Shown: one piece after another, positions 1-64,000 of the stretch
Position numbering within the stretch: the first letter of the stretch is position 1
Layout: each line of letters begins with the position of its first letter
DNA from: Terriglobia bacterium
GTDB lineage: Bacteria > Acidobacteriota > Terriglobia > UBA7540
DNA: 64,000 bases
NCBI GenBank assembly: GCA_020073545.1
Contig: JAIQEZ010000004.1
Coordinates: 1 to 64,000, forward strand
Direction: 5' to 3'
Notes under the pieces: generated by a model
Seen by the model: only the letters and a program-made list of their open reading frames with translations
The model's database searches: none
What the model was told of the DNA's origin: nothing
Program-made: the position numbers and the translations under genes

Positions 1-164
1 GCTCGTGGCGTTTCATCCTCATGAGCAGGCTCGTCAGGCGCGCAACTTGGCGAAAGTTCGAATCTTCCATTCTCCGCATGAGCGCCGCGTTGCGGGAGGC
101 TTTTAGCTCCGCACGTCGTACCGTGGGCTGGTTCGTGTTTCTTCGCTTTCACCTATTCCCTGTT

Positions 165-345
165 CCCTGTCAGGTATCCTTCCCGTCCCTAGTCCCCAGC
201 CCCGAGTCTCCAGCCCTTGGGTTGGAGACCCCGGACTTACTCTTGCCGTCCCCAGTCCCTAAACCCTGGTCCCCGCTTTCCCGACTCCGGACTTCGGACT
301 CCGGACCCAGGACTCGCTCTTGCGCCCCCAGTCCCTGCTCTATGG
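165..345. repeat. Degenerate short-period CCAGTCCC-type array
   Basis: The stretch is built from imperfect repetitions of short units such as CAGTCCC, TAGTCCC, GAGTCTCC and GACTCCGGAC. It lies in the first 486 bases, where no convincing gene is visible; the open frames there are strongly biased in composition and look accidental. Similar degenerate period-6/7 arrays with other units recur in several spacers of this window (7441-7490, 12130-12258, 14255-14325, 16000-16135, 51033-51109), so this looks like a genome-wide habit rather than one element. Confidence 0.6.
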
Positions 346-486
346 TAGCAATAGGCGCAGGTGAAATGTCAAGAGGGTGCAATACGATTTTGGCTACCGG
401 TAGGCAGAAAAGTGCGTAGCGGCGATCCCGATCACGAACATCGGGACAGGTTTTTACGTCGCCATGAGTGGTAGGTGGGGTGTGGC

Positions 487-642
487 ATGTGGGCTGCAAG
501 CCCTGCGGGCTTGCGGATCGAAATCCAGCTTCGAGGCAAGGTCCACAAAAAAGGGGATCTTAGTCCGCCGGACGCCAGTTATTCGAGCGAGGACTTCACG
601 TGGCACGAAGGCGGGCTAATCGAGTGGCGCGTGAATCCGTAA
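487..642 (+). CDS. Possible small protein or C-terminal gene remnant (51 aa)
   Basis: An ATG at 487 preceded by a purine-rich GGTGGGG opens a 51-codon frame ending at TAA 640-642. The product is balanced in composition and looks protein-like, with a hydrophilic C-terminal half ending in TWHEGGLIEWRVNP. I do not recognise the family. It could be a genuine small protein, or the surviving end of a decayed gene whose upstream part was replaced by the repeat array at 165-345. No neighbour gives functional context. Confidence 0.3.
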   Translation: MWAASPAGLRIEIQLRGKVHKKGDLSPPDASYSSEDFTWHEGGLIEWRVNP

Positions 643-875
643 GGGAAAACGCCTTCCCACCGTCCACCCCTACAGTTTTCAGGGTAATGCTGGCATAGCC
701 TTGTCAGGCCTGAGCTCAGCGGGGCTCGCACCCATTGGCCCGTACCATCGGACTGGGATTTGCCCGCCCACGGCCTTCTTGCCGGCGAAGCGGCTGATCA
801 TCGAGTAAGTTGCCGGCGGCGACTTGCTGCTCGGCGTTTTACACCCCGCCCCTGGCGCGCATGCGTGCCCCGTGC
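643..875. other. Spacer without recognisable gene
   Basis: Between the small frame ending at 642 and the regulator gene ending at 876 I see no start with a ribosome-binding site and no recognisable protein. A 66-codon minus-strand frame (679-879) exists but overlaps the regulator's 3' end and resembles no family I know. Confidence 0.4.
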
Positions 876-1184
876 TCATCCCCTACGCTGAAGTGCGCGG
901 TTGAGCTGTTCGCGATACCCTTTGAGAGCGCTGCGTCCCGAGCGCGTGATCTTGAGCGATGTTGCCGGCAGTTTGCCGCGGAAGAACTTCTTGACTGCCA
1001 GGTACCCGGCTTCTTCCAGCCTCGAAATGTGGCTGGAAAGATTCCCCTTGGTGAGTCCCGAAACCCTCTCCAAGAACCGGAACTCCACCTCCTCGGCTTG
1101 CGCCAGCACCGTCAGGATCACCAGCCGCGCAGGCTCGTGCACCACCCGGTCCAGGCTTAGGAAGCCTTCCAGGTCCGCCCTCAT
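876..1184 (-). CDS. Winged-helix transcriptional regulator (ArsR/MarR-like, HTH_27 type)
   Basis: The 102-residue protein has the size and pattern of small one-domain winged-helix regulators: an N-terminal helix (EPARLVILTVL), a helix-turn-helix around residues 35-60 (VSGLTKGNLSSHISRLEEAGYL) and a basic wing (VKKFFRGKLPATSLKITRSG). It has no metal-binding Cys cluster, so it is not a classic ArsR metal sensor. Its ATG overlaps the stop of the upstream membrane-protein gene in an ATGA, implying translational coupling. By analogy with such pairs it probably represses its own operon through the palindrome at 1912-1937; that is inference. Confidence 0.85.
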   Translation of the reverse strand: MRADLEGFLSLDRVVHEPARLVILTVLAQAEEVEFRFLERVSGLTKGNLSSHISRLEEAGYLAVKKFFRGKLPATSLKITRSGRSALKGYREQLNRALQRRG

Positions 1185-1867
1185 GCGGCCTCCTTCAGGG
1201 CGCGCATTTTCCGCCGCAGTTTCAGGAATTCCATGTGCTCAACAAAGCCCACCAAGACCATCACCAGCGCGACCACGTTAGATACCTGCAAGAACCCAAG
1301 CACAACTGCAGCTCTCGGGGTTCCCGCGAGGGGGCTCCCACTGAGCAGGAGAGCCGCGAGCGCCAACAGGGCGACGCCAACCACGAACTCGTAGGGAGCG
1401 CGCAGATATCGCCAGACCATGAACGGCATCGCCAGCAATAGCGCAGCGTAAACCAAGCTGCTGAGCGCCAGCCGCCACGAGAAATCCTGGAGGAGGCCAT
1501 GGACAACGAAGCCGGTGGTCGTCAGGCTGATTGACTCCGTTACCCCGGTGAGCATGGCCAGAAGTACATCCTCCCAGACCCTCTTCGGCTGCTGCACTCT
1601 ACCGCTGAATTGGTAGTAATGTCCCCGAAGCCACTCCTTGCCGAGGATCCAGGCAAAAGGCCCGGCGCCCAGCAGAAGCCGACCGAAAACCCCGAGATGA
1701 ACATGATGCCCCAGCAGGTATGCAGACAGGAATACGAGTCCACCCCCGAGCACGTGCCCCAATCCGACCGCATCTCTAGAGAATTTCCCGTACGCTCGCG
1801 TGAGTTTTTCAAGTTCTGACAACTCTTTGAGTGAAGGCTGAAAATGTTCGCCGATCGCATCGCCCAT
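1181..1867 (-). CDS. Six-TM integral membrane protein of unknown function
   Basis: The 228-residue product starts with a short cytoplasmic segment (about residues 1-35) followed by roughly six hydrophobic segments, with Arg/Lys-rich loops such as LRGHYYQFSGRVQQPKRVW and a charged C-terminus (LKLRRKMRALKEAA). The frame is open further upstream, but the ATG at 1867 is preceded by AAAGGAAG at good spacing and the upstream part has no protein character. It is the first gene of a two-gene operon with the winged-helix regulator. I recognise no transport or catalytic motif. Confidence 0.8.
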   Translation of the reverse strand: MGDAIGEHFQPSLKELSELEKLTRAYGKFSRDAVGLGHVLGGGLVFLSAYLLGHHVHLGVFGRLLLGAGPFAWILGKEWLRGHYYQFSGRVQQPKRVWEDVLLAMLTGVTESISLTTTGFVVHGLLQDFSWRLALSSLVYAALLLAMPFMVWRYLRAPYEFVVGVALLALAALLLSGSPLAGTPRAAVVLGFLQVSNVVALVMVLVGFVEHMEFLKLRRKMRALKEAA

Positions 1868-1911
1868 GGTTCGCTTCCTTTCGCAGAAGATAGCTGCGAT
1901 TTGCGATAGTT

Positions 1912-1953
1912 TGTTATACAGACTAGTCTGAATTACAAACAAGTATTTGTCAA
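1912..1953 (-). promoter_or_regulatory. Promoter with overlapping palindromic operator
   Basis: On the minus strand a perfect -35 (TTGACA, plus-strand 1948-1953) is followed after 17 bases by a weak -10 (CAGACT, 1925-1930). That -10 lies inside a perfect 12-bp palindrome, CAGACTAGTCTG (1919-1930), whose arms extend imperfectly to TGT...ACA over 1912-1937. A palindrome covering the -10 of an operon that encodes a winged-helix regulator is the expected layout for autorepression. Confidence 0.6.
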
Positions 1954-2313
1954 GCGCAATTGTCCGACCAAGGATCGTCGAGGGTGGGACACAGAATGCG
2001 GCGTGTGGTTTTAACCAAACCTCGACTGTCCTCCTCCATCGGAAAGCACAAAGACCGCCGTGCGTCGCCAGACCGACTAGGAGACCTCGCCCCAGTTGAC
2101 CACCGACATCAAAAGCGGCTGCCCCGCTTCGGTAGGGGCGGCAGGTCTGGGTGAGAACACTGTTTCTGCCGCTGTAGCGAGTGTCACTCCCTTGTGCGAA
2201 CCCCTTTAGAGGGCCGCGGCCGCGAAATAGCCGGAGGGCTGGCGCGGGAGATGGAACTTTGCGGGGCCGGAGGACGTAAATAGAACCAAGTAGAGAAAAA
2301 GGAGAAGTGTGCC

Positions 2314-2895
2314 ATGGCCACAAGTCCTCAACCCCCACGTCCCCCTGTGCCGCCCCAGCCGCCGCGAAGCGGCAGCACCATCGTCATCATCGTCTTGCTG
2401 TTTCTGGCGTTGATCGTCGTGGTCGCCGGCGTCGCTATCTGGACCGCGGCGCACCTCGTTTCCAGGAACGTCCACGTGCAAGTCGAACAAGGGGACAGCG
2501 GGAAGAAAGAGGTCTCGATCAAAACGCCCATCGGCTCGCTGGCAGTTCACCACGATGTGAATGAAGCCAGCCTGGGTTTGCCGATTTATCCCGGCGCGAC
2601 TCGCGTGAAAGACAGCGACGCCGCAACCGTGAGTATCGATATCGCGGACGAAGCAAAAGTTCGCATACTCGCCGGGAAGTTCGAGACCCCCGATTCCTAC
2701 GAGAAAGTCCGCGCGTTCTACCACGAACGCCTGGGCGATCAGGTGACCAAGTACCGGGAGAAGGACGCAGAGGGGAAAACCGTCTTCGAAATCAAGCATG
2801 AGAAGCAACAGAAAGTCGTGGCGCTCAAGAGTAAGGGCGACAGGACCGAAATCGACCTCGTGCGCGTCTCCGAAGGGCGCGGTGAAGGAAATTAG
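2314..2895 (+). CDS. Pro-rich membrane-anchored protein, unknown function
   Basis: The 193-residue protein has a proline-rich cytoplasmic N-terminus (residues 2-18), one strong transmembrane helix (about 22-45, STIVIIVLLFLALIVVVAGV) and an extracytoplasmic domain of about 145 residues. That domain contains LGLPIYPGA followed by alternating strand-like segments and SYEKVRAFYHERLG. The ATG is preceded by AAGGAGAAG. I know proteins of this build from Acidobacteriota but know no function; a periplasmic domain anchored from the N-terminus is all that can be supported. Confidence 0.8.
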   Translation: MATSPQPPRPPVPPQPPRSGSTIVIIVLLFLALIVVVAGVAIWTAAHLVSRNVHVQVEQGDSGKKEVSIKTPIGSLAVHHDVNEASLGLPIYPGATRVKDSDAATVSIDIADEAKVRILAGKFETPDSYEKVRAFYHERLGDQVTKYREKDAEGKTVFEIKHEKQQKVVALKSKGDRTEIDLVRVSEGRGEGN

Positions 2896-3265
2896 TGCCG
2901 TCGCAGAAGTTTCCCTCGCGGCGTGACCCAGACCTGCGCCTCTTCACTCGCCCGTGACGGGTCGGGGAGATCCTCTGGTCTGAGGGGACGAAGACGCCGA
3001 TGCGAGGACTTAGCGTCCTGTCGCACCCAATTCTTCACAGTGGGCGTTCGATTGCGATGGTGGAGCACCCCCTCACCCGGTCCCGCCCTGCGGGGCCACC
3101 CTCTGTCGCCGCGGCGACCGAGGGGCCGCAAAATCGCATCAACTCTCCCCTTCCACCCGCCGCCGCATACCCACGCAACTTTGCCGCCGCTGAGGGTGGC
3201 GTGTGTTTTCCGCTTGATCCTTCCGCGTTCCGTGCGCATGATGAGCGTCTCCACAGGAGTCACCC
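2896..3265. other. Non-coding spacer with inverted-repeat fragments
   Basis: This 370-base GC-rich spacer contains pieces such as CACCCCCTCACCCGG and GCCGCGGCGACCGAGGGG that resemble parts of the palindromic elements found elsewhere in the window. Open frames on both strands are biased and give no recognisable product. The ribosome-binding site of the next gene (GGAG, about 3256) lies at its right end. Confidence 0.5.
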
Positions 3266-4516
3266 ATGACGACGTTTGACATCCATTGGGTAAGGCCACA
3301 ATTCCCCGCGCTGGGGATAAAAGTAAACGGCTACCCCGCGGCGTTTTTCGACGGCCCGGGAGGCACGCAAGTGCCGCAACAGGTAATTGACGCGATGAGC
3401 GCGTACCTGGCGTCCTCGAATGCCAACACGCACGGAGCGTTTGCCACGAGCCAGCGCACCGACCAGGTTCTCGCCGCGGCGCACGCGGCCATGGCGGACC
3501 TGGTGGGCTGCGATCCCGAGGAGATGGTTTTTGGACCCAACATGACCACGCTGACCTTTGCGCTCAGCCGCGCCCTCGGCCGGGAGCTCGGGCCGGGGGA
3601 TGAGATCGTGGTGACGCGACTCGACCACGACGGGAATGTCTCTCCCTGGACGGCGCTGGAAGAACGCGGCTGCGTCATCCGCTTTGTGGACATCAACCCC
3701 GCAGACTGCACGCTCGATATGGACGACTTGCGGCGCAAGGTGACGCCCCGCACGCGCCTGGTAGCCGTGGGCTACGCATCGAACGCGGCGGGAACGATTA
3801 ACGACGTCCGGGAAGTTGTGCGCTGGGCACACGCCGCCGGGGCGATGGCGTACATCGATGCGGTCCACTACGCGCCCCACGGCCCCATCGATGTGCGCAG
3901 CTTGGACTGCGATTTTCTGGTCTGTTCCCCGTACAAGTTCTTCGGCCCACACGCGGGGGCACTTTACGGGAAACGCGAGCACCTGACGCGCCTGCGTCCC
4001 TACAAGGTGCGCCCGGCGGCCGACACCCTCCCCGACCGCTGGGAGACCGGAACACAGAACCACGAGGGTTTGGCCGGAGTCACCGCCGCCGTGGAATACC
4101 TGGCGGAGCTTGGGCGACGTCACACACCTGAAGCGAAGGGCCGAAGAGCCGCAATTCTCGCGGCCTACGACGCCATTGGCGCGTACGAGCGCAGTCTGCT
4201 CGAGCGACTGATTCCCGCGCTCCTCGAAATTCCTGGGCTCACCTTCTACGGCATCACGGACCCCGCGCCCTTCGCCCAGCGCGTTCCCACCGTGGCCGTT
4301 CGTATCGCCGGCCGCTCGCCGCGCGAGTTGGCAGCGCGTCTCGGCGGACGCGGCATCTTCACGTGGGACGGCAACTACTATGCGCTGAACCTTACCGAAC
4401 GGCTGGGCGTCGAGACGGCGGGCGGAATGCTGCGGATCGGCCTCGTGCATTACAACACGGCGGAGGAAGTAAACCGATTGCTCGGCACGCTTCGCGAACT
4501 GGCTCCGCGCGCCTAG
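3266..4516 (+). CDS. Cysteine-desulfurase-like class V aminotransferase
   Basis: The 416-residue protein is a fold-type I PLP enzyme of the class V (NifS/Csd-like) group, close to the subfamily usually called cysteine desulfurase-like protein. Visible markers are FDGPGGTQVP near the N-terminus, the cofactor-binding region around YIDAVHYAPHG, and SPYKFFGPHAG, whose Lys should bind PLP. It ends with the usual small domain (GIFTWDGNYYA... RIGLVHYNT). Members of this subfamily often lack proven desulfurase activity, so the substrate is open. GGAG precedes the ATG. It is separated from the next operon by a repeat element and may be transcribed alone. Confidence 0.85.
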   Translation: MTTFDIHWVRPQFPALGIKVNGYPAAFFDGPGGTQVPQQVIDAMSAYLASSNANTHGAFATSQRTDQVLAAAHAAMADLVGCDPEEMVFGPNMTTLTFALSRALGRELGPGDEIVVTRLDHDGNVSPWTALEERGCVIRFVDINPADCTLDMDDLRRKVTPRTRLVAVGYASNAAGTINDVREVVRWAHAAGAMAYIDAVHYAPHGPIDVRSLDCDFLVCSPYKFFGPHAGALYGKREHLTRLRPYKVRPAADTLPDRWETGTQNHEGLAGVTAAVEYLAELGRRHTPEAKGRRAAILAAYDAIGAYERSLLERLIPALLEIPGLTFYGITDPAPFAQRVPTVAVRIAGRSPRELAARLGGRGIFTWDGNYYALNLTERLGVETAGGMLRIGLVHYNTAEEVNRLLGTLRELAPRA

Positions 4517-4581
4517 CCCGAATTTCTCACCACGACGAGGAAGGGCGGGGCTTTACAGGCTGCGGAAAAACCCGTGGGCCC

Positions 4582-4738
4582 TGTCATTCTGAGGAGTCCC
4601 GCCCTGCGGGACGACGAAGAATCTCGCACGGTTATGAAAATGCACAGGGCGCGATTCTTCGCGCAGTTTACCCTGAGCGAAATGATAAAGATCCTTCGGC
4701 TTCGCCTCAGGATGACAGCGAATGGGCTCAGAATGACA
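4582..4738. repeat. Palindromic intergenic element bounded by TGTCATTCTGAG inverted repeats
   Basis: The element begins with TGTCATTCTGAG (4582-4593) and ends with its exact reverse complement CTCAGAATGACA (4727-4738). Inside are a 7-bp-stem hairpin (GTCCCGC-CCT-GCGGGAC, 4596-4612) and a second inward-facing CTCAGGATGACAG. A related, shorter copy sits at 15824-15934. Such elements are non-coding, and their structure suggests MITE- or REP-like mobility. The surrounding spacer 4517-4926 holds no gene. Confidence 0.75.
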
Positions 4739-4926
4739 CAGGGGGCGAGTTTTTCAGCAATCTCCTAAACAAAACGCCGATGGGAGGGGGCCTCTTCCAA
4801 AAGGCGTCTGCGCCGCTGCTGATCCCTCTCTGCCGGAATGCTCCGTTTGATTGACACCCCTCCACGGCGCGTCGATAATGGATTCCCCTGCACGATAGGG
4901 AAGTCTGCGAAAGGCACCAAAGACGC

Positions 4927-5919
4927 ATGGAAGCTTACTACGATCCGGACGCCAGCCTGGAAGTGCTTCGTCATAAGACGCTGGGAATCATCGGTTACGG
5001 GAATCAGGGACGTGCCCAAGCGCTGAACCTGCGCGACTCGGGACTCGAGGTCATGATCGGAAGCCTTCGCGACGAGACGGCAAGCCAGGCTGAAAAAGAC
5101 GGCTTCGCGGTCCGCTCCGCCGCAGAGGTCGCCGAGCGCGCTGACGTCCTGACTCTGCTGATCCCCGACGAAGTTCAACGCGAAGTCTACGCCGACGTTC
5201 TGAGTACGCGCCTCCGCGCGGGGCAGACATTAAATTTCGCGCATGGGTACAACATCCGCTTCGGCCTCATCGTACCGCCCGGGGACGTAGACGTCGTCAT
5301 GGTGGCCCCGCGCATGATTGGCACCATGGTGCGTGAGTCATTCGTTACCGGCAGTGGCGCGCCTGCCTACATCGCGGTGGCGCAGGACGCCTCCGGGCAC
5401 GCGCTCGAGACGGCGCTTGCCTGGGCGCGGGGCATTGGCGCCACCCGCGCAGGCGCTTTCAAGACGACGTTCGCGCAGGAAACCGAACTCGACCTTTTCC
5501 AGGAGCAGGCCCTGTGGCCCCTCCTCTGCCGGACCATGATGATGGCGTATGAATTCCTGGCCGAAGACGGCTTCCCGCCGGAAATGGTGGCTCTGGAGAT
5601 GTACGGATCGGAGGAGGCTGCGGAAATATTCCGGGAAATGGCTCGCGTCGGGTTCTTCAAACAGATGCGGCTGCACTCTCAGACCAGCCAGTACGGAACG
5701 CTCTCGCGAGCGCGCGCGGTTCCCTTTGCAAAGCAGATACGTGCCTTCATGGAAAGCGCTCTCGCCGGAATTCGCGACGGCCGGTTTGATCGAGAGTGGC
5801 GCCGCGAACAGGCCGCGGGCTACCCCGTCTTCAAGGAACTCCGGGCGCAAGCGGACGCGCATCCCCTGAACCGCGCGGAGGCAGAAATGCGCCGCCTGAT
5901 GCGATATCAGTCCGAGTGA
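4927..5919 (+). CDS. Ketol-acid reductoisomerase-like protein with altered active site
   Basis: The 330-residue protein has the class I KARI layout: a Rossmann domain with GYGNQGRAQALNLRDSG (residues 23-39), His106 in FAHGYNI, and the knotted helical domain with ELDLFQEQA carrying the two metal-binding acids. Two family-invariant positions differ: the catalytic Lys of VAPK is Arg129 (VAPRMIG), and the second C-terminal metal-binding Glu seems to be Ser in ALEMYGS, though a short insertion makes that alignment uncertain. True IlvC makes dihydroxyisovalerate in valine/isoleucine synthesis. Here the changes and the catabolic neighbours (an aldehyde dehydrogenase 63 bases downstream) suggest another substrate. 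I would not call it ilvC. Confidence 0.85.
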   Translation: MEAYYDPDASLEVLRHKTLGIIGYGNQGRAQALNLRDSGLEVMIGSLRDETASQAEKDGFAVRSAAEVAERADVLTLLIPDEVQREVYADVLSTRLRAGQTLNFAHGYNIRFGLIVPPGDVDVVMVAPRMIGTMVRESFVTGSGAPAYIAVAQDASGHALETALAWARGIGATRAGAFKTTFAQETELDLFQEQALWPLLCRTMMMAYEFLAEDGFPPEMVALEMYGSEEAAEIFREMARVGFFKQMRLHSQTSQYGTLSRARAVPFAKQIRAFMESALAGIRDGRFDREWRREQAAGYPVFKELRAQADAHPLNRAEAEMRRLMRYQSE

Positions 5920-5982
5920 ACTTCGCGGCGGGTTGTTCCCGGGTCCCTTTTGTTGGAATCGCTGATCACAAGGAGTGATTTA

Positions 5983-7440
5983 ATGACGGAAGTCTATCGC
6001 AATTACGTGGCAGGCCAATGGGTTGACTGCAAGTCAAGAAAGACGTTCCCGAATACCAATCCCGCCAACACCGCCGAGACTCTGGGGCACTTCCAGGCTT
6101 CCGGTGCGGAAGACGCGCAGGCGGCGTGCGAGGCGGCGGCAAAAGCGCAGCCCGCCTGGGCGGCGGCGCCCGCCCCGCGCCGCGGGGAATTTCTCTTCAA
6201 GGCTGCGGAACTCCTGGAGAGCCGTCTTCAAAAGGTCAGCGAAGAGATGACCCGCGAAGAGGGTAAAACCCTGCCCGAAGCCAAAGGCGAGGTCAAGCGC
6301 GCCATCAACATTCTGCGCTACTTTGGCGGTGAGGGCGCGCGGCAATTCAGCTACCAGATTCCCTCCGAGCGAGAGAAGGTCTTTTGCTACACGCTGCGCA
6401 AGCCGCTGGGAGTGGTGGCGCTCATTACTCCCTGGAATTTCCCCAGTGCCATTCCCGCCTGGAAAATGGCCCCGGCGCTCGTGGCTGGGAACACCGTGGT
6501 GATGAAGCCAGCGTCGCTCGCGCCGCTGAGCGCTTATCGAATCGTGGAGGCGCTCCACGAGGCAGGAATTCCTGCCGGGGTCGTGAATTATGTGACCGGC
6601 GCTGGTGGCGCCGTCGGCAACGCTTTGGTCGAACACCCGGCCGTGCGCGCCGTTTCCTTCACCGGTTCGTGCGAGGTCGGCAACGCGCTTTACGAAAAAG
6701 TCACACGACGGCGAGTACGCGTCCAACTCGAAATGGGCGGCAAGAATCCCACCGTGGTTCTGAAAGATGCGGACCTGGATTACGCCGCCGATGTCCTGGT
6801 GAACGGCGCCTTTTTCTCGACGGGGCAAAAGTGCACGGCGTGCAGCCGCGCCATTATTGAGAAATCCGTTTATGAGTCCCTGCTCGAAAAACTCGTCGCC
6901 AAGACCCGCAAGCTGAAAGTCGGTAACGGCCTCGAGCCCGGCGTCGAGATCGGCCCGGCCGTGGATGCCGCCCAACTTGAGACCGACCTGAAATACATCG
7001 AAATCGCCAAGAACGAGGGCGCTAAACTCGTGTGTGGCGGGAAGCGCTTGACGGGGGGAATCTACGATCTGGGTTACTTCATTGAGCCGACCATCTTCGC
7101 CGGCGTGACGCCCGGGATGCGCATCGCGCAGGAAGAAGTCTTCGGGCCGGTGCTGGGCTTGCTGGTGACGAATGATTTCGACGATGCCATGCGCCTGGCC
7201 AATGGCGTGCGTTTTGGCCTCTCGGCTTCCATCGTCTCACGCGACCTCACGCGTGTTCACGAGTTTATCAACAGGATCGAAGCTGGGCTCATTACGATCA
7301 ACCTGCCGACGGCGGGCGTCGAATACCAGCTCCCCTTTGGCGGCACCAAAGAGTCGAGCTTCGGCATGCGCGAGCAGGGACCAGCCGCGCTCGATTTCTA
7401 CACCGAGACGCGGACAGTGTATATGAGGTACGCGCAGTAG
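5983..7440 (+). CDS. Aldehyde dehydrogenase, alpha-ketoglutarate semialdehyde dehydrogenase type
   Basis: The 485-residue protein is a complete NAD(P)+ aldehyde dehydrogenase. PWNFPSAIPAWKMAPALVAGN is the cofactor-binding stretch, LEMGGKNP carries the general-base Glu, and FFSTGQKCTACSR carries the catalytic Cys. The FFSTGQKCTA signature and overall length match the KGSADH group, which oxidises 2,5-dioxopentanoate to 2-oxoglutarate in pentose, aldarate and hydroxyproline breakdown. The ATG at 5983 follows AAGGAGT at 7-base spacing and is preferred over upstream starts. It lies 63 bases behind the KARI-like gene and presumably shares its transcript. An arabinonate-type dehydratase at 56126-57883 could feed the same pathway. 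Confidence 0.85.
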   Translation: MTEVYRNYVAGQWVDCKSRKTFPNTNPANTAETLGHFQASGAEDAQAACEAAAKAQPAWAAAPAPRRGEFLFKAAELLESRLQKVSEEMTREEGKTLPEAKGEVKRAINILRYFGGEGARQFSYQIPSEREKVFCYTLRKPLGVVALITPWNFPSAIPAWKMAPALVAGNTVVMKPASLAPLSAYRIVEALHEAGIPAGVVNYVTGAGGAVGNALVEHPAVRAVSFTGSCEVGNALYEKVTRRRVRVQLEMGGKNPTVVLKDADLDYAADVLVNGAFFSTGQKCTACSRAIIEKSVYESLLEKLVAKTRKLKVGNGLEPGVEIGPAVDAAQLETDLKYIEIAKNEGAKLVCGGKRLTGGIYDLGYFIEPTIFAGVTPGMRIAQEEVFGPVLGLLVTNDFDDAMRLANGVRFGLSASIVSRDLTRVHEFINRIEAGLITINLPTAGVEYQLPFGGTKESSFGMREQGPAALDFYTETRTVYMRYAQ

Positions 7441-7490
7441 AGACGTCTCGGGTCCGTGGTCCGTTGTCAGTGGTCCGTTGCCCGTTCTGA
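7441..7490. repeat. Degenerate GGTCCGTTG-type array
   Basis: The spacer after the aldehyde dehydrogenase gene consists of near-repeats GGTCCGTGGTCCGTTGTCAG, TGGTCCGTTG and CCCGTTCTGA. It belongs to the same class of degenerate short-period arrays as those at 165-345 and 51033-51109 but uses a different unit. It leaves little room for a ribosome-binding site for the next gene. Confidence 0.6.
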
Positions 7491-7513
7491 CACCTCCGCC
7501 GCGATCGCTTTTC

Positions 7514-8278
7514 ATGAAGAACCGATACTTCGGCGACATCAACGATTACAGGAAGTACGGGTTGCTCCGCATTCTTTCTGGCGGCAAGAGAGCCAGCGTG
7601 GCAGTGTGCTGGATGCTCACTGCTGACAAAGGTGGGGGGAACGGCAAGAAGATTGGATACCTTCACGAGCCCAAAAAGTGGGACCATTTCGATAAGAATT
7701 TGTTCTATGCACTGCACCAGGCTCTTATTATCTACGGCGATCGAAACGTGACCCGGGCTGAAAGTGAGGATGTCCTCTCCCCTGAGATTTTCTCCTTTTT
7801 CAAGCCTGACCTTCCTCCCGATTTGGGTAAACGGCGAGAGTACTTCCGGAAGCTTCTCGAATCTGCCGCGAGCAACAAGCGTGATCTCGTGTTTTTTGAT
7901 CCCGATAATGGTCTAAAGACTAATGCGGCTCCCCACGAGAGGGTAAGGTCTGTTAAGTTCTTATACTTGGACGAACTAGAGGCTGGATTCAAAAGCGGGT
8001 TTTCAGTCTTGCTTATTCAGTTCCTCCCCTTTGCCAATCCCTCAGAATTTGTCGATAAGCGTGTGCGTCAGATTTTTCGACGTCTTGATGTTGCGGAGAT
8101 TACCTGCTTTCACACCCCGAACGTCGTGTTCTTCCTAATTCCGCAGGCACAACATTCGGAAACGCTGAGGGAACGGAGTGACCGTGTGAAAGCGATCTGG
8201 CATCCAGAAATGCGTGTCGTATGGCACCCACGGAAAATGGCACAAGGGGCAGATGAAACTACCCCTTCGGAGGCATAA
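7514..8278 (+). CDS. Uncharacterised protein with N-terminal FGDINDYRKYGLLR motif
   Basis: The 254-residue product begins MKNRYFGDINDYRKYGLLR, a signature I associate with a widespread family of unknown function. Residues around 130-140 read DLVFFDPDNGL, reminiscent of the DPPx loop of nucleic-acid-modifying enzymes, and a conserved-looking HPEMRVVWHP closes the protein. Its codons are visibly more AT-rich than those of both neighbours, and it splits what otherwise looks like one catabolic operon, so it was probably acquired. The ATG at 7514 is chosen because the conserved motif begins there; a TTG at 7478 is the alternative. GGAGG inside its 3' end (8269-8273) serves the next gene. Confidence 0.75.
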   Translation: MKNRYFGDINDYRKYGLLRILSGGKRASVAVCWMLTADKGGGNGKKIGYLHEPKKWDHFDKNLFYALHQALIIYGDRNVTRAESEDVLSPEIFSFFKPDLPPDLGKRREYFRKLLESAASNKRDLVFFDPDNGLKTNAAPHERVRSVKFLYLDELEAGFKSGFSVLLIQFLPFANPSEFVDKRVRQIFRRLDVAEITCFHTPNVVFFLIPQAQHSETLRERSDRVKAIWHPEMRVVWHPRKMAQGADETTPSEA

Positions 8279-8281
8279 GAG

Positions 8282-9220
8282 ATGACCATGAAAAAGACAC
8301 AACAATTCCTCGCCAAGCTCAAGCTGCCCACGGAAGACAATCATGCCTTGAAGCCCAGTTCCAAGCGCTTCAAAGATGGCGGCCAGTATCGCCTGGAGAT
8401 TCCGAGCGTCGAAGGGCCGCGCGTGTTCCGCGCCGTCCTGGAAGAGGCCAAGGCTTACAAGGTGCCGATTCACCGCATCAGCCAGGGAAGCGGTGTCATG
8501 CTGCTGACGCGAGACGAGATTCGTGAGATGGCGCATATGGGGCGCGAGGAAGGCATCGAGGTGTGTTTGTTCGTGGGCCCGCGCGCCACATTTGAGACCG
8601 GCGCACAAACGGCCTCCGCGGCGGGGAAAGTGATCGGCCTGCAACATCGTGGCGCGGATCAACTCATCTACGCCATCGAGGACGTCCGGCGCGCCTGCGA
8701 CCTCGGCATCCGCAGCATCCTCCCCGCCGACCTCGGACTGATCTGGGTGCTGCACCAAATGAAGCAGAAGGGTGAGTTGCCGAAAAATCTGGTCATCAAG
8801 AGTTCCGTCACCCTGCCCGCCGCCAATCCTGCCACCGCGAAACTTTTTGAGCAGTGTGGCGTCTCGACGCTCAATATTCCCACCGACCTGAGCCCCGCAC
8901 AGCTCGGCGCCATTCGCCAGGCGGTGGACATCCCCATCGACCTCTACATCGAAGTGCCGGACAACTTCGGCGGCTTCATTCGCTACTACGAGATGCCCAA
9001 AATCCTTCAAGTGGCCGCGCCGGTCTATTTCAAATTCGGGCTGCGCAACGCGCCGGACATCTATCCCTCCGGACGCCACCTCGAGGATCTTGCCGTCAAC
9101 ATGGGCCGCGAGCGCCTGCACCGCGCGCGCATCGCTCTCGATCTGCTGGAGGAATACGGACCGGACTTCAAGATGTCTCCCCTCGGCTCGAAAGACTTGG
9201 GAATCCCGGAAGTGGAGTAG
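8282..9220 (+). CDS. TIM-barrel protein, U32-peptidase-like
   Basis: The 312-residue protein has the regular strand-loop-helix rhythm of a TIM barrel: IHRISQGSGVMLL, GIEVCLFVGP, GIRSILPADLGLIWVL, NLVIKSSVTLPAANP, GVSTLNIPTDLS and IDLYIEV. The order and spacing resemble collagenase-like U32 proteins, but I see no Cys cluster or proven catalytic residues, so the assignment is tentative. GGAGG (8269-8273), 8 bases upstream in the end of the preceding gene, gives it a good ribosome-binding site. Apart from the inserted gene at 7514 it would follow the aldehyde dehydrogenase directly, which argues for a metabolic role in the same operon. Confidence 0.6.
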   Translation: MTMKKTQQFLAKLKLPTEDNHALKPSSKRFKDGGQYRLEIPSVEGPRVFRAVLEEAKAYKVPIHRISQGSGVMLLTRDEIREMAHMGREEGIEVCLFVGPRATFETGAQTASAAGKVIGLQHRGADQLIYAIEDVRRACDLGIRSILPADLGLIWVLHQMKQKGELPKNLVIKSSVTLPAANPATAKLFEQCGVSTLNIPTDLSPAQLGAIRQAVDIPIDLYIEVPDNFGGFIRYYEMPKILQVAAPVYFKFGLRNAPDIYPSGRHLEDLAVNMGRERLHRARIALDLLEEYGPDFKMSPLGSKDLGIPEVE

Positions 9221-9262
9221 CGTCCGCCGCGGAGGCGCGAGGGCACGCGCCTTGGCAGAAGC

Positions 9263-9475
9263 TCAGGGTTTCTTCGGCATGTGTATGTAAACGAACATGC
9301 CGCCGAGGATGGTGAGCAACACGCCCCACCACAGGGCGGGATGCAGGTTCGAAAGAACGGTTGGCGGTGGATTGCGGAACTCGTAGATCCCCGTCGCCAG
9401 GATCAGTATTCCGTAGATCAGCAGGATCACGCCGACGAAAAACCACACGGGAATAATGCGATGCTCTTCGCTCAT
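9263..9475 (-). CDS. Small two-TM membrane protein
   Basis: The 70-residue product has two hydrophobic segments (about 9-29, VWFFVGVILLIYGILILATGI, and 47-64) joined by a short loop containing FRNPPPTVLSNLHPALWW. It is the last gene of the minus-strand arabinose group, 93 bases behind the symporter gene. Small proteins of this kind next to sodium:solute symporters may be accessory subunits; that role is inference. Confidence 0.75.
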   Translation of the reverse strand: MSEEHRIIPVWFFVGVILLIYGILILATGIYEFRNPPPTVLSNLHPALWWGVLLTILGGMFVYIHMPKKP

Positions 9476-9568
9476 TGAGACCTCACAAGCGGCTACAAGC
9501 TTTCGGCAGTCGACGATCAGCCCTCCGCGACCCGCAAACCAAAAACCAGAATCCCAAAACTGAACTCT

Positions 9569-11311
9569 CTACCAGAAGATCCACTGCAACACCAAGAAGA
9601 GGACCAGCGATACACCTGCCCAGAAAATGGGGCGTTTCCATAGCGGCAAATGCCCTTCGCTAGGCAGCTCGGTGCAACCGTAAACCAAGCCGGTCAACTG
9701 CTCGACGGGCTTGGGTTCGGTGAACGCCGTTACGGCCACAGTCACGATCACGCAAATCAGCCACGACCACAAGGCGCGATACATATTCTCGGCCATATCC
9801 TTGGCTTGGCTCGAAAGCGCGATGTAGGCAAGCATGCTGTGATTAAATTTCACCATCAGAAACATGGTGATCGAAGAAGCGCTGCCGGCGAGCAGCCCCC
9901 AGAAGCCGGCCGCGGGGGTCACACGCTTCCACAACATGCCGAGCAGCACCGTGCCGAATAGCGGCGCAATGAAAATGCTGAACAGCGCCTGGACGTAGTC
10001 CATGATGCTCCTGAACTGCATCGCCAGGTAGGCGGTGCCGATCGAGACCAGCATGCCGAGAATGGTGCACGTGCGTCCCACCGTAACGTAATGGCTGTCC
10101 GAAGCGCCCTTGCGCATGAACGGCCGATAGAGGTCATAAGTCCAGACCGTCGCAAAGGCGCTGACGTTCCCCGCCATCCCCGACATAAACCCGGCGATCA
10201 AGGCCGTGATGCCCAGGCCCAGCAATCCAGGTCCACAGTACCGGGCCAGCATCAGGGGGAGGACTTCGTTGTAGCCATGCTGCCCCGGACCGACGGCGTT
10301 TGCCGGAACCAGGTGGAAGGGCAGCACTGCCAGCGCCAGCAAGCCCGGCAGGATAACGATGAAGGGCACGGCCATCTTGAAATAAGAACCGATGATGGGC
10401 GCCAGTTTCGCCGCCCGGAGGTCTTTGGAGGCGATCACGCGCTGCACGACCAGGAAATCCGTGGTCCAGTAGCCGACGGAGATGACCCAACCCAGGCCGA
10501 AGACGATTCCCGTCCAGTGAATCCCCATGGGGTTATCAGCAAAGCTGCCCATGGTACGCCAGAGGTGCGTGTAATCTCCTTGCGGGAAGTTCTGGTGAAT
10601 ACGGGCCACCAGCCCGGACCAGCCGCCGGTCTCCATCAGACCCAGAATGGGAATCAGCAGCGCGCCGAACCAGATCAGAAAGAATTGCAGAACCTCGTTG
10701 AAGATGGCAGAAAACAAACCTCCCAGCGCCACGTAGACCGCTACGGTGAGTGCAGAGACCCAGATGCTGAAGTGCATGTTCCAGCCCAGGACCACCTTCA
10801 TGACCAGCGCCATCGCGTACATGTCGATGCCGGCCATCAAGACCGTCATGAAGGAAAACATCACCGCGGCGAGGCCGCGGGCTGATTCCCCGTACCGGAG
10901 CTGCAGGTAGCCCGGGACAGAGTGGGTCTTGGAAATGTAATAGAACGGCATCATGACGAGGCCCAGGAACAGGATGGCCGGGATCGCACCAATCCAGTAC
11001 CAATGCGCCGCCAGGATGCCGTACTGATAGCTCGCCGCCGCCCAACCCATCAGCTCCAGGGCGCCGAGGTTGGCGGAAATGAAACTCAGACCTGCCACCC
11101 AGGCCGTCATTTCCCGGCCCGCCAGGAAAAAGCCCTCGCCACTTTTCGTATAGCGTTTCAGGTAGAAGCCAATCCCCAGGACCATGGCGAAGTAGATGAC
11201 GATGATCGCCAGGTCCACCGGGTGCAGGAGAATAAGTCGCTGGGCGGTCCCGGCGGAATCCGGGGCAGCGAACCACAGCATGGCCAAGGGAAACGAGAGG
11301 GATAAGTTCAT
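9569..11311 (-). CDS. Sodium:solute symporter (SGLT-like sugar transporter)
   Basis: The 580-residue protein has about 14 hydrophobic helices and typical SSS-family features: VIYFAMVLGIGFYLKRYTKSGEGFFLAGR at helix 1-2, the GLSFISANLGALELMG sodium-site region and YYISKTHSVPGYLQLRYGE. Bacterial SGLT relatives such as Vibrio vSGLT carry sugars with Na+. Its place behind araB and araD makes L-arabinose, or an arabinose-containing saccharide, the likely cargo. An unusual N-terminal hydrophobic stretch (residues 3-15) precedes the first conserved helix. Spacing to araD is 152 bases. Confidence 0.88.
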   Translation of the reverse strand: MNLSLSFPLAMLWFAAPDSAGTAQRLILLHPVDLAIIVIYFAMVLGIGFYLKRYTKSGEGFFLAGREMTAWVAGLSFISANLGALELMGWAAASYQYGILAAHWYWIGAIPAILFLGLVMMPFYYISKTHSVPGYLQLRYGESARGLAAVMFSFMTVLMAGIDMYAMALVMKVVLGWNMHFSIWVSALTVAVYVALGGLFSAIFNEVLQFFLIWFGALLIPILGLMETGGWSGLVARIHQNFPQGDYTHLWRTMGSFADNPMGIHWTGIVFGLGWVISVGYWTTDFLVVQRVIASKDLRAAKLAPIIGSYFKMAVPFIVILPGLLALAVLPFHLVPANAVGPGQHGYNEVLPLMLARYCGPGLLGLGITALIAGFMSGMAGNVSAFATVWTYDLYRPFMRKGASDSHYVTVGRTCTILGMLVSIGTAYLAMQFRSIMDYVQALFSIFIAPLFGTVLLGMLWKRVTPAAGFWGLLAGSASSITMFLMVKFNHSMLAYIALSSQAKDMAENMYRALWSWLICVIVTVAVTAFTEPKPVEQLTGLVYGCTELPSEGHLPLWKRPIFWAGVSLVLFLVLQWIFW

Positions 11312-11463
11312 GGCATGTCCTCAATAGTGCAGCATCGATCCGATCGAAAGATCCGCACGGTCTGCGTTTTCAAGACCCACGTGGAATCGCCGGCCTGAAA
11401 AGTCCGCCCAATCCTACGCCATTCGCCCGGAGCGCGTAAAGCCCCTTGTCAACAACCTCCGCG

Positions 11464-12126
11464 CTAACCTTTCTTGCCCGGCTGACCATACGTGGTGTGG
11501 TAGCGATCCCACCACTTCTTCACTTCCTCAGGCGGCAGGGAATTGGGTTTGCCGAGGAGCAGGGCAAGGTGAACGGTCTTGGCAACGTCTTCGAGCATCA
11601 CCGCGGCTTTCAGCGCCGCGCGGGGCGTCGGCCCCCAGGTAAAGGTGCCGTGATGGCCCATCAGGATCGCCGGCGCCCGCTTTCGGTATTGGACGATCGC
11701 CTGGCCGATATGGTCGGCCTGGTTATCAACGTACGGCGCGCAAGGAATCTCATCACCGAATTCATCGGCGATGGCCGTGAGATACGCGGGAATCGACATG
11801 CCCAGGAGTGCGAGGCTGGTGGCGTAATTGGAATGGGTGTGAATGACGCCGCCCACTTCCGGGCAGTGCTTGTAGATGTAAAGATGATCGGGCAGGTCCA
11901 CGGAGGGGTTCCACTTGCCTTTGAGCTTGTGGCCCTCGAGGTCTGTCACCACCATGTCCGCGGGGTGCATGCGATGGTAGTCCATGCCGCTTGGCTTGAT
12001 GATCACCACACCACGCTTGCGGTCAATGCCGCTGGCGTTGCCGCTGTGCATGGTCACAAGTCCGCCACGCCAGATGCCCAGGTTGGCTTCATAGACTTCG
12101 CGCCGGAGTTGTTCGAGTGTGGGCAT
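11464..12126 (-). CDS. araD: L-ribulose-5-phosphate 4-epimerase
   Basis: The 220-residue class II aldolase-family enzyme converts L-ribulose 5-phosphate to D-xylulose 5-phosphate. The zinc site is visible as GVIHTHSNYAT (two His) and MGHHGTFTWG (third His), with the substrate-binding GGLVTMHSGNASGID and IIKPSGMDY near the N-terminus. E. coli AraD is 231 aa, so the length fits. It follows araB on the same strand across a 132-base repeat-filled gap and precedes the symporter gene. Confidence 0.93.
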   Translation of the reverse strand: MPTLEQLRREVYEANLGIWRGGLVTMHSGNASGIDRKRGVVIIKPSGMDYHRMHPADMVVTDLEGHKLKGKWNPSVDLPDHLYIYKHCPEVGGVIHTHSNYATSLALLGMSIPAYLTAIADEFGDEIPCAPYVDNQADHIGQAIVQYRKRAPAILMGHHGTFTWGPTPRAALKAAVMLEDVAKTVHLALLLGKPNSLPPEEVKKWWDRYHTTYGQPGKKG

Positions 12127-12129
12127 GAA

Positions 12130-12258
12130 AAGAAGCTCTCAGCAATTAGCTCTCAGCGTTCAGCTCGATCCAGAAGCTATCAGCTTTCCTCATTCAGCGC
12201 CCGGCTAAACCCAACGGTCGTGCCTGTAGCTGATAGCTGGCCGCTGAGCGCTGACTGC
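12130..12258. repeat. Degenerate AGCTNNCAGC-type array between araB and araD
   Basis: Nearly the whole araB-araD gap is made of variants of GCTATCAGCT, GCTCTCAGC, GTTCAGC, GCTGATAGCTGG and CGCTGAGCGCTGA in both orientations. The same unit fills the spacer at 51033-51109. Because the units face both ways the transcript could fold back on itself within the ara operon and affect araD expression; that consequence is inference. Confidence 0.65.
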
Positions 12259-13938
12259 TTAGTGTGCTGCCATCTCCCGTTTCAGAGTCTTTAGCCGCTT
12301 CATGACGTCATTCGCGCCGCGCCCGAAGTAGTCGTGCAGCGTCTGATACTCCTTGAAGAGGCGGTTGTACACCGCGTGTCTCTCTGCGTGAGGCTTATAG
12401 ACAAGCTTTTGGACGCGCGCCATGTGCTGGGCGGCTTCAAAGATGGAATCGTAACCACCGGCGGCGCGTCCCGCCGCCACGGCGCCGTGCATCGCCGATC
12501 CCAGCGCCGAGCAGGTCTGGAGCGGATCGGCCAGCTTGATCTCGCGCCCCGTGGCGTCCGCGTAGATCTGCATCAAGAGCCGGTTCTTCTCCGGCAAGCC
12601 ACCGCACGCCACGAGCTCGTTAACGGCGATGCCCTTCGACTCGAAAGCCTCGACGATGGTGCGCGTGCCAAAAGCCGTGGCCTCGATCAAAGCGCGGTAG
12701 ATTTCTTCCGCGCGCGTGGCGAGCGTCATGCCGAGGAGCACCCCGGTCAGGTCGACATCCACCAGGATCGAGCGGTTGCCATTCCACCAGTCGAGGGCCA
12801 CAACACCCGACTGGCCGGGCTTGAGCGCGGCGGCGCGCTTTTCGAGCGCCACCTGGAAAGGCGCTTTCATCTTGCGCGCCTCACGATGAATGTAATCCGG
12901 CACGCCGTGCTCGAAAAACCAGGCGAAGATATCGCCCACCGCGGATTGCCCCGCTTCGAAACCCCACAGGCCCGGGACGATGCCGTCCTCGACGGTTCCG
13001 CACATGCCCTCGACCATCTGCCGCTCTTTGCCGAGCACCATGTGGCAGATCGACGTGCCCATGATCATCACCAGCGAGCCCGGCTGCGTCACCGTGCAAG
13101 CTGGCACCGCCACGTGGGCATCCACATTGCCGATCGAAACCGGCGTGCCTTCGCGGAGCCCGGTTTTCTTGGCCCAGAGTGCGGTGAGTCCGCCGGCCTT
13201 GGCGCCCAGCGGATAGAACGTCTCCCCCACCTTGCTCGCGATGACGTTTTCCAGACGCGGATTTAGCGCGCGGTAGAAATCCCGCGAGGGAAATCCCCGG
13301 CCTTTCACCCACATGGCTTTGTAGCCGGCCGTGCAGGTGTTGCGCTTCTCTTCGCCGGTCATTTGCCACACGATCCAATCGGCGGCCTCGATGAAGCGGT
13401 CCATGGCGTCGTAAACTTCGGGGGCTTCGTCCAGCACCTGCAAGAGTTTTGAGAAGAACCATTCGGAGGAGTACTTGCCGCCATAAATGCGGATGAATTC
13501 CTCGTTGCGCTCGCGACCGACTTCGTTGATGCGGTTCGCTTCCGGCTGTGCGGCGTGGTGTTTCCACAACTTGACATACGCGTGGGGGTGCTTGCGGTAC
13601 TGCGGCACGGCGCGGAGCGGCGTACCGTCCGCCTTGGTGGGCATGGGGCTCGAGGCGGTGAAGTCCGTGCCCATGCCGACCACGTCCTCCGCTTTCACCT
13701 TCGCTTCCTTCAGCGCTTTGGGCACACCTTTCTCGAGCACATATAAGTAATCAAGGGGATTCTGGAGCGCCCAGTCGGGTTCAAGCTTGGGGCCGCCGGG
13801 CAGGCGCTCGTCGATCACCCCGTCGGGGTAGGGGACCACCGCCGACGCCACGAGCTTGCCATCGCGCACGCGGATCACCACGACGCGACCGGATTCCGTT
13901 CCATAGTCAATTCCCAGCGCGAACTTGTCTTTGGACAT
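12259..13938 (-). CDS. araB: L-ribulokinase (FGGY family)
   Basis: The 559-residue kinase phosphorylates L-ribulose. The N-terminal ASKHA motif FALGIDYGTESGRVVVI, GMGTDFTASSPMP (ribulokinase-specific region), VSIGNVDAHVAVPA, and VACGGLPEKNRLLMQIYADATGREI (FGGY second domain) are all present. E. coli AraB is 566 aa. It is the first gene of the minus-strand ara operon. No araA (arabinose isomerase) occurs in the window, so ribulose must come from an isomerase encoded elsewhere. The promoter and LacI-type operator are at 14095-14133. Confidence 0.94.
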   Translation of the reverse strand: MSKDKFALGIDYGTESGRVVVIRVRDGKLVASAVVPYPDGVIDERLPGGPKLEPDWALQNPLDYLYVLEKGVPKALKEAKVKAEDVVGMGTDFTASSPMPTKADGTPLRAVPQYRKHPHAYVKLWKHHAAQPEANRINEVGRERNEEFIRIYGGKYSSEWFFSKLLQVLDEAPEVYDAMDRFIEAADWIVWQMTGEEKRNTCTAGYKAMWVKGRGFPSRDFYRALNPRLENVIASKVGETFYPLGAKAGGLTALWAKKTGLREGTPVSIGNVDAHVAVPACTVTQPGSLVMIMGTSICHMVLGKERQMVEGMCGTVEDGIVPGLWGFEAGQSAVGDIFAWFFEHGVPDYIHREARKMKAPFQVALEKRAAALKPGQSGVVALDWWNGNRSILVDVDLTGVLLGMTLATRAEEIYRALIEATAFGTRTIVEAFESKGIAVNELVACGGLPEKNRLLMQIYADATGREIKLADPLQTCSALGSAMHGAVAAGRAAGGYDSIFEAAQHMARVQKLVYKPHAERHAVYNRLFKEYQTLHDYFGRGANDVMKRLKTLKREMAAH

Positions 13939-14094
13939 AAGAGGCCTCGCTTTAGGGTTTCCCGCCTCCGCCGAATAGAAGGGTGTGTGGCCAGTTCGGT
14001 TCGGCGCGGAGCCGCCAAGGCGATCCGAGCGGCGGGCCGAAAATCATCTTCGAGAGCGTGGCGGAGGGCAAGAAGGGAGAATACGGCATAAATT

Positions 14095-14133
14095 GTAAGC
14101 GCTTACCGTAAGGTATTTGCCACCCCCTGTCAA
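14095..14133 (-). promoter_or_regulatory. araB promoter with LacI-family operator
   Basis: On the minus strand a consensus -35 TTGACA (plus 14128-14133) is followed after 17 bases by a weak -10 TACGGT. Directly after it lies the perfect 12-bp palindrome GTAAGCGCTTAC (14095-14106), with the CG-centred form typical of LacI/GalR-family operators (consensus near TGTAAGCGCTTACA). Placed at the transcription start it would block initiation. No LacI-family regulator is encoded in the window. Confidence 0.7.
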
Positions 14134-14254
14134 GTCTTTCCCGCCACCCTTCTCGCCCTTGACGCCCGGCTTCCACTTGGTGATGGAGCGCCCGAGGGAG
14201 CAGGACAAAGTGCGCGCTGTGCGTGGCTCACGCCCGGTGAAGTGGGAATTGGCT

Positions 14255-14325
14255 TAAAACACGGGATTGGGGAATCGGGGTTCGGGAAAAGCAGTAGGCA
14301 GTAAGCAGCAGGCACTAAGCAAAAG
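14255..14325. repeat. Degenerate arrays (GGGATTGGGGAATCGGGG and GCAGTAGGCAGTAAGCAG units)
   Basis: Two short-period arrays lie side by side: variants of GGGATTGGGGAATCGGG, then variants of GCAGTAGGCAGTAAGCAGCA. They sit between the divergent ara operon and the Gfo/Idh/MocA gene. The rest of this 520-base spacer (13939-14458) holds the ara promoter and the ribosome-binding site of the next gene but no reading frame I would defend. Confidence 0.6.
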
Positions 14326-14458
14326 GCTACGCCCTGTCGTCGCCCTGACGCGCCTGAAGTCCTCCAACCCGCACTTGTGGTCTGCTTCCACGAATGCTGC
14401 GCATCCGCCGCTGTGCTAGAATCCGCTCCGCATTCTGACTTGTCCGCAAGGAGGAATT

Positions 14459-15790
14459 ATGTCCAAACATGAGATTTCCCGCCGAGAGTTTATGGGGCGT
14501 ACCGCGGCAGGCGCCGCCAGCCTGGCCTTCGGGGCTCCGGCGCTTGGGCGCGTGGCCTCGCCCAACGAGAAAGTCACGGTGGCCGTGATTGGCGCGGGCA
14601 TTCGCGGCCTCGAACTGATGCAGTCCATCCTGACGGTGGGTGGCAACGTGGCCGCGGTGTGCGACCTCTACGACGGCCACTTCCGCCGCGCGCAGGAAAT
14701 TCAGGCCAACACGCCCACCACGCGCGAGTATCGAGACCTCCTGGAGCGCAAAGATATCGACGCGGTGTTCATTGCCACGTCCGACCACTGGCACGCGCCC
14801 ATCGCGATCGCCGCCATGCGCGCCGGCAAAGACGTTTATTGCGAAAAGCCCATGACCCACACCATTCCGCAAGCGCTCCAGATGGAGGACGTCTCCAAGC
14901 AAACGAAGCGTCTGGTGCAGGTGGGCAGCCAGAGCCTCAGCATGACCTCCACGCGCAAAGCGAAGGAACTGGTCGAGAGCGGCCAGATCGGGAACGTGTA
15001 CATGATTCAGGCCTCGATTTTCCGGCCCAACGCCATCGGCGCGTGGCGCTATCCCGTGCCGCCGGATGCCTCGCCGCAGACCGTCGATTGGGAGCGGTTC
15101 CTCGGTAACGCCACGCCGCGCCCCTTTGACGCGCCGCGCTTCTTCCAGTTCCGCAACTGGTGGGACTACGGAACGGGCATCGCGGGCGATGAGTACGTCC
15201 ACCTGCTCTCCCGCGTCCACTACGTTCTAGGTGTGCAGTTCCCCATGAGCGCCGTGGCCACGGGCGGCATCTACAAGTGGACCGGCGACCGTGACGTGCC
15301 CGACATTCATAACACCCTTTACGATTACGGCAAGTTCCAGGCCGTGGTGCTGGCGAACCTCGCCTGCAACTGGGACACGCAAGAGATCGTGCGTTTCTTC
15401 GGCGACAAGGGAACCGTCGAGCTTACGGAGTCGTCGGCCAATTTCGTGCCTTACAATCCCCTGGAAGACTACTCATACCCGCTGGAGAGCTGGCCGAAAG
15501 ACACCAAGGAGAAATTCCTCGCCGAGCACAAGGACGACCCGCTCGCCGATGTCGGCACCGCGCGCCAGCAACCGGAAAGACCGAAGGAGAGCTTCCCGCA
15601 GAGGGCAGAAGGGACCGAAGACCACATCCGCAACTTCTTTGAAAGCGTCAAATCACGCCAGCAGCCCATCGAGAACGTAGAGTTCGGCCTGGGCACGGCG
15701 GTGGCGTGCCACATGGCCAATATTTCTTACATCAAGAAGCAGCGCGTGATCTGGGACGCGGAGAAGCGCGTGGCAAAACTGGAGGGGTGA
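14459..15790 (+). CDS. Tat-exported Gfo/Idh/MocA-family oxidoreductase
   Basis: The 443-residue protein starts with a twin-arginine signal (SRREFMGRTAAGAASLAFGAPAL), so it is exported folded with its NAD(P) cofactor. The Rossmann motif VAVIGAGIRGLELM, DAVFIATSDHWHAPI and CEKPMTHT (with the conserved Lys-Pro) mark the GFO/IDH/MocA family, and the second half is the beta-sheet domain (PRFFQFRNWWDYGTGIAGDEYVHLL). Substrates are usually sugars or sugar-like compounds; which one is not visible. AGGAGG precedes the ATG. Exported members of this family are frequent in polysaccharide-degrading soil bacteria. Confidence 0.9.
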   Translation: MSKHEISRREFMGRTAAGAASLAFGAPALGRVASPNEKVTVAVIGAGIRGLELMQSILTVGGNVAAVCDLYDGHFRRAQEIQANTPTTREYRDLLERKDIDAVFIATSDHWHAPIAIAAMRAGKDVYCEKPMTHTIPQALQMEDVSKQTKRLVQVGSQSLSMTSTRKAKELVESGQIGNVYMIQASIFRPNAIGAWRYPVPPDASPQTVDWERFLGNATPRPFDAPRFFQFRNWWDYGTGIAGDEYVHLLSRVHYVLGVQFPMSAVATGGIYKWTGDRDVPDIHNTLYDYGKFQAVVLANLACNWDTQEIVRFFGDKGTVELTESSANFVPYNPLEDYSYPLESWPKDTKEKFLAEHKDDPLADVGTARQQPERPKESFPQRAEGTEDHIRNFFESVKSRQQPIENVEFGLGTAVACHMANISYIKKQRVIWDAEKRVAKLEG

Positions 15791-15823
15791 AAAAGCCGCG
15801 TCGTGTCATCCTAAGCCCGTTCG

Positions 15824-15934
15824 CTGTCATCCTGAGCGAAGCAAAGGATCCCTGCATTTCGCTAGCAGCGGAAGAAGACCTTCTCTCATTTAATGCCGGG
15901 ATTCTCCGGTCGCTGCGCTCCCTCAGAATGACAG
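15824..15934. repeat. Second copy of the TCATYCTGAG-bounded element
   Basis: CTGTCATCCTGAG (15824-15836) and CTCAGAATGACAG (15922-15934) are inverted with 12 of 13 matches. An extra half-copy GTGTCATCCTAAG lies just outside at about 15804. This is the same family as 4582-4738, but the interior differs, so the ends are what is conserved. Confidence 0.7.
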
Positions 15935-15999
15935 ACCTGGGACGTGCCGCAGAACCGACCAAGGGGTCTGCGCTGTCCGGCTTTTCTTCGAGCAGTCGG

Positions 16000-16135
16000 G
16001 AATTATGAATGCTGAATTATCAGACTGCGGCTGATTCGCTTCTTTCATAATTCATAATTCAGAATAGTAATTCACAACGGCGAATCGGGAAATCGGATCA
16101 TCGGCTCATCGAAGAGCATCAAATCGGGTGAGTGT
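16000..16135. repeat. Degenerate arrays (TAATTCATAATTC and ATCGGATCATCGG units)
   Basis: The first part (16000-16075) is made of GAATTATGAATGCTGAATTAT and TTCATAATTCATAATTCAGAA variants in both orientations. It is AT-rich and stands out from the surroundings. The second part (16078-16130) is made of CGAATCGGGAAATCGGATCATCGG variants. Both belong to the period-6/7 class seen in other spacers. Confidence 0.65.
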
Positions 16136-16244
16136 ACGGTCGGGATGTTCTTCGACCGCGTTCATTCTACGCTGGCTGCTTTCAGCAAGGCAACAGAGAC
16201 GGCGGGGCGGTAGTGTCCTGCCATGGTGGAGTGAATTCCAGAAA

Positions 16245-16372
16245 GGGGGTCGGACCTTCAGGTCCGACAATAGCCAAGACTTCAGACGCGGCTTTAGGCC
16301 CTGAAGCTTCAGGGGCTTAAAGCCCCCGACGGCGTGCGGCCCGATCCTGTCGGAGCTAAAGCTCCGACCCCC
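16245..16372. repeat. Composite palindromic element with 10-bp terminal inverted repeats
   Basis: The 128-base unit opens with GGGGGTCGGA (16245-16254) and closes with its exact reverse complement TCCGACCCCC (16363-16372). Inside are GTCGGACC-TTCA-GGTCCGAC (16249-16268), the perfect palindrome CCCTGAAGCTTCAGGG (16299-16314), GGGGCTT-A-AAGCCCC (16312-16326) and GTCGGAGC-TAAA-GCTCCGAC (16349-16368). Several hairpins inside terminal repeats is the layout of a REP cluster or small non-autonomous element. No gene is visible from 15935 to 16513. Confidence 0.75.
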
Positions 16373-16513
16373 TGCACAACTTCCTCAAGCGCAGCTTTTC
16401 AAATTAGGACACCACCGGCGGGGCGCCCGTCCCGCCTTGCGGGATTGCCGGGACAGGTTCCGCCCTGCCCTCCTGGCAAACCAACACGCTCGCCGGGCTG
16501 GGGCGAAGCCCCG

Positions 16514-17491
16514 TCAGCGGTGATATTTCGGGGTGATGCCCCGCAGTCGCTTCCAAACTATATCGCAGCGCGATAGAACGGATTCCTCCAGCCGGGCGCC
16601 TTCGGCCGCCCGCAGGTTCTCCTCGAGCTGTTCCACCCGCGAAGCACCCAGGATGATGGAATCGACCAAGGGTTGCGTAAGGAGCCACTGGAGCGCAAGT
16701 TCGACCAGGGTTTTATCCGCCTCCCGCGCGATCGCGCGCAACTCTTCCACGGCGGCAAAGTCGTCGTCGTGCCAGTAGCGGTCCTGATACATTTTGTTGC
16801 CGTCGAAGCGGGTTCCGGGAAGCGGGGCGCCCTCACGTGAGTGTTTGCCGGTCAGCAGCCCGCCCGCGAGCGGATTGTAGGGAACCACCGCGACGCCGAA
16901 GCGCTGGCAGAACGGCAGGTATTCCTCCTCGATGCCGCGCGCCAGCAAGTTGTACATGGGCTGCGAAATAGAATAGGGCTGGTAACCACGTTTTTCGCAA
17001 ATCCACAGAATTTCGCACACCTGCCACGCGGCATAGTTCGAAACGGCCGGGAAGCGCACCTTGCCCGCCCGCACCAGCTCCTGCATGGTGTCCAGCGTTT
17101 CCTCGATGGGTACGGCATAGTCGGGCTGATGCAAGTAATAGAGATCGAGGTAATCGGTCCCCAGGCGCTCGAGGCTGGCGTCGATGCCTTTGGTAATGGC
17201 CGCACGCGACAGGCCCTCGTCGTCAGGCGCATCCCCCATCTTGCCGCGCACCTTCGAGGCCAGGACGACCTTGTCGCGGCGGCCCTTGAGCGCCTTGCCC
17301 AGGATGGATTCCGCCGCGCCCCGGTTGTAGACATTCGCTGTGTCAAAGAAGTTGATGCCCGCGTCGAGGCAGCATTCCACCATGCGTTGCGCGGTGGCTG
17401 GGTCGCTTGGCGAGCCGAAAGTCATCGTCCCGAAGGAGAGGCGCGAAACCTTGAGTCCGGTCTTGGGAAGAGTGCGATACTCCACGTTCAC
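16514..17491 (-). CDS. Aldo/keto reductase
   Basis: The 325-residue TIM-barrel oxidoreductase has the AKR tetrad regions: GINFFDTANVYNRG (Asp, Tyr), VVLASKVRG (Lys) and YYLHQPDY (His), and near the C-terminus ILGASRVEQLEENL for NADPH binding. It resembles the group of general stress-type or sugar-reducing AKRs, with no visible substrate clue. The start is a GTG at 17491 with a weak TAGGGG upstream. It is cytoplasmic, in contrast to the Tat-exported AKR at 58588-59559. Confidence 0.9.
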   Translation of the reverse strand: MNVEYRTLPKTGLKVSRLSFGTMTFGSPSDPATAQRMVECCLDAGINFFDTANVYNRGAAESILGKALKGRRDKVVLASKVRGKMGDAPDDEGLSRAAITKGIDASLERLGTDYLDLYYLHQPDYAVPIEETLDTMQELVRAGKVRFPAVSNYAAWQVCEILWICEKRGYQPYSISQPMYNLLARGIEEEYLPFCQRFGVAVVPYNPLAGGLLTGKHSREGAPLPGTRFDGNKMYQDRYWHDDDFAAVEELRAIAREADKTLVELALQWLLTQPLVDSIILGASRVEQLEENLRAAEGARLEESVLSRCDIVWKRLRGITPKYHR

Positions 17492-17608
17492 CCCCTAGGA
17501 CTTGCCTTTAGCTTTTGGTACGGCCACGTCAAGTTTGGCTGCTCGATGTGGCAGAGCCGCGGCCTTTTCAATCTCTCACACTCGCGCCGTGTATTACAAT
17601 AACTGCGG

Positions 17609-17995
17609 ATGCCGGAACCGCCGCTGCTGCAACTCGCGCAGGAACTCGAGTGGCTGGGGTGTGAGCTCGAGTATTATGGACACCAACATGCCGAGCAGGG
17701 ATTTCCCGAGTCCGGCCCCAGTTGGGATACATTCTGCGATAAGCAGCGCGGCGTGTTGGTGACGGCGGAAAAGATCGAGCGCGGGCTGAAAAATGCGGTG
17801 CGCTTCAACCCCTCGCGACTGGTGGGGGTTGTGTACCCGCTCGAAGAAGCTCTCAACGTGATTACGGCCATGCTCGGAGCCGTCGAGGAGATCAAACAGT
17901 GCGCAGTCGTCGCCGTCCAGGAACTCCCGATCAGGGTCCGCGCTTTCACCAAGATGATCGAGGGATACCGCAAGTCCGTCGGTGCCCCGGAGTGA
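17609..17995 (+). CDS. Conserved-looking hypothetical protein (128 aa)
   Basis: I do not recognise this product. It is soluble and mostly helical, without signal peptide, TM segment or Cys motif. A TATTACAAT sequence (17592-17600) lies so close upstream that a -10 there would give an almost leaderless transcript. A longer opposite-strand frame (17594-18094) exists, but its composition looks like antisense. The plus-strand choice is supported by a balanced composition and by the next plus-strand gene. Confidence 0.5.
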   Translation: MPEPPLLQLAQELEWLGCELEYYGHQHAEQGFPESGPSWDTFCDKQRGVLVTAEKIERGLKNAVRFNPSRLVGVVYPLEEALNVITAMLGAVEEIKQCAVVAVQELPIRVRAFTKMIEGYRKSVGAPE

Positions 17996-18155
17996 TCGTG
18001 TCCACGCGACGCCAGGGTGCAGCGGCCATGGGCTCCCGTGACGGCGCATTGCAGCGGCGGGGACTGGGATTCGCGTCATGGCGCGGCCCAGCATCGCCCC
18101 GCTTGCTTTCCTGCATCACCGACCTTTTTGGGAATGCTCAAGGAGATTCCGCATC

Positions 18156-18422
18156 ATGGACGAACAACAGTGGAGGAAGCAACTGCGCGCGGAGGGGTTC
18201 AACGACGTTTACGTCTGGGAAGACGGCCCGGACGTCTACTACCCCGCGCATCGACACCCTGACGTCACAGCCCATATCATTGTGGAAGGCGAGATGACCG
18301 TCACTGCCGACGGGCAATCCCGTACTTACAAGCCTGGCGAGCGCTTCGATATTCCCGGCAAGAGTGCCCACTCCGCGCGCATGGGGTCAGAGGGCTGCAA
18401 ATACCTAGTCGGGGAAAAATAA
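18156..18422 (+). CDS. Small single-domain cupin protein
   Basis: The 88-residue product is one cupin fold. PAHRHPDVTAHIIVEGEMTV is motif 1 with two His and a Glu as metal ligands, and GERFDIPGKSAHSARMG is motif 2 with the third His. The ATG at 18156 follows AAGGAG (18140-18145); upstream in-frame starts lack this. Single-domain cupins bind sugars or small acids or act as isomerases; nothing here says which. Confidence 0.85.
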   Translation: MDEQQWRKQLRAEGFNDVYVWEDGPDVYYPAHRHPDVTAHIIVEGEMTVTADGQSRTYKPGERFDIPGKSAHSARMGSEGCKYLVGEK

Positions 18423-18459
18423 GATCCGCCGCGTGCGACCGGGCGGGTGCGAAGCCTCG

Positions 18460-19536
18460 TTAGCCCTTCCGCCATTCCTCCCAATCCTTCTTCACCGCCT
18501 CCGCCATTTTCCGGGCAGCCTCGTGAAGCCACCCGGGCTTGCGCCTCGCCAGGTCACGACGCACTTCCTTGACGGCCTGCTTACTCCCCAGATGAATGTT
18601 GGCTGTGTCAAAACCCATGGCGTGCAGCAAGCGCTCTTCGTCACGCGTCTTGGGAAGCGCCGAGAGTTCAATCCGCGAACAGAGCGGAGCGAGGCGACGC
18701 ACAATCCAACGGCCGCGCATGTGGACAAAGGGGTCGAGGACGCGCGCCGCGCGGGTGATGATCTCCTCGTAGAGGACCTTCTTCGAACCTCTGTCATCAC
18801 CCGCCCAGACGCACGCGGAAGGGAGCAGCGCCTTGGCCTCGCGCGCCACCCGGCCTCCACCCCAATCCGCCAGCGCGACGTAGCGCTCGCGGCCCAGGCT
18901 ACCCAGCCCTGCCACCCGGTGCGCGACGCGATAGACGAGTCCCGGCGCGGGCAAGAGATCCTCCAGCGCCTCGCGCGCACTCTTGGGAACGTCGCCGCGC
19001 ACGGAAGCAAGCGCGTTCATTTTCCCCCAGAAGTGAACCGGGTCCCGCAACTCGCCGGTCGCTGCCTCGCGCAGCCATTTATGATCCTCTTCCAGCACGA
19101 AAGGCTTGCCCCCGGTCTCGAGCCCTGCGCGATATCCGGACAGGAGGGCACCACACACGTCCTCGTCCTGGAGGGTTAGGTGGTTCGCGGCGATCGCCAG
19201 GTGCGCGCTGGCGGCGAGCCGAACAAGATCGTTGGTGTATGCCATCGGGTAAGCTTCATCGAAATCATTCACGCCCCAGATCAGCCGGCCTTCCTGATCG
19301 CGCCAGGTGCCGAAATTCTCCACGTGCAGATCGCCCACGGCCAGCACCCGCGGCGCTCGCGCGAGCTCCGGACAGGCCTCGGGCCACACCTGCGCCCAGC
19401 GGTAGAAGGTGGCGCGCAGGAAGGGAAACGGATCCTCGGCCATGTGCGTGTGCTTCAGCGCCAGGTCGGCCTGAACGATTGCCGCCTGCTTGGCCAGCCA
19501 CACTTCGTATTTCTTGGTGGCTTTCTTGATGCGCAT
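18460..19536 (-). CDS. DUF2252 family protein (kinase-like fold)
   Basis: The 358-residue protein shows the DUF2252 hallmarks: DPFPFLRATFYRWAQ, VLAVGDLHVENFGTW (equivalent to the catalytic-loop HxxN of phosphotransferases) and WGVNDFDEAYPM (metal-binding Asp). The family is related to aminoglycoside/choline kinase folds, but no substrate is established. It starts only 6 bases after the kdsB stop on the same strand, so the two are cotranscribed; whether it acts on an envelope precursor is unknown. Confidence 0.88.
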   Translation of the reverse strand: MRIKKATKKYEVWLAKQAAIVQADLALKHTHMAEDPFPFLRATFYRWAQVWPEACPELARAPRVLAVGDLHVENFGTWRDQEGRLIWGVNDFDEAYPMAYTNDLVRLAASAHLAIAANHLTLQDEDVCGALLSGYRAGLETGGKPFVLEEDHKWLREAATGELRDPVHFWGKMNALASVRGDVPKSAREALEDLLPAPGLVYRVAHRVAGLGSLGRERYVALADWGGGRVAREAKALLPSACVWAGDDRGSKKVLYEEIITRAARVLDPFVHMRGRWIVRRLAPLCSRIELSALPKTRDEERLLHAMGFDTANIHLGSKQAVKEVRRDLARRKPGWLHEAARKMAEAVKKDWEEWRKG

Positions 19537-19542
19537 CGCGTG

Positions 19543-20289
19543 CTATCTTCCGGGCTCTTGCTTCAGACGACGGAAATACGCCTCGACCCTTTGCAGGTCT
19601 TCCTCCGTGTCCACGCCGATCGTGTCGTGGGGCGTCTCCACGACCGCGATGGCAATGCCGTTCTCGAGAAAGCGCAGTTGCTCCAGCCTCTCCAGTTGCT
19701 CGAGCGGGGAAGGCGGCAAGCAGTGGAATTTCTCCAGCGCTGCCGCCGTAAATGCATAGATGCCTAGGTGCTTGAAGTATTGCGCCCGTCCGCTGCCATC
19801 GCGGTCGTGAGGGACCTGGGCGCGGGAGAAATAGAGCGCCCGGCCGGCAGCGTCGGTCACCACTTTCACATTATTCGGATCACGCGCACTTTCCGCGTCG
19901 AACGCAACTTTAAGGGTCGAAACTTGCGTCTCGGGCGCCTCGCGGAAGGGGCGCAGCAGGCGCTCCAGGTGATCCGGAGTGATCATCGGCTCGTCTCCCT
20001 GGATGTTGACGTAAAGCTCGGCGGGCTCGCGAGTCATGACTTCCACCACCCGGTCCGTCCCGGAGCGGTGGCCGCGGGAAGTCATCATCACGGGAATCGT
20101 CTGCTCCCGGCAGTAGGATTCGATCTCCGGGGAGTCGGTTGCCACCAGCAGATGATCGAGGCACGCCGCCTGCCTCGCGCGCTCGTACACCCAGGCAATC
20201 AGCGGCCGGCCACAGATCAACCGCAGCGGCTTGCGAGGTAGCCGCGTGGACTCCAGTCGCGCCGGTATAACTCCCAGGACTCGATGCAT
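19543..20289 (-). CDS. kdsB: 3-deoxy-manno-octulosonate cytidylyltransferase
   Basis: The 248-residue enzyme activates KDO as CMP-KDO for lipid A-core synthesis. Markers are VIPARLESTRLPRKPL (CTP-binding loop), HRSGTDRVVEV, YVNIQGDEPMI (metal/nucleotide Asp) and KHLGIYAF. E. coli KdsB is 248 aa, the same length. Its presence shows a Gram-negative outer membrane with KDO. It is followed without gap by the DUF2252 gene and is divergent from the AIR-synthase-like gene. Confidence 0.95.
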   Translation of the reverse strand: MHRVLGVIPARLESTRLPRKPLRLICGRPLIAWVYERARQAACLDHLLVATDSPEIESYCREQTIPVMMTSRGHRSGTDRVVEVMTREPAELYVNIQGDEPMITPDHLERLLRPFREAPETQVSTLKVAFDAESARDPNNVKVVTDAAGRALYFSRAQVPHDRDGSGRAQYFKHLGIYAFTAAALEKFHCLPPSPLEQLERLEQLRFLENGIAIAVVETPHDTIGVDTEEDLQRVEAYFRRLKQEPGR

Positions 20290-20410
20290 CGCGGGAAACC
20301 CAAGGGAGATTATGCCCAGACGTCGTCGCTTTGCAAGCGCCAGATTGGGTTGCGGAAGGACGCATAGAAAAGTGGCCGGACACGTTCCCAGGAGCTATAC
20401 TCGCGGGGCG

Positions 20411-21433
20411 ATGCGCACCCGCTCGACCTTACCGGTGGGCAAGTTGCCGCCGACCGTACTCCAGGCTCTCCTCCGTGAGTGCCGCCCGCGCGCGTCGTCG
20501 CGCGTCGTGATCGGCCCGCGCTACGGGGAAGACGCCGCGGTGATTGACTTCGGGGGAAAATATCTCGTCGCCAAGACCGACCCCATCACCTTCACCGAAG
20601 AGCGCCTCGGCTGGTACGCCGTCAACATCAACGCCAACGACATTGCGACGCTGGGGGCGCGACCGCGCTGGTACCTGGCAACGCTGCTCCTTCCAGAAAG
20701 CCGCGCCACCCGCGCCATGGCACGCCGCATCTTCCAGGACACGCTCCAGGCCTGTCGGACGCTCGGTGTCACGCTCTGTGGAGGCCACACGGAGATCACC
20801 CCCGGCCTCCGGCGGCCCATCGTCGTGGGCCAGATGCTGGGAGAAGTGGAGAAATCCAAGCTCATTCGCAAAGAGAACCAGCGGCCCGGCGACCTCGTGA
20901 TCCTGACGCGCGGCGTGGCGATCGAAGGCACCGCGATTCTCGCGCGGGCCAAAGGCGAGGAACTGGAGAAGACCATTGGCCGCGGCGTGGTCAGCAGGGC
21001 CAAGCGATGGCTTTATGACCCGGGCATCAGCGTCGTTCGCGACGCGCGCCTTGCGGTGCGCTCGGCCGAAATCCACGCCCTGCACGACCCGACCGAGGGC
21101 GGGTTGCTCGCGGGTCTCGATGAGCTCGCCCGCGCTGGGCGTGTGGGGTTGCGCGTGTGGAGAGCAAAAATCCCCGTTCTGGCTGAGACCCGTGCCTTCA
21201 GCCGAGCGCTGCGGTTCGATCCGCTGGCGCTGATCGCCTCAGGCGCTCTGCTGATCGTTGCCAGCCCCAAGTCTGTTCCACATCTCCTGCGGGCCTATGC
21301 ACGACGCGGAATTCCCGCGGCAGTGATCGGGGAGGTTCGACCCAAGAGCGAAGGCATCATGGTAATCGAGAACGGCCAAGCGAAGCCATTGCGTGTTCCC
21401 AAGCGGGATGAAATCGCGCGTCTGCTAGGTTGA
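20411..21433 (+). CDS. AIR synthase-related protein (HypE-like)
   Basis: The 340-residue protein has the two-domain PurM/HypE/SelD architecture: GEDAAVIDFGGKYLVAKTDPITF in the N-terminal ATP-binding half, WYAVNINANDIATLGARPRWYLATLLLP as the dimer and Asp-rich element, TLCGGHTEIT, and DPTEGGLLAGLDELARAG in the C-terminal half. HypE itself needs a C-terminal Cys for Ni-Fe hydrogenase cyanide synthesis; here the end is KRDEIARLLG without Cys, and no hydrogenase genes are near. It is therefore a HypE-like paralogue of unknown substrate. The ATG at 20411 has only a weak GGGG upstream. Confidence 0.8.
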   Translation: MRTRSTLPVGKLPPTVLQALLRECRPRASSRVVIGPRYGEDAAVIDFGGKYLVAKTDPITFTEERLGWYAVNINANDIATLGARPRWYLATLLLPESRATRAMARRIFQDTLQACRTLGVTLCGGHTEITPGLRRPIVVGQMLGEVEKSKLIRKENQRPGDLVILTRGVAIEGTAILARAKGEELEKTIGRGVVSRAKRWLYDPGISVVRDARLAVRSAEIHALHDPTEGGLLAGLDELARAGRVGLRVWRAKIPVLAETRAFSRALRFDPLALIASGALLIVASPKSVPHLLRAYARRGIPAAVIGEVRPKSEGIMVIENGQAKPLRVPKRDEIARLLG

Positions 21434-21511
21434 GAGGAGGGCCAACTCTTGCGAGGTTCCGGGAAGCTGCGGTAGGCACTCGGAGGCGCGATTTTCAAGG
21501 CTGTGGAGAGG

Positions 21512-21540
21512 TTTGCACTCACCCGGATTCGTGTTATATT
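21512..21540 (+). promoter_or_regulatory. Probable dnaA promoter
   Basis: TTTGCA (21512-21517) and TATATT (21535-21540) are separated by exactly 17 bases, a good sigma-70-type promoter about 210 bases upstream of the chosen dnaA start. TGTGGAGAG just upstream (about 21502) is a 7/9 match to a DnaA box and might allow autoregulation; that part is weak. Confidence 0.55.
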
Positions 21541-21751
21541 AGGGAAGTGAAACGAATCATTCCCAGCGGGTTACGGGGCCGTCTGGGAACTGTCTCAATA
21601 CTCAAAATACGGGAAAAAACCGTGGACAGCTAGCGGAGTTTGAGGCGCCTTAGTGACGCCAGTCCTTTCAAGCTCGCAGAAGGAGTTAGTCTCGGACCAA
21701 CAGTGCTCCTACCGGATGGGGCTGACAGGTTGCTTTCCCTCTGAAACCGCC

Positions 21752-23074
21752 ATGAACGCTTGGCAGGAAATTCTGAGCTATTTGAAAGCCAAGGTGAACA
21801 CCCAGAGCTACCAGACTTGGCTTCGGCCGACCCGCTTCAGCCACACTGACCGTGGGGCGCTGGTGGTACGCGTCCCCAACCGCGAATTCCAGGACTGGAT
21901 TCAGGAGCACTACGGGGGCCTGATCGGCGAGGCGCTCGAGCAGCTCCACTTAGACTTTCAGAAGGTCCACTACGTCGTGGAGGAAAGCGCGGAGAAGAAG
22001 ACCCTCGAGGGCGGAGACAGCAAGGCGCTCCAGGCGAAGCTCGACTTTGAATCCGTCGACCACCAACTGAATCCGCGTTACACCTTCGATACCTTTGTGG
22101 TCGGGAGCTGTAACCAGTTTGCGCATGCGGCGGCGCAGGCCGTGGCGGAAACGCCCGCCAAGGCTTACAACCCGTTGTTTCTTTACGGCGGCGTGGGACT
22201 GGGAAAGACGCACTTGATGCAAGCCGTCGGCCACACGATCAAGAGCAAGTGGAAAGAGATGCGGCTGGCTTACGTCTCTTCGGAGCATTTCACGAATGAA
22301 GTGATCAACTCTCTGCGCTACGACCGGATGGTCTCCTTCCGCGATAAGTACCGAAACGTGGACGTGCTGCTGATGGATGATATTGAGTTTATCGGCGGCA
22401 AAGAGCGGACCCAGGAGGAGTTTTTTCACACCTTTAACACGTTGTATGAAGCGCAGAAGCAGGTGGTAATCTCGAGTGATTGCCCGCCCAAAGAGATCCC
22501 CGGCCTGGAAGAGCGACTGCGCTCGCGTTTCGCCTGGGGCCTGACGGCTGATTTGCAGGCTCCGGACCTGGAGACGAAACGGGCTATCCTGGCAAAGAAG
22601 AGTGAGAGCCAGGACGTGGTGTTGCCCGACGATGTTAGCGATTTTGTCGCACGGAAGATCAAGTCCAGCGTCCGCGACCTCGAGGGAGCCTTAACGCGCT
22701 TGATTGCTTATTCTTCTCTGACCGGCGCTGCTATCTCCCTGGTGATGGCGCAGCAGGTGCTTAAGAACTTAGTTGACTTGGAGGAGCGGCGGGTCTCAAT
22801 CGAGAACATCCAGCGAGCTGTCTGCCGGGAATTCGGCCTCAGCCTGCCGCAACTGAAGGCGAAGGATAACAGCCGCGCCGTTGCTTACCCCCGGCAGATT
22901 GCCATGTTCCTTGCAAAGCAACTGACCCCCGCATCACTGCCGCAGATCGGCAGAGAGTTTGGCGGAAAGCATCACACTACTGTCCTCCACTCCATCAACA
23001 AAATTACAGAGATGCGCGAGACTGACCGGGATTTGAACAGGCTTCTCAACAAGCTACGTGATAGCCTGAATTGA
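21752..23074 (+). CDS. dnaA: Chromosomal replication initiator protein DnaA
   Basis: The 440-residue protein has all four DnaA domains: domain I (WQEILSYLKAKVNTQSYQTWL, DnaB/partner contact), a short linker, the AAA+ domain III with Walker A GGVGLGKTHL and Walker B VLLMDDIEFI, and domain IV with the DNA-binding signature REFGGKHHTTVLHSI. The frame is open upstream to a GTG at 21653, but domain I homology begins at MNAWQEIL, so the ATG at 21752 is preferred; no strong Shine-Dalgarno is seen there. It is followed by the candidate origin and dnaN. Confidence 0.96.
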   Translation: MNAWQEILSYLKAKVNTQSYQTWLRPTRFSHTDRGALVVRVPNREFQDWIQEHYGGLIGEALEQLHLDFQKVHYVVEESAEKKTLEGGDSKALQAKLDFESVDHQLNPRYTFDTFVVGSCNQFAHAAAQAVAETPAKAYNPLFLYGGVGLGKTHLMQAVGHTIKSKWKEMRLAYVSSEHFTNEVINSLRYDRMVSFRDKYRNVDVLLMDDIEFIGGKERTQEEFFHTFNTLYEAQKQVVISSDCPPKEIPGLEERLRSRFAWGLTADLQAPDLETKRAILAKKSESQDVVLPDDVSDFVARKIKSSVRDLEGALTRLIAYSSLTGAAISLVMAQQVLKNLVDLEERRVSIENIQRAVCREFGLSLPQLKAKDNSRAVAYPRQIAMFLAKQLTPASLPQIGREFGGKHHTTVLHSINKITEMRETDRDLNRLLNKLRDSLN

Positions 23075-23276
23075 AGTTGGTGTGTTATGCAAGTCTTACT
23101 TGAGTGGGAAATTTGTGAATCTTAGTGACGAGGCCAAGAATCCTTGGTAATCCTCAACTCCTGGGAGACCATTCACACCGGCAGGGTGCCTAAGTTGTGC
23201 CCGCCGCGAAGCTTCACGAATTTTCCACATATACACAGCACTACTACTAAATACTTTCTCTTGAGGGAAAATCTCT
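23075..23276 (+). other. Candidate replication origin (oriC) with DnaA boxes and DnaA-trio
   Basis: The dnaA-dnaN spacer contains TTTTCCACA (23221-23229) and ATATACACA (23229-23237), each one mismatch from the DnaA box TTATNCACA. They are followed by CTACTACTA (23241-23249), then an AT-rich run AAATACTTTCTC. Box, short gap, repeated CTA (3'-GAT on the other strand) and AT-rich DNA is the arrangement of the DnaA-trio basal unwinding element described in Bacillus subtilis. Weaker 7/9 boxes occur at TGTGAATCT and CCATTCACA further left. The 202-base size and position match known bipartite origins. Confidence 0.65.
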
Positions 23277-24392
23277 ATGGAATTTTCTACCAGTAAGGCT
23301 GATCTCCTCAAGGAACTCACCTTAACGCAGGGCGTCGTTGAAAGAAAGACGACCATCCCCATTCTTTCCAACCTACTTTTCGAGGTTGAGGAATCCACCC
23401 TCCGCATTAGCGCTACGGATCTTGACCTTGGCATTCGCTGTGGATGTCCAGCTAAGGTGATAAATGGAGGGTCGGGGACTATCCCTGCGAAGCGGTTGTT
23501 TGAGATTGTGCGCTCTCTGCCTGATGCGGAGGTCCACTTCAAGCTCCTCGAAAACCACTGGGTGCAAGTTACGTGCGCACGTTCATCCTTCAAGCTTGTG
23601 GGAATGGCCAGAGATAACTTCCCTGTGCTACCGACTACCCCGAAACCCGTTGCCGCACTTCCGGCGGGGGTTTGCAGCGCGATGATGCAAAAGACTATCT
23701 TTGCGATTTCGAGCGAGGAATCGCGCTACACCTTGAACGGGGCGCTACTACTTATGAAGCCTGAGAGCGCCAGCATGGTGGCGACGGACGGCCACCGTTT
23801 GGCGCTGGTCGAGTGTGACGTGCAGGTGCAGGGACTGAAGAGTGAGTTGCGAGTTCTGATACCCAAGAAGGCGATGGCCGAACTCCTTCGCCTGCTGTCG
23901 GAGGCGGAGGAGGAAACCCCCGTGGAACTCTCAAAAGACGAGAGCCATCTCTTTTTCCAAATTGGCAGCCGCGTCCTGATATCGCGGATGCTGACGGGGC
24001 AATTTCCGAATTATGAGGCCGTTCTGCCGCGGGAGAACACCCGGGTTGTGGAGTTGGACAAGGAGCAGACGGCGGCCGCAGTCCGCCGCGTAGCCCTGCT
24101 TGCCGACGAGCGCTCGCATGCTATTCGCATGCAGGTTGAGAAGGACCGGGTTGAGATATTCTCCTCCAGTGGTGAGTATGGGGAGGCGCATGAAGTCCTC
24201 GACGCCACGTACGACAAGGAATCCATACAGATCGGCTTCAATTACCAGTACCTACTTGATTTCATGAGTGTGGTTGGGGAGGGCGGCAAGATCCGGCTAG
24301 AGTTGAAGGACGAGCAGAGCGCGGGGCAACTTCGGCCCGCTGAGCAGGGCGCTTACCGCTACCGCTACGTTGTCATGCCCATGCGCATTTGA
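23277..24392 (+). CDS. dnaN: DNA polymerase III sliding clamp, beta subunit
   Basis: The 371-residue protein is the complete three-domain clamp. Visible are MEFSTSKADLLKELTLTQGVVERKTTIPILSNLL at the N-terminus, DGHRLALVEC in domain II, FPNYEAVLPREN and the C-terminal YRYVVMPMRI, which forms part of the partner-binding cleft. Length matches the family (about 366-375). GAGGG lies about 10 bases upstream of the ATG, inside the right edge of the candidate origin. Confidence 0.97.
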   Translation: MEFSTSKADLLKELTLTQGVVERKTTIPILSNLLFEVEESTLRISATDLDLGIRCGCPAKVINGGSGTIPAKRLFEIVRSLPDAEVHFKLLENHWVQVTCARSSFKLVGMARDNFPVLPTTPKPVAALPAGVCSAMMQKTIFAISSEESRYTLNGALLLMKPESASMVATDGHRLALVECDVQVQGLKSELRVLIPKKAMAELLRLLSEAEEETPVELSKDESHLFFQIGSRVLISRMLTGQFPNYEAVLPRENTRVVELDKEQTAAAVRRVALLADERSHAIRMQVEKDRVEIFSSSGEYGEAHEVLDATYDKESIQIGFNYQYLLDFMSVVGEGGKIRLELKDEQSAGQLRPAEQGAYRYRYVVMPMRI

Positions 24393-24467
24393 CGCAGACA
24401 ACACCCGCGGGAGCAGGGGCCCGCGAAGCAGCCAACGAGATTGGGCGAGAAGGAATGGTCCCGCTGA

Positions 24468-26987
<2,520 letters not shown>

Positions 26988-27029
26988 TCCTGAAGGCGAG
27001 TCGTCGGAGCAAAGCAAGGAAACAAATTC

Positions 27030-29546
27030 ATGGGTGATCAAGCACTGATCAAGCCGGCCCGGGAAGTGCCCGTCAACATCGAAGACGAGATGCGCAAGTC
27101 GTATCTCGACTACGCGATGAGTGTCATCATCGGCCGGGCACTGCCCGACGTGCGCGACGGTTTGAAGCCCGTCCACCGCCGCATTCTGTACGCGATGTAC
27201 AAAGAGGGCAACACCTCCGACAAACGTTACATCAAGTGCGCGGGCGTGGTGGGCGAGGTCATCAAGAAATATCACCCGCACGGTGATGCCGCGGTTTATG
27301 ACACGCTGGTGCGCATGGCGCAGGACTTCAACATGCGCTACCCGCTCATAGACGGCCAGGGGAATTTCGGTTCCGTCGATGGTGATCCCGCAGCGGCCTA
27401 CCGATACACCGAGTGCCGCCTCTCACGTCTTGCGGAAGAGTTGCTGGCGGACATTGAGAAAGACACCGTGGACTTCATCCCCAACTTTGACGAGTCCACG
27501 CAAGAGCCCACGGTGTTGCCCACGCGCGTTCCCAATCTCCTCATCAACGGCTCGGATGGGATCGCGGTGGGCATGGCCACCAAGATTCCCCCGCACAACC
27601 TCACGGAGATCATTGAGGCCACGGTACTGCTGCTGACCAAACCGAGCGCCACGCTCGACGAGGTGCTGGCGCTGGTTCCCGGTCCGGATTTCCCCACCGG
27701 CGCCTACATCTACGGCAAGAGCGGGATAAGAACGGCCTACGAAAACGGCCGCGGCCAGTTCACGATGCGGGCCAAGGCGGCCATCGAGCGCCCCACCAAA
27801 GAGAAGGTGCAGATCGTCATCACCGAGATTCCCTTCCAGGTCAACAAATCCAAGGTTATCGAGCGCATCGCGGAGCTGGTGCAGGACAAGAAAATCGAGG
27901 GTGTCTCCGACATGCGCGATGAATCGGACCGCGACGGCATGCGCATCGTCGTCGAGCTGAAGCGCGGCGAGCAGCCGGAAGTCATCCTGAACAATCTCTA
28001 CAAGCACACGCAACTGCAGGAGACGTTCGGCATGATCATGCTGGCCATCGTCAACGGCCAGCCGCGCACGCTCCCGCTCGTTGATGCCCTGCAACTCTTC
28101 ATCGACCACCGCGTCACCGTGGTCCGGCGGCGCACCGAGTACGACCTGCGCAAGGCGCAGGAGCGCGCGCACATCTTGGAAGGATTTCTCAAGGCGCTTT
28201 CGCACCTCGACGCCATTATCAAGCTGATTCGAGCCTCGAAAACTCCCCCGGAAGCGCGCACGGGATTGATGACGCGCTTCGAGTTCACGGAGCGCCAGGC
28301 GCAGGCCATCCTGGAGATGCAGTTGCAGCGCTTGACCGCTCTCGAGCGCGAGAAGATCCAGCAGGAGTACGACGAGCTGCAGAAAAAGATCGCGGAGTAT
28401 CAGGAAATCCTGGCAAGCGAGAAGGTGCTGAAGAAAGTCATCGTCAACGAGCTGAAGGAAATCCAGAAAGTGTACGGCGACGCGCGACGCACGGAGATCA
28501 TCGAGGAGCAGGATGAGATCAGGCTGGAAGATCTGATCGCCGTTCAGGACGTCGTCATCACCGTCTCGCATTCCGGCTACACCAAGCGCACGCCGCTCAG
28601 CACCTATCGCCAGCAGGCGCGCGGCGGCAAGGGCCGGCTCGGCATGCGCACGCGCGAAGAGGATTTTGTCGAGAACCTCTTCATCGCCTCCACGCACAGC
28701 TACATCCTGGTGTTTACCAACGCCGGAAAGCTTTACTGGCTGAAGGTGTACGAAATCCCGGATGTCGGCGCAGCAGGCAAGGGCAAGCATATTTTGAATC
28801 TGGTTAACCTCTCGAAGGAGGAGAAGGTGGCGGCGGTGGTGGCCGTGAAGGAGCTGCCCGAGGAACTGAAGGACGTCACCGTGGGGGGCGAGAAGCTGGC
28901 CGCGGAAGGCTACCTCACCATGGTCACGCGGCAGGGCATCATTAAGAAGACCCGTTTGGCCGAGTTCTCCAATCCCAACTCGCGCGGCATTATCGCCATG
29001 AAGATTGAAGAAGGCGACGAGCTCATCGGCGTAAAGCTCACTTCCGGGCACGACACCATCTTCCTCGCTTCCCACGAAGGCATGGCCATCCGCTTCCCCG
29101 AATCCGACGTGCGCGACATGGGCCGGGCCGCCTACGGCGTTTATGCCATGGATCTCGAAAAGGGCGACTATATTGTGGGCATGGAAATCGTGGGCGAAAA
29201 GGAGTTGATCCTCTCGGTCACGGAAAAGGGCTACGGTAAACGCACCGCCATCACGGAGTACCGCTTGCAGTCGCGGGCCGGCAAGGGCGTCATCAACGTC
29301 AAGACCGCGGAGCGCAACGGCAAGGTCGTGGGCGTACTGAGCGTCACGGAAGACTCGGAAGTGATAATCATCTCCCAGCAAGGCAAGATCACGCGGCTGG
29401 ATTCCAGCGGGATTCGCGAGAGCGGCCGCTCTGCCCAGGGCGTGCGGCTGATTGCCCTCGAAGACGGCGATCAGGTCGCGGCGGCTTGCTTGATCAAAAG
29501 CGAAACCAACGGCAATGGGCCCACGCAAGGCACGCTGATCCAATAA
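27030..29546 (+). CDS. gyrA: DNA gyrase subunit A
   Basis: The 838-residue subunit has [24 protein letters not shown] near the N-terminus, the catalytic Tyr126 in AYRYTE, and six C-terminal beta-propeller repeats beginning after the GyrA box QARGGKG (E. coli QRRGGKG), which marks it as gyrase rather than topoisomerase IV. In the quinolone-resistance region the residue equivalent to E. coli Ser83 is Ala87 ([10 protein letters not shown]), while the Asp87 equivalent is kept (Asp91). It forms an operon-like pair with gyrB and ends before a strong terminator. Confidence 0.96.
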
Positions 29547-29570
29547 GCACGCACAACTCCAGATTCAGCA

Positions 29571-29596
29571 GGGCACGGCTGACCGTGCCCTTTTAT
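29571..29596 (+). terminator. Rho-independent terminator after gyrA
   Basis: A perfect 8-bp stem GGGCACGG (29571-29578) / CCGTGCCC (29583-29590) with the 4-base loop CTGA is followed by TTTTATTT. It lies 24 bases after the gyrA stop. Confidence 0.9.
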
Positions 29597-29655
29597 TTGG
29601 GGGCGGGTTGAGAGTTGGACGCACTCGCGCTATTCTAGGAAGTGCCGTTGTCGAT

Positions 29656-30477
29656 ATGGGCGAACTGGAAACAAAACAACAGCGATTGGAAGAGCACCTG
29701 GGGCAGTTGCCTTCATTGATCGTCGCCTACTCGGGCGGGGTGGATTCGGCTTACCTTGCCTACGCGGCTCACCGAGCGCTCGGTGAACGCATGCTGGCGG
29801 TCACGGCATTGAGCACCAGCTACTCCGCGCGCGATCGCGTCGAAGCCGAGAAGTGCGTGGCGCGCTGCAAGTTCCCGCACGAGTTCATCTCGACCGATGA
29901 GCTTTCGAATCCGAGCTACCGCGCCAACCAAGCGGACCGCTGCTACTTCTGCAAGGATGAACTCTTCGCGAAGCTCGACGAACTGGCCGGCCAGCGTGGG
30001 TTCGCGGCCGTGGCCTACGGCATCAACGCGGATGATCTGGGCGATTGGCGCCCCGGCCAGCAGGCGGCGCGCGAGCACAGGGTCTTGACGCCGCTCCTGG
30101 ACGCGGGACTCACCAAGGCTGACATCCGCGAACTCTCGCGCCGCGTGGACCTGCCGGTGTGGGATCGCCCGGCGTCCGCGTGCCTGTCCTCGCGGATTGC
30201 TTACGGAATTGAGGTGACGCCGGAGCGCCTGGCCGTCGTCGAGAAGGGCGAAGATGCTCTGCGCGCTCTCGGATTCCGCCAGTTCCGTGTGCGCTATCAC
30301 GAGGAACTCGCCCGCATTGAGATTTCCCCTGAGGAGATGCCGCGCGCGCTGGACCCCGAAATGGCCCGCAAGTTCGTCGCGATTTTCAAGGAACTCGGCT
30401 TCAAGTTCGTCACCCTGGACCTGGAAGGCTACCGCACAGGTTCCATGAACTCTCTCCTGGTGAACATTCAGAAGTAG
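29656..30477 (+). CDS. larE: ATP-dependent sacrificial sulfur transferase LarE-like
   Basis: The 273-residue protein has the PP-loop AYSGGVDSAY (residues 24-33) that adenylates substrate and PASACLSSR, whose Cys176 aligns by position with the sacrificial Cys176 of Lactobacillus LarE. CYFCK (96-100) adds a CxxC. LarE converts cysteine to dehydroalanine while thiolating the pyridinium-type nickel-pincer (NPN) cofactor of lactate racemase-type enzymes. No larA, larB or larC is nearby, so the partner genes must lie elsewhere or the protein serves another acceptor. The start at 29656 is the first ATG; AGGAAG is rather far upstream. Confidence 0.88.
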   Translation: MGELETKQQRLEEHLGQLPSLIVAYSGGVDSAYLAYAAHRALGERMLAVTALSTSYSARDRVEAEKCVARCKFPHEFISTDELSNPSYRANQADRCYFCKDELFAKLDELAGQRGFAAVAYGINADDLGDWRPGQQAAREHRVLTPLLDAGLTKADIRELSRRVDLPVWDRPASACLSSRIAYGIEVTPERLAVVEKGEDALRALGFRQFRVRYHEELARIEISPEEMPRALDPEMARKFVAIFKELGFKFVTLDLEGYRTGSMNSLLVNIQK

Positions 30478-30516
30478 CCGGCATCCTCGTGCCTCTTGAG
30501 AGACCGGAGGTTGCTC

Positions 30517-31446
30517 ATGTACACTCGCAGTCTGGTTGGAGTTTGTCTTCTCATGGCGTTCTCTTTACCGGCAGGCGCACAAAATCAGAACCTTACTCAG
30601 CGGCTGGGATACTCCGCCGATGCCAAGCTGCTGATCATCCACGCCGATGACTTGGCGCTTGCGCACTCGCAGGACATGGCCAGCTTCGAAGCCTTGAACC
30701 AGGGCGCTGTGTCGTCCGCCAGCGTCATGGTTCCATGCCCGTGGCTGACGGAGGTGGCGGACTACGCCAAGGCTCACCTTGACGCCGACCTCGGTTTGCA
30801 CCTCACCTTGACGAGTGAATGGAAGACCTACAAGTGGGGACCTGTCGCGCCGCGCGACCAGGTCCCGTCGCTGCTCGATCCTCAGGGCTATCTTTACGCC
30901 GATGCCGGAGAAGCCGTGCGGCATATCAAGCCGGAGGAAGCCGAGCGGGAGGTCCGGGCGCAGGTGGAGACCGCGCTCAAAATGGGAATCCATCCCACCC
31001 ATCTCGATTCACACATGGGAACGCTTTTCACCAAACCTGCCTTGGTGGCGGTCCTCGTTAACGTTGCGCACGAGTATCACCTGCCATTTTTGATGTTGAA
31101 GATCCCCGGCACGCCACCTGATATGTATGCAGCCCTCAAACCCACTGACGTGATCCTGGACCACGTGTTCATGGCGGCTCCGCCTATCAAGGCGGATGAG
31201 TGGTTGAGCTATTACACCCATATCCTGCGGACTCTGCCCCCCGGCGTTTCGGAGCTCATCGTTCACCTCGCGTACGATGATGCCGAAATGCAGGCCGTCA
31301 CCATTGACCATCCGGACTATGGAAGCGCCTGGCGGCAGCGCGATTTCAACGTGTTGACGAGTCCGGAATTCCGCCGGGTCCTGGCGGAAGACCACATCGT
31401 TTTGGTGAGCTGGCGGGACCTGGGCAGGCTGCTTCCGAAGCCCTGA
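30517..31446 (+). CDS. Secreted YdjC/ChbG-HpnK-family deacetylase
   Basis: The 309-residue product begins with a signal peptide (YTRSLVGVCLLMAFSLPAGA) and continues with KLLIIHADDLALAHSQD, whose Asp-Asp starts the metal site. LGLHLTLTSEW supplies further ligands and PTHLDSHMGTLF the next His pair, the YdjC carbohydrate-deacetylase pattern. ChbG removes N-acetyl groups from chitooligosaccharides and HpnK acts in hopanoid synthesis; the exported form here points to saccharide breakdown. GGAGG precedes the ATG at 30517. It ends 3 bases before the convergent HDAC-like gene. Confidence 0.88.
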   Translation: MYTRSLVGVCLLMAFSLPAGAQNQNLTQRLGYSADAKLLIIHADDLALAHSQDMASFEALNQGAVSSASVMVPCPWLTEVADYAKAHLDADLGLHLTLTSEWKTYKWGPVAPRDQVPSLLDPQGYLYADAGEAVRHIKPEEAEREVRAQVETALKMGIHPTHLDSHMGTLFTKPALVAVLVNVAHEYHLPFLMLKIPGTPPDMYAALKPTDVILDHVFMAAPPIKADEWLSYYTHILRTLPPGVSELIVHLAYDDAEMQAVTIDHPDYGSAWRQRDFNVLTSPEFRRVLAEDHIVLVSWRDLGRLLPKP

Positions 31447-31449
31447 GCG

Positions 31450-32376
31450 TCACTTCGCAAATTCCTTCGCCACGCGAATCGTGTTGGTGTGGATTTGGAT
31501 GGTGTCTTCCACGCGACGGGCGTAACCCCCGGCCAGGGTGACGGCGATGGGGATTTTCTTCGAGCGAGCTTTCTCGAACACCAGCCGGTCGCGCCGCTCG
31601 AGTCCTTCGAGCGAGACACGTAACCCCCCGAGTTGATCGTCTCGATAAGGGTCTGCGCCGGCCACGTAAGAGATCAGGTCGGGGTGGAATTCCCCGAGCG
31701 CGCTCTCGAGGCCTTTTTCCAGCTCGCCCAAGTATTCCGCATCTTCGACGCCGTCCCGCAGGTTGATGTCGAGCGTGCTGGGGGGCTTGGGGTAGGGATA
31801 GTTATTCTCCTGGTGGATGGAAAGAGTAAACACGGAATGATCGCCGGCGAAGATGGCGGCGGTACCGTTGCCCTGATGCACGTCGCAATCCACGGTCATG
31901 GCGCGCTCGATGATCTTGTCTTTCTGCAGGCGGCGAATGGCGATGGCGATATCGTTCAGCACGCAGAAGCCCTCGCCATGATCGGGGTAGGCATGGTGAA
32001 AGCCCCCGCCCACGTTCACGGCGGCCGCGTCTTCAATCGCCAGGCGTCCCGCCAGAATCGACCCACCTGCCGAGCGCCAGACGGCGCGCACCAACTCAGG
32101 TGAATAGGGAATTTCCAGGCGCAGGATTTCGAGATAGGAAAGCTTCCCGGCCTGCAGCTTGCGAATGTACTCGCGGTGGTGGACCAGCGCCACGTCCTCG
32201 TCGGCGGCCGCTGCGGGCTCGACAAAATCCTCCGGACCGGCGATGCGGTCGCGCAGCAGTGTTTCCTTGATCAGGCGATACTTGATCGAAGGGAAGACGT
32301 GATTCCCCAGGTTCAGGTCGTACTGGTCGGAGTAAACCAGCTTCAAGTGATAAGCCCTCTTGCGGAAGGTATCCAT
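31450..32376 (-). CDS. Histone-deacetylase-like amidohydrolase (HDAC11-like class)
   Basis: The 308-residue zinc hydrolase has GGGFHHAYPDHGEGFCVLND (catalytic His pair), TVDCDVHQGNGTA (zinc Asp/His) and YVAGADPYRDD (third zinc ligand), ending with LAGGYAR. It is closest in pattern to the class IV/HDAC11-type bacterial proteins. Bacterial members deacylate small amines or polyamines, or proteins; the substrate is not visible. It sits 66 bases after the NUDIX gene, probably in one transcript with it and the glmS homologue. Confidence 0.9.
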   Translation of the reverse strand: MDTFRKRAYHLKLVYSDQYDLNLGNHVFPSIKYRLIKETLLRDRIAGPEDFVEPAAAADEDVALVHHREYIRKLQAGKLSYLEILRLEIPYSPELVRAVWRSAGGSILAGRLAIEDAAAVNVGGGFHHAYPDHGEGFCVLNDIAIAIRRLQKDKIIERAMTVDCDVHQGNGTAAIFAGDHSVFTLSIHQENNYPYPKPPSTLDINLRDGVEDAEYLGELEKGLESALGEFHPDLISYVAGADPYRDDQLGGLRVSLEGLERRDRLVFEKARSKKIPIAVTLAGGYARRVEDTIQIHTNTIRVAKEFAK

Positions 32377-32442
32377 TTTCCGGAGGGGAGAGAAGAAAAG
32401 GCCCGGGGGCCAAGGCCCGCGTCCGGATGAAGCGGGTGTGAG

Positions 32443-33087
32443 CTAGTCGAAGTCCGCTGGCAACGATGGATCATGGAGGTGTTCAAACAGTCGCGCGATT
32501 TCTGCCTGAGTCACGCGCGTCAAGGAAAGTTCAGGAAGTTTCCCTTCTGGAAAGAAAGCTGCATCGCCACGGTCAGCATTTGGCTTCGAATTCTTGTCCA
32601 GCAGGTCGCACTGCAAAAAGATCTTGTACACGTGGAAGGGCAGCGGAGGGTGTCCTTGCCGATCGCGATCGTAAATCGCCAGTAGCCCCACTGCCCGCGT
32701 TATGAACCCGGATTCTTCCAGGACCTCTCTCTCGGCCACCTCGGCCGGAGTCTCGCCCACATCTGCCCACCCACCCGGCAGGCTCCAGCGGCCGTCTTCC
32801 CGCTCGAGAACCATTAGGATTTCGTCATTGCGAAAAACCGCCGCTCGGACGTCGACTTTGGGAGTGGCGTAACCGTGTTCTCTCTGGAACAAATCCAGGA
32901 CTTGCGCAAAGTCGGCACCCGAGTACGCACTCATGATCTCGACCGCAACCCTCTGAAGCTGTGTGTAGCGCTCACGGTCGTAAGGATCCTGGGCGAAGGT
33001 CAGCCCATTCTGGGCGATGGACTGAAGAGTTTTCGTCCATTGCAGCCATTTAGGATCCAAGTCAAATCCCCTTTGAGGACGTAACAT
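32443..33087 (-). CDS. NUDIX hydrolase with N-terminal helical domain
   Basis: The 214-residue protein has an N-terminal helical domain (residues 13-75, WLQWTKTLQSIAQNGLTFAQ) of the kind found in ADP-ribose/NADH-type NUDIX enzymes. It is followed by a complete Nudix box GGWADVGETPAEVAEREV with LEESGF, matching GX5EX7REUXEEXGU. It hydrolyses a nucleoside diphosphate linked to another group; ADP-sugar is likely from the domain layout. It starts 30 bases after the glmS homologue on the same strand. Confidence 0.9.
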   Translation of the reverse strand: MLRPQRGFDLDPKWLQWTKTLQSIAQNGLTFAQDPYDRERYTQLQRVAVEIMSAYSGADFAQVLDLFQREHGYATPKVDVRAAVFRNDEILMVLEREDGRWSLPGGWADVGETPAEVAEREVLEESGFITRAVGLLAIYDRDRQGHPPLPFHVYKIFLQCDLLDKNSKPNADRGDAAFFPEGKLPELSLTRVTQAEIARLFEHLHDPSLPADFD

Positions 33088-33117
33088 CGCAGAAACGCGA
33101 TCTCGATTCGGGGTTGC

Positions 33118-34992
33118 CTATTCCACGGTGACGGACTTCGCCAGGTTCCGCGGCTGGTCCACGTCACAGCCGCGCAGCACGCCGATGTGGTACGCCAGCA
33201 GTTGCAGGGGCACCACTTCCAGGATCGACGAGAGCAGCTCGTTGGTATGGGGCAGCACGATCAAGTGGTCGGCCATGTCGCGCACCTCGCGATCGCCTTC
33301 GGTCACGAGCGCCAGGATGGTGGCCCCGCGCGCCTTGGCCTCCTTGATGTTGGAGATCGTACGCTCGTAGCGCCCGTGGGAATCCTCAACGCTCCAATCG
33401 CAGGTGGCGATTACCACCACCGGCAGCCCATCGGCGATCAGCGCGATGGGTCCGTGCTTCATCTCGCCGGCCGGGTAGGCTTCGGCGTGAATGTAGGAGA
33501 GCTTCTTCATCTTCAAGGCGCCTTCCAGCGCCACCGGAAAGTGCACGCCGCGGCCGAGGAAGAGAAAATCCGACGAGCGGTAGAAGTGCCGCGCCAGGTC
33601 TTCACACTCCTCGTCCTTCTGCAGCACACTCTCGAGCTGCCGGGGCAGCGCGGTCAAAGCGGCCAGGAGTGCCTTGGCGTCGGCGGCGGGCAGGCGGTTA
33701 CGGGTTTGCGCCAGATAGACCGCGAACAGGTAAAGCGCCGTCAACTGTGCGGAGACCGTCTTGGTTGACCCGACGCCCAGCTCCGGGCCCGCGTGCGTGT
33801 AAATGGTGCCGTGCGCTTCGCGCGGCACCATGCTGCCCAGCACGTTGCAGATCGCCAGCGTCTTCGAACCCTTCGCCTTGGCTTCGCGCTGGGCGGCGAT
33901 GGTGTCGGCCGTCTCGCCCGACTGCGTGATCAGCAGCGTGAGCGTGTGCGCATCCACGAGGGGGTCACGGTAGCGGAATTCCGAGGCGTAATCCACTTCT
34001 ACCGGCAGGCGCGCCAGCCGCTCGATCATCACTTTCCCCGCCAGCCCCGTGTGTCGCGAGGTCCCGGCGGCGACGATTTTGATCTCCTTAAACGACCGGA
34101 AATCCTCCTCGCTGATTTCCATTTCGTCCAGGAAGACCTGGCCGGACTCGGGAGAGATTCTTCCCAGCGCCGTGTCGCGCACGGCGCGCGGCTGCTCGTA
34201 GATTTCTTTCAGGGTAAAGTGCTTGAACCCGCCCTTCTCGGTCAGGATCGGATCCCAGGTGATGTGCTGGACGCGGCGCGTCACGGGATGACCGTCGAAG
34301 TCGCTCAGCGCCACGCCGTTGGGAGTAAGCACGGCCACGTCACCGTCCGAAAGAAAGAACAGGTCTCGGGTGTGATAGAGGATGGCGGGGACGTCGCTCG
34401 CCACGAAGTATTCGTCCTTGCCCAGGCCGATCACCGCCGGCGGCCCCTGCCGCACCGCCACGATCTTGTTCAGGTCGCAGGTGGAGATGATGGCCAGTGC
34501 GAACACGCCCGTAAGCTGCCGCACCGCCGCGCGCACGGCGTCCTCGAGACTGAGTGAAGGCCGCGCTGTGCCGTTGCCTCCCAGGTGTTTCTCCACTAGA
34601 TGGGCAATCACTTCCGTATCGACTTCGGTCGTAAACCGATGGCCTTCAGCTTCGAGCTGCTTCTTCAGCTCCAGGTAGTTTTCGATGATCCCGTTGTGCA
34701 CCACCATCACCGTGCCGTGACAGTCGGAGTGTGGATGCGCGTTCTCCTCCGTGGGCGCACCGTGCGTGGCCCAGCGCGTGTGCCCGATGCCGTAAGCACC
34801 GTCCACAGGATCCAGGCGAATCTTTTCCTCCAAGTTGCGAAGCTTGCCCGTCGAGCGGCGGATCTCGAGCTTGCCCTCGCGCATCACTGCCAGGCCGGCG
34901 GAGTCGTACCCGCGGTATTGCAGCCGCTGCAGGCCTTCCAACAGCACGGGCACGACTCGCTTGCTTCCGATGTAACCGATAATTCCCGACAT
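33118..34992 (-). CDS. glmS: GlmS homologue with substituted catalytic residues
   Basis: The 624-residue protein is full length: a glutaminase (GATase II) domain (1-240), then two SIS isomerase domains ending DQPRNLAKSVTVE. Normal GlmS makes glucosamine-6-P from fructose-6-P and glutamine. Here the N-terminus reads MSGIIGYIG, so the nucleophile Cys is Ser2 (TCG, 34987-34989), although HTRWATHGAPTEENAHPH and NGIIENYLELK are intact. The Glu of ALKLKEISYIHAEAY (E488 of E. coli) is Lys497 (LKMKKLSYIHAEAY, codon 33502-33504), and ACGTSY is AAGTSR. A TATAAT (minus strand, 35065-35070) suggests a leader of about 65 bases. The in-frame upstream extension is not conserved-looking. Symbol given for homology only. 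Confidence 0.9.
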   Translation of the reverse strand: MSGIIGYIGSKRVVPVLLEGLQRLQYRGYDSAGLAVMREGKLEIRRSTGKLRNLEEKIRLDPVDGAYGIGHTRWATHGAPTEENAHPHSDCHGTVMVVHNGIIENYLELKKQLEAEGHRFTTEVDTEVIAHLVEKHLGGNGTARPSLSLEDAVRAAVRQLTGVFALAIISTCDLNKIVAVRQGPPAVIGLGKDEYFVASDVPAILYHTRDLFFLSDGDVAVLTPNGVALSDFDGHPVTRRVQHITWDPILTEKGGFKHFTLKEIYEQPRAVRDTALGRISPESGQVFLDEMEISEEDFRSFKEIKIVAAGTSRHTGLAGKVMIERLARLPVEVDYASEFRYRDPLVDAHTLTLLITQSGETADTIAAQREAKAKGSKTLAICNVLGSMVPREAHGTIYTHAGPELGVGSTKTVSAQLTALYLFAVYLAQTRNRLPAADAKALLAALTALPRQLESVLQKDEECEDLARHFYRSSDFLFLGRGVHFPVALEGALKMKKLSYIHAEAYPAGEMKHGPIALIADGLPVVVIATCDWSVEDSHGRYERTISNIKEAKARGATILALVTEGDREVRDMADHLIVLPHTNELLSSILEVVPLQLLAYHIGVLRGCDVDQPRNLAKSVTVE

Positions 34993-35224
34993 GAAATTTC
35001 CGTTCCGGGCAGGTGGTCGAGCCCGGGGCTCTCGCGGCCACGCGCCAGCAAGGTGATGGAGCTGATTATATACAGAACGGCAGTAGTCGGTGAGACTTTC
35101 TTGTGTGACGGGTCGCCGACCGAACAGACGCGATGTCGGCGCCAGCCGCGAAAGTGTAGTGTCGGGCGCAGGCTTCCGGACCGGGAATTGGCTTGCTGTG
35201 CATGGCGGAGTGAAATAGCATACG

Positions 35225-35419
35225 ATGGTGTTCCGTTGTCCCCATTGTGGACAGGCCATACCAGACCGACTCATCGTTGAGCACTCTGGGAAGATTGGCG
35301 GCAAGAAAGTGGCAAAACGAGGCGCAGAGTACTTTCGTTGGCTTCAATCACTACGAAAGCATCGTAGGGGTGGTAGGCGTACGATGAAAGACAGCATGTT
35401 GCGGGCAGCCAGGACGTAG
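35225..35419 (+). CDS. Small basic protein with CxxC knuckle
   Basis: The 64-residue product begins MVFRCPHCGQAIPD, a single zinc-knuckle half-site, followed by a basic tail (KIGGKKVAKRGAEYFRWLQSLRKHRRGGRR). Proteins with a CxxC head and a K/R/G-rich tail of this kind are common and uncharacterised. It lies 18 bases before the restriction endonuclease gene on the same strand, so the two are probably cotranscribed. It lacks a helix-turn-helix and is not a standard control (C) protein. Confidence 0.6.
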   Translation: MVFRCPHCGQAIPDRLIVEHSGKIGGKKVAKRGAEYFRWLQSLRKHRRGGRRTMKDSMLRAART

Positions 35420-35437
35420 ACCTCGGAAGGCAACACA

Positions 35438-36400
35438 ATGCCCAAGCAGAAAGCCGGGACGAAAAAGACCCAGTGGCGATATGGTATCGGCGAGTGGTAC
35501 GGGAGATCGTTCGTTCAGCTCACCCCACAAGAGCGGCAGTACTATGCTTCGATTCAAACGATTCCAAAGGCCGAGAGGGCACCGCAAGCGTGTCCTTTTC
35601 AATCCAAACTGGGCAATATAGTCAACTGCGGCAAGTCCGGCGGAATCTGCTCCCTGCGTTCATACGAGAAAGCTCCAGCTACTGGCCTTGTAACCATAGA
35701 CTCCCGCCGCAGTTCGCTCCGAACAACCTGTCCGAGTAGGTTCGAGCAGGATGGAACAATTTACCGCTGGATTGGTGAGACCCTGCTCGCAAATCCCGAT
35801 GCGTCTGCGATCGGCGAGACGCCGTTCCTGCAGCGAGTGCCTTTGATGGGACCCGTCGAGTGTGAGTCGAAGCGGGAAGTGGGGCGCATCGACAACGTTC
35901 TCGTGACGCCAGGAACGAGCCCGTTGCAATGGGCTCCCGTTGAGAAGCAAGCTGTTTACTTCTCCGGCGAGAAGATGGGACTCGAGTTTCAGAACATCGC
36001 GAACTTCGAAGGCCAGGGTTTTCCTTTCCCGATCAAGAATCGGCGTCCAGATTACCGGAGCAGTGGGCCAAAGCGACTACTGCCTCAACTCGAAATCAAG
36101 GTTCCGACACTTCGCACCTGGGGCAAGAAGATGGCTGTCGTTGTGGATGAGGACTTCTTCAACCAACTCGGGCACATGAAGCCAGCGCCAGCGAACGACA
36201 TCTCCAATGCAGAGGTAGTTTGGTTCGTCGTGCGGTACGTCGAGGGCGTTGGGGGATTTACGTTGGGACGACTGAAGACGTTCCTCACTACTCTCAAGGA
36301 AGCAGTCGATGGACTGGTTGCAGCGATCCCAGTTCCACAAGGGCGCTTCGAAGAGACGATTCGTGCGAAGCTGCACAAGGTTATTGTGCCGTCTTCGTGA
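35438..36400 (+). CDS. NotI-family type II restriction endonuclease
   Basis: The 320-residue protein carries the features that distinguish NotI: four spaced cysteines (C52 in ACPF, C64 in NCGK, C71 in ICSL, C98 in TTCPSRF) matching the iron-binding Cys4 site, then GRID with Asp152 and VEKQ with Glu169/Gln171, corresponding to the D...ExQ active site of NotI. It faces a D12 adenine methylase across a 133-base gap. Codon use is more AT-rich than in flanking genes, indicating acquisition. Since the partner methylates adenine, the recognition sequence should contain A:T pairs and so should differ from NotI's GCGGCCGC. Confidence 0.8.
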   Translation: MPKQKAGTKKTQWRYGIGEWYGRSFVQLTPQERQYYASIQTIPKAERAPQACPFQSKLGNIVNCGKSGGICSLRSYEKAPATGLVTIDSRRSSLRTTCPSRFEQDGTIYRWIGETLLANPDASAIGETPFLQRVPLMGPVECESKREVGRIDNVLVTPGTSPLQWAPVEKQAVYFSGEKMGLEFQNIANFEGQGFPFPIKNRRPDYRSSGPKRLLPQLEIKVPTLRTWGKKMAVVVDEDFFNQLGHMKPAPANDISNAEVVWFVVRYVEGVGGFTLGRLKTFLTTLKEAVDGLVAAIPVPQGRFEETIRAKLHKVIVPSS

Positions 36401-36459
36401 CCCAAGCGAATCTCTTCCCGGTCAGCAGTTCGTTGATGACTCCATGAGGGTAATTTGCA

Positions 36460-36516
36460 TTACGACGAGCGCTGTCGTAAGCTAAATTCCCTGGCTAGGT
36501 CCCTGACTTCGTCAGG
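36460..36516. terminator. Hairpins between convergent restriction and methylase genes
   Basis: TTACGAC (36460-36466) pairs with GTCGTAA (36474-36480), and CCTGAC (36502-36507) pairs with GTCAGG (36511-36516). They lie in the 133-base gap between the two converging gene ends and could stop transcription from either side. No long T-run follows, so efficiency is uncertain. Confidence 0.45.
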
Positions 36517-36533
36517 AAGCGGAGGGTAGCCCA

Positions 36534-37451
36534 CTAACCTGGAGGTGTTTGAGGCCCGAATTCGGGAAAGACTGGCTGAGAAAAACACCGAGGGTTGAGC
36601 CATTGCAGGTCCCTACCTATCAACAGCTCAGTCATTCTCGCGTGATGCGTGTTCTTCATTGCTACCGCTCTAGTTTCAAATTGGAAGTCGCTGGCTAGGT
36701 GCCTTATCTCCTCAGTGTTGTCGTAGGTCATGAGGAAATCTCCGGCGACCCTGCTCAGCATCCCGAAGAGTCGCGCATGGTCTATGTCCGAGAATTTGTA
36801 GAGCCGCTTACCTGCGACTGTATAGGGTGGGTCAACAAAGAAGGCGACACGTTTTCTATGGGCATTGCGCGCCACGGATTCCAGTCCATCGCCTTGAACG
36901 AAGTTCACGCGGTCTCTTGTGGCGACGATGTTGAATATCCTCTTAGCAAGCGTTTCTGGGTACCAACGCGACCTGATCCCCTTTCCGTTCTCACCCTTCT
37001 TTAGCAGGCCCGCACCGGGCGCCAAGATACCACCCCTCTGAACCCGATTGCGAATGATGGTGGCAAACGCTCTGTCCCTCGTAGAGCCAGGGTGCGAGCT
37101 CAATATCTCTGTCACAGACTCCCTGGTAAGCTTGAACCCAGCGATCTTCTCAGCCAGCCATGGGCCTCCCCCGTTGAGCATCGTAAGCCAAACGGCTGCG
37201 ATATCAGGGTCAATCTCGACCAAAGTCACTCTATCGGCTAGACCTTCGCAAGCGGCTGTCAACCCTATGATCGCGCCGCCAGCGAAGGGTTCGATGAGTT
37301 CTTCGACATGGTCGCGCCGGCTGCGGAGCCAGGCCCGGGCATAGGGGACAAGCCAAGTCTTGCCCCCCGGGTAACGGAAAGGGCTCCGTTGGGGCACAGA
37401 AGCTACGTTGACGACCTTTGTCGGTTCAGGCATCGACAGCGCTACGCCCAT
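36534..37451 (-). CDS. D12-class N6-adenine DNA methyltransferase
   Basis: The 305-residue enzyme has FRYPGGK (residues 25-31, AdoMet motif I of the Dam/D12 class), VEIDPDIAAVW (motif II) and VDPPY (206-210, catalytic motif IV), in the order typical of alpha-group adenine methylases. It should protect the host site of the convergent NotI-like endonuclease. The ATG at 37451 is preceded by AAGGAA and GAGG. Upstream lies an AT-rich stretch with TATAAT on the minus strand (37503-37508) as probable -10. Lower GC than the surroundings supports transfer as a unit with the endonuclease. Confidence 0.9.
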   Translation of the reverse strand: MGVALSMPEPTKVVNVASVPQRSPFRYPGGKTWLVPYARAWLRSRRDHVEELIEPFAGGAIIGLTAACEGLADRVTLVEIDPDIAAVWLTMLNGGGPWLAEKIAGFKLTRESVTEILSSHPGSTRDRAFATIIRNRVQRGGILAPGAGLLKKGENGKGIRSRWYPETLAKRIFNIVATRDRVNFVQGDGLESVARNAHRKRVAFFVDPPYTVAGKRLYKFSDIDHARLFGMLSRVAGDFLMTYDNTEEIRHLASDFQFETRAVAMKNTHHARMTELLIGRDLQWLNPRCFSQPVFPEFGPQTPPG

Positions 37452-37702
37452 CCTCTATTCCTTCCCTCTTACACCGTTACGAGAGAAAATTCAAGTCTCC
37501 TAATTATATTCTAACAGCGAGCCTCGTTGTTTGTAAAGTCACCGTCGCAAAATTATGCTCCGTGTGGTTCCTTCGGCAGAACCACGTCCCAGTATGAACA
37601 AACATTCACTTCGCGGAGTGCCGCTGGAAGCGGCGCGACACGATACCGCCACTGCACGCAACGAACCCAGGGTTGGTGCGACTAGGCGCGTGGCGCCCAC
37701 GC

Positions 37703-37848
37703 TGGATTCCCGTCTGCGCGGGAATGATTGTGCTTTTGATTGATGGAAAACAATGCCCCAACCGGGCCAAGCGCCGACCGGTAATGGTACCACGGGCGTT
37801 TCGCCCGTGCAGATTGGGAATACACGGCCAGGATGGCCGTGCTACAGC
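37703..37848. repeat. Cluster of three REP-like hairpins
   Basis: Three different hairpin units follow one another: a TGGATTCCCG...CGGGAATGA unit (37703-37727), CACGGGCG-TTT-CGCCCGTG (37791-37809) and CACGGCCA-GGA-TGGCCGTG (37823-37841). The first is the same family as the copy inside the gene at 52156-52180. The last two lie just downstream of the minus-strand gene ending at 37860 and could also act as its terminator. Confidence 0.7.
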
Positions 37849-37859
37849 CGGCCAGCCGA

Positions 37860-39179
37860 TCAGGCCACCGGCTGTGCGAAATAGGCAGGGTAGCGGCGCG
37901 GGAAGGGTTTCTTCTCGCGGTACGACCGGGCGAGTTCCAGGTAGATTCCCAGGTCGCGGTCGAGGTCGGACTGCGTACCGTCGAAGTAGAAATTGCGGAT
38001 GGGAATGCCCCCGTAGTCCTTGCTGAGTTTCGGGTAGATGGCCTCGCTCACGATGCCGTTCATACAAGTGAAGGGGCTGATGTCGATGATGCCGTCCGCG
38101 CCCTGCTTGGCCAGGTAAGCGGCCTTGCCCACGCTCAGCACCATCTCACCCAGCGCTCCTCCGGTCGGCAGGTAAGGCCAGGCCAGCTCCAGGATCTCCT
38201 CAATGGGCGGCTCTTCATAGCCCACAAAGTCATCCTCGAAAGGCGCCATCAACGTCCTCTCGTCCGAGTGCTGGATGTGCGAGCGCACGTAGGTCCCGAC
38301 CATCTCCAGCGAGATTTCCCGTCCGGTCAGTCGCAGCTTGCGTTTTTGTTCGTTGTTGGCGTACTCGACCCATTCGGCGATGTGACTCAGCCAAGCCTCC
38401 ACGCCGTAGCCTTCCAGCTTGCGGATCAGGTCTTCGTTCGAGAAGGTATTAAGCCGGCAGAAGATTTCTCCCACCACGCCGATCAGGGGAATCTCGCGAT
38501 CGTAGAGCGCCGGGACGCGCTGGAAGCGCTCGTGGGCACGCCTCATCGCTTCCACCAGCGAGCGGAGTTGGCATCCGGCGTCGGCGCAACTCGCCTCAAT
38601 GGTTTTGCACACGTCCTCCAGCGACTCGTAAAAGGCGCGGTCGGCGGCGCCCGGGGTGGTCTCGTACGGGCGGGTCTTGAGGAGCGCGCGATGCAGCGTA
38701 TCGCCACAGACCAGCGCTCGCCACGCCACACGCAGGAAAAGGTTGGCGATGTCGCCCAGGTCCCCGTAGCCATCCTGGCTGCTGGGCGAGAGGACTTGGA
38801 TGTTGCCATAGCCCGCGTCGCGCAGAACCTTGCGCAGGAAGGGTGCGTACTGGCCGAAGCGGCAGGGGCCGTCCGCCGTCGGCATGAAGAAAGCCGCGTG
38901 TTCCGCATCGAAGCCGGGTTGCTCGATTACGCGCAAGAAGTCGCCCACCGTCACCTTGGCGGGATAGCATTCGTCGCCGGTCGTGTATTTGCCCCCCAGC
39001 TCGCGCGTGCGCTCGTCGGAAGGCGGCGTGGGTTGCGCCTGCACGCCCAGCCAGCGAAACGCCGCCGCAAAGGCTTCCGGGCCGCCTTCGGCCATGGTCG
39101 GGATGTAGACGGTCTTCCCGCTCAGAGGATGGCCGGGGCTTATTTTTCGGCTGGCATGGCGGTGACCGAAGAGGGGCAT
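37860..39179 (-). CDS. 2-hydroxyacyl-CoA dehydratase-type (HgdB-like) component
   Basis: The 439-residue protein corresponds to the C-terminal, dehydratase-like half of large CoA-activase proteins. Cys residues in TGDECYPAKVTVGD, DGPCRFGQY and DISPFTCMNGIVSEA are spaced as Fe-S ligands in HgdB/BcrB-like subunits. Its start lies inside the preceding gene (40-base overlap), so expression is coupled. In many bacteria this part and the activase are one polypeptide of about 1400 residues. The pair probably drives an ATP-dependent, low-potential electron transfer; the substrate is unknown. Confidence 0.8.
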   Translation of the reverse strand: MPLFGHRHASRKISPGHPLSGKTVYIPTMAEGGPEAFAAAFRWLGVQAQPTPPSDERTRELGGKYTTGDECYPAKVTVGDFLRVIEQPGFDAEHAAFFMPTADGPCRFGQYAPFLRKVLRDAGYGNIQVLSPSSQDGYGDLGDIANLFLRVAWRALVCGDTLHRALLKTRPYETTPGAADRAFYESLEDVCKTIEASCADAGCQLRSLVEAMRRAHERFQRVPALYDREIPLIGVVGEIFCRLNTFSNEDLIRKLEGYGVEAWLSHIAEWVEYANNEQKRKLRLTGREISLEMVGTYVRSHIQHSDERTLMAPFEDDFVGYEEPPIEEILELAWPYLPTGGALGEMVLSVGKAAYLAKQGADGIIDISPFTCMNGIVSEAIYPKLSKDYGGIPIRNFYFDGTQSDLDRDLGIYLELARSYREKKPFPRRYPAYFAQPVA

Positions 39180-42100
39180 CGCAAGAATCCTTTGCTATCG
39201 AGATACGCTTCGCAGCGCGTAATGAAGCCCGCGTCGTTGGAGTGCCCGTCGAACTGCAGGATGAGCGAGGGCTTGCCCGCGGCGTCGTCCAGGAACGATT
39301 TGATGTACGAGTCGGGGCCACACTTGAAGTTCGAGATATAGACGAGGTGCAGGTTGCGGTTGCGCCGCGCGATGCGGGCTGCCGCCAGGATGCGTCGCCC
39401 CGAGTTCCAGTACATATTCGGATTGACCTCGGTGATGTCCTCCATTTCGAGCGGCAGGGCGTCCATGGGCAGCACGTTGACCCCGTAAAGCGCGCGCAGC
39501 TTGCGGGGGATGTCGCAATTCACGCTGCGGTCGTAGAGGTTGTAGGGTCGCCCCACCAGTACCAGAGCGGGCTCGCCGCTCTCCTGCAGCCGGGCCAGCG
39601 CCTGCCCACCTGCTTCCAGCACGGCGTCCGTGAAGGCGCCCTGGGCCGCATAGGCGACCGTCACCGCCGCCGCGTTGGCGCGCGGCGTCACGCCCAGGTG
39701 GCGCGCGAATCTCGCGAGCTCCTTTTCCACGTGCTTCCGTCCTAACCGGAAATGCACGGTGGGCGATAGAAACTTGGCCCGGGCCGCTTCGAGCTGGGGC
39801 ACCGCGCGGACCACGAACGGCAGCGTCTGGTTCCAGGGGCAGAGGTGGGAATCAACTCGACCCTCTGGTCCCTCCACGTTCACCATGTTGGGAATCAGAA
39901 TGTAGTCGACGTCTTTTTCGAGCAGGTCCTGGACGTGTCCGTGCGCCACCTTTACCGGGAAGCAGGGCTGGGCGATGGCCAGTTCCTCGCCCGCCATGGA
40001 AATCTTGCGGTCGGTCTGAGAAGAGACGATGACGTCGAAACCCAGTTCCTGGAAATACGCGCACCAGAACGGGAAGCGGTCGTAGTAATACGTCGAGCGC
40101 GTAATCCCTACCGTGCGCCGGCCTCCCTTCGGCGGCAGCAGAGTTTCTTCCAGCAGCTTGTCGCGCCAGTCGATCAAATCTTCGATCACCGGCTTGCGGT
40201 CGGTCCGCGCCCGCTTGCGGAACTTGTCCGAGCACTTGTCGCCCCAGTAGCTGCGCTGCCCTTCGATGCTGAATTCCTTCATGTCGCAGTAGTTGGAGCA
40301 GGCGTGACAGACGAACTCGCGCGAGGTGAAGTTCACGCGGTTCAGGTCATAACCGCGGAACCGGCTCGCTTGCCCGGTGGCTTTCATGCGGTCGCGGGCG
40401 ATCAGCGCCATGCCGATGGCGCCGATCACGCCGTTGTGTGGCGGCACGATGATCGGCTTGCCGAGAATCTGCGAAAACGCCGCGGCGACCGCGTCGTTGT
40501 AGGCCGTCCCGCCCTGGAAAAAGATCACGCTGCCGATCTTTCGCCCGCGCACCACGCGGTTCAGGTAGTTGAGCGCCACCGAATACGCCAGGCCCGCGGC
40601 GAGGTCGCCCACTTCGGCGCCTTTGTGCATCAGGCCCGTGACGTCGCGTTCCATGAACACCGTGCAACGTTCGCCCAGCCGCGCCGGGTGGGCGGACGCC
40701 AGCGCCAGCCGCGCGAATTCTTCCTTAATGGAGATCCCCAGCTTTTCCGCCTGCTCCTGAAGGAACGATCCGGTGCCGGCGGCGCAAGCTTCGTTCATGG
40801 TGAAATCGACAACCACGCCCTTGTCGATGCGGATGAACTTGGAATCTTGCCCGCCGATTTCGAAAATGGTGTCCACCGGCTCCATGCCCATGTTGTTGCA
40901 GACGTGCGTGGCGCCGGTCTTGTGCGCGGTGATCTCATCGTTGACGGTGTCTGCGCCTACCAGTTCGCCGATCAACTCGCGGCCGGAACCTGTCGTGCCC
41001 ACGCCGCGAATGCGCAGAGAGGCCGCGAGCTCCGCCTCGATCTCCTTCAGCCCGCGCGCCACAACTTCGATAGGACGGCCTTCTGTAAAGAGATAAATCT
41101 CCTTGAGCAGGTTTCCCTTCTCGTCGGTCACTACCAGGTTGGTGCTGACCGAGCCGATGTCGATGCCAAGATAGGCCTCCACCTGCTCGCCCGGAGGGGG
41201 CAGCGCCACGGGTTTGGCGCGGTCGCGCAGCAGCACGACGTTCTGCATGGAAAGCGCGTCGCTAAAGGCGAAATTCTTCTTGGCGGCCTCGTGCTGGCGC
41301 AACTGGTGGATGCGCTTGAACGATCGCTTGCGGAACTCCTCCGCTTCCAGCATCGCTGCGCCCACCGCTCCCAGCCACGCATAGTGCGCGGGGACGAGGA
41401 AGTCGGACTCCTGCAGCTTGAAGGCCTCGCGCAAGGCGGTGCGGACGCCCTGGTTCATCGCGACTCCGCCAATGAACCCCACGGGAGGAACGACGGGGCG
41501 CCCCTTCACGATGCTCGACTTGAAATTGCGCGCCACGGCATCGCAGAGCCCGCGCAGGATCTGGTCGGTGGAGTAACCCTTCTGCTGCGCGTGAATCATG
41601 TCGGTCTTGGCGAACACCGAACAGCGGCCGGCAATCCGCGCCGCGCAACTGGCCGCGCAGGCCGCCGGACCGACTTCCTCGATCGAGTAAAGCAGCCGCG
41701 AGGCTTGCTGGTCGATAAAGGAACCCGTCCCGGCCGCGCATTCGCCGCTGGTCTGGTAATCGACGATGCCCAGGTGCTTGCCGGTAATGGCCGGGTCCAA
41801 GCGCAGGTATTTGGAGGTTTCTCCTCCCATTTCGAACACCGTGCGGACTTGCGGGTAGAACAGCCGCAGCCCCTTGGCAATGGCCCGAAATTCATTTTCG
41901 AAGTAGATACCCAGGACTTTGGCAATAAGTTGGCTGCCGGAGCCCGTCACGCGAATGCCTTCCACGTTCTTCTCCGGCACGTAGTCGTAAAGCTCCTTCA
42001 GCAGGTCGAACGTTGATTGAATCGGGCTCCCTTGCAGCCGGCGATAACGTGACATCACCAGCGGGCGGCCCGCAAAGGGGCTCGCATCAGGGAAGGAGGC

Positions 42101-42220
42101 GGCATAGAAGGTTTCGGATCTCTCCGCGAGGGAGCGAAAGCGGGGGCCGTCGTCCGGCGCGCCGATGGCCGCCAGCTTCAAACTGACGGCGCCGACATCC
42201 AAACCAATGTTGATGCTCAT
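39140..42220 (-). CDS. Acyl-CoA dehydratase activase, tandem BadF/BcrA-type ATPase
   Basis: The 1026-residue protein has two consecutive ASKHA ATPase domains: NIGLDVGAVSLKL...GECAAGTGSF...GRCSVF (1-290) and LGIDIGSVSTNL...NEACAAGTGSF...GERCTVF (about 345-610). Each has the Cys pair that in HgdC holds an inter-subunit [4Fe-4S] cluster. A DUF2229-type domain follows (FVCHACSNYC..., QPCFPVKVAHGH, RPYNLYDRSVNCDIP). Such proteins hydrolyse ATP to push electrons to a dehydratase or reductase partner, here the overlapping downstream gene. The residue pattern is complete, with no sign of decay. Confidence 0.88.
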   Translation of the reverse strand: MSINIGLDVGAVSLKLAAIGAPDDGPRFRSLAERSETFYAASFPDASPFAGRPLVMSRYRRLQGSPIQSTFDLLKELYDYVPEKNVEGIRVTGSGSQLIAKVLGIYFENEFRAIAKGLRLFYPQVRTVFEMGGETSKYLRLDPAITGKHLGIVDYQTSGECAAGTGSFIDQQASRLLYSIEEVGPAACAASCAARIAGRCSVFAKTDMIHAQQKGYSTDQILRGLCDAVARNFKSSIVKGRPVVPPVGFIGGVAMNQGVRTALREAFKLQESDFLVPAHYAWLGAVGAAMLEAEEFRKRSFKRIHQLRQHEAAKKNFAFSDALSMQNVVLLRDRAKPVALPPPGEQVEAYLGIDIGSVSTNLVVTDEKGNLLKEIYLFTEGRPIEVVARGLKEIEAELAASLRIRGVGTTGSGRELIGELVGADTVNDEITAHKTGATHVCNNMGMEPVDTIFEIGGQDSKFIRIDKGVVVDFTMNEACAAGTGSFLQEQAEKLGISIKEEFARLALASAHPARLGERCTVFMERDVTGLMHKGAEVGDLAAGLAYSVALNYLNRVVRGRKIGSVIFFQGGTAYNDAVAAAFSQILGKPIIVPPHNGVIGAIGMALIARDRMKATGQASRFRGYDLNRVNFTSREFVCHACSNYCDMKEFSIEGQRSYWGDKCSDKFRKRARTDRKPVIEDLIDWRDKLLEETLLPPKGGRRTVGITRSTYYYDRFPFWCAYFQELGFDVIVSSQTDRKISMAGEELAIAQPCFPVKVAHGHVQDLLEKDVDYILIPNMVNVEGPEGRVDSHLCPWNQTLPFVVRAVPQLEAARAKFLSPTVHFRLGRKHVEKELARFARHLGVTPRANAAAVTVAYAAQGAFTDAVLEAGGQALARLQESGEPALVLVGRPYNLYDRSVNCDIPRKLRALYGVNVLPMDALPLEMEDITEVNPNMYWNSGRRILAAARIARRNRNLHLVYISNFKCGPDSYIKSFLDDAAGKPSLILQFDGHSNDAGFITRCEAYLDSKGFLRCPSSVTAMPAEK

Positions 42221-43180
42221 GGGGCTTCCGGGCTTCCTTGTCAGACGTCAATGATAAGGCCCTGCGGCCTGCTCAATCAACCTTTCTGTTTCTGCGTTCC
42301 CGCCGCTTGCCCGCGCGGGGGGATGAATAGGATCGGGTTAAAACACCCTAAGGTCCGCTGACAGGAAAGACTCCGGCAATTGAGGTTCCGACCGCCGATC
42401 TGAATCTGCAAATCGGTCATTGTGGCGTTCAGAAAGCGACATACAGTCATCGTTTTGGCGACCAAACGCCTGAATTTCTCGGCATTTTCGTCTTGGTCGT
42501 TGCAGGCAGACAGCCTGGAGCACCTCATTAGGTTCTCCAGTCGGCCCTCTTAATTTGCTAGAAGGTGGATTTCTTTGCGGCGCGGCCCCGAGCATGAAAA
42601 TGCTCCACGTGATTCCCCTCCTCGATAAGGAGGGGGTTAGGGGGTGGTTGACCTTTGTTCTTGCTCCCAGACGCCCCCAACCCTCTCCTCAGCCGAGAAG
42701 GAGAGCTATTCTCATGACAGCGGCTTCTGGAATCTGAGATCTGGCTTGCGACCGAAGGGCGCGCCAAGGCCTCTGGCGTCGAGAAGGCCATTTTGTTCCA
42801 CTGCTTTTTCCACAGGCCATCTTCTTGAAAAGGGGCTATGGCCTCGGAGTTTTCCACAAGTGGTCAGATTTAGCACCCCCTTTGTGGCACCGAACCCGTG
42901 CGGCGGGACCGGCTTGACACCGCCGTGTGCTAGGGGGGCACCCTATCCTCTTCTTCATTTTCTTCATTTGTGAGGAGGTGGGGATCCGTGTGCCCGTGTG
43001 TAAGGTGGGTCGGCACTGAGGAATTGTCCGCTTCCTGCGCCATCCCACTCGACAAGCGGTCTGCTTCTCCCGGCCGGCAGCACCGCCGCCCGAGTTCGAA
43101 ACCGACCCGGGGTTGGGCTCGGACCGGAGGCAGCGCCCGCAGGGATTCATCCGAGCCACCGCCGCCCGGAAGTCCCAACC
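42221..43180. other. Long spacer without convincing gene
   Basis: I find no gene I would defend in this 960-base stretch. Open frames on both strands are short and compositionally biased. It holds a hairpin repeat (42611-42720) and two identical DnaA-box-like 9-mers (42806-42858). Towards the right there is a GC-rich section near 43080-43170 with TTCGAAACCGACCCGGGG, which resembles no tRNA. A pyrimidine run TCCTCTTCTTCATTTTCTTC lies near 42950. Confidence 0.45.
42611..42720. repeat. Hairpin repeat of the CCCCTCCT...AGGAGGGG type
   Basis: CCCCTCCT (42615-42622) pairs with AGGAGGGG (42628-42635) over a 5-base loop. It is followed by GTTAGGGGGTGGTTG and, about 45 bases on, by the facing CGCCCCCAACCCTCTCC. 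The paired outer segments suggest a larger fold-back element of about 110 bases. Confidence 0.6.
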
Positions 43181-45274
43181 CTACTCATTCCATCCTTCGT
43201 GTTCCTGCCAATCCACGATGCGCAGATGTTTCTCTTCGCGGGGGAGTTCTGAGAAAGTCTTTCTTTCCCCTTCGGCCAGATTGCCGTCCTGAGATTGGTA
43301 AATCCAACTCATTTCCTGCTTCAGCGCTGCCGCTTCACCGCTCAGGTGAATGATGACGTTCTCGTATTTGTAAGGAGCAGGCTTGGAGTCGCCCGAACCG
43401 TAAGCCCGATCGGCCAGCACGATCGTCTGCGGGTCAAGCGGCCCTGCCTGCGCAGGCAGGTTCTGCTTCAGCAGTTCCTGGCAGGCTTTGATGACGAACC
43501 AATTCGTGGTGCGGTGGTCCACGTGCCGCTCGTCGGGATGGGGCAGGGCGATCATGGCCGGGCGGAAGCTGATGATGATCTGCCTGATCGCCTCAATCAC
43601 GGCATCGCGCGCGTAAGGCAGGTTGGGTTTGTAGACGTTTTCATACGGGGCGTGATCGCAGGCGAGGTAGATGGAAAGGAACGGGTCCGAGGATTTCTTG
43701 TGCTCGGACCAAATCGCGCCAGAGCCGCCATCCGGCAAGCCCAGGATCGCGAGTTTATCGCGCGGGACGCCGATGTGTCCGAGCGCCTGGGCGGATTCCT
43801 CCATGCGCACCTTGCCGAACTCCCGCGCCTCGTTCGGGCCGCAGGGCTTGTCGTAGTAGCGCTCGCACTCGCCGACATCGCCGCCCGTCAAAATCACCAC
43901 CTTGACCGGGATGTTGGCTTCCACCGCCGCGCGGATCAGCCCGGCGTAGGAGTGTTCGTCATCCTCGTGCGGGCAGACAACCAGCAGCGAGGCAGGCAAG
44001 GCGTTCAGCGCGATCTCCGTGCTGGTGCGCGCCAGTGCCTTTCCTCCCGCTGCCACCACTGCAAGCTCCACCCGATAAGTTCCGGGCGCGAGGGTGGCAG
44101 GAACCGCCCACGCGTCCGCGGCCAGGGCCTGTGTCTTGCCGGGTACGAGGTCGATCCCGGAGGCGAGCGTCGCGGCGTGAAGTTCCTTGCCCGCCGAATC
44201 CAGGATTCGCGCCCGCAGTTCCGCTTGGTTCCACGCCTCCTCCCCGGGATTTTTCAAGGTGGCCACGATCCTGACGGTGTCTCCCGGGCGATAGAGCGTG
44301 TGCGAGTGGTCCACGGTAATCGCCGGTGAAATCTCGCCCGGCGAGTGGAACTCCCGGTATTTCTGGTAATCAATGTCGGAATTGTACGGATGCGTGAAGT
44401 TGCGGCTATAAGGCTTGGGCAGGTCGCGGTCCCAGGTCCGCACGATTGCCGGCGAGGTGAATTGCATGTCGTAGAGCACCGTGCGGCCGGCGTTCCACAC
44501 CGCGACCGTGTACATATCCACTTCCGGCGGAGGGATTTTTTCATTGCGCACGGGGAGGCCGGAGCCCATGACCTCGTGCTGCTGGCCTTGCAGGAAGGTC
44601 GCCGTGCCGGCGGGCATCATGGGGATGGTCGCCGCGCCGCCCGCGGGAATGTCCAGATGCTCGCGCAGCACTTTCACCGCCAGGTCGGGATTTTCGTGTC
44701 CTTCCTTCGAAAAGAGCGAAATCCAGGGGTAATTCGCGTTCGAGAACTCGACGCGCAAGTCTTTCAGGTCGCGGTCCGACAGGTTCTCAAGCGCGACCTC
44801 GCAATCAATCGGTTCCCCGAGGCTGTAAAAGGTCTTATCAATGGTCGCACGCGAAATCCTCACCAGCTTCTTGTACACCACGAAGCTTCGGACTTTCTGC
44901 ACGGCCGTAGGGCGGTGTTCGGTCCGGTCTTCGACGCGTAGCGCGAGGGTGTAAAGACCGCTGGGCGCCTGGGGCGGAATCGGCCAGTCCACTTCATATT
45001 CCGCCACGCCCGCCCGCGTTTGCGGGAGCTGGTTCATTTGCACACTCGTGGTCGAGGTGGTCCCGTAGTATTGGATTTCGGCGAAGACCGCGTAGCGCTT
45101 GGCATCGCCCGTGACGCCGCGCAGTGTGGCGCGAATGTTCGCCAATGCCCCGAGGTTGAAGCCTGTGTCCGTGGGCGCGCCCTCGACCGAAATCTCCCTG
45201 CCCCAAAGCGGCTGGCCCATCAGCAGGAGTCCGCCAGCCAGCACAGCCCACCGCAGCCTTCGCGCGATCATCAC
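43181..45274 (-). CDS. Secreted PIG-L family deacetylase with N-terminal beta domains
   Basis: The 697-residue protein has a signal peptide (residues 1-25), then about 390 residues of beta-rich extracytoplasmic domains (SYTLALRVED-like strands, YRPGDTVRIVATLKNPG). A C-terminal PIG-L domain follows with PHEDDE (metal Asp-Asp/His) and PHPDERHVDH, the two hallmark motifs of LmbE-type N-acetylglucosamine deacetylases. The beta domains probably bind substrate or the cell surface. It is transcribed away from the divergent DUF1175/alpha-2-macroglobulin genes. Confidence 0.9.
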   Translation of the reverse strand: MMIARRLRWAVLAGGLLLMGQPLWGREISVEGAPTDTGFNLGALANIRATLRGVTGDAKRYAVFAEIQYYGTTSTTSVQMNQLPQTRAGVAEYEVDWPIPPQAPSGLYTLALRVEDRTEHRPTAVQKVRSFVVYKKLVRISRATIDKTFYSLGEPIDCEVALENLSDRDLKDLRVEFSNANYPWISLFSKEGHENPDLAVKVLREHLDIPAGGAATIPMMPAGTATFLQGQQHEVMGSGLPVRNEKIPPPEVDMYTVAVWNAGRTVLYDMQFTSPAIVRTWDRDLPKPYSRNFTHPYNSDIDYQKYREFHSPGEISPAITVDHSHTLYRPGDTVRIVATLKNPGEEAWNQAELRARILDSAGKELHAATLASGIDLVPGKTQALAADAWAVPATLAPGTYRVELAVVAAGGKALARTSTEIALNALPASLLVVCPHEDDEHSYAGLIRAAVEANIPVKVVILTGGDVGECERYYDKPCGPNEAREFGKVRMEESAQALGHIGVPRDKLAILGLPDGGSGAIWSEHKKSSDPFLSIYLACDHAPYENVYKPNLPYARDAVIEAIRQIIISFRPAMIALPHPDERHVDHRTTNWFVIKACQELLKQNLPAQAGPLDPQTIVLADRAYGSGDSKPAPYKYENVIIHLSGEAAALKQEMSWIYQSQDGNLAEGERKTFSELPREEKHLRIVDWQEHEGWNE

Positions 45275-45379
45275 TCCTCCTCATCCTGGCCTGGAATTCA
45301 TTCATTATTGCTGGTACTCCCAGCCAGTTCAAATCAAATCTGGTGATAGGCCTTGCGAAGCCAGCCGGGGGCATTTACA

Positions 45380-46288
45380 ATGTGCGCGCGCGGCAAACAC
45401 GTGACAAAGCCAAATCTTCAACCCCGCTCCCAGAGCCCTTCGCGGTCGGCGTCTGTCTACGGATGGGTCGCCTTGCTCGCCATGTTGCCGGTGTGTGCCA
45501 GCTTGGTTGTCCGCCACCGGCCCGTTCATGCGCAAGGCTCTCGAGGTGGAGGCGCCAGCGTGGTCACGAAGGCGTCGGTCAGCGCCAACGCGATTTCGCG
45601 GGACCGCTCCTGGCACGACAGCCTGGGCGATGGCTTCCCCGACAGCGCGCGCCTGGACAGCACACCGGACCGCCAGAATTTCACCCGCTGGTTTACTTTC
45701 CTGGCGGAGACGCAGTACTACGCTGCTTCCCCCCGGGCGCGGGTGGAGGTTCAGGACTGCGCGGCGCTCATCCGCTTTGCTTACCGCAACTCGCTCGTGG
45801 CGCACTCGCCTGCGTGGCGCGAGGAGGCCGAGATTCCTTACGATCCGGGGTTCGGGGACGTCGCGAAGTTCAATTATCCCTACGGGTCGCTCGGGCGAGC
45901 GCTGTTTCGCACCCGGCCCGGGCCCGCCGAGCCTGCGGACCTCGAGCAGGGCGCTTTCGCGGAGTTTGCCGACAGCGCGACGCTCCTCCGCTACAACACG
46001 TTCCCGATTTCGCGCGACCTCCGTGCCGCTCGGCCCGGCGACCTGCTGTTCTTCCGCCAGCCTGCACAGCGAGAGCCTTTTCACACTATGCTGTTCGTCG
46101 GGAATTCCTATTACCAGCCGCAGGGCTCCGATTGGATTGTTTATCACACCGGAGACCTCCCTGGCCGCCGCGGCGAGATTCGCGAGGTGCGGGCCGCAAC
46201 CTTGCTCGAACACCCTGACCCCCGCTGGAGGCCGCTGATCAGCAATCCGAATTTCCTGGGAGTCTATCGCCTGGAGATTTTGCGTTGA
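45380..46288 (+). CDS. DUF1175 (YfaT-like) periplasmic protein
   Basis: The 302-residue protein has a membrane-signal segment (about residues 28-48, YGWVALLAMLPVCASLVV) and a C-terminal DUF1175 domain. Its Cys and His residues (VEVQDCAALIRFAYR, PFHTMLFVGNSYY, WIVYHTGD) have the order of an NlpC/P60-like Cys-His hydrolase. In E. coli, yfaT lies in an operon with the alpha-2-macroglobulin gene yfaS, and here it precedes an alpha-2-macroglobulin gene by 7 bases, so the pairing is conserved. ATG 45380 is preferred to the TTG at 45353; a GTG at 45401 is possible. Confidence 0.85.
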   Translation: MCARGKHVTKPNLQPRSQSPSRSASVYGWVALLAMLPVCASLVVRHRPVHAQGSRGGGASVVTKASVSANAISRDRSWHDSLGDGFPDSARLDSTPDRQNFTRWFTFLAETQYYAASPRARVEVQDCAALIRFAYRNSLVAHSPAWREEAEIPYDPGFGDVAKFNYPYGSLGRALFRTRPGPAEPADLEQGAFAEFADSATLLRYNTFPISRDLRAARPGDLLFFRQPAQREPFHTMLFVGNSYYQPQGSDWIVYHTGDLPGRRGEIREVRAATLLEHPDPRWRPLISNPNFLGVYRLEILR

Positions 46289-46295
46289 CGCTCTG

Positions 46296-49200
46296 ATGAA
46301 CTCTGCCTTGCCACATAACGGCGGTACGTCACGAAGGCCCCCTCCTTCGCGTGGCTTTCGCGGAGCTGCCGGTTCGGCCCTGGCGGCGCTGCTTCTCGTC
46401 TTGGGCCTGTTCGCTGCACCTCGCGCGGCTCTTGCCCAGGAGGAAACGACCTCCACGGAACCGTTCTATTCCGTTTCCTCGCGCCAGACCTATGCGCCTT
46501 CCCAGCAGCCGAAGGTTTGGATTCGCTTCCGACAGGTCGATCATCTGGATTTTCGTGTCTATCGCGTGAAGGATCCCGTGCAGTTTTTCGCCAAGCTGAA
46601 GGATGCGCATTCCTTCGGCAGCGAGAAGGCGGAACTGGCGCGGGAGAAAACCTGGCTCGAGCGCTTTCACGAATGGAAACGGGACCTGCGCCTGAGCATC
46701 CGGGACTTCTTCCGCGGGCAACTGCGCTTTGAAACCCGCTGGCAATTCCACTCGGCGCGCGTCCAGGAACGAAAGCTTCAGCGCATTCCCCTGGACGTCA
46801 CGGCTTATGCCCAGGTGCCGCTTCTGAATCGTCAGCAGCTTGTGCTCGGCTGGCGGGAACTCGTGCCCAGAACGCGCGATTCGGAGTACCAGGAAATCCC
46901 CGTGGAGGTTCGCGAGAAGGGTTTGTACCTGGTCGAAGTGGCTCATCACGAGCTTCGCGCGTACACCCTGCTGATGGTCACCGACCTGGCGCTGGTTTCG
47001 AAGACGGCGCCGGGCCAGGTCCTGCTGTTTGTGGCGCACCGCGACTCCGGCGCGCCGGTCGCCGGCGCGAGCGCCATCGTCTTCAATAACCACTTGGAGC
47101 TGGCGCGGGGCACGACGGATTCTTCGGGTGTCTTCCAAACCACCTTCCAGGAAATCAAGCTCGATAACTCCATCATGGTGGCCGTGGCCGATCAGGACGT
47201 GGTGGCGACCAGCGTCGAGCCCTTTTTCTTCTTCGATACGTCCGCAACCGATTACGTTGGCTACGTCTACACGGATCGCCCGGTCTATCGCCCTACGCAC
47301 GACGTGAATTTCAAGGGCATCGTGCGCGCGCGGCGCGGCGGGCAGTTCAGCCTGGACGTGCCCAGTCCGATCACGGTGGAGATCACCGACCCCAATCAGA
47401 AAACCATCTATCAGCAGAAACTCGACCTCTCGCCTTTCGGCTCCTTCCACGGCAAGGTTGCGCTCGGCGCACTGGCGGGGCTCGGCACGTACGGCATTAC
47501 GGCGCACCTCGGCGAAAAGCGCCTTTACGGATCATTCGAGGTCCAGGAATACAGGAAGCCAGAGTTCGAGGTGACGGTCTCGACAGAGAAGAACCGCTAT
47601 CTTCAGGGTGAGACGATCCAGGCCACCATCAACGCTCGTTATTACTTTGGCGCGCCGGCTGCGAACGGCCGCGTGAAGTATTCCGTCTACCGCTCCCAGT
47701 ATCAATTTCCTTACTGGCGGATCCTCTGGGGTGATGAAGAGTTCGAAGGCGACGAAGGCGAGGGTTACTCCGGCGAGGATTACTTCGGCGAGGAGATCAG
47801 CCAGGGCACCGGTCAGCTTGATGCGGACGGCCTGCTGCGCGTTTCTCTGCCCACCGAAGTCGATGCCCAGAAGCACGATTACCGCTATCGCCTGGAAGCC
47901 CACGTGACGGACGCCAGTAACCGCGAAATCATGGGTGGGCGCGGCGTGATCGTCACCTACTCGACGATCGTGGTCTTGCTGCAGACGGACCGCTACGTTT
48001 ACGCCCCCGGCCAGCAAGCCGAAATCACCGTTCGCACCCTGGACTACGACTCCAACCCTGTGTCGACCAACGTGCAGCTTCAGTTTGAAAGCCACGAGAG
48101 CTGGGGCGCCGATGCGCGGCGGCGCGTCCTGTCGCGAGCGAGTGTTTCCACCGACGTGAACGGCACCGGCCACTATACCTATAGCGTTCCCACGACTCCC
48201 TGGCTTACGATTCACGCCACCGGCTTCGACCGGAACCGGCGCGAAGCGAGTTTCGAAAGCAGCCTGTGGATTTCGGGCGCAGGATTCTTTGGAGAAACGG
48301 TCGCATACCATCGCGTCGACATCTATCCCGACAAGCATTCCTATAAGCCCGGTGAAACGGCGCATCTTTTGATCGTGACGCACGAGCCCGGAGCGCAGGT
48401 GCTGGTGACCACCGAGGGCCAGCAGGTTTACACGTGGTCGCTGCACACCGCGCCCGGCGATTCACTCACGTTGGACGTCCCCGTTGAGGAGCGCTACGAA
48501 CCGAATTTCTTCGTCAACGTGGCGTTCCTGAAGAGCGAGCAATTGTTCGAGAGCTCGAAGAACATCTCCGTGCCGGCGGTGGAGAAAGTCCTGAAGGTCA
48601 CGGTCGAGACGGACAAGCCGCAATACCGGCCGGGCGAGCGAGTCAGTTACACCGTCACCGCGCAAGATCAACAGGGGCATCCAGTAAGCGCGGAGTTGAG
48701 CCTAGGCGTAGTGGATGAGGCCATCTACGCGGTCCGCCCGGACAGCGTCCAGCCTCCCGAGAAAGTTTTCTACGCGCGCGAATGGAACAAAGTCTTTACT
48801 CAGTTCTCGACCACTTACTGGTTTACGGGCTATTCGGGCCGGCAGAAAATGGAGTTGACCGAGCTGCGCGCACCCACGCGGCTGGCCGACTTCAAGAACC
48901 CGGGGCAGGTGGTTCAACCCAAAGTTCGCAAGTTTTTCCCCGACACCATCCAGTGGCTGCCGACTCTCACGACCGATGCGAGCGGGAGGGCGCGCGCGTC
49001 ATTCAACTTCCCGGACTCGCTCACCACCTGGCGCGCCACGGTTCGCGCCGTAACGCGCAACACGCTGGTGGGGCAAGTGGTTGCGAAGGTGATTACACGG
49101 AAGAACCTGATCCTGCGCCTGGAGACGCCGCGCTTCATGGATCAAGGTGACACGGCGACGCTCACGGGAATCGTGCACAATTATCTCGGGACGGATAAGA

Positions 49201-51032
49201 CCGCGAAGGTCTCGCTCGCCGCGGAAGGTGTGGAGCTGGCCAGCCCGGCGGAAGCCACCGTGAACGTTCCGAGAAACGGCGAGGCCGTCGTTACCTGGAA
49301 CGTGCGCGCGCCGAAGATTGCCCAGGCGAAGTTCCTGGCCAAGGCGCTGACCGATGAAGAATCCGACGCGCTCGAACTGGAGATGCCCGTGGAGCCCTGG
49401 GGGCTCCAGCAGAGCGTGGCGCAATCCGGAGCGCTGCGCGGCGACAAGGATGAAATCACGCGCGTCCTGGTTCTGCCGCAGGAAATCAACTCCGACGCCT
49501 CAGCCTTGCGCATCGACTTGGCTCCTTCGATTGCCGGCACGCTGATGTCGGCGCTCGATTTTCTGGCCACGTATCCTTACGGCTGCGTCGAGCAGACCAT
49601 GTCGAGTTTCTTGCCGAACATTCTGGTGACGAAAGCCGTGAAGGATTTAGGGCTGACGCCACCCGGGGCCTCCGTCGAGTTGGAAAAGAAGATTGCCGCC
49701 GGGCTCGGGCGTCTCTACCAGTATCAGCACGACGACGGGGGATGGGGTTGGTGGCAAACGGACGAGACCCATCCCTTCATGACCGCCTACGCGGTGGCTG
49801 GCCTGGCGCAGGCGAAGCAGGCGGGCTACTCGGTTGACGAGCAGCGGCTGGAGCGCGGCCGCGAATCACTCCTCCAGCAGATCAAGGAGAATCCCCGCGC
49901 GCTCGCGGCTATCCGCGTCTACCTGCTCTATGCGCTGGCCGTAAGCGGCGATGTTGACGGTGCGCTAGTTGAAAACCTGTATTCCTCACGCGCGAAATTC
50001 TCCGCGCACGGGCAGGCGCTCATGGCGCTCCTGCTTCTGCAACTCAAGGACTCGCGCGCGCAGGAATTCGTGAAACTGCTGGAAAACGGAGCGCGCTCCA
50101 CGGGCCCCTACGTTTGGTGGACGTCCGAGCGCCAGGAAATGCTCGACTTCTCTTCGGACAATTCCTTTGAGACGACGGCCTATGCGCTCAAGGCGCTGGC
50201 GAGCCTCGACCCGAGGAGCGATCTGCTGCCCCGCGCCGCGCGCTGGCTCATCGAGCATCGCGCGGACGGCTATTACTGGGGCTCCACGGAGCAAACCGCC
50301 ACGGCCGTCTACGGCTTGATCGATTACCTGAAGATTTCCGGCGAGCTAAAACCGAATTACACGCTGAGCGTGTACCTGAATGGTCAGAAGCTCGCCGAAC
50401 GGAGCATTACGGAAAGGGACGTCGCGAACCCGGCTCCCCTCATGCTCACGGTCAGCGCGCCACAGGTGCACGCGGGCTCGAACGAAGTCCGCATTGTGAA
50501 GTCCGGTACCGGTGTTCTCTACTGGTCGGCATCGGCTTCCTACTTCTCCCGTGAGCCGAAGCCCGCACCTAAGGGCAGTGCCGCTTTGAACGTGGTGCGC
50601 GAGTACTTCAGGCTGCTGCCGGAGCGGCAGGAGAATCGCATTGTCCATTCCGAGCAGCCGCTCACGGGCCCGGTCGAGAGCGGCGACGTGGTCGTCGTGC
50701 GCCTGACCGTCAGCGCGACGCGGGACGAGCAGTATTTGGAGATTGAGGATCCGATTCCGGCCGGCTTCGAGTTTATCGAGCAAGAAGGCCTGTACGAGCT
50801 CAAGGCCAAGCCGCCCTGGTGGGATTTCTATTACACGCAGCGCGAATTTCACGATGACCGCGCCGCGCTGTTCTCTACGACGTTCCAGCGCGGGCAGGGG
50901 CAGTTCCACTATCTTTTGAAGGCCGTGACGCCTGGAACATTCCAGGCGAACCCGGCTCGCGTGTTGCCCATGTACGAACCCGCCCGGCAGGGTTCGACGC
51001 GGGCAGCCACGGTGACCGTGACAGGACGTTAG
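46296..51032 (+). CDS. Bacterial alpha-2-macroglobulin with thioester motif
   Basis: The 1578-residue protein starts with a signal peptide ending near ALAQ and continues with a chain of MG-type beta domains (e.g. YVYTDRPVYRPTHDVNFKG, YKPGETAHLLI). The thioester motif is YPYGCVEQ with Cys1097, followed by the alpha-helical TED (residues about 1090-1390, GWGWWQTDETHPFMTAYAVAGLAQA) and a C-terminal receptor-like domain. Such proteins trap attacking proteases covalently in the periplasm. An intact CVEQ with a YfaT-type neighbour is unusual, because E. coli YfaS lacks the thioester. Cotranscription with DUF1175 is almost certain. Confidence 0.93.
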   Translation: MNSALPHNGGTSRRPPPSRGFRGAAGSALAALLLVLGLFAAPRAALAQEETTSTEPFYSVSSRQTYAPSQQPKVWIRFRQVDHLDFRVYRVKDPVQFFAKLKDAHSFGSEKAELAREKTWLERFHEWKRDLRLSIRDFFRGQLRFETRWQFHSARVQERKLQRIPLDVTAYAQVPLLNRQQLVLGWRELVPRTRDSEYQEIPVEVREKGLYLVEVAHHELRAYTLLMVTDLALVSKTAPGQVLLFVAHRDSGAPVAGASAIVFNNHLELARGTTDSSGVFQTTFQEIKLDNSIMVAVADQDVVATSVEPFFFFDTSATDYVGYVYTDRPVYRPTHDVNFKGIVRARRGGQFSLDVPSPITVEITDPNQKTIYQQKLDLSPFGSFHGKVALGALAGLGTYGITAHLGEKRLYGSFEVQEYRKPEFEVTVSTEKNRYLQGETIQATINARYYFGAPAANGRVKYSVYRSQYQFPYWRILWGDEEFEGDEGEGYSGEDYFGEEISQGTGQLDADGLLRVSLPTEVDAQKHDYRYRLEAHVTDASNREIMGGRGVIVTYSTIVVLLQTDRYVYAPGQQAEITVRTLDYDSNPVSTNVQLQFESHESWGADARRRVLSRASVSTDVNGTGHYTYSVPTTPWLTIHATGFDRNRREASFESSLWISGAGFFGETVAYHRVDIYPDKHSYKPGETAHLLIVTHEPGAQVLVTTEGQQVYTWSLHTAPGDSLTLDVPVEERYEPNFFVNVAFLKSEQLFESSKNISVPAVEKVLKVTVETDKPQYRPGERVSYTVTAQDQQGHPVSAELSLGVVDEAIYAVRPDSVQPPEKVFYAREWNKVFTQFSTTYWFTGYSGRQKMELTELRAPTRLADFKNPGQVVQPKVRKFFPDTIQWLPTLTTDASGRARASFNFPDSLTTWRATVRAVTRNTLVGQVVAKVITRKNLILRLETPRFMDQGDTATLTGIVHNYLGTDKTAKVSLAAEGVELASPAEATVNVPRNGEAVVTWNVRAPKIAQAKFLAKALTDEESDALELEMPVEPWGLQQSVAQSGALRGDKDEITRVLVLPQEINSDASALRIDLAPSIAGTLMSALDFLATYPYGCVEQTMSSFLPNILVTKAVKDLGLTPPGASVELEKKIAAGLGRLYQYQHDDGGWGWWQTDETHPFMTAYAVAGLAQAKQAGYSVDEQRLERGRESLLQQIKENPRALAAIRVYLLYALAVSGDVDGALVENLYSSRAKFSAHGQALMALLLLQLKDSRAQEFVKLLENGARSTGPYVWWTSERQEMLDFSSDNSFETTAYALKALASLDPRSDLLPRAARWLIEHRADGYYWGSTEQTATAVYGLIDYLKISGELKPNYTLSVYLNGQKLAERSITERDVANPAPLMLTVSAPQVHAGSNEVRIVKSGTGVLYWSASASYFSREPKPAPKGSAALNVVREYFRLLPERQENRIVHSEQPLTGPVESGDVVVVRLTVSATRDEQYLEIEDPIPAGFEFIEQEGLYELKAKPPWWDFYYTQREFHDDRAALFSTTFQRGQGQFHYLLKAVTPGTFQANPARVLPMYEPARQGSTRAATVTVTGR

Positions 51033-51109
51033 GAAAAAGAAGCGGTCAGCACTCAGCGGTCAGCTAAAGCTTTGGCTGATAGCTGAGCGCCGATCGCTGA
51101 AAGCTAAAA
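51033..51109. repeat. Degenerate AGCTNNCAGC-type array, second copy
   Basis: The whole spacer between the alpha-2-macroglobulin gene and the next ATG consists of variants of GCGGTCAGCACTCAGCGGTC, GGCTGATAGCTGAGCGC and CGATCGCTGAAAGCTAAA. It reaches to within four bases of the ATG at 51110, so no Shine-Dalgarno is present. It has the same unit as at 12130-12258. Confidence 0.65.
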
Positions 51110-51913
51110 ATGAAGAGAGCCTTTGCAGCTTGGATGTGGAGCCTGGGGGTTCTAGCCCGCAGCTGCTGGACCTTTCTCGCGCTGGCGGTGCTGATCGCGT
51201 TGTGGGCCGTGGGAGCTTACGAATGGCTGGGGCTGCCGGAGTCCTCCGGGTTGCTACTGATTCTGGCGCTCATTTGGGCCATCGTTCAGCTCCTGGTTGC
51301 CGTCGCCATCGTTGCCGGGAGTGCTTCTGGTGCGGCAGAGGTCGCTGCCGCGGATGGAAGGAAGCTCCCGCTTCGCTCGCTCTGGGTGAAAAATCGCAAG
51401 AGTCTCCTCAGCACTCTAATTGTGTGCCTCGTGAGCTTCGTCCTCGTCCTGTTCCTCGGAGGAGTTTTTAACTGGATCAATAATCACTCCCTTGAGGTTG
51501 CCTCTTTTCTGACCTTCCGTTCCCAAAAACCTGTCAGCCATGTGCTCATCGAGAAGATCTACTGGGTCATCGAGATGCTGCTGTGGGTTGTCCTGAGCGG
51601 ATTCCTTCTCAGCTTTCTGACCACTCTGGTGGGTGGCGGTTGGGCCGAGGCGTGGAAGCAAAAGGGGAAGCTCCTGGCCGGATGCTTGTTCCGAACTCCC
51701 TTCTTGACGAGTTTCCTGAGCGTCGCCGTGTTCGGCGGATTAGCATACGGGCTCTCGAAGTGGCATCCCGTTGTCTCACCAGGATTCCGGGACTACGCAC
51801 AGGTGATCGCGCGTTTTTCTTTGGTCAGCATTCTGCTCGCCGCCGGCTGGTCGTCCTGGTTGCTCTCCCTCGCCCGTCTGTGTCTCCCCAAACAGGACTC
51901 CCCCCAACCCTGA
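51110..51913 (+). CDS. Multi-TM membrane protein of unknown function
   Basis: The 267-residue product has about six hydrophobic helices (LARSCWTFLALAVLIALWAV, LLLILALIWAIVQLLVAVAIV, LIVCLVSFVLVLFLGGVF and others) with basic cytoplasmic loops (DGRKLPLRSLWVKNRKSLL). No catalytic motif is visible. It follows the alpha-2-macroglobulin gene on the same strand after a repeat-filled 77-base gap. Start chosen as the first ATG, where the hydrophobic region begins. Confidence 0.75.
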   Translation: MKRAFAAWMWSLGVLARSCWTFLALAVLIALWAVGAYEWLGLPESSGLLLILALIWAIVQLLVAVAIVAGSASGAAEVAAADGRKLPLRSLWVKNRKSLLSTLIVCLVSFVLVLFLGGVFNWINNHSLEVASFLTFRSQKPVSHVLIEKIYWVIEMLLWVVLSGFLLSFLTTLVGGGWAEAWKQKGKLLAGCLFRTPFLTSFLSVAVFGGLAYGLSKWHPVVSPGFRDYAQVIARFSLVSILLAAGWSSWLLSLARLCLPKQDSPQP

Positions 51914-51964
51914 TTTCACCTGCACAGACTTCTGGGTGGGGTGCGCTTCGGGCCTACAGGGAAT

Positions 51965-53791
51965 CTAGCGGCCCTCGCGAAGCCAGCGTAGGTCTTCTGC
52001 GGAAGGGTGCTCGAGAACTCGCCAGAGAGCTCCGTCGCCCTGGCGGCGGGCCAAGCGTCGCACTCGCTCGAGGGCTTGGGCATAGGCGGCTTGCATTTCT
52101 GGTTCCGAACGAGGCTTGGAAATGGCCCTCTCAAGTTCCAGCTCCGTCATGGGCGTGGATTCCCGCTTTCGCGGGAATGACGACGAGGGGGGCGCGCTCG
52201 TGCCCCCTGCGATTCTTTCTCCTGTCGTGTAAAGCACCAAGCCTTCCTCGAACCATCGCGGCACGCCTTTTGCGCAAAGTCGGTGCACAACGAGATGTGT
52301 GAGCTCATGCCGCAGGGTCTGGTTCAAGATTCGTTTACGCGCCAGCAAGGCGAGCGGTTCGAGGGCGATGGTGTGGCCGTCGCTCGTGGCCGCCATCCAT
52401 CCGGGTTGTCCCGTGGCGCGGATGAACTCTTCTGTCGCCGCCCAGGTTTGCACGCGTACGCGCGACGGCAAGGCCTCAGCGCGCGCGCCAAGTTCCTTGC
52501 GCCACTGTTCCAGCGTCTCGAGAGCCTGTCTCACCCAGGGCTCTTGTGACGCTGGGTAGACCAGTTCGAAGTGCTCGCTCGACGCAATCGGGTCGGATTC
52601 AAGGAACGATTGCGAAGAGACCGTCGTCCCCGGAAAATAATTGCTGAGGATTTGCTCTGCTGGGAATCCCATGTGCCCCATCTGCTCGGCGCCCGCCTGG
52701 CAGAGTCCCACACCATGGCCGAGGCCGTGACCGGAGAAGATCCAAGAATCCCCCTGGCGCCGGATTGTATAGAGATTGCTCTTGATCTGGCCCCAACCCT
52801 GCCGGCGGTCGAGGGCGTAGCGAAACTCATTCGCATTAACCTGCCATGTAGAGCCAGCTACGACTCGCAAAATGAGCACCCGGCCCGAGGAATCACGTTT
52901 CTCGATGGAGAATTCTGTGAGCGGGGCAGTAAAGGGCAAATGCAGATCCGCGCGTAGAACCCGCTGCGCACTTTCTATCGACACCTCTCTCTGCCACAAG
53001 GCATGATCGCTCGCCACGCAATAGGGGTCGCGAACCCCGATCAAATAGGGCTGCGCGCGGTCCGGCCAGACATTCCCTGCGGCTTCCGTCATTCCCCCAC
53101 AACAGGCAGTGAAGTAAGGGTCCGCCAACTCCCCGCGATACTTCAGCACTTGGCCGCGCGTTTCGAGAGTCGCATCGTCCGGATCGCGCGCAGCGTTCGC
53201 TTGCCGAGCGTGGGGAAGGTGGAAAACCTGGCAATGCGTGAGCGAGCAGAAATCGAACCCTTGTGCGCGGTGGCGTCCCTGCCAGCGGAGCGCCCAGGTG
53301 CGCGCCAGAATGGCCATCGCCGCGCGGGCCGAGGGAGCTTTGAGAGTTGAGGCCTCCCCGCTGAGGACGCCTGAGACGTAGGATTCCAAGTCAACCTTGG
53401 TGATAACCTTCAAGCCCGCGTGCCTCACGCTCACGCTGGCCTGGCGCGCCAGGAAGACCTGCGGAGATTCATCCGCCCCGGCGAACGAAGGCGCCAAGCG
53501 AAATGGGCCTGCTGAGGAAACCGTGAGGAGGGTGAAACTCCGGCTGGCTGCGGCGAGGCGGCAGTGGACAAGGCGGTTGGCGTAGCAGACGATTTTCTGG
53601 CCGGGTTCCAGGGGCAGACAGGGTCCATCACCTTTCAAGCCGCACAGGTTCGCACTTTGCTGTCCGGCTTCGATCGTCAGGTTTTTGACCGCCCTTCGCG
53701 AGAACAACTCAATCCTGAATTCAGGGCTCGCCGGACGTGCCGGAAGGGCCGTCGCCACGAGGCCAAGGAATGCCAGTGCCAGTCGATTCAT
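51965..53791 (-). CDS. SpoIID/LytB-domain protein fused to HExxH metallopeptidase
   Basis: The 608-residue protein has a signal peptide (MNRLALAFLGLVATALPA), a SpoIID-type domain (VITKVDLESYVSGVLSGEAS, ARTWALRWQGRHR, TACCGGMTEAAGNVW, GHGLGHGVGLCQAGAEQMG) and a C-terminal gluzincin-type peptidase domain with HELTHLVVH and the third ligand in PRWFEEGL. SpoIID cuts peptidoglycan glycan strands stripped of stem peptides. A short repeat-derived insert (SFPRKREST) sits at about residues 537-546. Its ATG overlaps the stop of the upstream transpeptidase gene (ATGA, 53788-53791). Confidence 0.87.
   Translation of the reverse strand: MNRLALAFLGLVATALPARPASPEFRIELFSRRAVKNLTIEAGQQSANLCGLKGDGPCLPLEPGQKIVCYANRLVHCRLAAASRSFTLLTVSSAGPFRLAPSFAGADESPQVFLARQASVSVRHAGLKVITKVDLESYVSGVLSGEASTLKAPSARAAMAILARTWALRWQGRHRAQGFDFCSLTHCQVFHLPHARQANAARDPDDATLETRGQVLKYRGELADPYFTACCGGMTEAAGNVWPDRAQPYLIGVRDPYCVASDHALWQREVSIESAQRVLRADLHLPFTAPLTEFSIEKRDSSGRVLILRVVAGSTWQVNANEFRYALDRRQGWGQIKSNLYTIRRQGDSWIFSGHGLGHGVGLCQAGAEQMGHMGFPAEQILSNYFPGTTVSSQSFLESDPIASSEHFELVYPASQEPWVRQALETLEQWRKELGARAEALPSRVRVQTWAATEEFIRATGQPGWMAATSDGHTIALEPLALLARKRILNQTLRHELTHLVVHRLCAKGVPRWFEEGLVLYTTGERIAGGTSAPPSSSFPRKRESTPMTELELERAISKPRSEPEMQAAYAQALERVRRLARRQGDGALWRVLEHPSAEDLRWLREGR
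52156..52180. repeat. REP-like hairpin inserted inside a coding sequence
   Basis: The 25-base unit has the stem ATTCCCGC/GCGGGAAT with loop TTTC and matches 37703-37727 at nearly all positions. Here it lies within the SpoIID-metallopeptidase gene and is translated in frame as SFPRKREST, a peptide that betrays this repeat in many genomes. It falls just after the zinc-site helix, in a region that tolerates insertion. Confidence 0.85.
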
Positions 53792-54750
53792 CGCAGGCGA
53801 GACTTGTGGGCGAAATACTGGCCGAGGATTTGCCCCGCGAGCGGAGCGGCGTTGCCAGCGCCCGTGCCGTGTTTCAGGAAAACCACCACCGCAACTTCCG
53901 GGGAGTCCGCCGGGGCGTAGCCGACGAACCACGCGTGGGTCGTTCCACTTCCGTCCAGCGCGGCGGCGGTTCCGGTCTTCCCGGCGACGGGCACACCTTG
54001 AACCGCCGCGCCGTGGCAGAGGCCATTCTGCACACACTCCCGCAGTGCGTCGGCCAGGACAACAAGAGTGCTCTTCCGCAGCGGGACAACTCGAGCGAGT
54101 GACGGCGGCTGCCGCTGCCCGGGCTTGATCAGGCGGAAGACTCTCCCTTGTGTGGCGATGGCCGAGTACGCCAGCAACACTTGCGCGGGCGTCGCCGTCA
54201 CGCTCTGCTCGCCAAGCGCGGCCAGCGCTTTTGCTCTCGCTTCATCCCCAATGCGCACCTGTCCGCGTGGAGTGTCCTCGCCGGTAGCATTTGCCGAGCC
54301 GAATCCGAAGACCGCATACCAGTGGGCCAGCGCGGAGGCTGGCAGTCGCGTGCTCAATTCTGAAAAGAAATAGTTGCAGGAGTTCGCCAGCGCCGCGCCC
54401 AGATCGAAAGGCTGGTCTGCCGGCGGATGTGAGCAATGATAGGATTCTCCCAAGAGGCGCGGTATTCGGCGGCACATAATCCTCTCGGAAGGCGTGATGA
54501 CGCCTTCCTCGAGCGCGGCCGCGCTCACCACCAGCTTTGCAGTCGACCCCGGAGGATATGCCTCTTGCAAAGCGGTTTCCGGGTTCCAGATCGAAAGGAT
54601 TTGACCGGTCCTGGGGTTGGAAACAATGACGGCTCCCTGCTTCCCCTGCAGGAGATGGTCAAGGAAAGGTTGCAGGCTCTCCGCCCCTTGCAGCTCCGAC
54701 CCGCGGACGAGAGTTGCAAGGAGGATTGCCAGGCTTTGGCCCAATCTCAT
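53788..54750 (-). CDS. Penicillin-binding transpeptidase domain protein
   Basis: The 320-residue protein has a signal peptide and then a single transpeptidase domain with all three motifs: SxxK (YPPGSTAKL), SxN (NSCNYF) and KTG (GKTGTAAAL). It has no glycosyltransferase or dimerisation domain, so it is shorter than class A or B PBPs (over 550 aa). It would crosslink or trim peptidoglycan in the periplasm. ATG 54750 gives a good signal peptide; 54798 is an alternative start. Coupled by ATGA to the SpoIID gene and convergent with the alpha-2-macroglobulin group, it recalls the pbpC-alpha-2-macroglobulin pairing of Proteobacteria. Confidence 0.88.
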   Translation of the reverse strand: MRLGQSLAILLATLVRGSELQGAESLQPFLDHLLQGKQGAVIVSNPRTGQILSIWNPETALQEAYPPGSTAKLVVSAAALEEGVITPSERIMCRRIPRLLGESYHCSHPPADQPFDLGAALANSCNYFFSELSTRLPASALAHWYAVFGFGSANATGEDTPRGQVRIGDEARAKALAALGEQSVTATPAQVLLAYSAIATQGRVFRLIKPGQRQPPSLARVVPLRKSTLVVLADALRECVQNGLCHGAAVQGVPVAGKTGTAAALDGSGTTHAWFVGYAPADSPEVAVVVFLKHGTGAGNAAPLAGQILGQYFAHKSRLR

Positions 54751-54893
54751 GAGTCGAGGCGGCACGGAGGTAACCCCAATGGTCGTCCAACGTGGCACAT
54801 TGAGCGAAGGAAGTCAAATACACACGTGTCCGCAAACGGACGGTCGTGTGTGTGGCGGCTCGAAGGAAGGAAGCTGTTGCGCGCAGTCCGCTT

Positions 54894-55079
54894 TTAGTTT
54901 CCCGAACGGCCGTGTGAGTCAGGCCGCAAGGACTTGCTCCGTGATTTTCTTCCGCGCGGTTTGCTGACACGCTCCTGCAACACGATGCGGTGGCAATCCG
55001 AGCAGACAAGATGCAGGCCGCTCGGCGAGCGTGCCATGCGCGACGAGCCGCAATACGGGCAATTCTGCTGAAGCGCCAT
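54894..55079 (-). CDS. Small zinc-ribbon protein
   Basis: The 61-residue product has two Cys pairs (NCPYCGSSRMA and LVCSDCHRIVL) forming a complete zinc ribbon of about 30 residues, followed by a basic Arg/Lys/Ser tail. It resembles the small zinc ribbons found with transcription or nucleic-acid proteins. Function unknown. It is separated from the transpeptidase gene by a spacer without genes. Confidence 0.7.
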   Translation of the reverse strand: MALQQNCPYCGSSRMARSPSGLHLVCSDCHRIVLQERVSKPRGRKSRSKSLRPDSHGRSGN

Positions 55080-55288
55080 GGTCAGGACAACTCTAGCACA
55101 GCTTGCAAGCCGCGCCTAGTTACTCACTAGCATCACTTCAGGATTGTATAGTTTAGTTAATATCTAGCAATTCGATGCCTTTCCCTGCGAAAGGGGAGCG
55201 AAGAAATGGCCCGCGGAGGGCTTGACATACCTTTTTGAGCACGCCATCGTAGGCGCAACCTGTAGATTGCTGAATTCGGGGTGGTGAC

Positions 55289-56095
55289 ATGATGAGCCGG
55301 AGAAAATTCTTATTGAGGGATGTACCTGCTGCCACGCTAGGGTTGGCGGCTGCTGCGAAGTCATCTTTCTCGGCGATTTCAACTGGAGACAAGTCGATGC
55401 GCTCCTCCTACTATGAATTTGGTTCTATCCGCCTGCAGAATGGCAGCCAAGTGAGTCGGATGCTGAGTTGGCTTGAAAACCGTGCGTTGCCGCTCTTCCA
55501 AAAGCATCGCTTTGGTCCCATGGGATTCTTTACCGTAGATGTGGGTCCAAACATGCCCGCGGTGTTTTTCGTTCTTTCCTATCCAAGCCTTGCCGAGATG
55601 GAGACGCTGTGGGGAAACCTGGACGCCGACCCCGATTACACCGCTGCCGTTGCGGAACTTGAAAAAGATGAGCCCGCTTTCTATCGCGAAGACGCCATGT
55701 TGTTGCGGGCCACCGCGTTCTGCCCGCCTCTGGCGCCGGCTCCGGCCGGCGACCCGGGCCACAAGATTTTCGAGCTGCGAATCTACGAGTCACCGACACA
55801 TCGCCAACTCGGGTACCTGCACGACCGCTTCGCGGGAGGCGAGATTGAAATCTTCCACAAAAGCGGCATTCATCCCATCCTCTATGCGGACACGATCTTT
55901 GGGCCCAACCTGCCCAACATGGCTTATCTGATTCCCTTTGAAAGTGAAGCTCACCGCGAGAAAGCCTGGGCAGCGTTTCGCGGCAATCCCGACTGGATCA
56001 GGATTCGCGACGAGTCGATCCGGCGGGGCGGCGATATCGTGCGGAACATCACGAACCTGCTTCTCGTGCCGGCCAGCTTCTCGATGATCCGGTGA
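55289..56095 (+). CDS. Tat-exported NIPSNAP-family protein
   Basis: The 268-residue protein starts with a twin-arginine-like signal (MSRRKFLLRDVPAATLGLAAA) and carries two ferredoxin-like NIPSNAP repeats. The first is YYEFGSIRLQNGSQVSRMLSWL...HRFGPMGFFTVDVG, the second FELRIYESPTHRQLGYLHDRF...SGIHPILYADTIFG...MAYLIPFES. The family's biochemical role in bacteria is unknown. TTGACA at about 55223 may be a -35, with a poor -10. It is convergent with the dehydratase gene. Confidence 0.88.
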   Translation: MMSRRKFLLRDVPAATLGLAAAAKSSFSAISTGDKSMRSSYYEFGSIRLQNGSQVSRMLSWLENRALPLFQKHRFGPMGFFTVDVGPNMPAVFFVLSYPSLAEMETLWGNLDADPDYTAAVAELEKDEPAFYREDAMLLRATAFCPPLAPAPAGDPGHKIFELRIYESPTHRQLGYLHDRFAGGEIEIFHKSGIHPILYADTIFGPNLPNMAYLIPFESEAHREKAWAAFRGNPDWIRIRDESIRRGGDIVRNITNLLLVPASFSMIR

Positions 56096-56125
56096 GCAGC
56101 CAGGGGACGGCGAGGGCCGTCAGGC

Positions 56126-57883
56126 TCAGAGCGCGGGATTTGGGTATCGTCCGAGGGGCGTCTCGCCCTCCTCACGGTCCGCGCCGCGCAGGAAATCGAA
56201 ATCGCACCCTTCGTGGGCTTGCAGAACGTGGTCCAGGAAAAGTTTCCCGTAGCCGCGTGTGTAATGCGGGGCAGGTGCTTTCCATTGTGAAAGGCGGGTT
56301 CGGATTTCTGCGTCTGACACCCGAAGCTCCAGGCGTCTCGCGGCCACATCCAACTCGATCTCGTCGCCATCCCGAACAATCGCCAGAGGTCCGCCCACGG
56401 CGGATTCCGGCGAAATGTGGACAACGATCGTCCCGAAGCTCGTCCCGCTGATGCGCGCGTCACTCAGGCGAACCATATCTCTCACGCCGGCCTTGAGCAG
56501 TTTCGCGGGAATGGGCAAGTGACCCCATTCCGGCATTCCGGGAGCGCCCCGGGGCCCGGCGTTCTTCAGCACCAGCACCGAGTTCTCGTCGACCTTCAGA
56601 TCCGGGGCGTCGAGTCGCGCGAGCAAATCCTGGTTGTTCTGGAAGACCACCGCGCGCCCGCGGTGTTTCACGAGGTGTGGTGAAATGGCGGACTGCTTGA
56701 TGACCGCGCCCTGCGGGGCCAGGTTCCCGTTCAGGATGACGACGCCTCCCTGAGGATAAAGGGGCTGGCTGAGAGGCCTGATCACCTCGCGATTAAAACA
56801 CGCCGCGCGCCGCAGGTTTTCACCCAAGCTCTTGCCGCTGGCCGTCAGCGCATCCAAATGCAGCAAGGGGCTGATTTCCTTCAGCACCGCGGGCACGCCG
56901 CCGGCGTAACTGAATTCTTCCATCAGGAATTTCCCGGAGGGCTTCACGTTGGCGATGAAGGGTGTGGTGCTGGCGATTTCATCGAACGAGGAGAGGGGTA
57001 AGTTGATCCCCAGACGCCCGGCAATGGCCACCAGGTGCACGATGGCATTCGTCGACCCGCCGAGCGCCATGAGCAGCCGAATGGCGTTCTCGAACGCCGG
57101 GGCGGTCATGATGCGGGAAGGCCGCAAACCTTCCCTGACCATATCGACGATGCGCTTTCCGCTCTGTTCGGCGATCATCATGCGGCGGGAGTCGGCCGCC
57201 GGGATGTCCGCTGCGCCGGGAAGCGTCATGCCGAGTCCCTCCGCGAGGCTGGCCATGGTGGACGCCGTGCCCATCACCGTGCAGTGACCCGCGCTGCGCG
57301 ACACACAGGATTCAATTTCGCACCACTCCTCTTCCCCCAGGCGGCCGGCGCGGACCTCTTCCCACATTTTGCGGACGTCCGTACCGGCAGCAAGTTCGCG
57401 GCCCTGCCACATGCCGCTCAGCATCGGCCCTCCCGGAACCATCAGCGCGGGCACATCGACGCTGGCGGCGCCCATTAACTGCGCGGGAGTGGTCTTGTCG
57501 CACCCGCACAAGAGTACCACGCCGTCGAGCGGGTAAGCGCGGATGCTTTCCTCCACCTCCATCGCCATCAGATTCCGGTAGAGCATGGTGGTGGGCTTCA
57601 TCAGCATCTCGCCCAACGAGATGGTGTTGAATTCCAGAGGGAAACCGCCGGCTTCCCACACGCCGCGCTTCGTGGCCTCCGCCACTAGGCGTAGATGCGC
57701 GTTGCAGTTGTTCAGCTCGCTCCAGGAATTGCAGATGCCGATGACCGGCTTGCCTTCGAACACGCGCTCGCTGAAGCCCTCGGCACGAAGCCAGGCGCGG
57801 TGGGCTAAGCCCCAGCGATCGCGTTTCCCAAACCAGTCGCGACTGCGGAGTTTCGGGGATTTGTCTGTGGGTGGAGGATTCAT
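56126..57883 (-). CDS. IlvD/Edd-family dehydratase, L-arabinonate dehydratase-like
   Basis: The 585-residue protein has the Fe-S cluster Cys residues in GICNSWSELNNCN, LLCGCDKT and SAGHCTVMGTAST, and the C-terminal region SDARISGTSFGTIVVHISPESAVGGPLA that contains the catalytic Ser. Its length and the GICNSWSELNNCNAH version match sugar-acid dehydratases (arabinonate/xylonate) better than biosynthetic IlvD. It would give 2-keto-3-deoxy-pentonate, leading to alpha-ketoglutarate semialdehyde, the substrate type of the dehydrogenase at 5983-7440. The dehydratase and that enzyme lie about 49 kb apart. Confidence 0.88.
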   Translation of the reverse strand: MNPPPTDKSPKLRSRDWFGKRDRWGLAHRAWLRAEGFSERVFEGKPVIGICNSWSELNNCNAHLRLVAEATKRGVWEAGGFPLEFNTISLGEMLMKPTTMLYRNLMAMEVEESIRAYPLDGVVLLCGCDKTTPAQLMGAASVDVPALMVPGGPMLSGMWQGRELAAGTDVRKMWEEVRAGRLGEEEWCEIESCVSRSAGHCTVMGTASTMASLAEGLGMTLPGAADIPAADSRRMMIAEQSGKRIVDMVREGLRPSRIMTAPAFENAIRLLMALGGSTNAIVHLVAIAGRLGINLPLSSFDEIASTTPFIANVKPSGKFLMEEFSYAGGVPAVLKEISPLLHLDALTASGKSLGENLRRAACFNREVIRPLSQPLYPQGGVVILNGNLAPQGAVIKQSAISPHLVKHRGRAVVFQNNQDLLARLDAPDLKVDENSVLVLKNAGPRGAPGMPEWGHLPIPAKLLKAGVRDMVRLSDARISGTSFGTIVVHISPESAVGGPLAIVRDGDEIELDVAARRLELRVSDAEIRTRLSQWKAPAPHYTRGYGKLFLDHVLQAHEGCDFDFLRGADREEGETPLGRYPNPAL

Positions 57884-57893
57884 TCTACGGTCT

Positions 57894-58115
57894 CTAGCGG
57901 CCTGGCGTCCTGCTGTGGCGGGTTCGTCGCATCTCGATTAGCCGAGTCACTTCGGGAACGAGGCGTTTGGGTACGACGACCACGGTCTGGCCCCGCAACC
58001 GGAATGCCGCTTCGTCTTCTGCGACCGCCTCGTCCTCAGTCTGTTGCTCGTAATGTTCCAGGACACTCCGAACCCGGGCTTCATCCCACCCGGCAGGGAA
58101 TCGGTTTCGTTTCAT
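57894..58115 (-). CDS. Putative antitoxin of a DUF4258-type pair
   Basis: The 73-residue acidic-then-basic protein (WDEARVRSVLEHYEQQTEDEAVAEDEAAF...VVVPKRLVPEVTRLIEMRR) follows the 94-residue gene upstream with an ATGA overlap (58112-58115). Small proteins with this EDEA core next to DUF4258/RelE-like partners are common and are presumed antitoxins. The antitoxin role is inferred from the arrangement and not from any motif with known function. Confidence 0.65.
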   Translation of the reverse strand: MKRNRFPAGWDEARVRSVLEHYEQQTEDEAVAEDEAAFRLRGQTVVVVPKRLVPEVTRLIEMRRTRHSRTPGR

Positions 58116-58396
58116 CGTTGCTTTCTCCTCAGCCGCCGGCGATAGGCGAGGAGTGGTTTGCCGCGCAGCTCATACGCGGTAATCACCAAAATACTGTCGG
58201 GTTTCGGGTCGCGGACGTAAATAGTTTTCAAGTATCGACCGCGCGCCGTCTGGCCGATCGCTACGCGGGCGCCCTCTCGCCCTGGACGATCTTCTCCCGG
58301 ATTCGCCAGGACCTCCTCGACCTCTTCCTCTTCGACACCGTGGTGAAAGATGTGCGCCTGTCCTGTTGCGGAATCGAGGTAGAAGCGGACATGCAC
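58112..58396 (-). CDS. Putative DUF4258/BrnT-like toxin
   Basis: The 94-residue protein has the small beta-sheet pattern of RelE/BrnT-superfamily toxins: HHGVEEEEVEEVLANPGED, RYLKTIYVRDPKPDSILVITAYEL and a basic C-terminus (YRRRLRRKQR). Toxins of this kind cleave mRNA; activity here is not shown. It is the first gene of a two-gene unit, toxin before the presumed antitoxin. Confidence 0.65.
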   Translation of the reverse strand: MHVRFYLDSATGQAHIFHHGVEEEEVEEVLANPGEDRPGREGARVAIGQTARGRYLKTIYVRDPKPDSILVITAYELRGKPLLAYRRRLRRKQR

Positions 58397-58587
58397 CGCC
58401 CCCAGTATAGGGAGGAACGAGTATTTTCTGCAAGCTGAAGTGCCAACTCGGCACCCAAGGCAAGCCGTGGCAAGCGCTATTCGTGCCGCGGGTTGGTGTC
58501 CATGGCCGACTTCAAACAGCCCACGGCACAGAGATCAGGCCGTGGCTCCGCGCTCACCGGCGAAGATGACCTCGCTGATACAAAGCC

Positions 58588-59559
58588 TCACCCCTTGCCC
58601 AGGCGGAAGATCGGCTCGACGCCCACGGCGCGCGCGAGAAGAGCTTTCTCCTCTTCCGGTTTCAGAGGCTCGAACTTCTGTGCCACGTCCATGGCGAGGC
58701 GGAAGTATTTCTCATCGCCAGGAGGCACCGCGGCGGTGATGGGCTGCGATAACGTCCAGCGCAAGCCGAGCGCAGCTTCTTCCGGCAGTGCCGCCGGCTG
58801 ATACCAGCACTTGGGGTTGGGGCGCTCGCTCTCCTTCATCGTCTTCGGCCACGTGGTTTTGGCCATGCCTTTCAACGCCAGAATCCCCATGCCTTTCTCG
58901 CGCGCCTTGGCCAGCACCTGCGGCCCGAATTTTGCCTGCGAGAAAAGAACGAAGTTGATGGGGAACAGGATGGTATCGAATTCATACCGGTCCAGGGCAG
59001 CCAGCGCTGCCTCCACCGAGTGTGCTGAGAATCCGATGAACCGCACCTTTCCTGCTTTCCTTGCAGCTTGGAAAGTCTCCATCGCTCCGTCAGGACCAAA
59101 CACCGTGTTCACTTCCTCCATCGTCGTCAAATGATGGAACTGATAAAGGTCGAGATGATCGGTCCGCAGCAGGCGCAGAGATTCCTCGAGCTCCTTTGCC
59201 GCACCACTCTTCGTCCGCTCTGCGGTTTTGCAGGCAAGGAATGAACGCATGCGGTAGGGCTCGAGGGCAGGTCCCAGGCGCTCCTGGGCGTTTCCGTAGC
59301 TGGGTGCTACGTCGAAGTAATTGATGCCGCGGTCGAAGGCTTCGGCCACGGCGTTCTTGGCGAAAGTTGGCTCCGTGTCCGTCACGACGATTCCGCCGAA
59401 GGCGATGATGGAAAGATCGACGCCGGTTTTTCCCAGGCGTCGCTTGGGAATTGGATTGAGGACCTCACCCGCCTTCGCCAAGGGATCAAGAATCTTCCGT
59501 GACGCGGCCAATCCGGCTGCCGCCGCAGTTCCTCTCCTCAGAAAATCTCGTCGCCGCAT
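58588..59559 (-). CDS. Tat-exported aldo/keto reductase
   Basis: The 323-residue protein begins MRRRDFLRRGTAAAAGLAA, a twin-arginine signal, and continues with an AKR barrel: RRLGKTGVDLSIIAFGG, GINYFDVAPSYGNAQ (Asp/Tyr), FLACKTAERT (Lys) and YQFHHLTT (His). A C-terminal extension (EEEKALLARA) is typical of exported AKRs, often with [4Fe-4S] motifs, but only one Cys (PKCWYQPA) is visible here. The ATG at 59559 is preceded by GAGGAGGGAG, so it is preferred over a TTG further up. Confidence 0.88.
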   Translation of the reverse strand: MRRRDFLRRGTAAAAGLAASRKILDPLAKAGEVLNPIPKRRLGKTGVDLSIIAFGGIVVTDTEPTFAKNAVAEAFDRGINYFDVAPSYGNAQERLGPALEPYRMRSFLACKTAERTKSGAAKELEESLRLLRTDHLDLYQFHHLTTMEEVNTVFGPDGAMETFQAARKAGKVRFIGFSAHSVEAALAALDRYEFDTILFPINFVLFSQAKFGPQVLAKAREKGMGILALKGMAKTTWPKTMKESERPNPKCWYQPAALPEEAALGLRWTLSQPITAAVPPGDEKYFRLAMDVAQKFEPLKPEEEKALLARAVGVEPIFRLGKG

Positions 59560-59646
59560 AAGCTCCCTCCTCGCAAACAAATCCCCGCCCTTCGGGGCCT
59601 CATGTCCCTAGCATTTATTGTTTGTAGCATCCCAGGGTTCACTCCG

Positions 59647-59760
59647 TCAAACGGGAGGAATGAATTCCGGGCTGCTCTCGAAAATGAAGACGTCGCCGGC
59701 CTGTGGGTAGGGTTTGACAACGGTGCGCGGAACGCGGAAGATGACTAGTTTTCCGGTCTG
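59647..59760 (-). other. Possible coding remnant without start codon
   Basis: On the minus strand a frame reads TGKLVIFRVPRTVVKPYPQ and then AGDVFIFESSPEFIPPV before TGA (59647-59649). The sequence looks strongly protein-like, but an in-frame stop lies upstream and no ATG, GTG or TTG follows it. It may be the 3' end of a gene truncated when the hydrolase gene region arrived. I do not recognise the family. Confidence 0.3.
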
Positions 59761-59802
59761 CGTTGAACGTTCCCCAACTGCATGGAGAGGAGGTTCAAGA
59801 CT

Positions 59803-60750
59803 ATGAACCGCTTATTGCTCATGGGCCTCATGGCGGCTACGTTTGTTCCAGTTGCCTACGGGCAGGACCGTTCCACCCCGGCCCAGCTTCTCGAGTATGA
59901 GGTGAAACAGCCGCTCGACATTCAGACTGTGGCGACTTACGACCGGCCAGCGTGCACGGTAACCGACCTGAGTTATGCGAGCCCGCGTGGCGGTCGCGTC
60001 GGTGCTTACTTGGTGGTGCCGAAAGCGCCGGGCAAGTTTGCGGCAGTTTTGTTTGGCCACTGGGGCAACGGCACGAGAGCCGAATTCCTGCCGGAAGCGG
60101 AACTCTATGCCCAGGTGGGTGTGGTCTCCCTCTTGCCCGATTATCCCTGGGACCGGCCAGAATCCTCTCACCGTGGCATCAATAACCTGCAGCACCCGGA
60201 GCAGGACCTTCAGACTTACGCGCAGACTGTGGTGGACCTACGCCGGGGGCTGGACCTGCTCCTGGCGCGGCCGGAGGTGGACGCGACGCGTATCGCCTAT
60301 GTCGGGCACAGCTACGGCGCGCAGTGGGGCGCGATCCTCGCCGCTGTGGATCATCGCATACAGACTGCTGTATTGATGGGCGGAACGCCGACCGGGGCGG
60401 ACCTTCTCAACGGCGATTCTCCTGAGGTTGCCGAATACCGCAAGACCGTCCCGCCCGCCGTCTGGAACAAGTACATCGAGGCAAACAGCCCGCTCGACGC
60501 GATCAATTTCATTGGTCGCGCGGCTCCTATCTCGGTGTTCTTCCAATTTGCGACTTTCGAGCAATACTTCAGTCGATCCGCCATGGAACGTTATGCGCGC
60601 GCCGCGAGCCAACCCAACACGGTTCGGTGGTACGACACAGCACACGACCTGAATGACGTGCAGGCGCTACTTGACCGTGCCGATTGGCTACAGCAGCGAA
60701 TTCGCATCGCATCGACCCGGCCGCTCCTGGTCGCGATGGTCACGAAGTAA
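59803..60750 (+). CDS. Secreted alpha/beta hydrolase (dienelactone-hydrolase-like)
   Basis: The 315-residue product has a signal peptide (NRLLLMGLMAATFVPVAYG) and an alpha/beta-hydrolase core with the nucleophile elbow VGHSYGAQWG, the catalytic Asp region (NDVQALLDRAD) and a His near YDTAHDL. GAGGAGG lies 10 bases before the ATG at 59803. It acts outside the cytoplasm on an ester or similar bond; substrate unknown. Confidence 0.85.
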   Translation: MNRLLLMGLMAATFVPVAYGQDRSTPAQLLEYEVKQPLDIQTVATYDRPACTVTDLSYASPRGGRVGAYLVVPKAPGKFAAVLFGHWGNGTRAEFLPEAELYAQVGVVSLLPDYPWDRPESSHRGINNLQHPEQDLQTYAQTVVDLRRGLDLLLARPEVDATRIAYVGHSYGAQWGAILAAVDHRIQTAVLMGGTPTGADLLNGDSPEVAEYRKTVPPAVWNKYIEANSPLDAINFIGRAAPISVFFQFATFEQYFSRSAMERYARAASQPNTVRWYDTAHDLNDVQALLDRADWLQQRIRIASTRPLLVAMVTK

Positions 60751-60888
60751 GTAAAGGCTCAGCCGGACACGGAGCTTCGCCACCGAAGCGAAGCCAAGCT
60801 CCACAACTTCGCTATTCTTGCGCCGCAGCGAATCGGGTAGACTCTCCCCTCGCTGTGCACCTTTCATCCCTCTGAAGGAACCCGAGGA

Positions 60889-61731
60889 ATGAACCTCCGC
60901 ATCCGCGTGATGACCGCAGGCGATATTCCAGCGGGGATGAGGCTTAAGGACACGGCCGGTTGGAATCAGACACAGGGAGACTGGGAGAGGTTTCTTCGCG
61001 CCAGCCCGGAAGGCTGCTTCGTCGCGGAAAGGGAGGGCCGGGTGGTCGGGACCGCGGCGACGATTGTTTACGAAGGTCGATTCGCGTGGACCGGCATGGT
61101 CTTGGTGGACCCGGCAACGCGCGGTCAAGGTATCGGCACGAAATTGCTGGAGAAGACCATCGAGTACCTGGACGGATGTGGCATCCCCTCCCTGAAACTC
61201 GACGCCACCCCGCAAGGCAAGCCGATCTACCAGAAACGTGGTTTTGTGAGCGAATACGAAATCGAGCGCTGGCAGCTCAAGCGCTCGCCGGCGCCGGACG
61301 CCGGGGCCGAGGCGAGCGCGCTGCAGCTTGAAGAAATCCTCGAACTCGACCACGATATCTTCGGCGCCGACCGGGGGGAACTCTTGCGGTCAGTCGCCTT
61401 GGAGGCTCCTGCCTTCGCCCTGCAAGTGCGGAGCCACGGAAAACTCGCGGGATATGCTTTCGGGCGCACGGGTTCGGTTGCTGATCACTTGGGCCCATGG
61501 GTGGCGCAAGACGAAGGCTCGGCTCGCCTCGTACTCGACGAGTTTCTGCGGCGTTCCCGCCAAGAGAGGGTTTTTGTGGATGGGATGAGGCCCAATCCCT
61601 GGGCGATAACTTTGCTGCGCGGTCGTGGCTTCGAGTACGCGCGGCCCCTAACACGAATGTATCGCGGGCGCAACGATTTCCCCGGGCGTCCTGAACTGCA
61701 GTGTGCGATCCTCGGACCGGAGTTCGGCTAA
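60889..61731 (+). CDS. Double GNAT-fold N-acetyltransferase
   Basis: The 280-residue protein has a complete N-terminal GNAT domain with the acetyl-CoA loop TRGQGIGTKLLEKTI (about residues 80-95) and FVAEREGRVVGTAATIVYEG. A C-terminal domain (about 150-275) of the type often paired with it follows, ending ARPLTRMYRGRNDFPG. The architecture is common in soil bacteria; the acceptor is unknown. GGAACCCGAGG precedes the ATG. Confidence 0.88.
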   Translation: MNLRIRVMTAGDIPAGMRLKDTAGWNQTQGDWERFLRASPEGCFVAEREGRVVGTAATIVYEGRFAWTGMVLVDPATRGQGIGTKLLEKTIEYLDGCGIPSLKLDATPQGKPIYQKRGFVSEYEIERWQLKRSPAPDAGAEASALQLEEILELDHDIFGADRGELLRSVALEAPAFALQVRSHGKLAGYAFGRTGSVADHLGPWVAQDEGSARLVLDEFLRRSRQERVFVDGMRPNPWAITLLRGRGFEYARPLTRMYRGRNDFPGRPELQCAILGPEFG

Positions 61732-61789
61732 GGCCAACGGTACGGAAGCTCCGACTCCGAGCCGGGGTATACCTTCGGAAACTCCTCAC

Positions 61790-63034
61790 ATGAATCAGCC
61801 TAAACCAACCCGCGGCTTTTACGGCTGGTGGGTCGTTCTGGCGACCTTCCTGAACCTGTTTTTCGCCGTGGGGATTGTTTTCTACGGGCTTCCCGTTTTC
61901 TACCCTTCGCTGGTCGATTCTCTACATTTTTCGCGCAGCCAGGTGACCCAAGGAAGCTTTCTGGGCTTTGTGATTGTAGCGCCCGCCTTCGGATTCCTGG
62001 GTGCGCTCATCGACCGAATCGGTGCGCGGCGAGTCCTCCGCTTCGGCATTCTGCTAGTCGGATTGCCGCTGCTTCTGATGGGCTGGATGACCCGGCTCTC
62101 AGAGTACTACGTGCTGTGTATCTTAGAAGTCGTGGGCTATGTGCTGGCCGGCCCCATCCCGAACCAGGTCCTGGTCTCAAACTGGTTTCGGGCGAAACGC
62201 GGGCGCGCCATGGGCTACGCGTATTTGGGGCTGGGCTTGGGCGGGGTGGCCGCGCCGATATTGGCTGCGAACCTGATCGGATGGGTTGGGTGGCGGCGCG
62301 CGTTCGCGATCATGGGCGCTCTGATCCTGGTCGTGCTTCTTCCCGTTGCCCAGTGGGTGACGCGCTCGGCTCCGGAAGAAATGGGACTTGTTCCAGACGG
62401 GGTTGGATCTGCTCTCACCCCAGGGGGATCCGGGCAGAAATCCTCCCAGGGGCTGGGATCCGCGGTTCGAACCGCCAATTTCTGGCTTATCCTGACGGGC
62501 AGCGCGCTCACGATCGGCGCCATCGGCACGGTGATTCAACAGTTCGTCTTGTTCCTTCGCGATGTCGGGTACACCACGGTCCAGGCCACACACGTGTCCA
62601 GTGGGTTGCTCTTCGCGGGGCTGGCAGGGCGCGTCGCCGTGGGCTACTTCGCGGACCGTTACAACAAGAAGAATGTAATGGCGCTGTTCTATTTGGTCCT
62701 CGCAGCGGCGATTCCTCTGCTCTTTTTGGCGCGACAGCCGGCCGCTCTCTGGGCGTTCGCCCTGGTCTTTGGCTTTGCCATGGGGGCGGATTACATGTTG
62801 ATTCCGCTGGTAACGGCCGAGTGCTTTGGCTTAACGGCTCTGGGGAAGCTTCTCGGCCTCATCATTATGGCCGATTCGCTGGCTCAGTGGTTTGGGCCTA
62901 TGCTGGCGGGTAAGATCTTCGAGGCGACCCACAGTTATGACCTCGCTTGGAACATCATCACCGCGGCAGGAATCCTTGGCGCCGCCGCCATCTATGCAGT
63001 TTCACCACAGCGGGGTCCAGAGCGTGCATCTTGA
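61790..63034 (+). CDS. MFS transporter (OFA/monocarboxylate-like)
   Basis: The 414-residue protein has 12 predicted helices, starting GFYGWWVVLATFLNLFFAVGI, with the MFS loop motif LIDRIGARRVLRFG between helices 2 and 3 and GLAGRVAVGYFADRYNKKNVM in the second half. The YGWWVV start and overall pattern fit the oxalate/formate- or monocarboxylate-type carriers, so an organic acid is likely. The ATG at 61790 is chosen because homology begins there; it starts 58 bases after the GNAT stop on the same strand. Confidence 0.88.
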   Translation: MNQPKPTRGFYGWWVVLATFLNLFFAVGIVFYGLPVFYPSLVDSLHFSRSQVTQGSFLGFVIVAPAFGFLGALIDRIGARRVLRFGILLVGLPLLLMGWMTRLSEYYVLCILEVVGYVLAGPIPNQVLVSNWFRAKRGRAMGYAYLGLGLGGVAAPILAANLIGWVGWRRAFAIMGALILVVLLPVAQWVTRSAPEEMGLVPDGVGSALTPGGSGQKSSQGLGSAVRTANFWLILTGSALTIGAIGTVIQQFVLFLRDVGYTTVQATHVSSGLLFAGLAGRVAVGYFADRYNKKNVMALFYLVLAAAIPLLFLARQPAALWAFALVFGFAMGADYMLIPLVTAECFGLTALGKLLGLIIMADSLAQWFGPMLAGKIFEATHSYDLAWNIITAAGILGAAAIYAVSPQRGPERAS

Positions 63035-63125
63035 ATCCGCGGTCCGCCGCGTTTTCCGTCCGTTGCGCCAGAAGGCCCGTTTCACCTATAATGCTGCTGG
63101 GCCGCGAAGAGTCAGGACCCGTATT

Positions 63126-63596
63126 ATGCCCCCGTCCATCCTCCAAAAGCTTCAAGAAGAAATCCAAACGCTTGAGTACGAACTCAATCACGAGTTGCCG
63201 AAGGAACTGAAGCGTGCCCGGGCATTGGGTGACTTGAGCGAAAACGCCGAATTCATCATGGCCAAACAGCGCCAGGATTACGTGGGAGCGCGTTTGGCGC
63301 AGCTCAGGCAGCGTCTCGCGGACCTTTCCCTGGTCAACTTGAACAACATTCCCAAGGACCGCATCGCTTTCGGTTCCAAGGTGATCCTTCACGACCTTGA
63401 CCGCGACGCGGAAATCGAATACCGGCTGGTGACCAGCGAGGAAGCGGATGTCAGCAAGGGGTTGATCTCAACGACCTCGCCCATTGGCCGTGGTTTGATG
63501 GGCAAGAAGGCGGGTGACACGGTCCGAGTGGCCACGCCCAACGGCCCGCGCGAGTTCGAAATCCGGGCCGTCCAGACCATTCACGAGCAGGTCTAG
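63126..63596 (+). CDS. greA: Transcription elongation factor GreA
   Basis: The 156-residue protein has the N-terminal coiled coil (ILQKLQEEIQTLEYELNHELPKEL) with LGDLSENAEF, the acidic tip that inserts in the RNA polymerase secondary channel, and the C-terminal FKBP-like domain (SPIGRGLMGKKAGDTVRV). It rescues backtracked polymerase by stimulating transcript cleavage. The length is normal. The ATG at 63126 is chosen over upstream frame extensions, which overlap the MFS gene. Confidence 0.95.
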   Translation: MPPSILQKLQEEIQTLEYELNHELPKELKRARALGDLSENAEFIMAKQRQDYVGARLAQLRQRLADLSLVNLNNIPKDRIAFGSKVILHDLDRDAEIEYRLVTSEEADVSKGLISTTSPIGRGLMGKKAGDTVRVATPNGPREFEIRAVQTIHEQV

Positions 63597-63655
63597 AAGT
63601 TTCCGGCGGGCTTGCTCCCGCCCGCGGCCGGGTGACTGCAGCACAGAGACTTTTC

Positions 63656-64000
63656 ATGGTGACGCAAAAGATCGGCGACACACTTCGGCACGTCCTGGAC
63701 GCCATTGTCCGCGCCTTTGTCGCCACCGGTATCAACCCCAATTTCCTCACCTTCATCGGCTTTACCATCAACTGCCTGGCTGCCTACCTGTTCGCGTACG
63801 GCTATTTCCGCTGGGCCGGCGCCACCATCGTCCTGGCTGGCATCTTCGACATGACCGACGGGCGCGTGGCGCGCCTCGCCAACCGCGTAACCCCTTTCGG
63901 CGGCTTCTACGACTCGGTCATGGACCGCTACTCCGACCTCAGCCTCTTGATCGGACTGCTCATCTATTACGGTCGCATCAGTCGCTACTTCTACGTTTCT
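63656..64000 (+). CDS. CDP-alcohol phosphatidyltransferase, partial (runs off the end)
   Basis: The visible 115 codons encode a membrane enzyme with the full CDP-alcohol signature D-x2-DG-x2-AR-x8-G-x3-D-x3-D, seen as DMTDGRVAR...GGFYDSVMD. The N-terminal INPNFLTFIGFTINCLAAYLF helix is typical of the family, which makes phospholipids such as PGP or archaetidyl-type lipids. The gene lacks its 3' part, so the exact alcohol cannot be given. Confidence 0.85.
   Translation, partial: MVTQKIGDTLRHVLDAIVRAFVATGINPNFLTFIGFTINCLAAYLFAYGYFRWAGATIVLAGIFDMTDGRVARLANRVTPFGGFYDSVMDRYSDLSLLIGLLIYYGRISRYFYVS

Follow-up and report, generated by a model that had tools for sequence, protein, structure and literature searches.

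The window, meaning the whole 64-kb stretch of DNA that was analysed, is contig C174 of an assembly of 261 contigs (5.28 Mb, 95.5% complete) in which one dnaA gene was found. Searches with profile HMMs placed dnaA directly upstream and dnaN directly downstream of a short intergenic region, with gyrB next after dnaN (HMM) and then a gyrA-like reading frame (annotated by eye). The features discussed below are as follows.

21512-21540, + strand: putative dnaA promoter (TTTGCA-17-TATATT, with TG before the second hexamer; consensus scan)
21752-23074, + strand: dnaA (TIGR00362, 550.9 bits)
23075-23276: dnaA-dnaN intergenic region, probable oriC (family lengths 183-210 bp, mostly 198-210)
23148-23156, + strand: weak extra DnaA-box-like site TAATCCTCA (7/9)
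23218-23318: probable DNA unwinding element (nearest-neighbour stability scan)
23221-23229, + strand: DnaA box 1, TTTTCCACA, equivalent of B. subtilis box 6
23229-23237, + strand: DnaA box 2, ATATACACA, weaker, equivalent of B. subtilis box 7
23241-23249, + strand: three DnaA-trios, CTACTACTA on the + strand and 3'-GATGATGAT on the bound strand
23277-24392, + strand: dnaN, sliding clamp (TIGR00663, 282.8 bits)

The start of dnaA is probably the ATG at 21752; an ATGAAYGC start is kept in relatives, and the in-frame GTG upstream at 21653 probably belongs to the leader. An extended -10 block before dnaA, GTGNTATATT (21530-21540), is kept genus-wide and partly across the family. The nearest named relatives of the window DnaA are from Acidobacteriota (Acidobacteriaceae, Acidobacteriota and Acidiferrales records, 60-61% identity), so the phylum assignment is sound; an Acidipila record has 63% identity over its best segment.

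Boxes, trios and duplex stability in the dnaA-dnaN gap

A preliminary description of this DNA had proposed a candidate oriC at 23075-23276, and the HMM assignments of both flanking genes show that these positions are exactly the dnaA-dnaN gap. Within it, 23221-23249 reads TTTTCCACATATACACAGCACTACTACTA. The two boxes are in tandem and point in the same direction, as had been described, but they do not abut: one base is shared, which gives an 8-bp register. The description of each box as 8/9 to the DnaA box holds for TTTTCCACA, while ATATACACA reaches 8/9 only to TTATNCACA and is 7/9 to TTATCCACA. That a trio begins 3 bases past box 2 and that AT-rich DNA comes after it can be read directly in the sequence, where GCA at 23238-23240 separates box 2 from the trios and AT-rich AATACTTTCT directly follows CTACTACTA.

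A basal unwinding system (BUS) is recognised by a DnaA box with at most two mismatches to TTATCCACA, with or without a second box, and by at least three 3'-NAN trios, preferably 3'-GAT, within 16 bp of it. Here TTTTCCACA has one mismatch and ATATACACA two, and the trios are three exact 3'-GAT, separated from box 1 by 11 and from box 2 by 3. TTTTCCACA also agrees at every position with the box dialect of Acidobacteriota. Box density in the window gap is low (three sites with at most two mismatches), and only three canonical trios follow the boxes. Gaps of the family average 3.7 boxes with at most two mismatches, compared with 0.6 in shuffles, an excess of DnaA boxes adjoining dnaA and dnaN as is expected of an oriC.

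A nearest-neighbour scan of the 64-kb window found no 80- or 100-bp stretch less stable than the one that starts at 23218; among 50-bp stretches, that at 23240 ranks second. In 21 of 30 family loci, the 50-bp stability minimum of the locus coincides with the element. The unstable AT-rich DNA that a BUS has over or beyond its trios is therefore present here.

Conservation in the family and in the phylum

Such an arrangement could be a chance likeness, with a common box-like 9-mer lying beside a short CTA repeat, and the box pattern TTWTNCACA alone does have 125 matches genome-wide, little over the 99 of its reversed control. The combined pattern TTWTNCACA-N7..16-CTNCTACTA, however, has one match in the 5.28-Mb genome, none on the other strand of that genome and none there for the reversed control, and it recurs at the equivalent place across the family. 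A box+trio score of at least 16 was reached by 24 of 30 family intergenic regions and by 0 of 900 shuffles. Chance similarity is refuted by these conservation tests, and we assign it a negligible probability.

Equivalently placed box sites, some 30-60 bp ahead of dnaN, are present in 29 further genomes of the genus and family; box 1 precedes the dnaN ATG there by about 55-65 bp. A clear trio follows the boxes in most of these 29 genomes and is degenerate in a few (G009, G012, G028 and G036 among the family members), so the conservation in close relatives on which the preliminary description had made its proposal depend was found. An exact motif search across 39 family genomes gave matches in 18, at a single place in each (in G007 as two overlapping matches), while the control pattern gave none. 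Over 30 family genomes, mean conservation in bits per column is 1.7 for box 1, 1.0 for box 2 and 0.7 for the trio, compared with 0.2-0.35 elsewhere in the gap; the trio value is this low because a one-base difference in the spacer and changes in copy number lower the average. The first trio follows box 1 with a spacer of 11 in the genus of the window (12 in L003) and of 12 in most other family members, and trio length differs among relatives by whole triplets, with an extra CTA in G006 and G007. The gaps of L001-L030 hardly vary in length (mostly 198-210 bp) though most of their sequence has diverged, which suggests a constraint on spacing.

A strict box+trio score, passed by 0.1-0.2% of shuffles, was passed by 25 of 30 family gaps and by 22 of 92 other acidobacterial gaps. 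All 47 strict-score matches in Acidobacteriota run from dnaA to dnaN, as do all 39 high-scoring matches in other phyla. Beyond the family, most genomes of the class have no recognisable trio and fail the strict cut-off. Taken with the family matches, this makes conservation of the element firm within the family but patchy at phylum level; its sequence is not conserved phylum-wide. Many acidobacterial origins have no recognisable trio, so loss or alteration of the module can occur inside a single phylum. The named DnaA relatives and the conservation in the family bear out the earlier view of an acidobacterial locus with a box-trio unwinding module and a likely oriC. As a separate observation in the same class, about 37 kb of one G060 contig (C6) separate dnaA, at roughly 339 kb, from dnaN, at roughly 377 kb.

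The gap as a probable replication origin

The solved structure closest to the window DnaA is 8btg, whose sequence matches B. subtilis DnaA and which we take to be the cryo-EM complex of the BUS described in PMC10721633. Four of the five trio-capturing residues (Asn187, Ile190, Arg202 and Glu228 in B. subtilis numbering) are identical in the window DnaA and the fifth, Ile193, is changed conservatively to Leu, so that the residues for trio capture in a BUS are in place; the arginine finger Arg264 of B. subtilis DnaA is also kept. The roles of these residues were described for B. subtilis DnaA in PMC10721633 and PMC8287927, and alanine at Asn187, Ile190, Ile193, Arg202 or Glu228 caused severe growth defects there (PMC10721633).

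From the sequence, position, direction and conservation of the element, the low stability of the duplex and the presence of the needed DnaA residues, we infer that DnaA binds here, that the strands are unwound and that the gap is used as a working origin. The dnaA-dnaN gap is very probably the chromosomal replication origin with 23221-23249 as its BUS, and the element itself is a real, conserved and probably functional origin unwinding module. In the mechanism that we propose, DnaA would bind box 1 (strongly) and box 2 (weakly) through domain IV, as adjacent and co-oriented molecules, and would extend from this anchor rightward along the lower strand. Adjoining AAA+ domains would capture the G and A of each 3'-GAT trio, and this capture would stretch and part the strands in the AT-rich DNA up to the start of dnaN, an opening that would lead to helicase loading.

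The origin call is based on gene context, box excess, conservation and parS; GC skew has no part in it. Origin-proximal parS sites were found in four family genomes, three of which (G017, G030 and G035) are of one genus. They lie upstream of dnaA by about 55 kb in G017 (C17:47149 and 47983), 35 kb in G030 (C33:68737), 26 kb in G035 (C154:3248 and 4078; one mismatch) and 64 kb in G013 (C31:29845; one mismatch). The 64-kb window contains no parS; in the source genome three parS-like sites are clustered at C99:22128-22643, on a contig separate from the window.

Within the window, cumulative GC skew reaches its minimum near dnaA, at 20.8 kb. In G017, the 440 kb around dnaA show a weak skew that is mostly positive to either side of the gene and dips only locally before it, and the skew is also weak over 200 kb of G030, over 120 kb of G013 and at fourfold sites by gene strand; a clean switch at dnaA was not found in these three relatives. 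In G055, a genome of the same class with a 6.2-Mb contig starting at dnaA (C1, sampled at L229-L248), the skew swings strongly (about +0.2 to -0.2) from one sample to the next at intervals of 310 kb, a pattern that heavy inversion of the assembly or the chromosome would give.

This lack of a skew signal marking dnaA as the origin in relatives, and the location of the conserved block 28-56 bp before the dnaN ATG, where it reaches the ribosome-binding site, would fit a block that serves dnaN above all as a DnaA-controlled promoter or leader element, with replication starting elsewhere. Such a role would leave unexplained the changes of length in triplet units, the near-fixed spacing from box to trio and the match to the BUS of Bacillota, and parS lies nearby in relatives. 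Scans of the dnaA-dnaN gap for a sigma-70-like promoter, a terminator or an Rfam match gave nothing, which also counts against it and disposes of these explanations for the gap. We consider a primary role in dnaN expression very unlikely.

Alternatively, the gap may be the origin but be unwound mostly through other parts of the gap or through AT-richness, with the trio contributing little. The small number of trios in the window, the degenerate trios of the four family members named above and the many acidobacterial origins lacking a recognisable one all speak for a minor trio. Within the family, strong conservation in the gap is nevertheless confined to the boxes and trios, and we regard a minor role of the trio as unlikely, if less so than the promoter role. 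A bipartite origin of the B. subtilis or clostridial type was rejected on the finding that no second cluster of DnaA boxes lies upstream of dnaA, where 21434-21760 holds a single 7/9 site, CTCTCCACA.

Known unwinding systems and the acidobacterial box dialect

The element resembles the BUS of B. subtilis (boxes 6 and 7 plus trios; PMC6669920, PMC10721633) in its placement between dnaA and dnaN, its direction, the short gap between boxes and trios, the 3'-GAT repeats, the AT-rich DNA that follows and the kept trio-capturing residues. It differs in that box 1 is TTTTCCACA and not TTATCCACA, that there are three canonical trios where B. subtilis has six, that no box cluster was found upstream of dnaA, and that helix 5 of DnaA reads KHHTTV and not RDHTTV. 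Bacillota loci share this arrangement, e.g. TTATCCACAAATCCACAGGCCCTACTAGTA (L057), and have tandem boxes in the same 8-bp register, whereas the box-to-trio spacer, usually 11 in the genus of the window, is 12 in most of them. Clostridioides difficile oriC2 (PMC7561715) is comparable in that its unwinding site lies between dnaA and dnaN and has a clear DnaA-trio; the C. difficile origin is bipartite, whereas no upstream part is seen here. Cyanobacterial origins (PMC4674748) share the TTTTCCACA box and adjoin dnaN, but their DnaA keeps Asp at 433 (KDHTTV in L100, L106 and L110).

The BUS was defined in B. subtilis. Pelliciari et al. 2021 (PMC8287927) predicted it for 85% of 2070 origins from across the bacterial tree and tested the function of DnaA from six more species; the main text of that paper does not name Acidobacteriota. 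A literature search for Acidobacteria together with the DnaA-trio, with most subscription journals outside its coverage, found no paper. Since a BUS is already reported as widespread in bacteria, the novelty is modest, and the preliminary suggestion of an extension to a phylum with poorly studied origins is not supported in so far as such an extension would be unexpected. The window element satisfies the published rule (a box with at most two mismatches, a spacer of at most 16 and at least three NAN trios), but the rule is loose: 15-25% of shuffled gaps pass, which is too permissive for it to serve as evidence by itself. For this reason, the strict scoring and the conservation test, both of which the window element passes in addition to what was required of those predictions, are the stronger evidence. 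What they provide is conservation-backed evidence in Acidobacteriota for a module of the B. subtilis type, including the box register and the box-trio spacing. An acidobacterial BUS supports the proposal of an ancestral module, and the locus supplies a precise fragment for in vitro tests.

At the position of E. coli Asp433, one of the residues reported to contact the DnaA box (PMC7561715), 118 of 119 aligned acidobacterial DnaAs, the window DnaA included, have His and the remaining one has Asn. Asp433 is kept in all 67 DnaA sequences from other phyla, and the form FGG-x-D-H-[S/T]-T-V is encoded in none of 149 acidobacterial genomes. The bases before TCCACA in acidobacterial origin regions (dnaA-dnaN gaps plus dnaA upstream regions, loci L001-L038 and L131-L210) are TTT in 150 cases and TTA in 11, a dialect of TTTTCCACA over TTATCCACA; the corresponding counts in lineages with R432/D433 are 14 and 138. 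Background DNA of the family has TTT and TTA at 10 to 4 and therefore explains part of the TTT bias, and the comparison of residue 433 with box dialect is confounded by phylogeny. A change of R432 to K alone was rejected as the cause of the TTTTCCACA dialect, as lineages with K432/D433 in other phyla show both forms (21 TTA, 15 TTT); cyanobacteria with KDHTTV likewise use TTTTCCACA. We put forward only tentatively, as somewhat less probable than its opposite, that Acidobacteriota have a box code of their own, in which Asp433 became His in the ancestor of the phylum and box preference moved to TTTTCCACA while the B. subtilis-type box-trio geometry was kept. If so, the box in the window would be a perfect site for its own DnaA, and the pairing of His433 with TTTTCCACA offers a simple test of co-change between DnaA and its box. 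In the window, this helix 5 segment of dnaA is encoded at 22961-22993 and reads GGKHHTTVLHS, with His at the Asp433 position.
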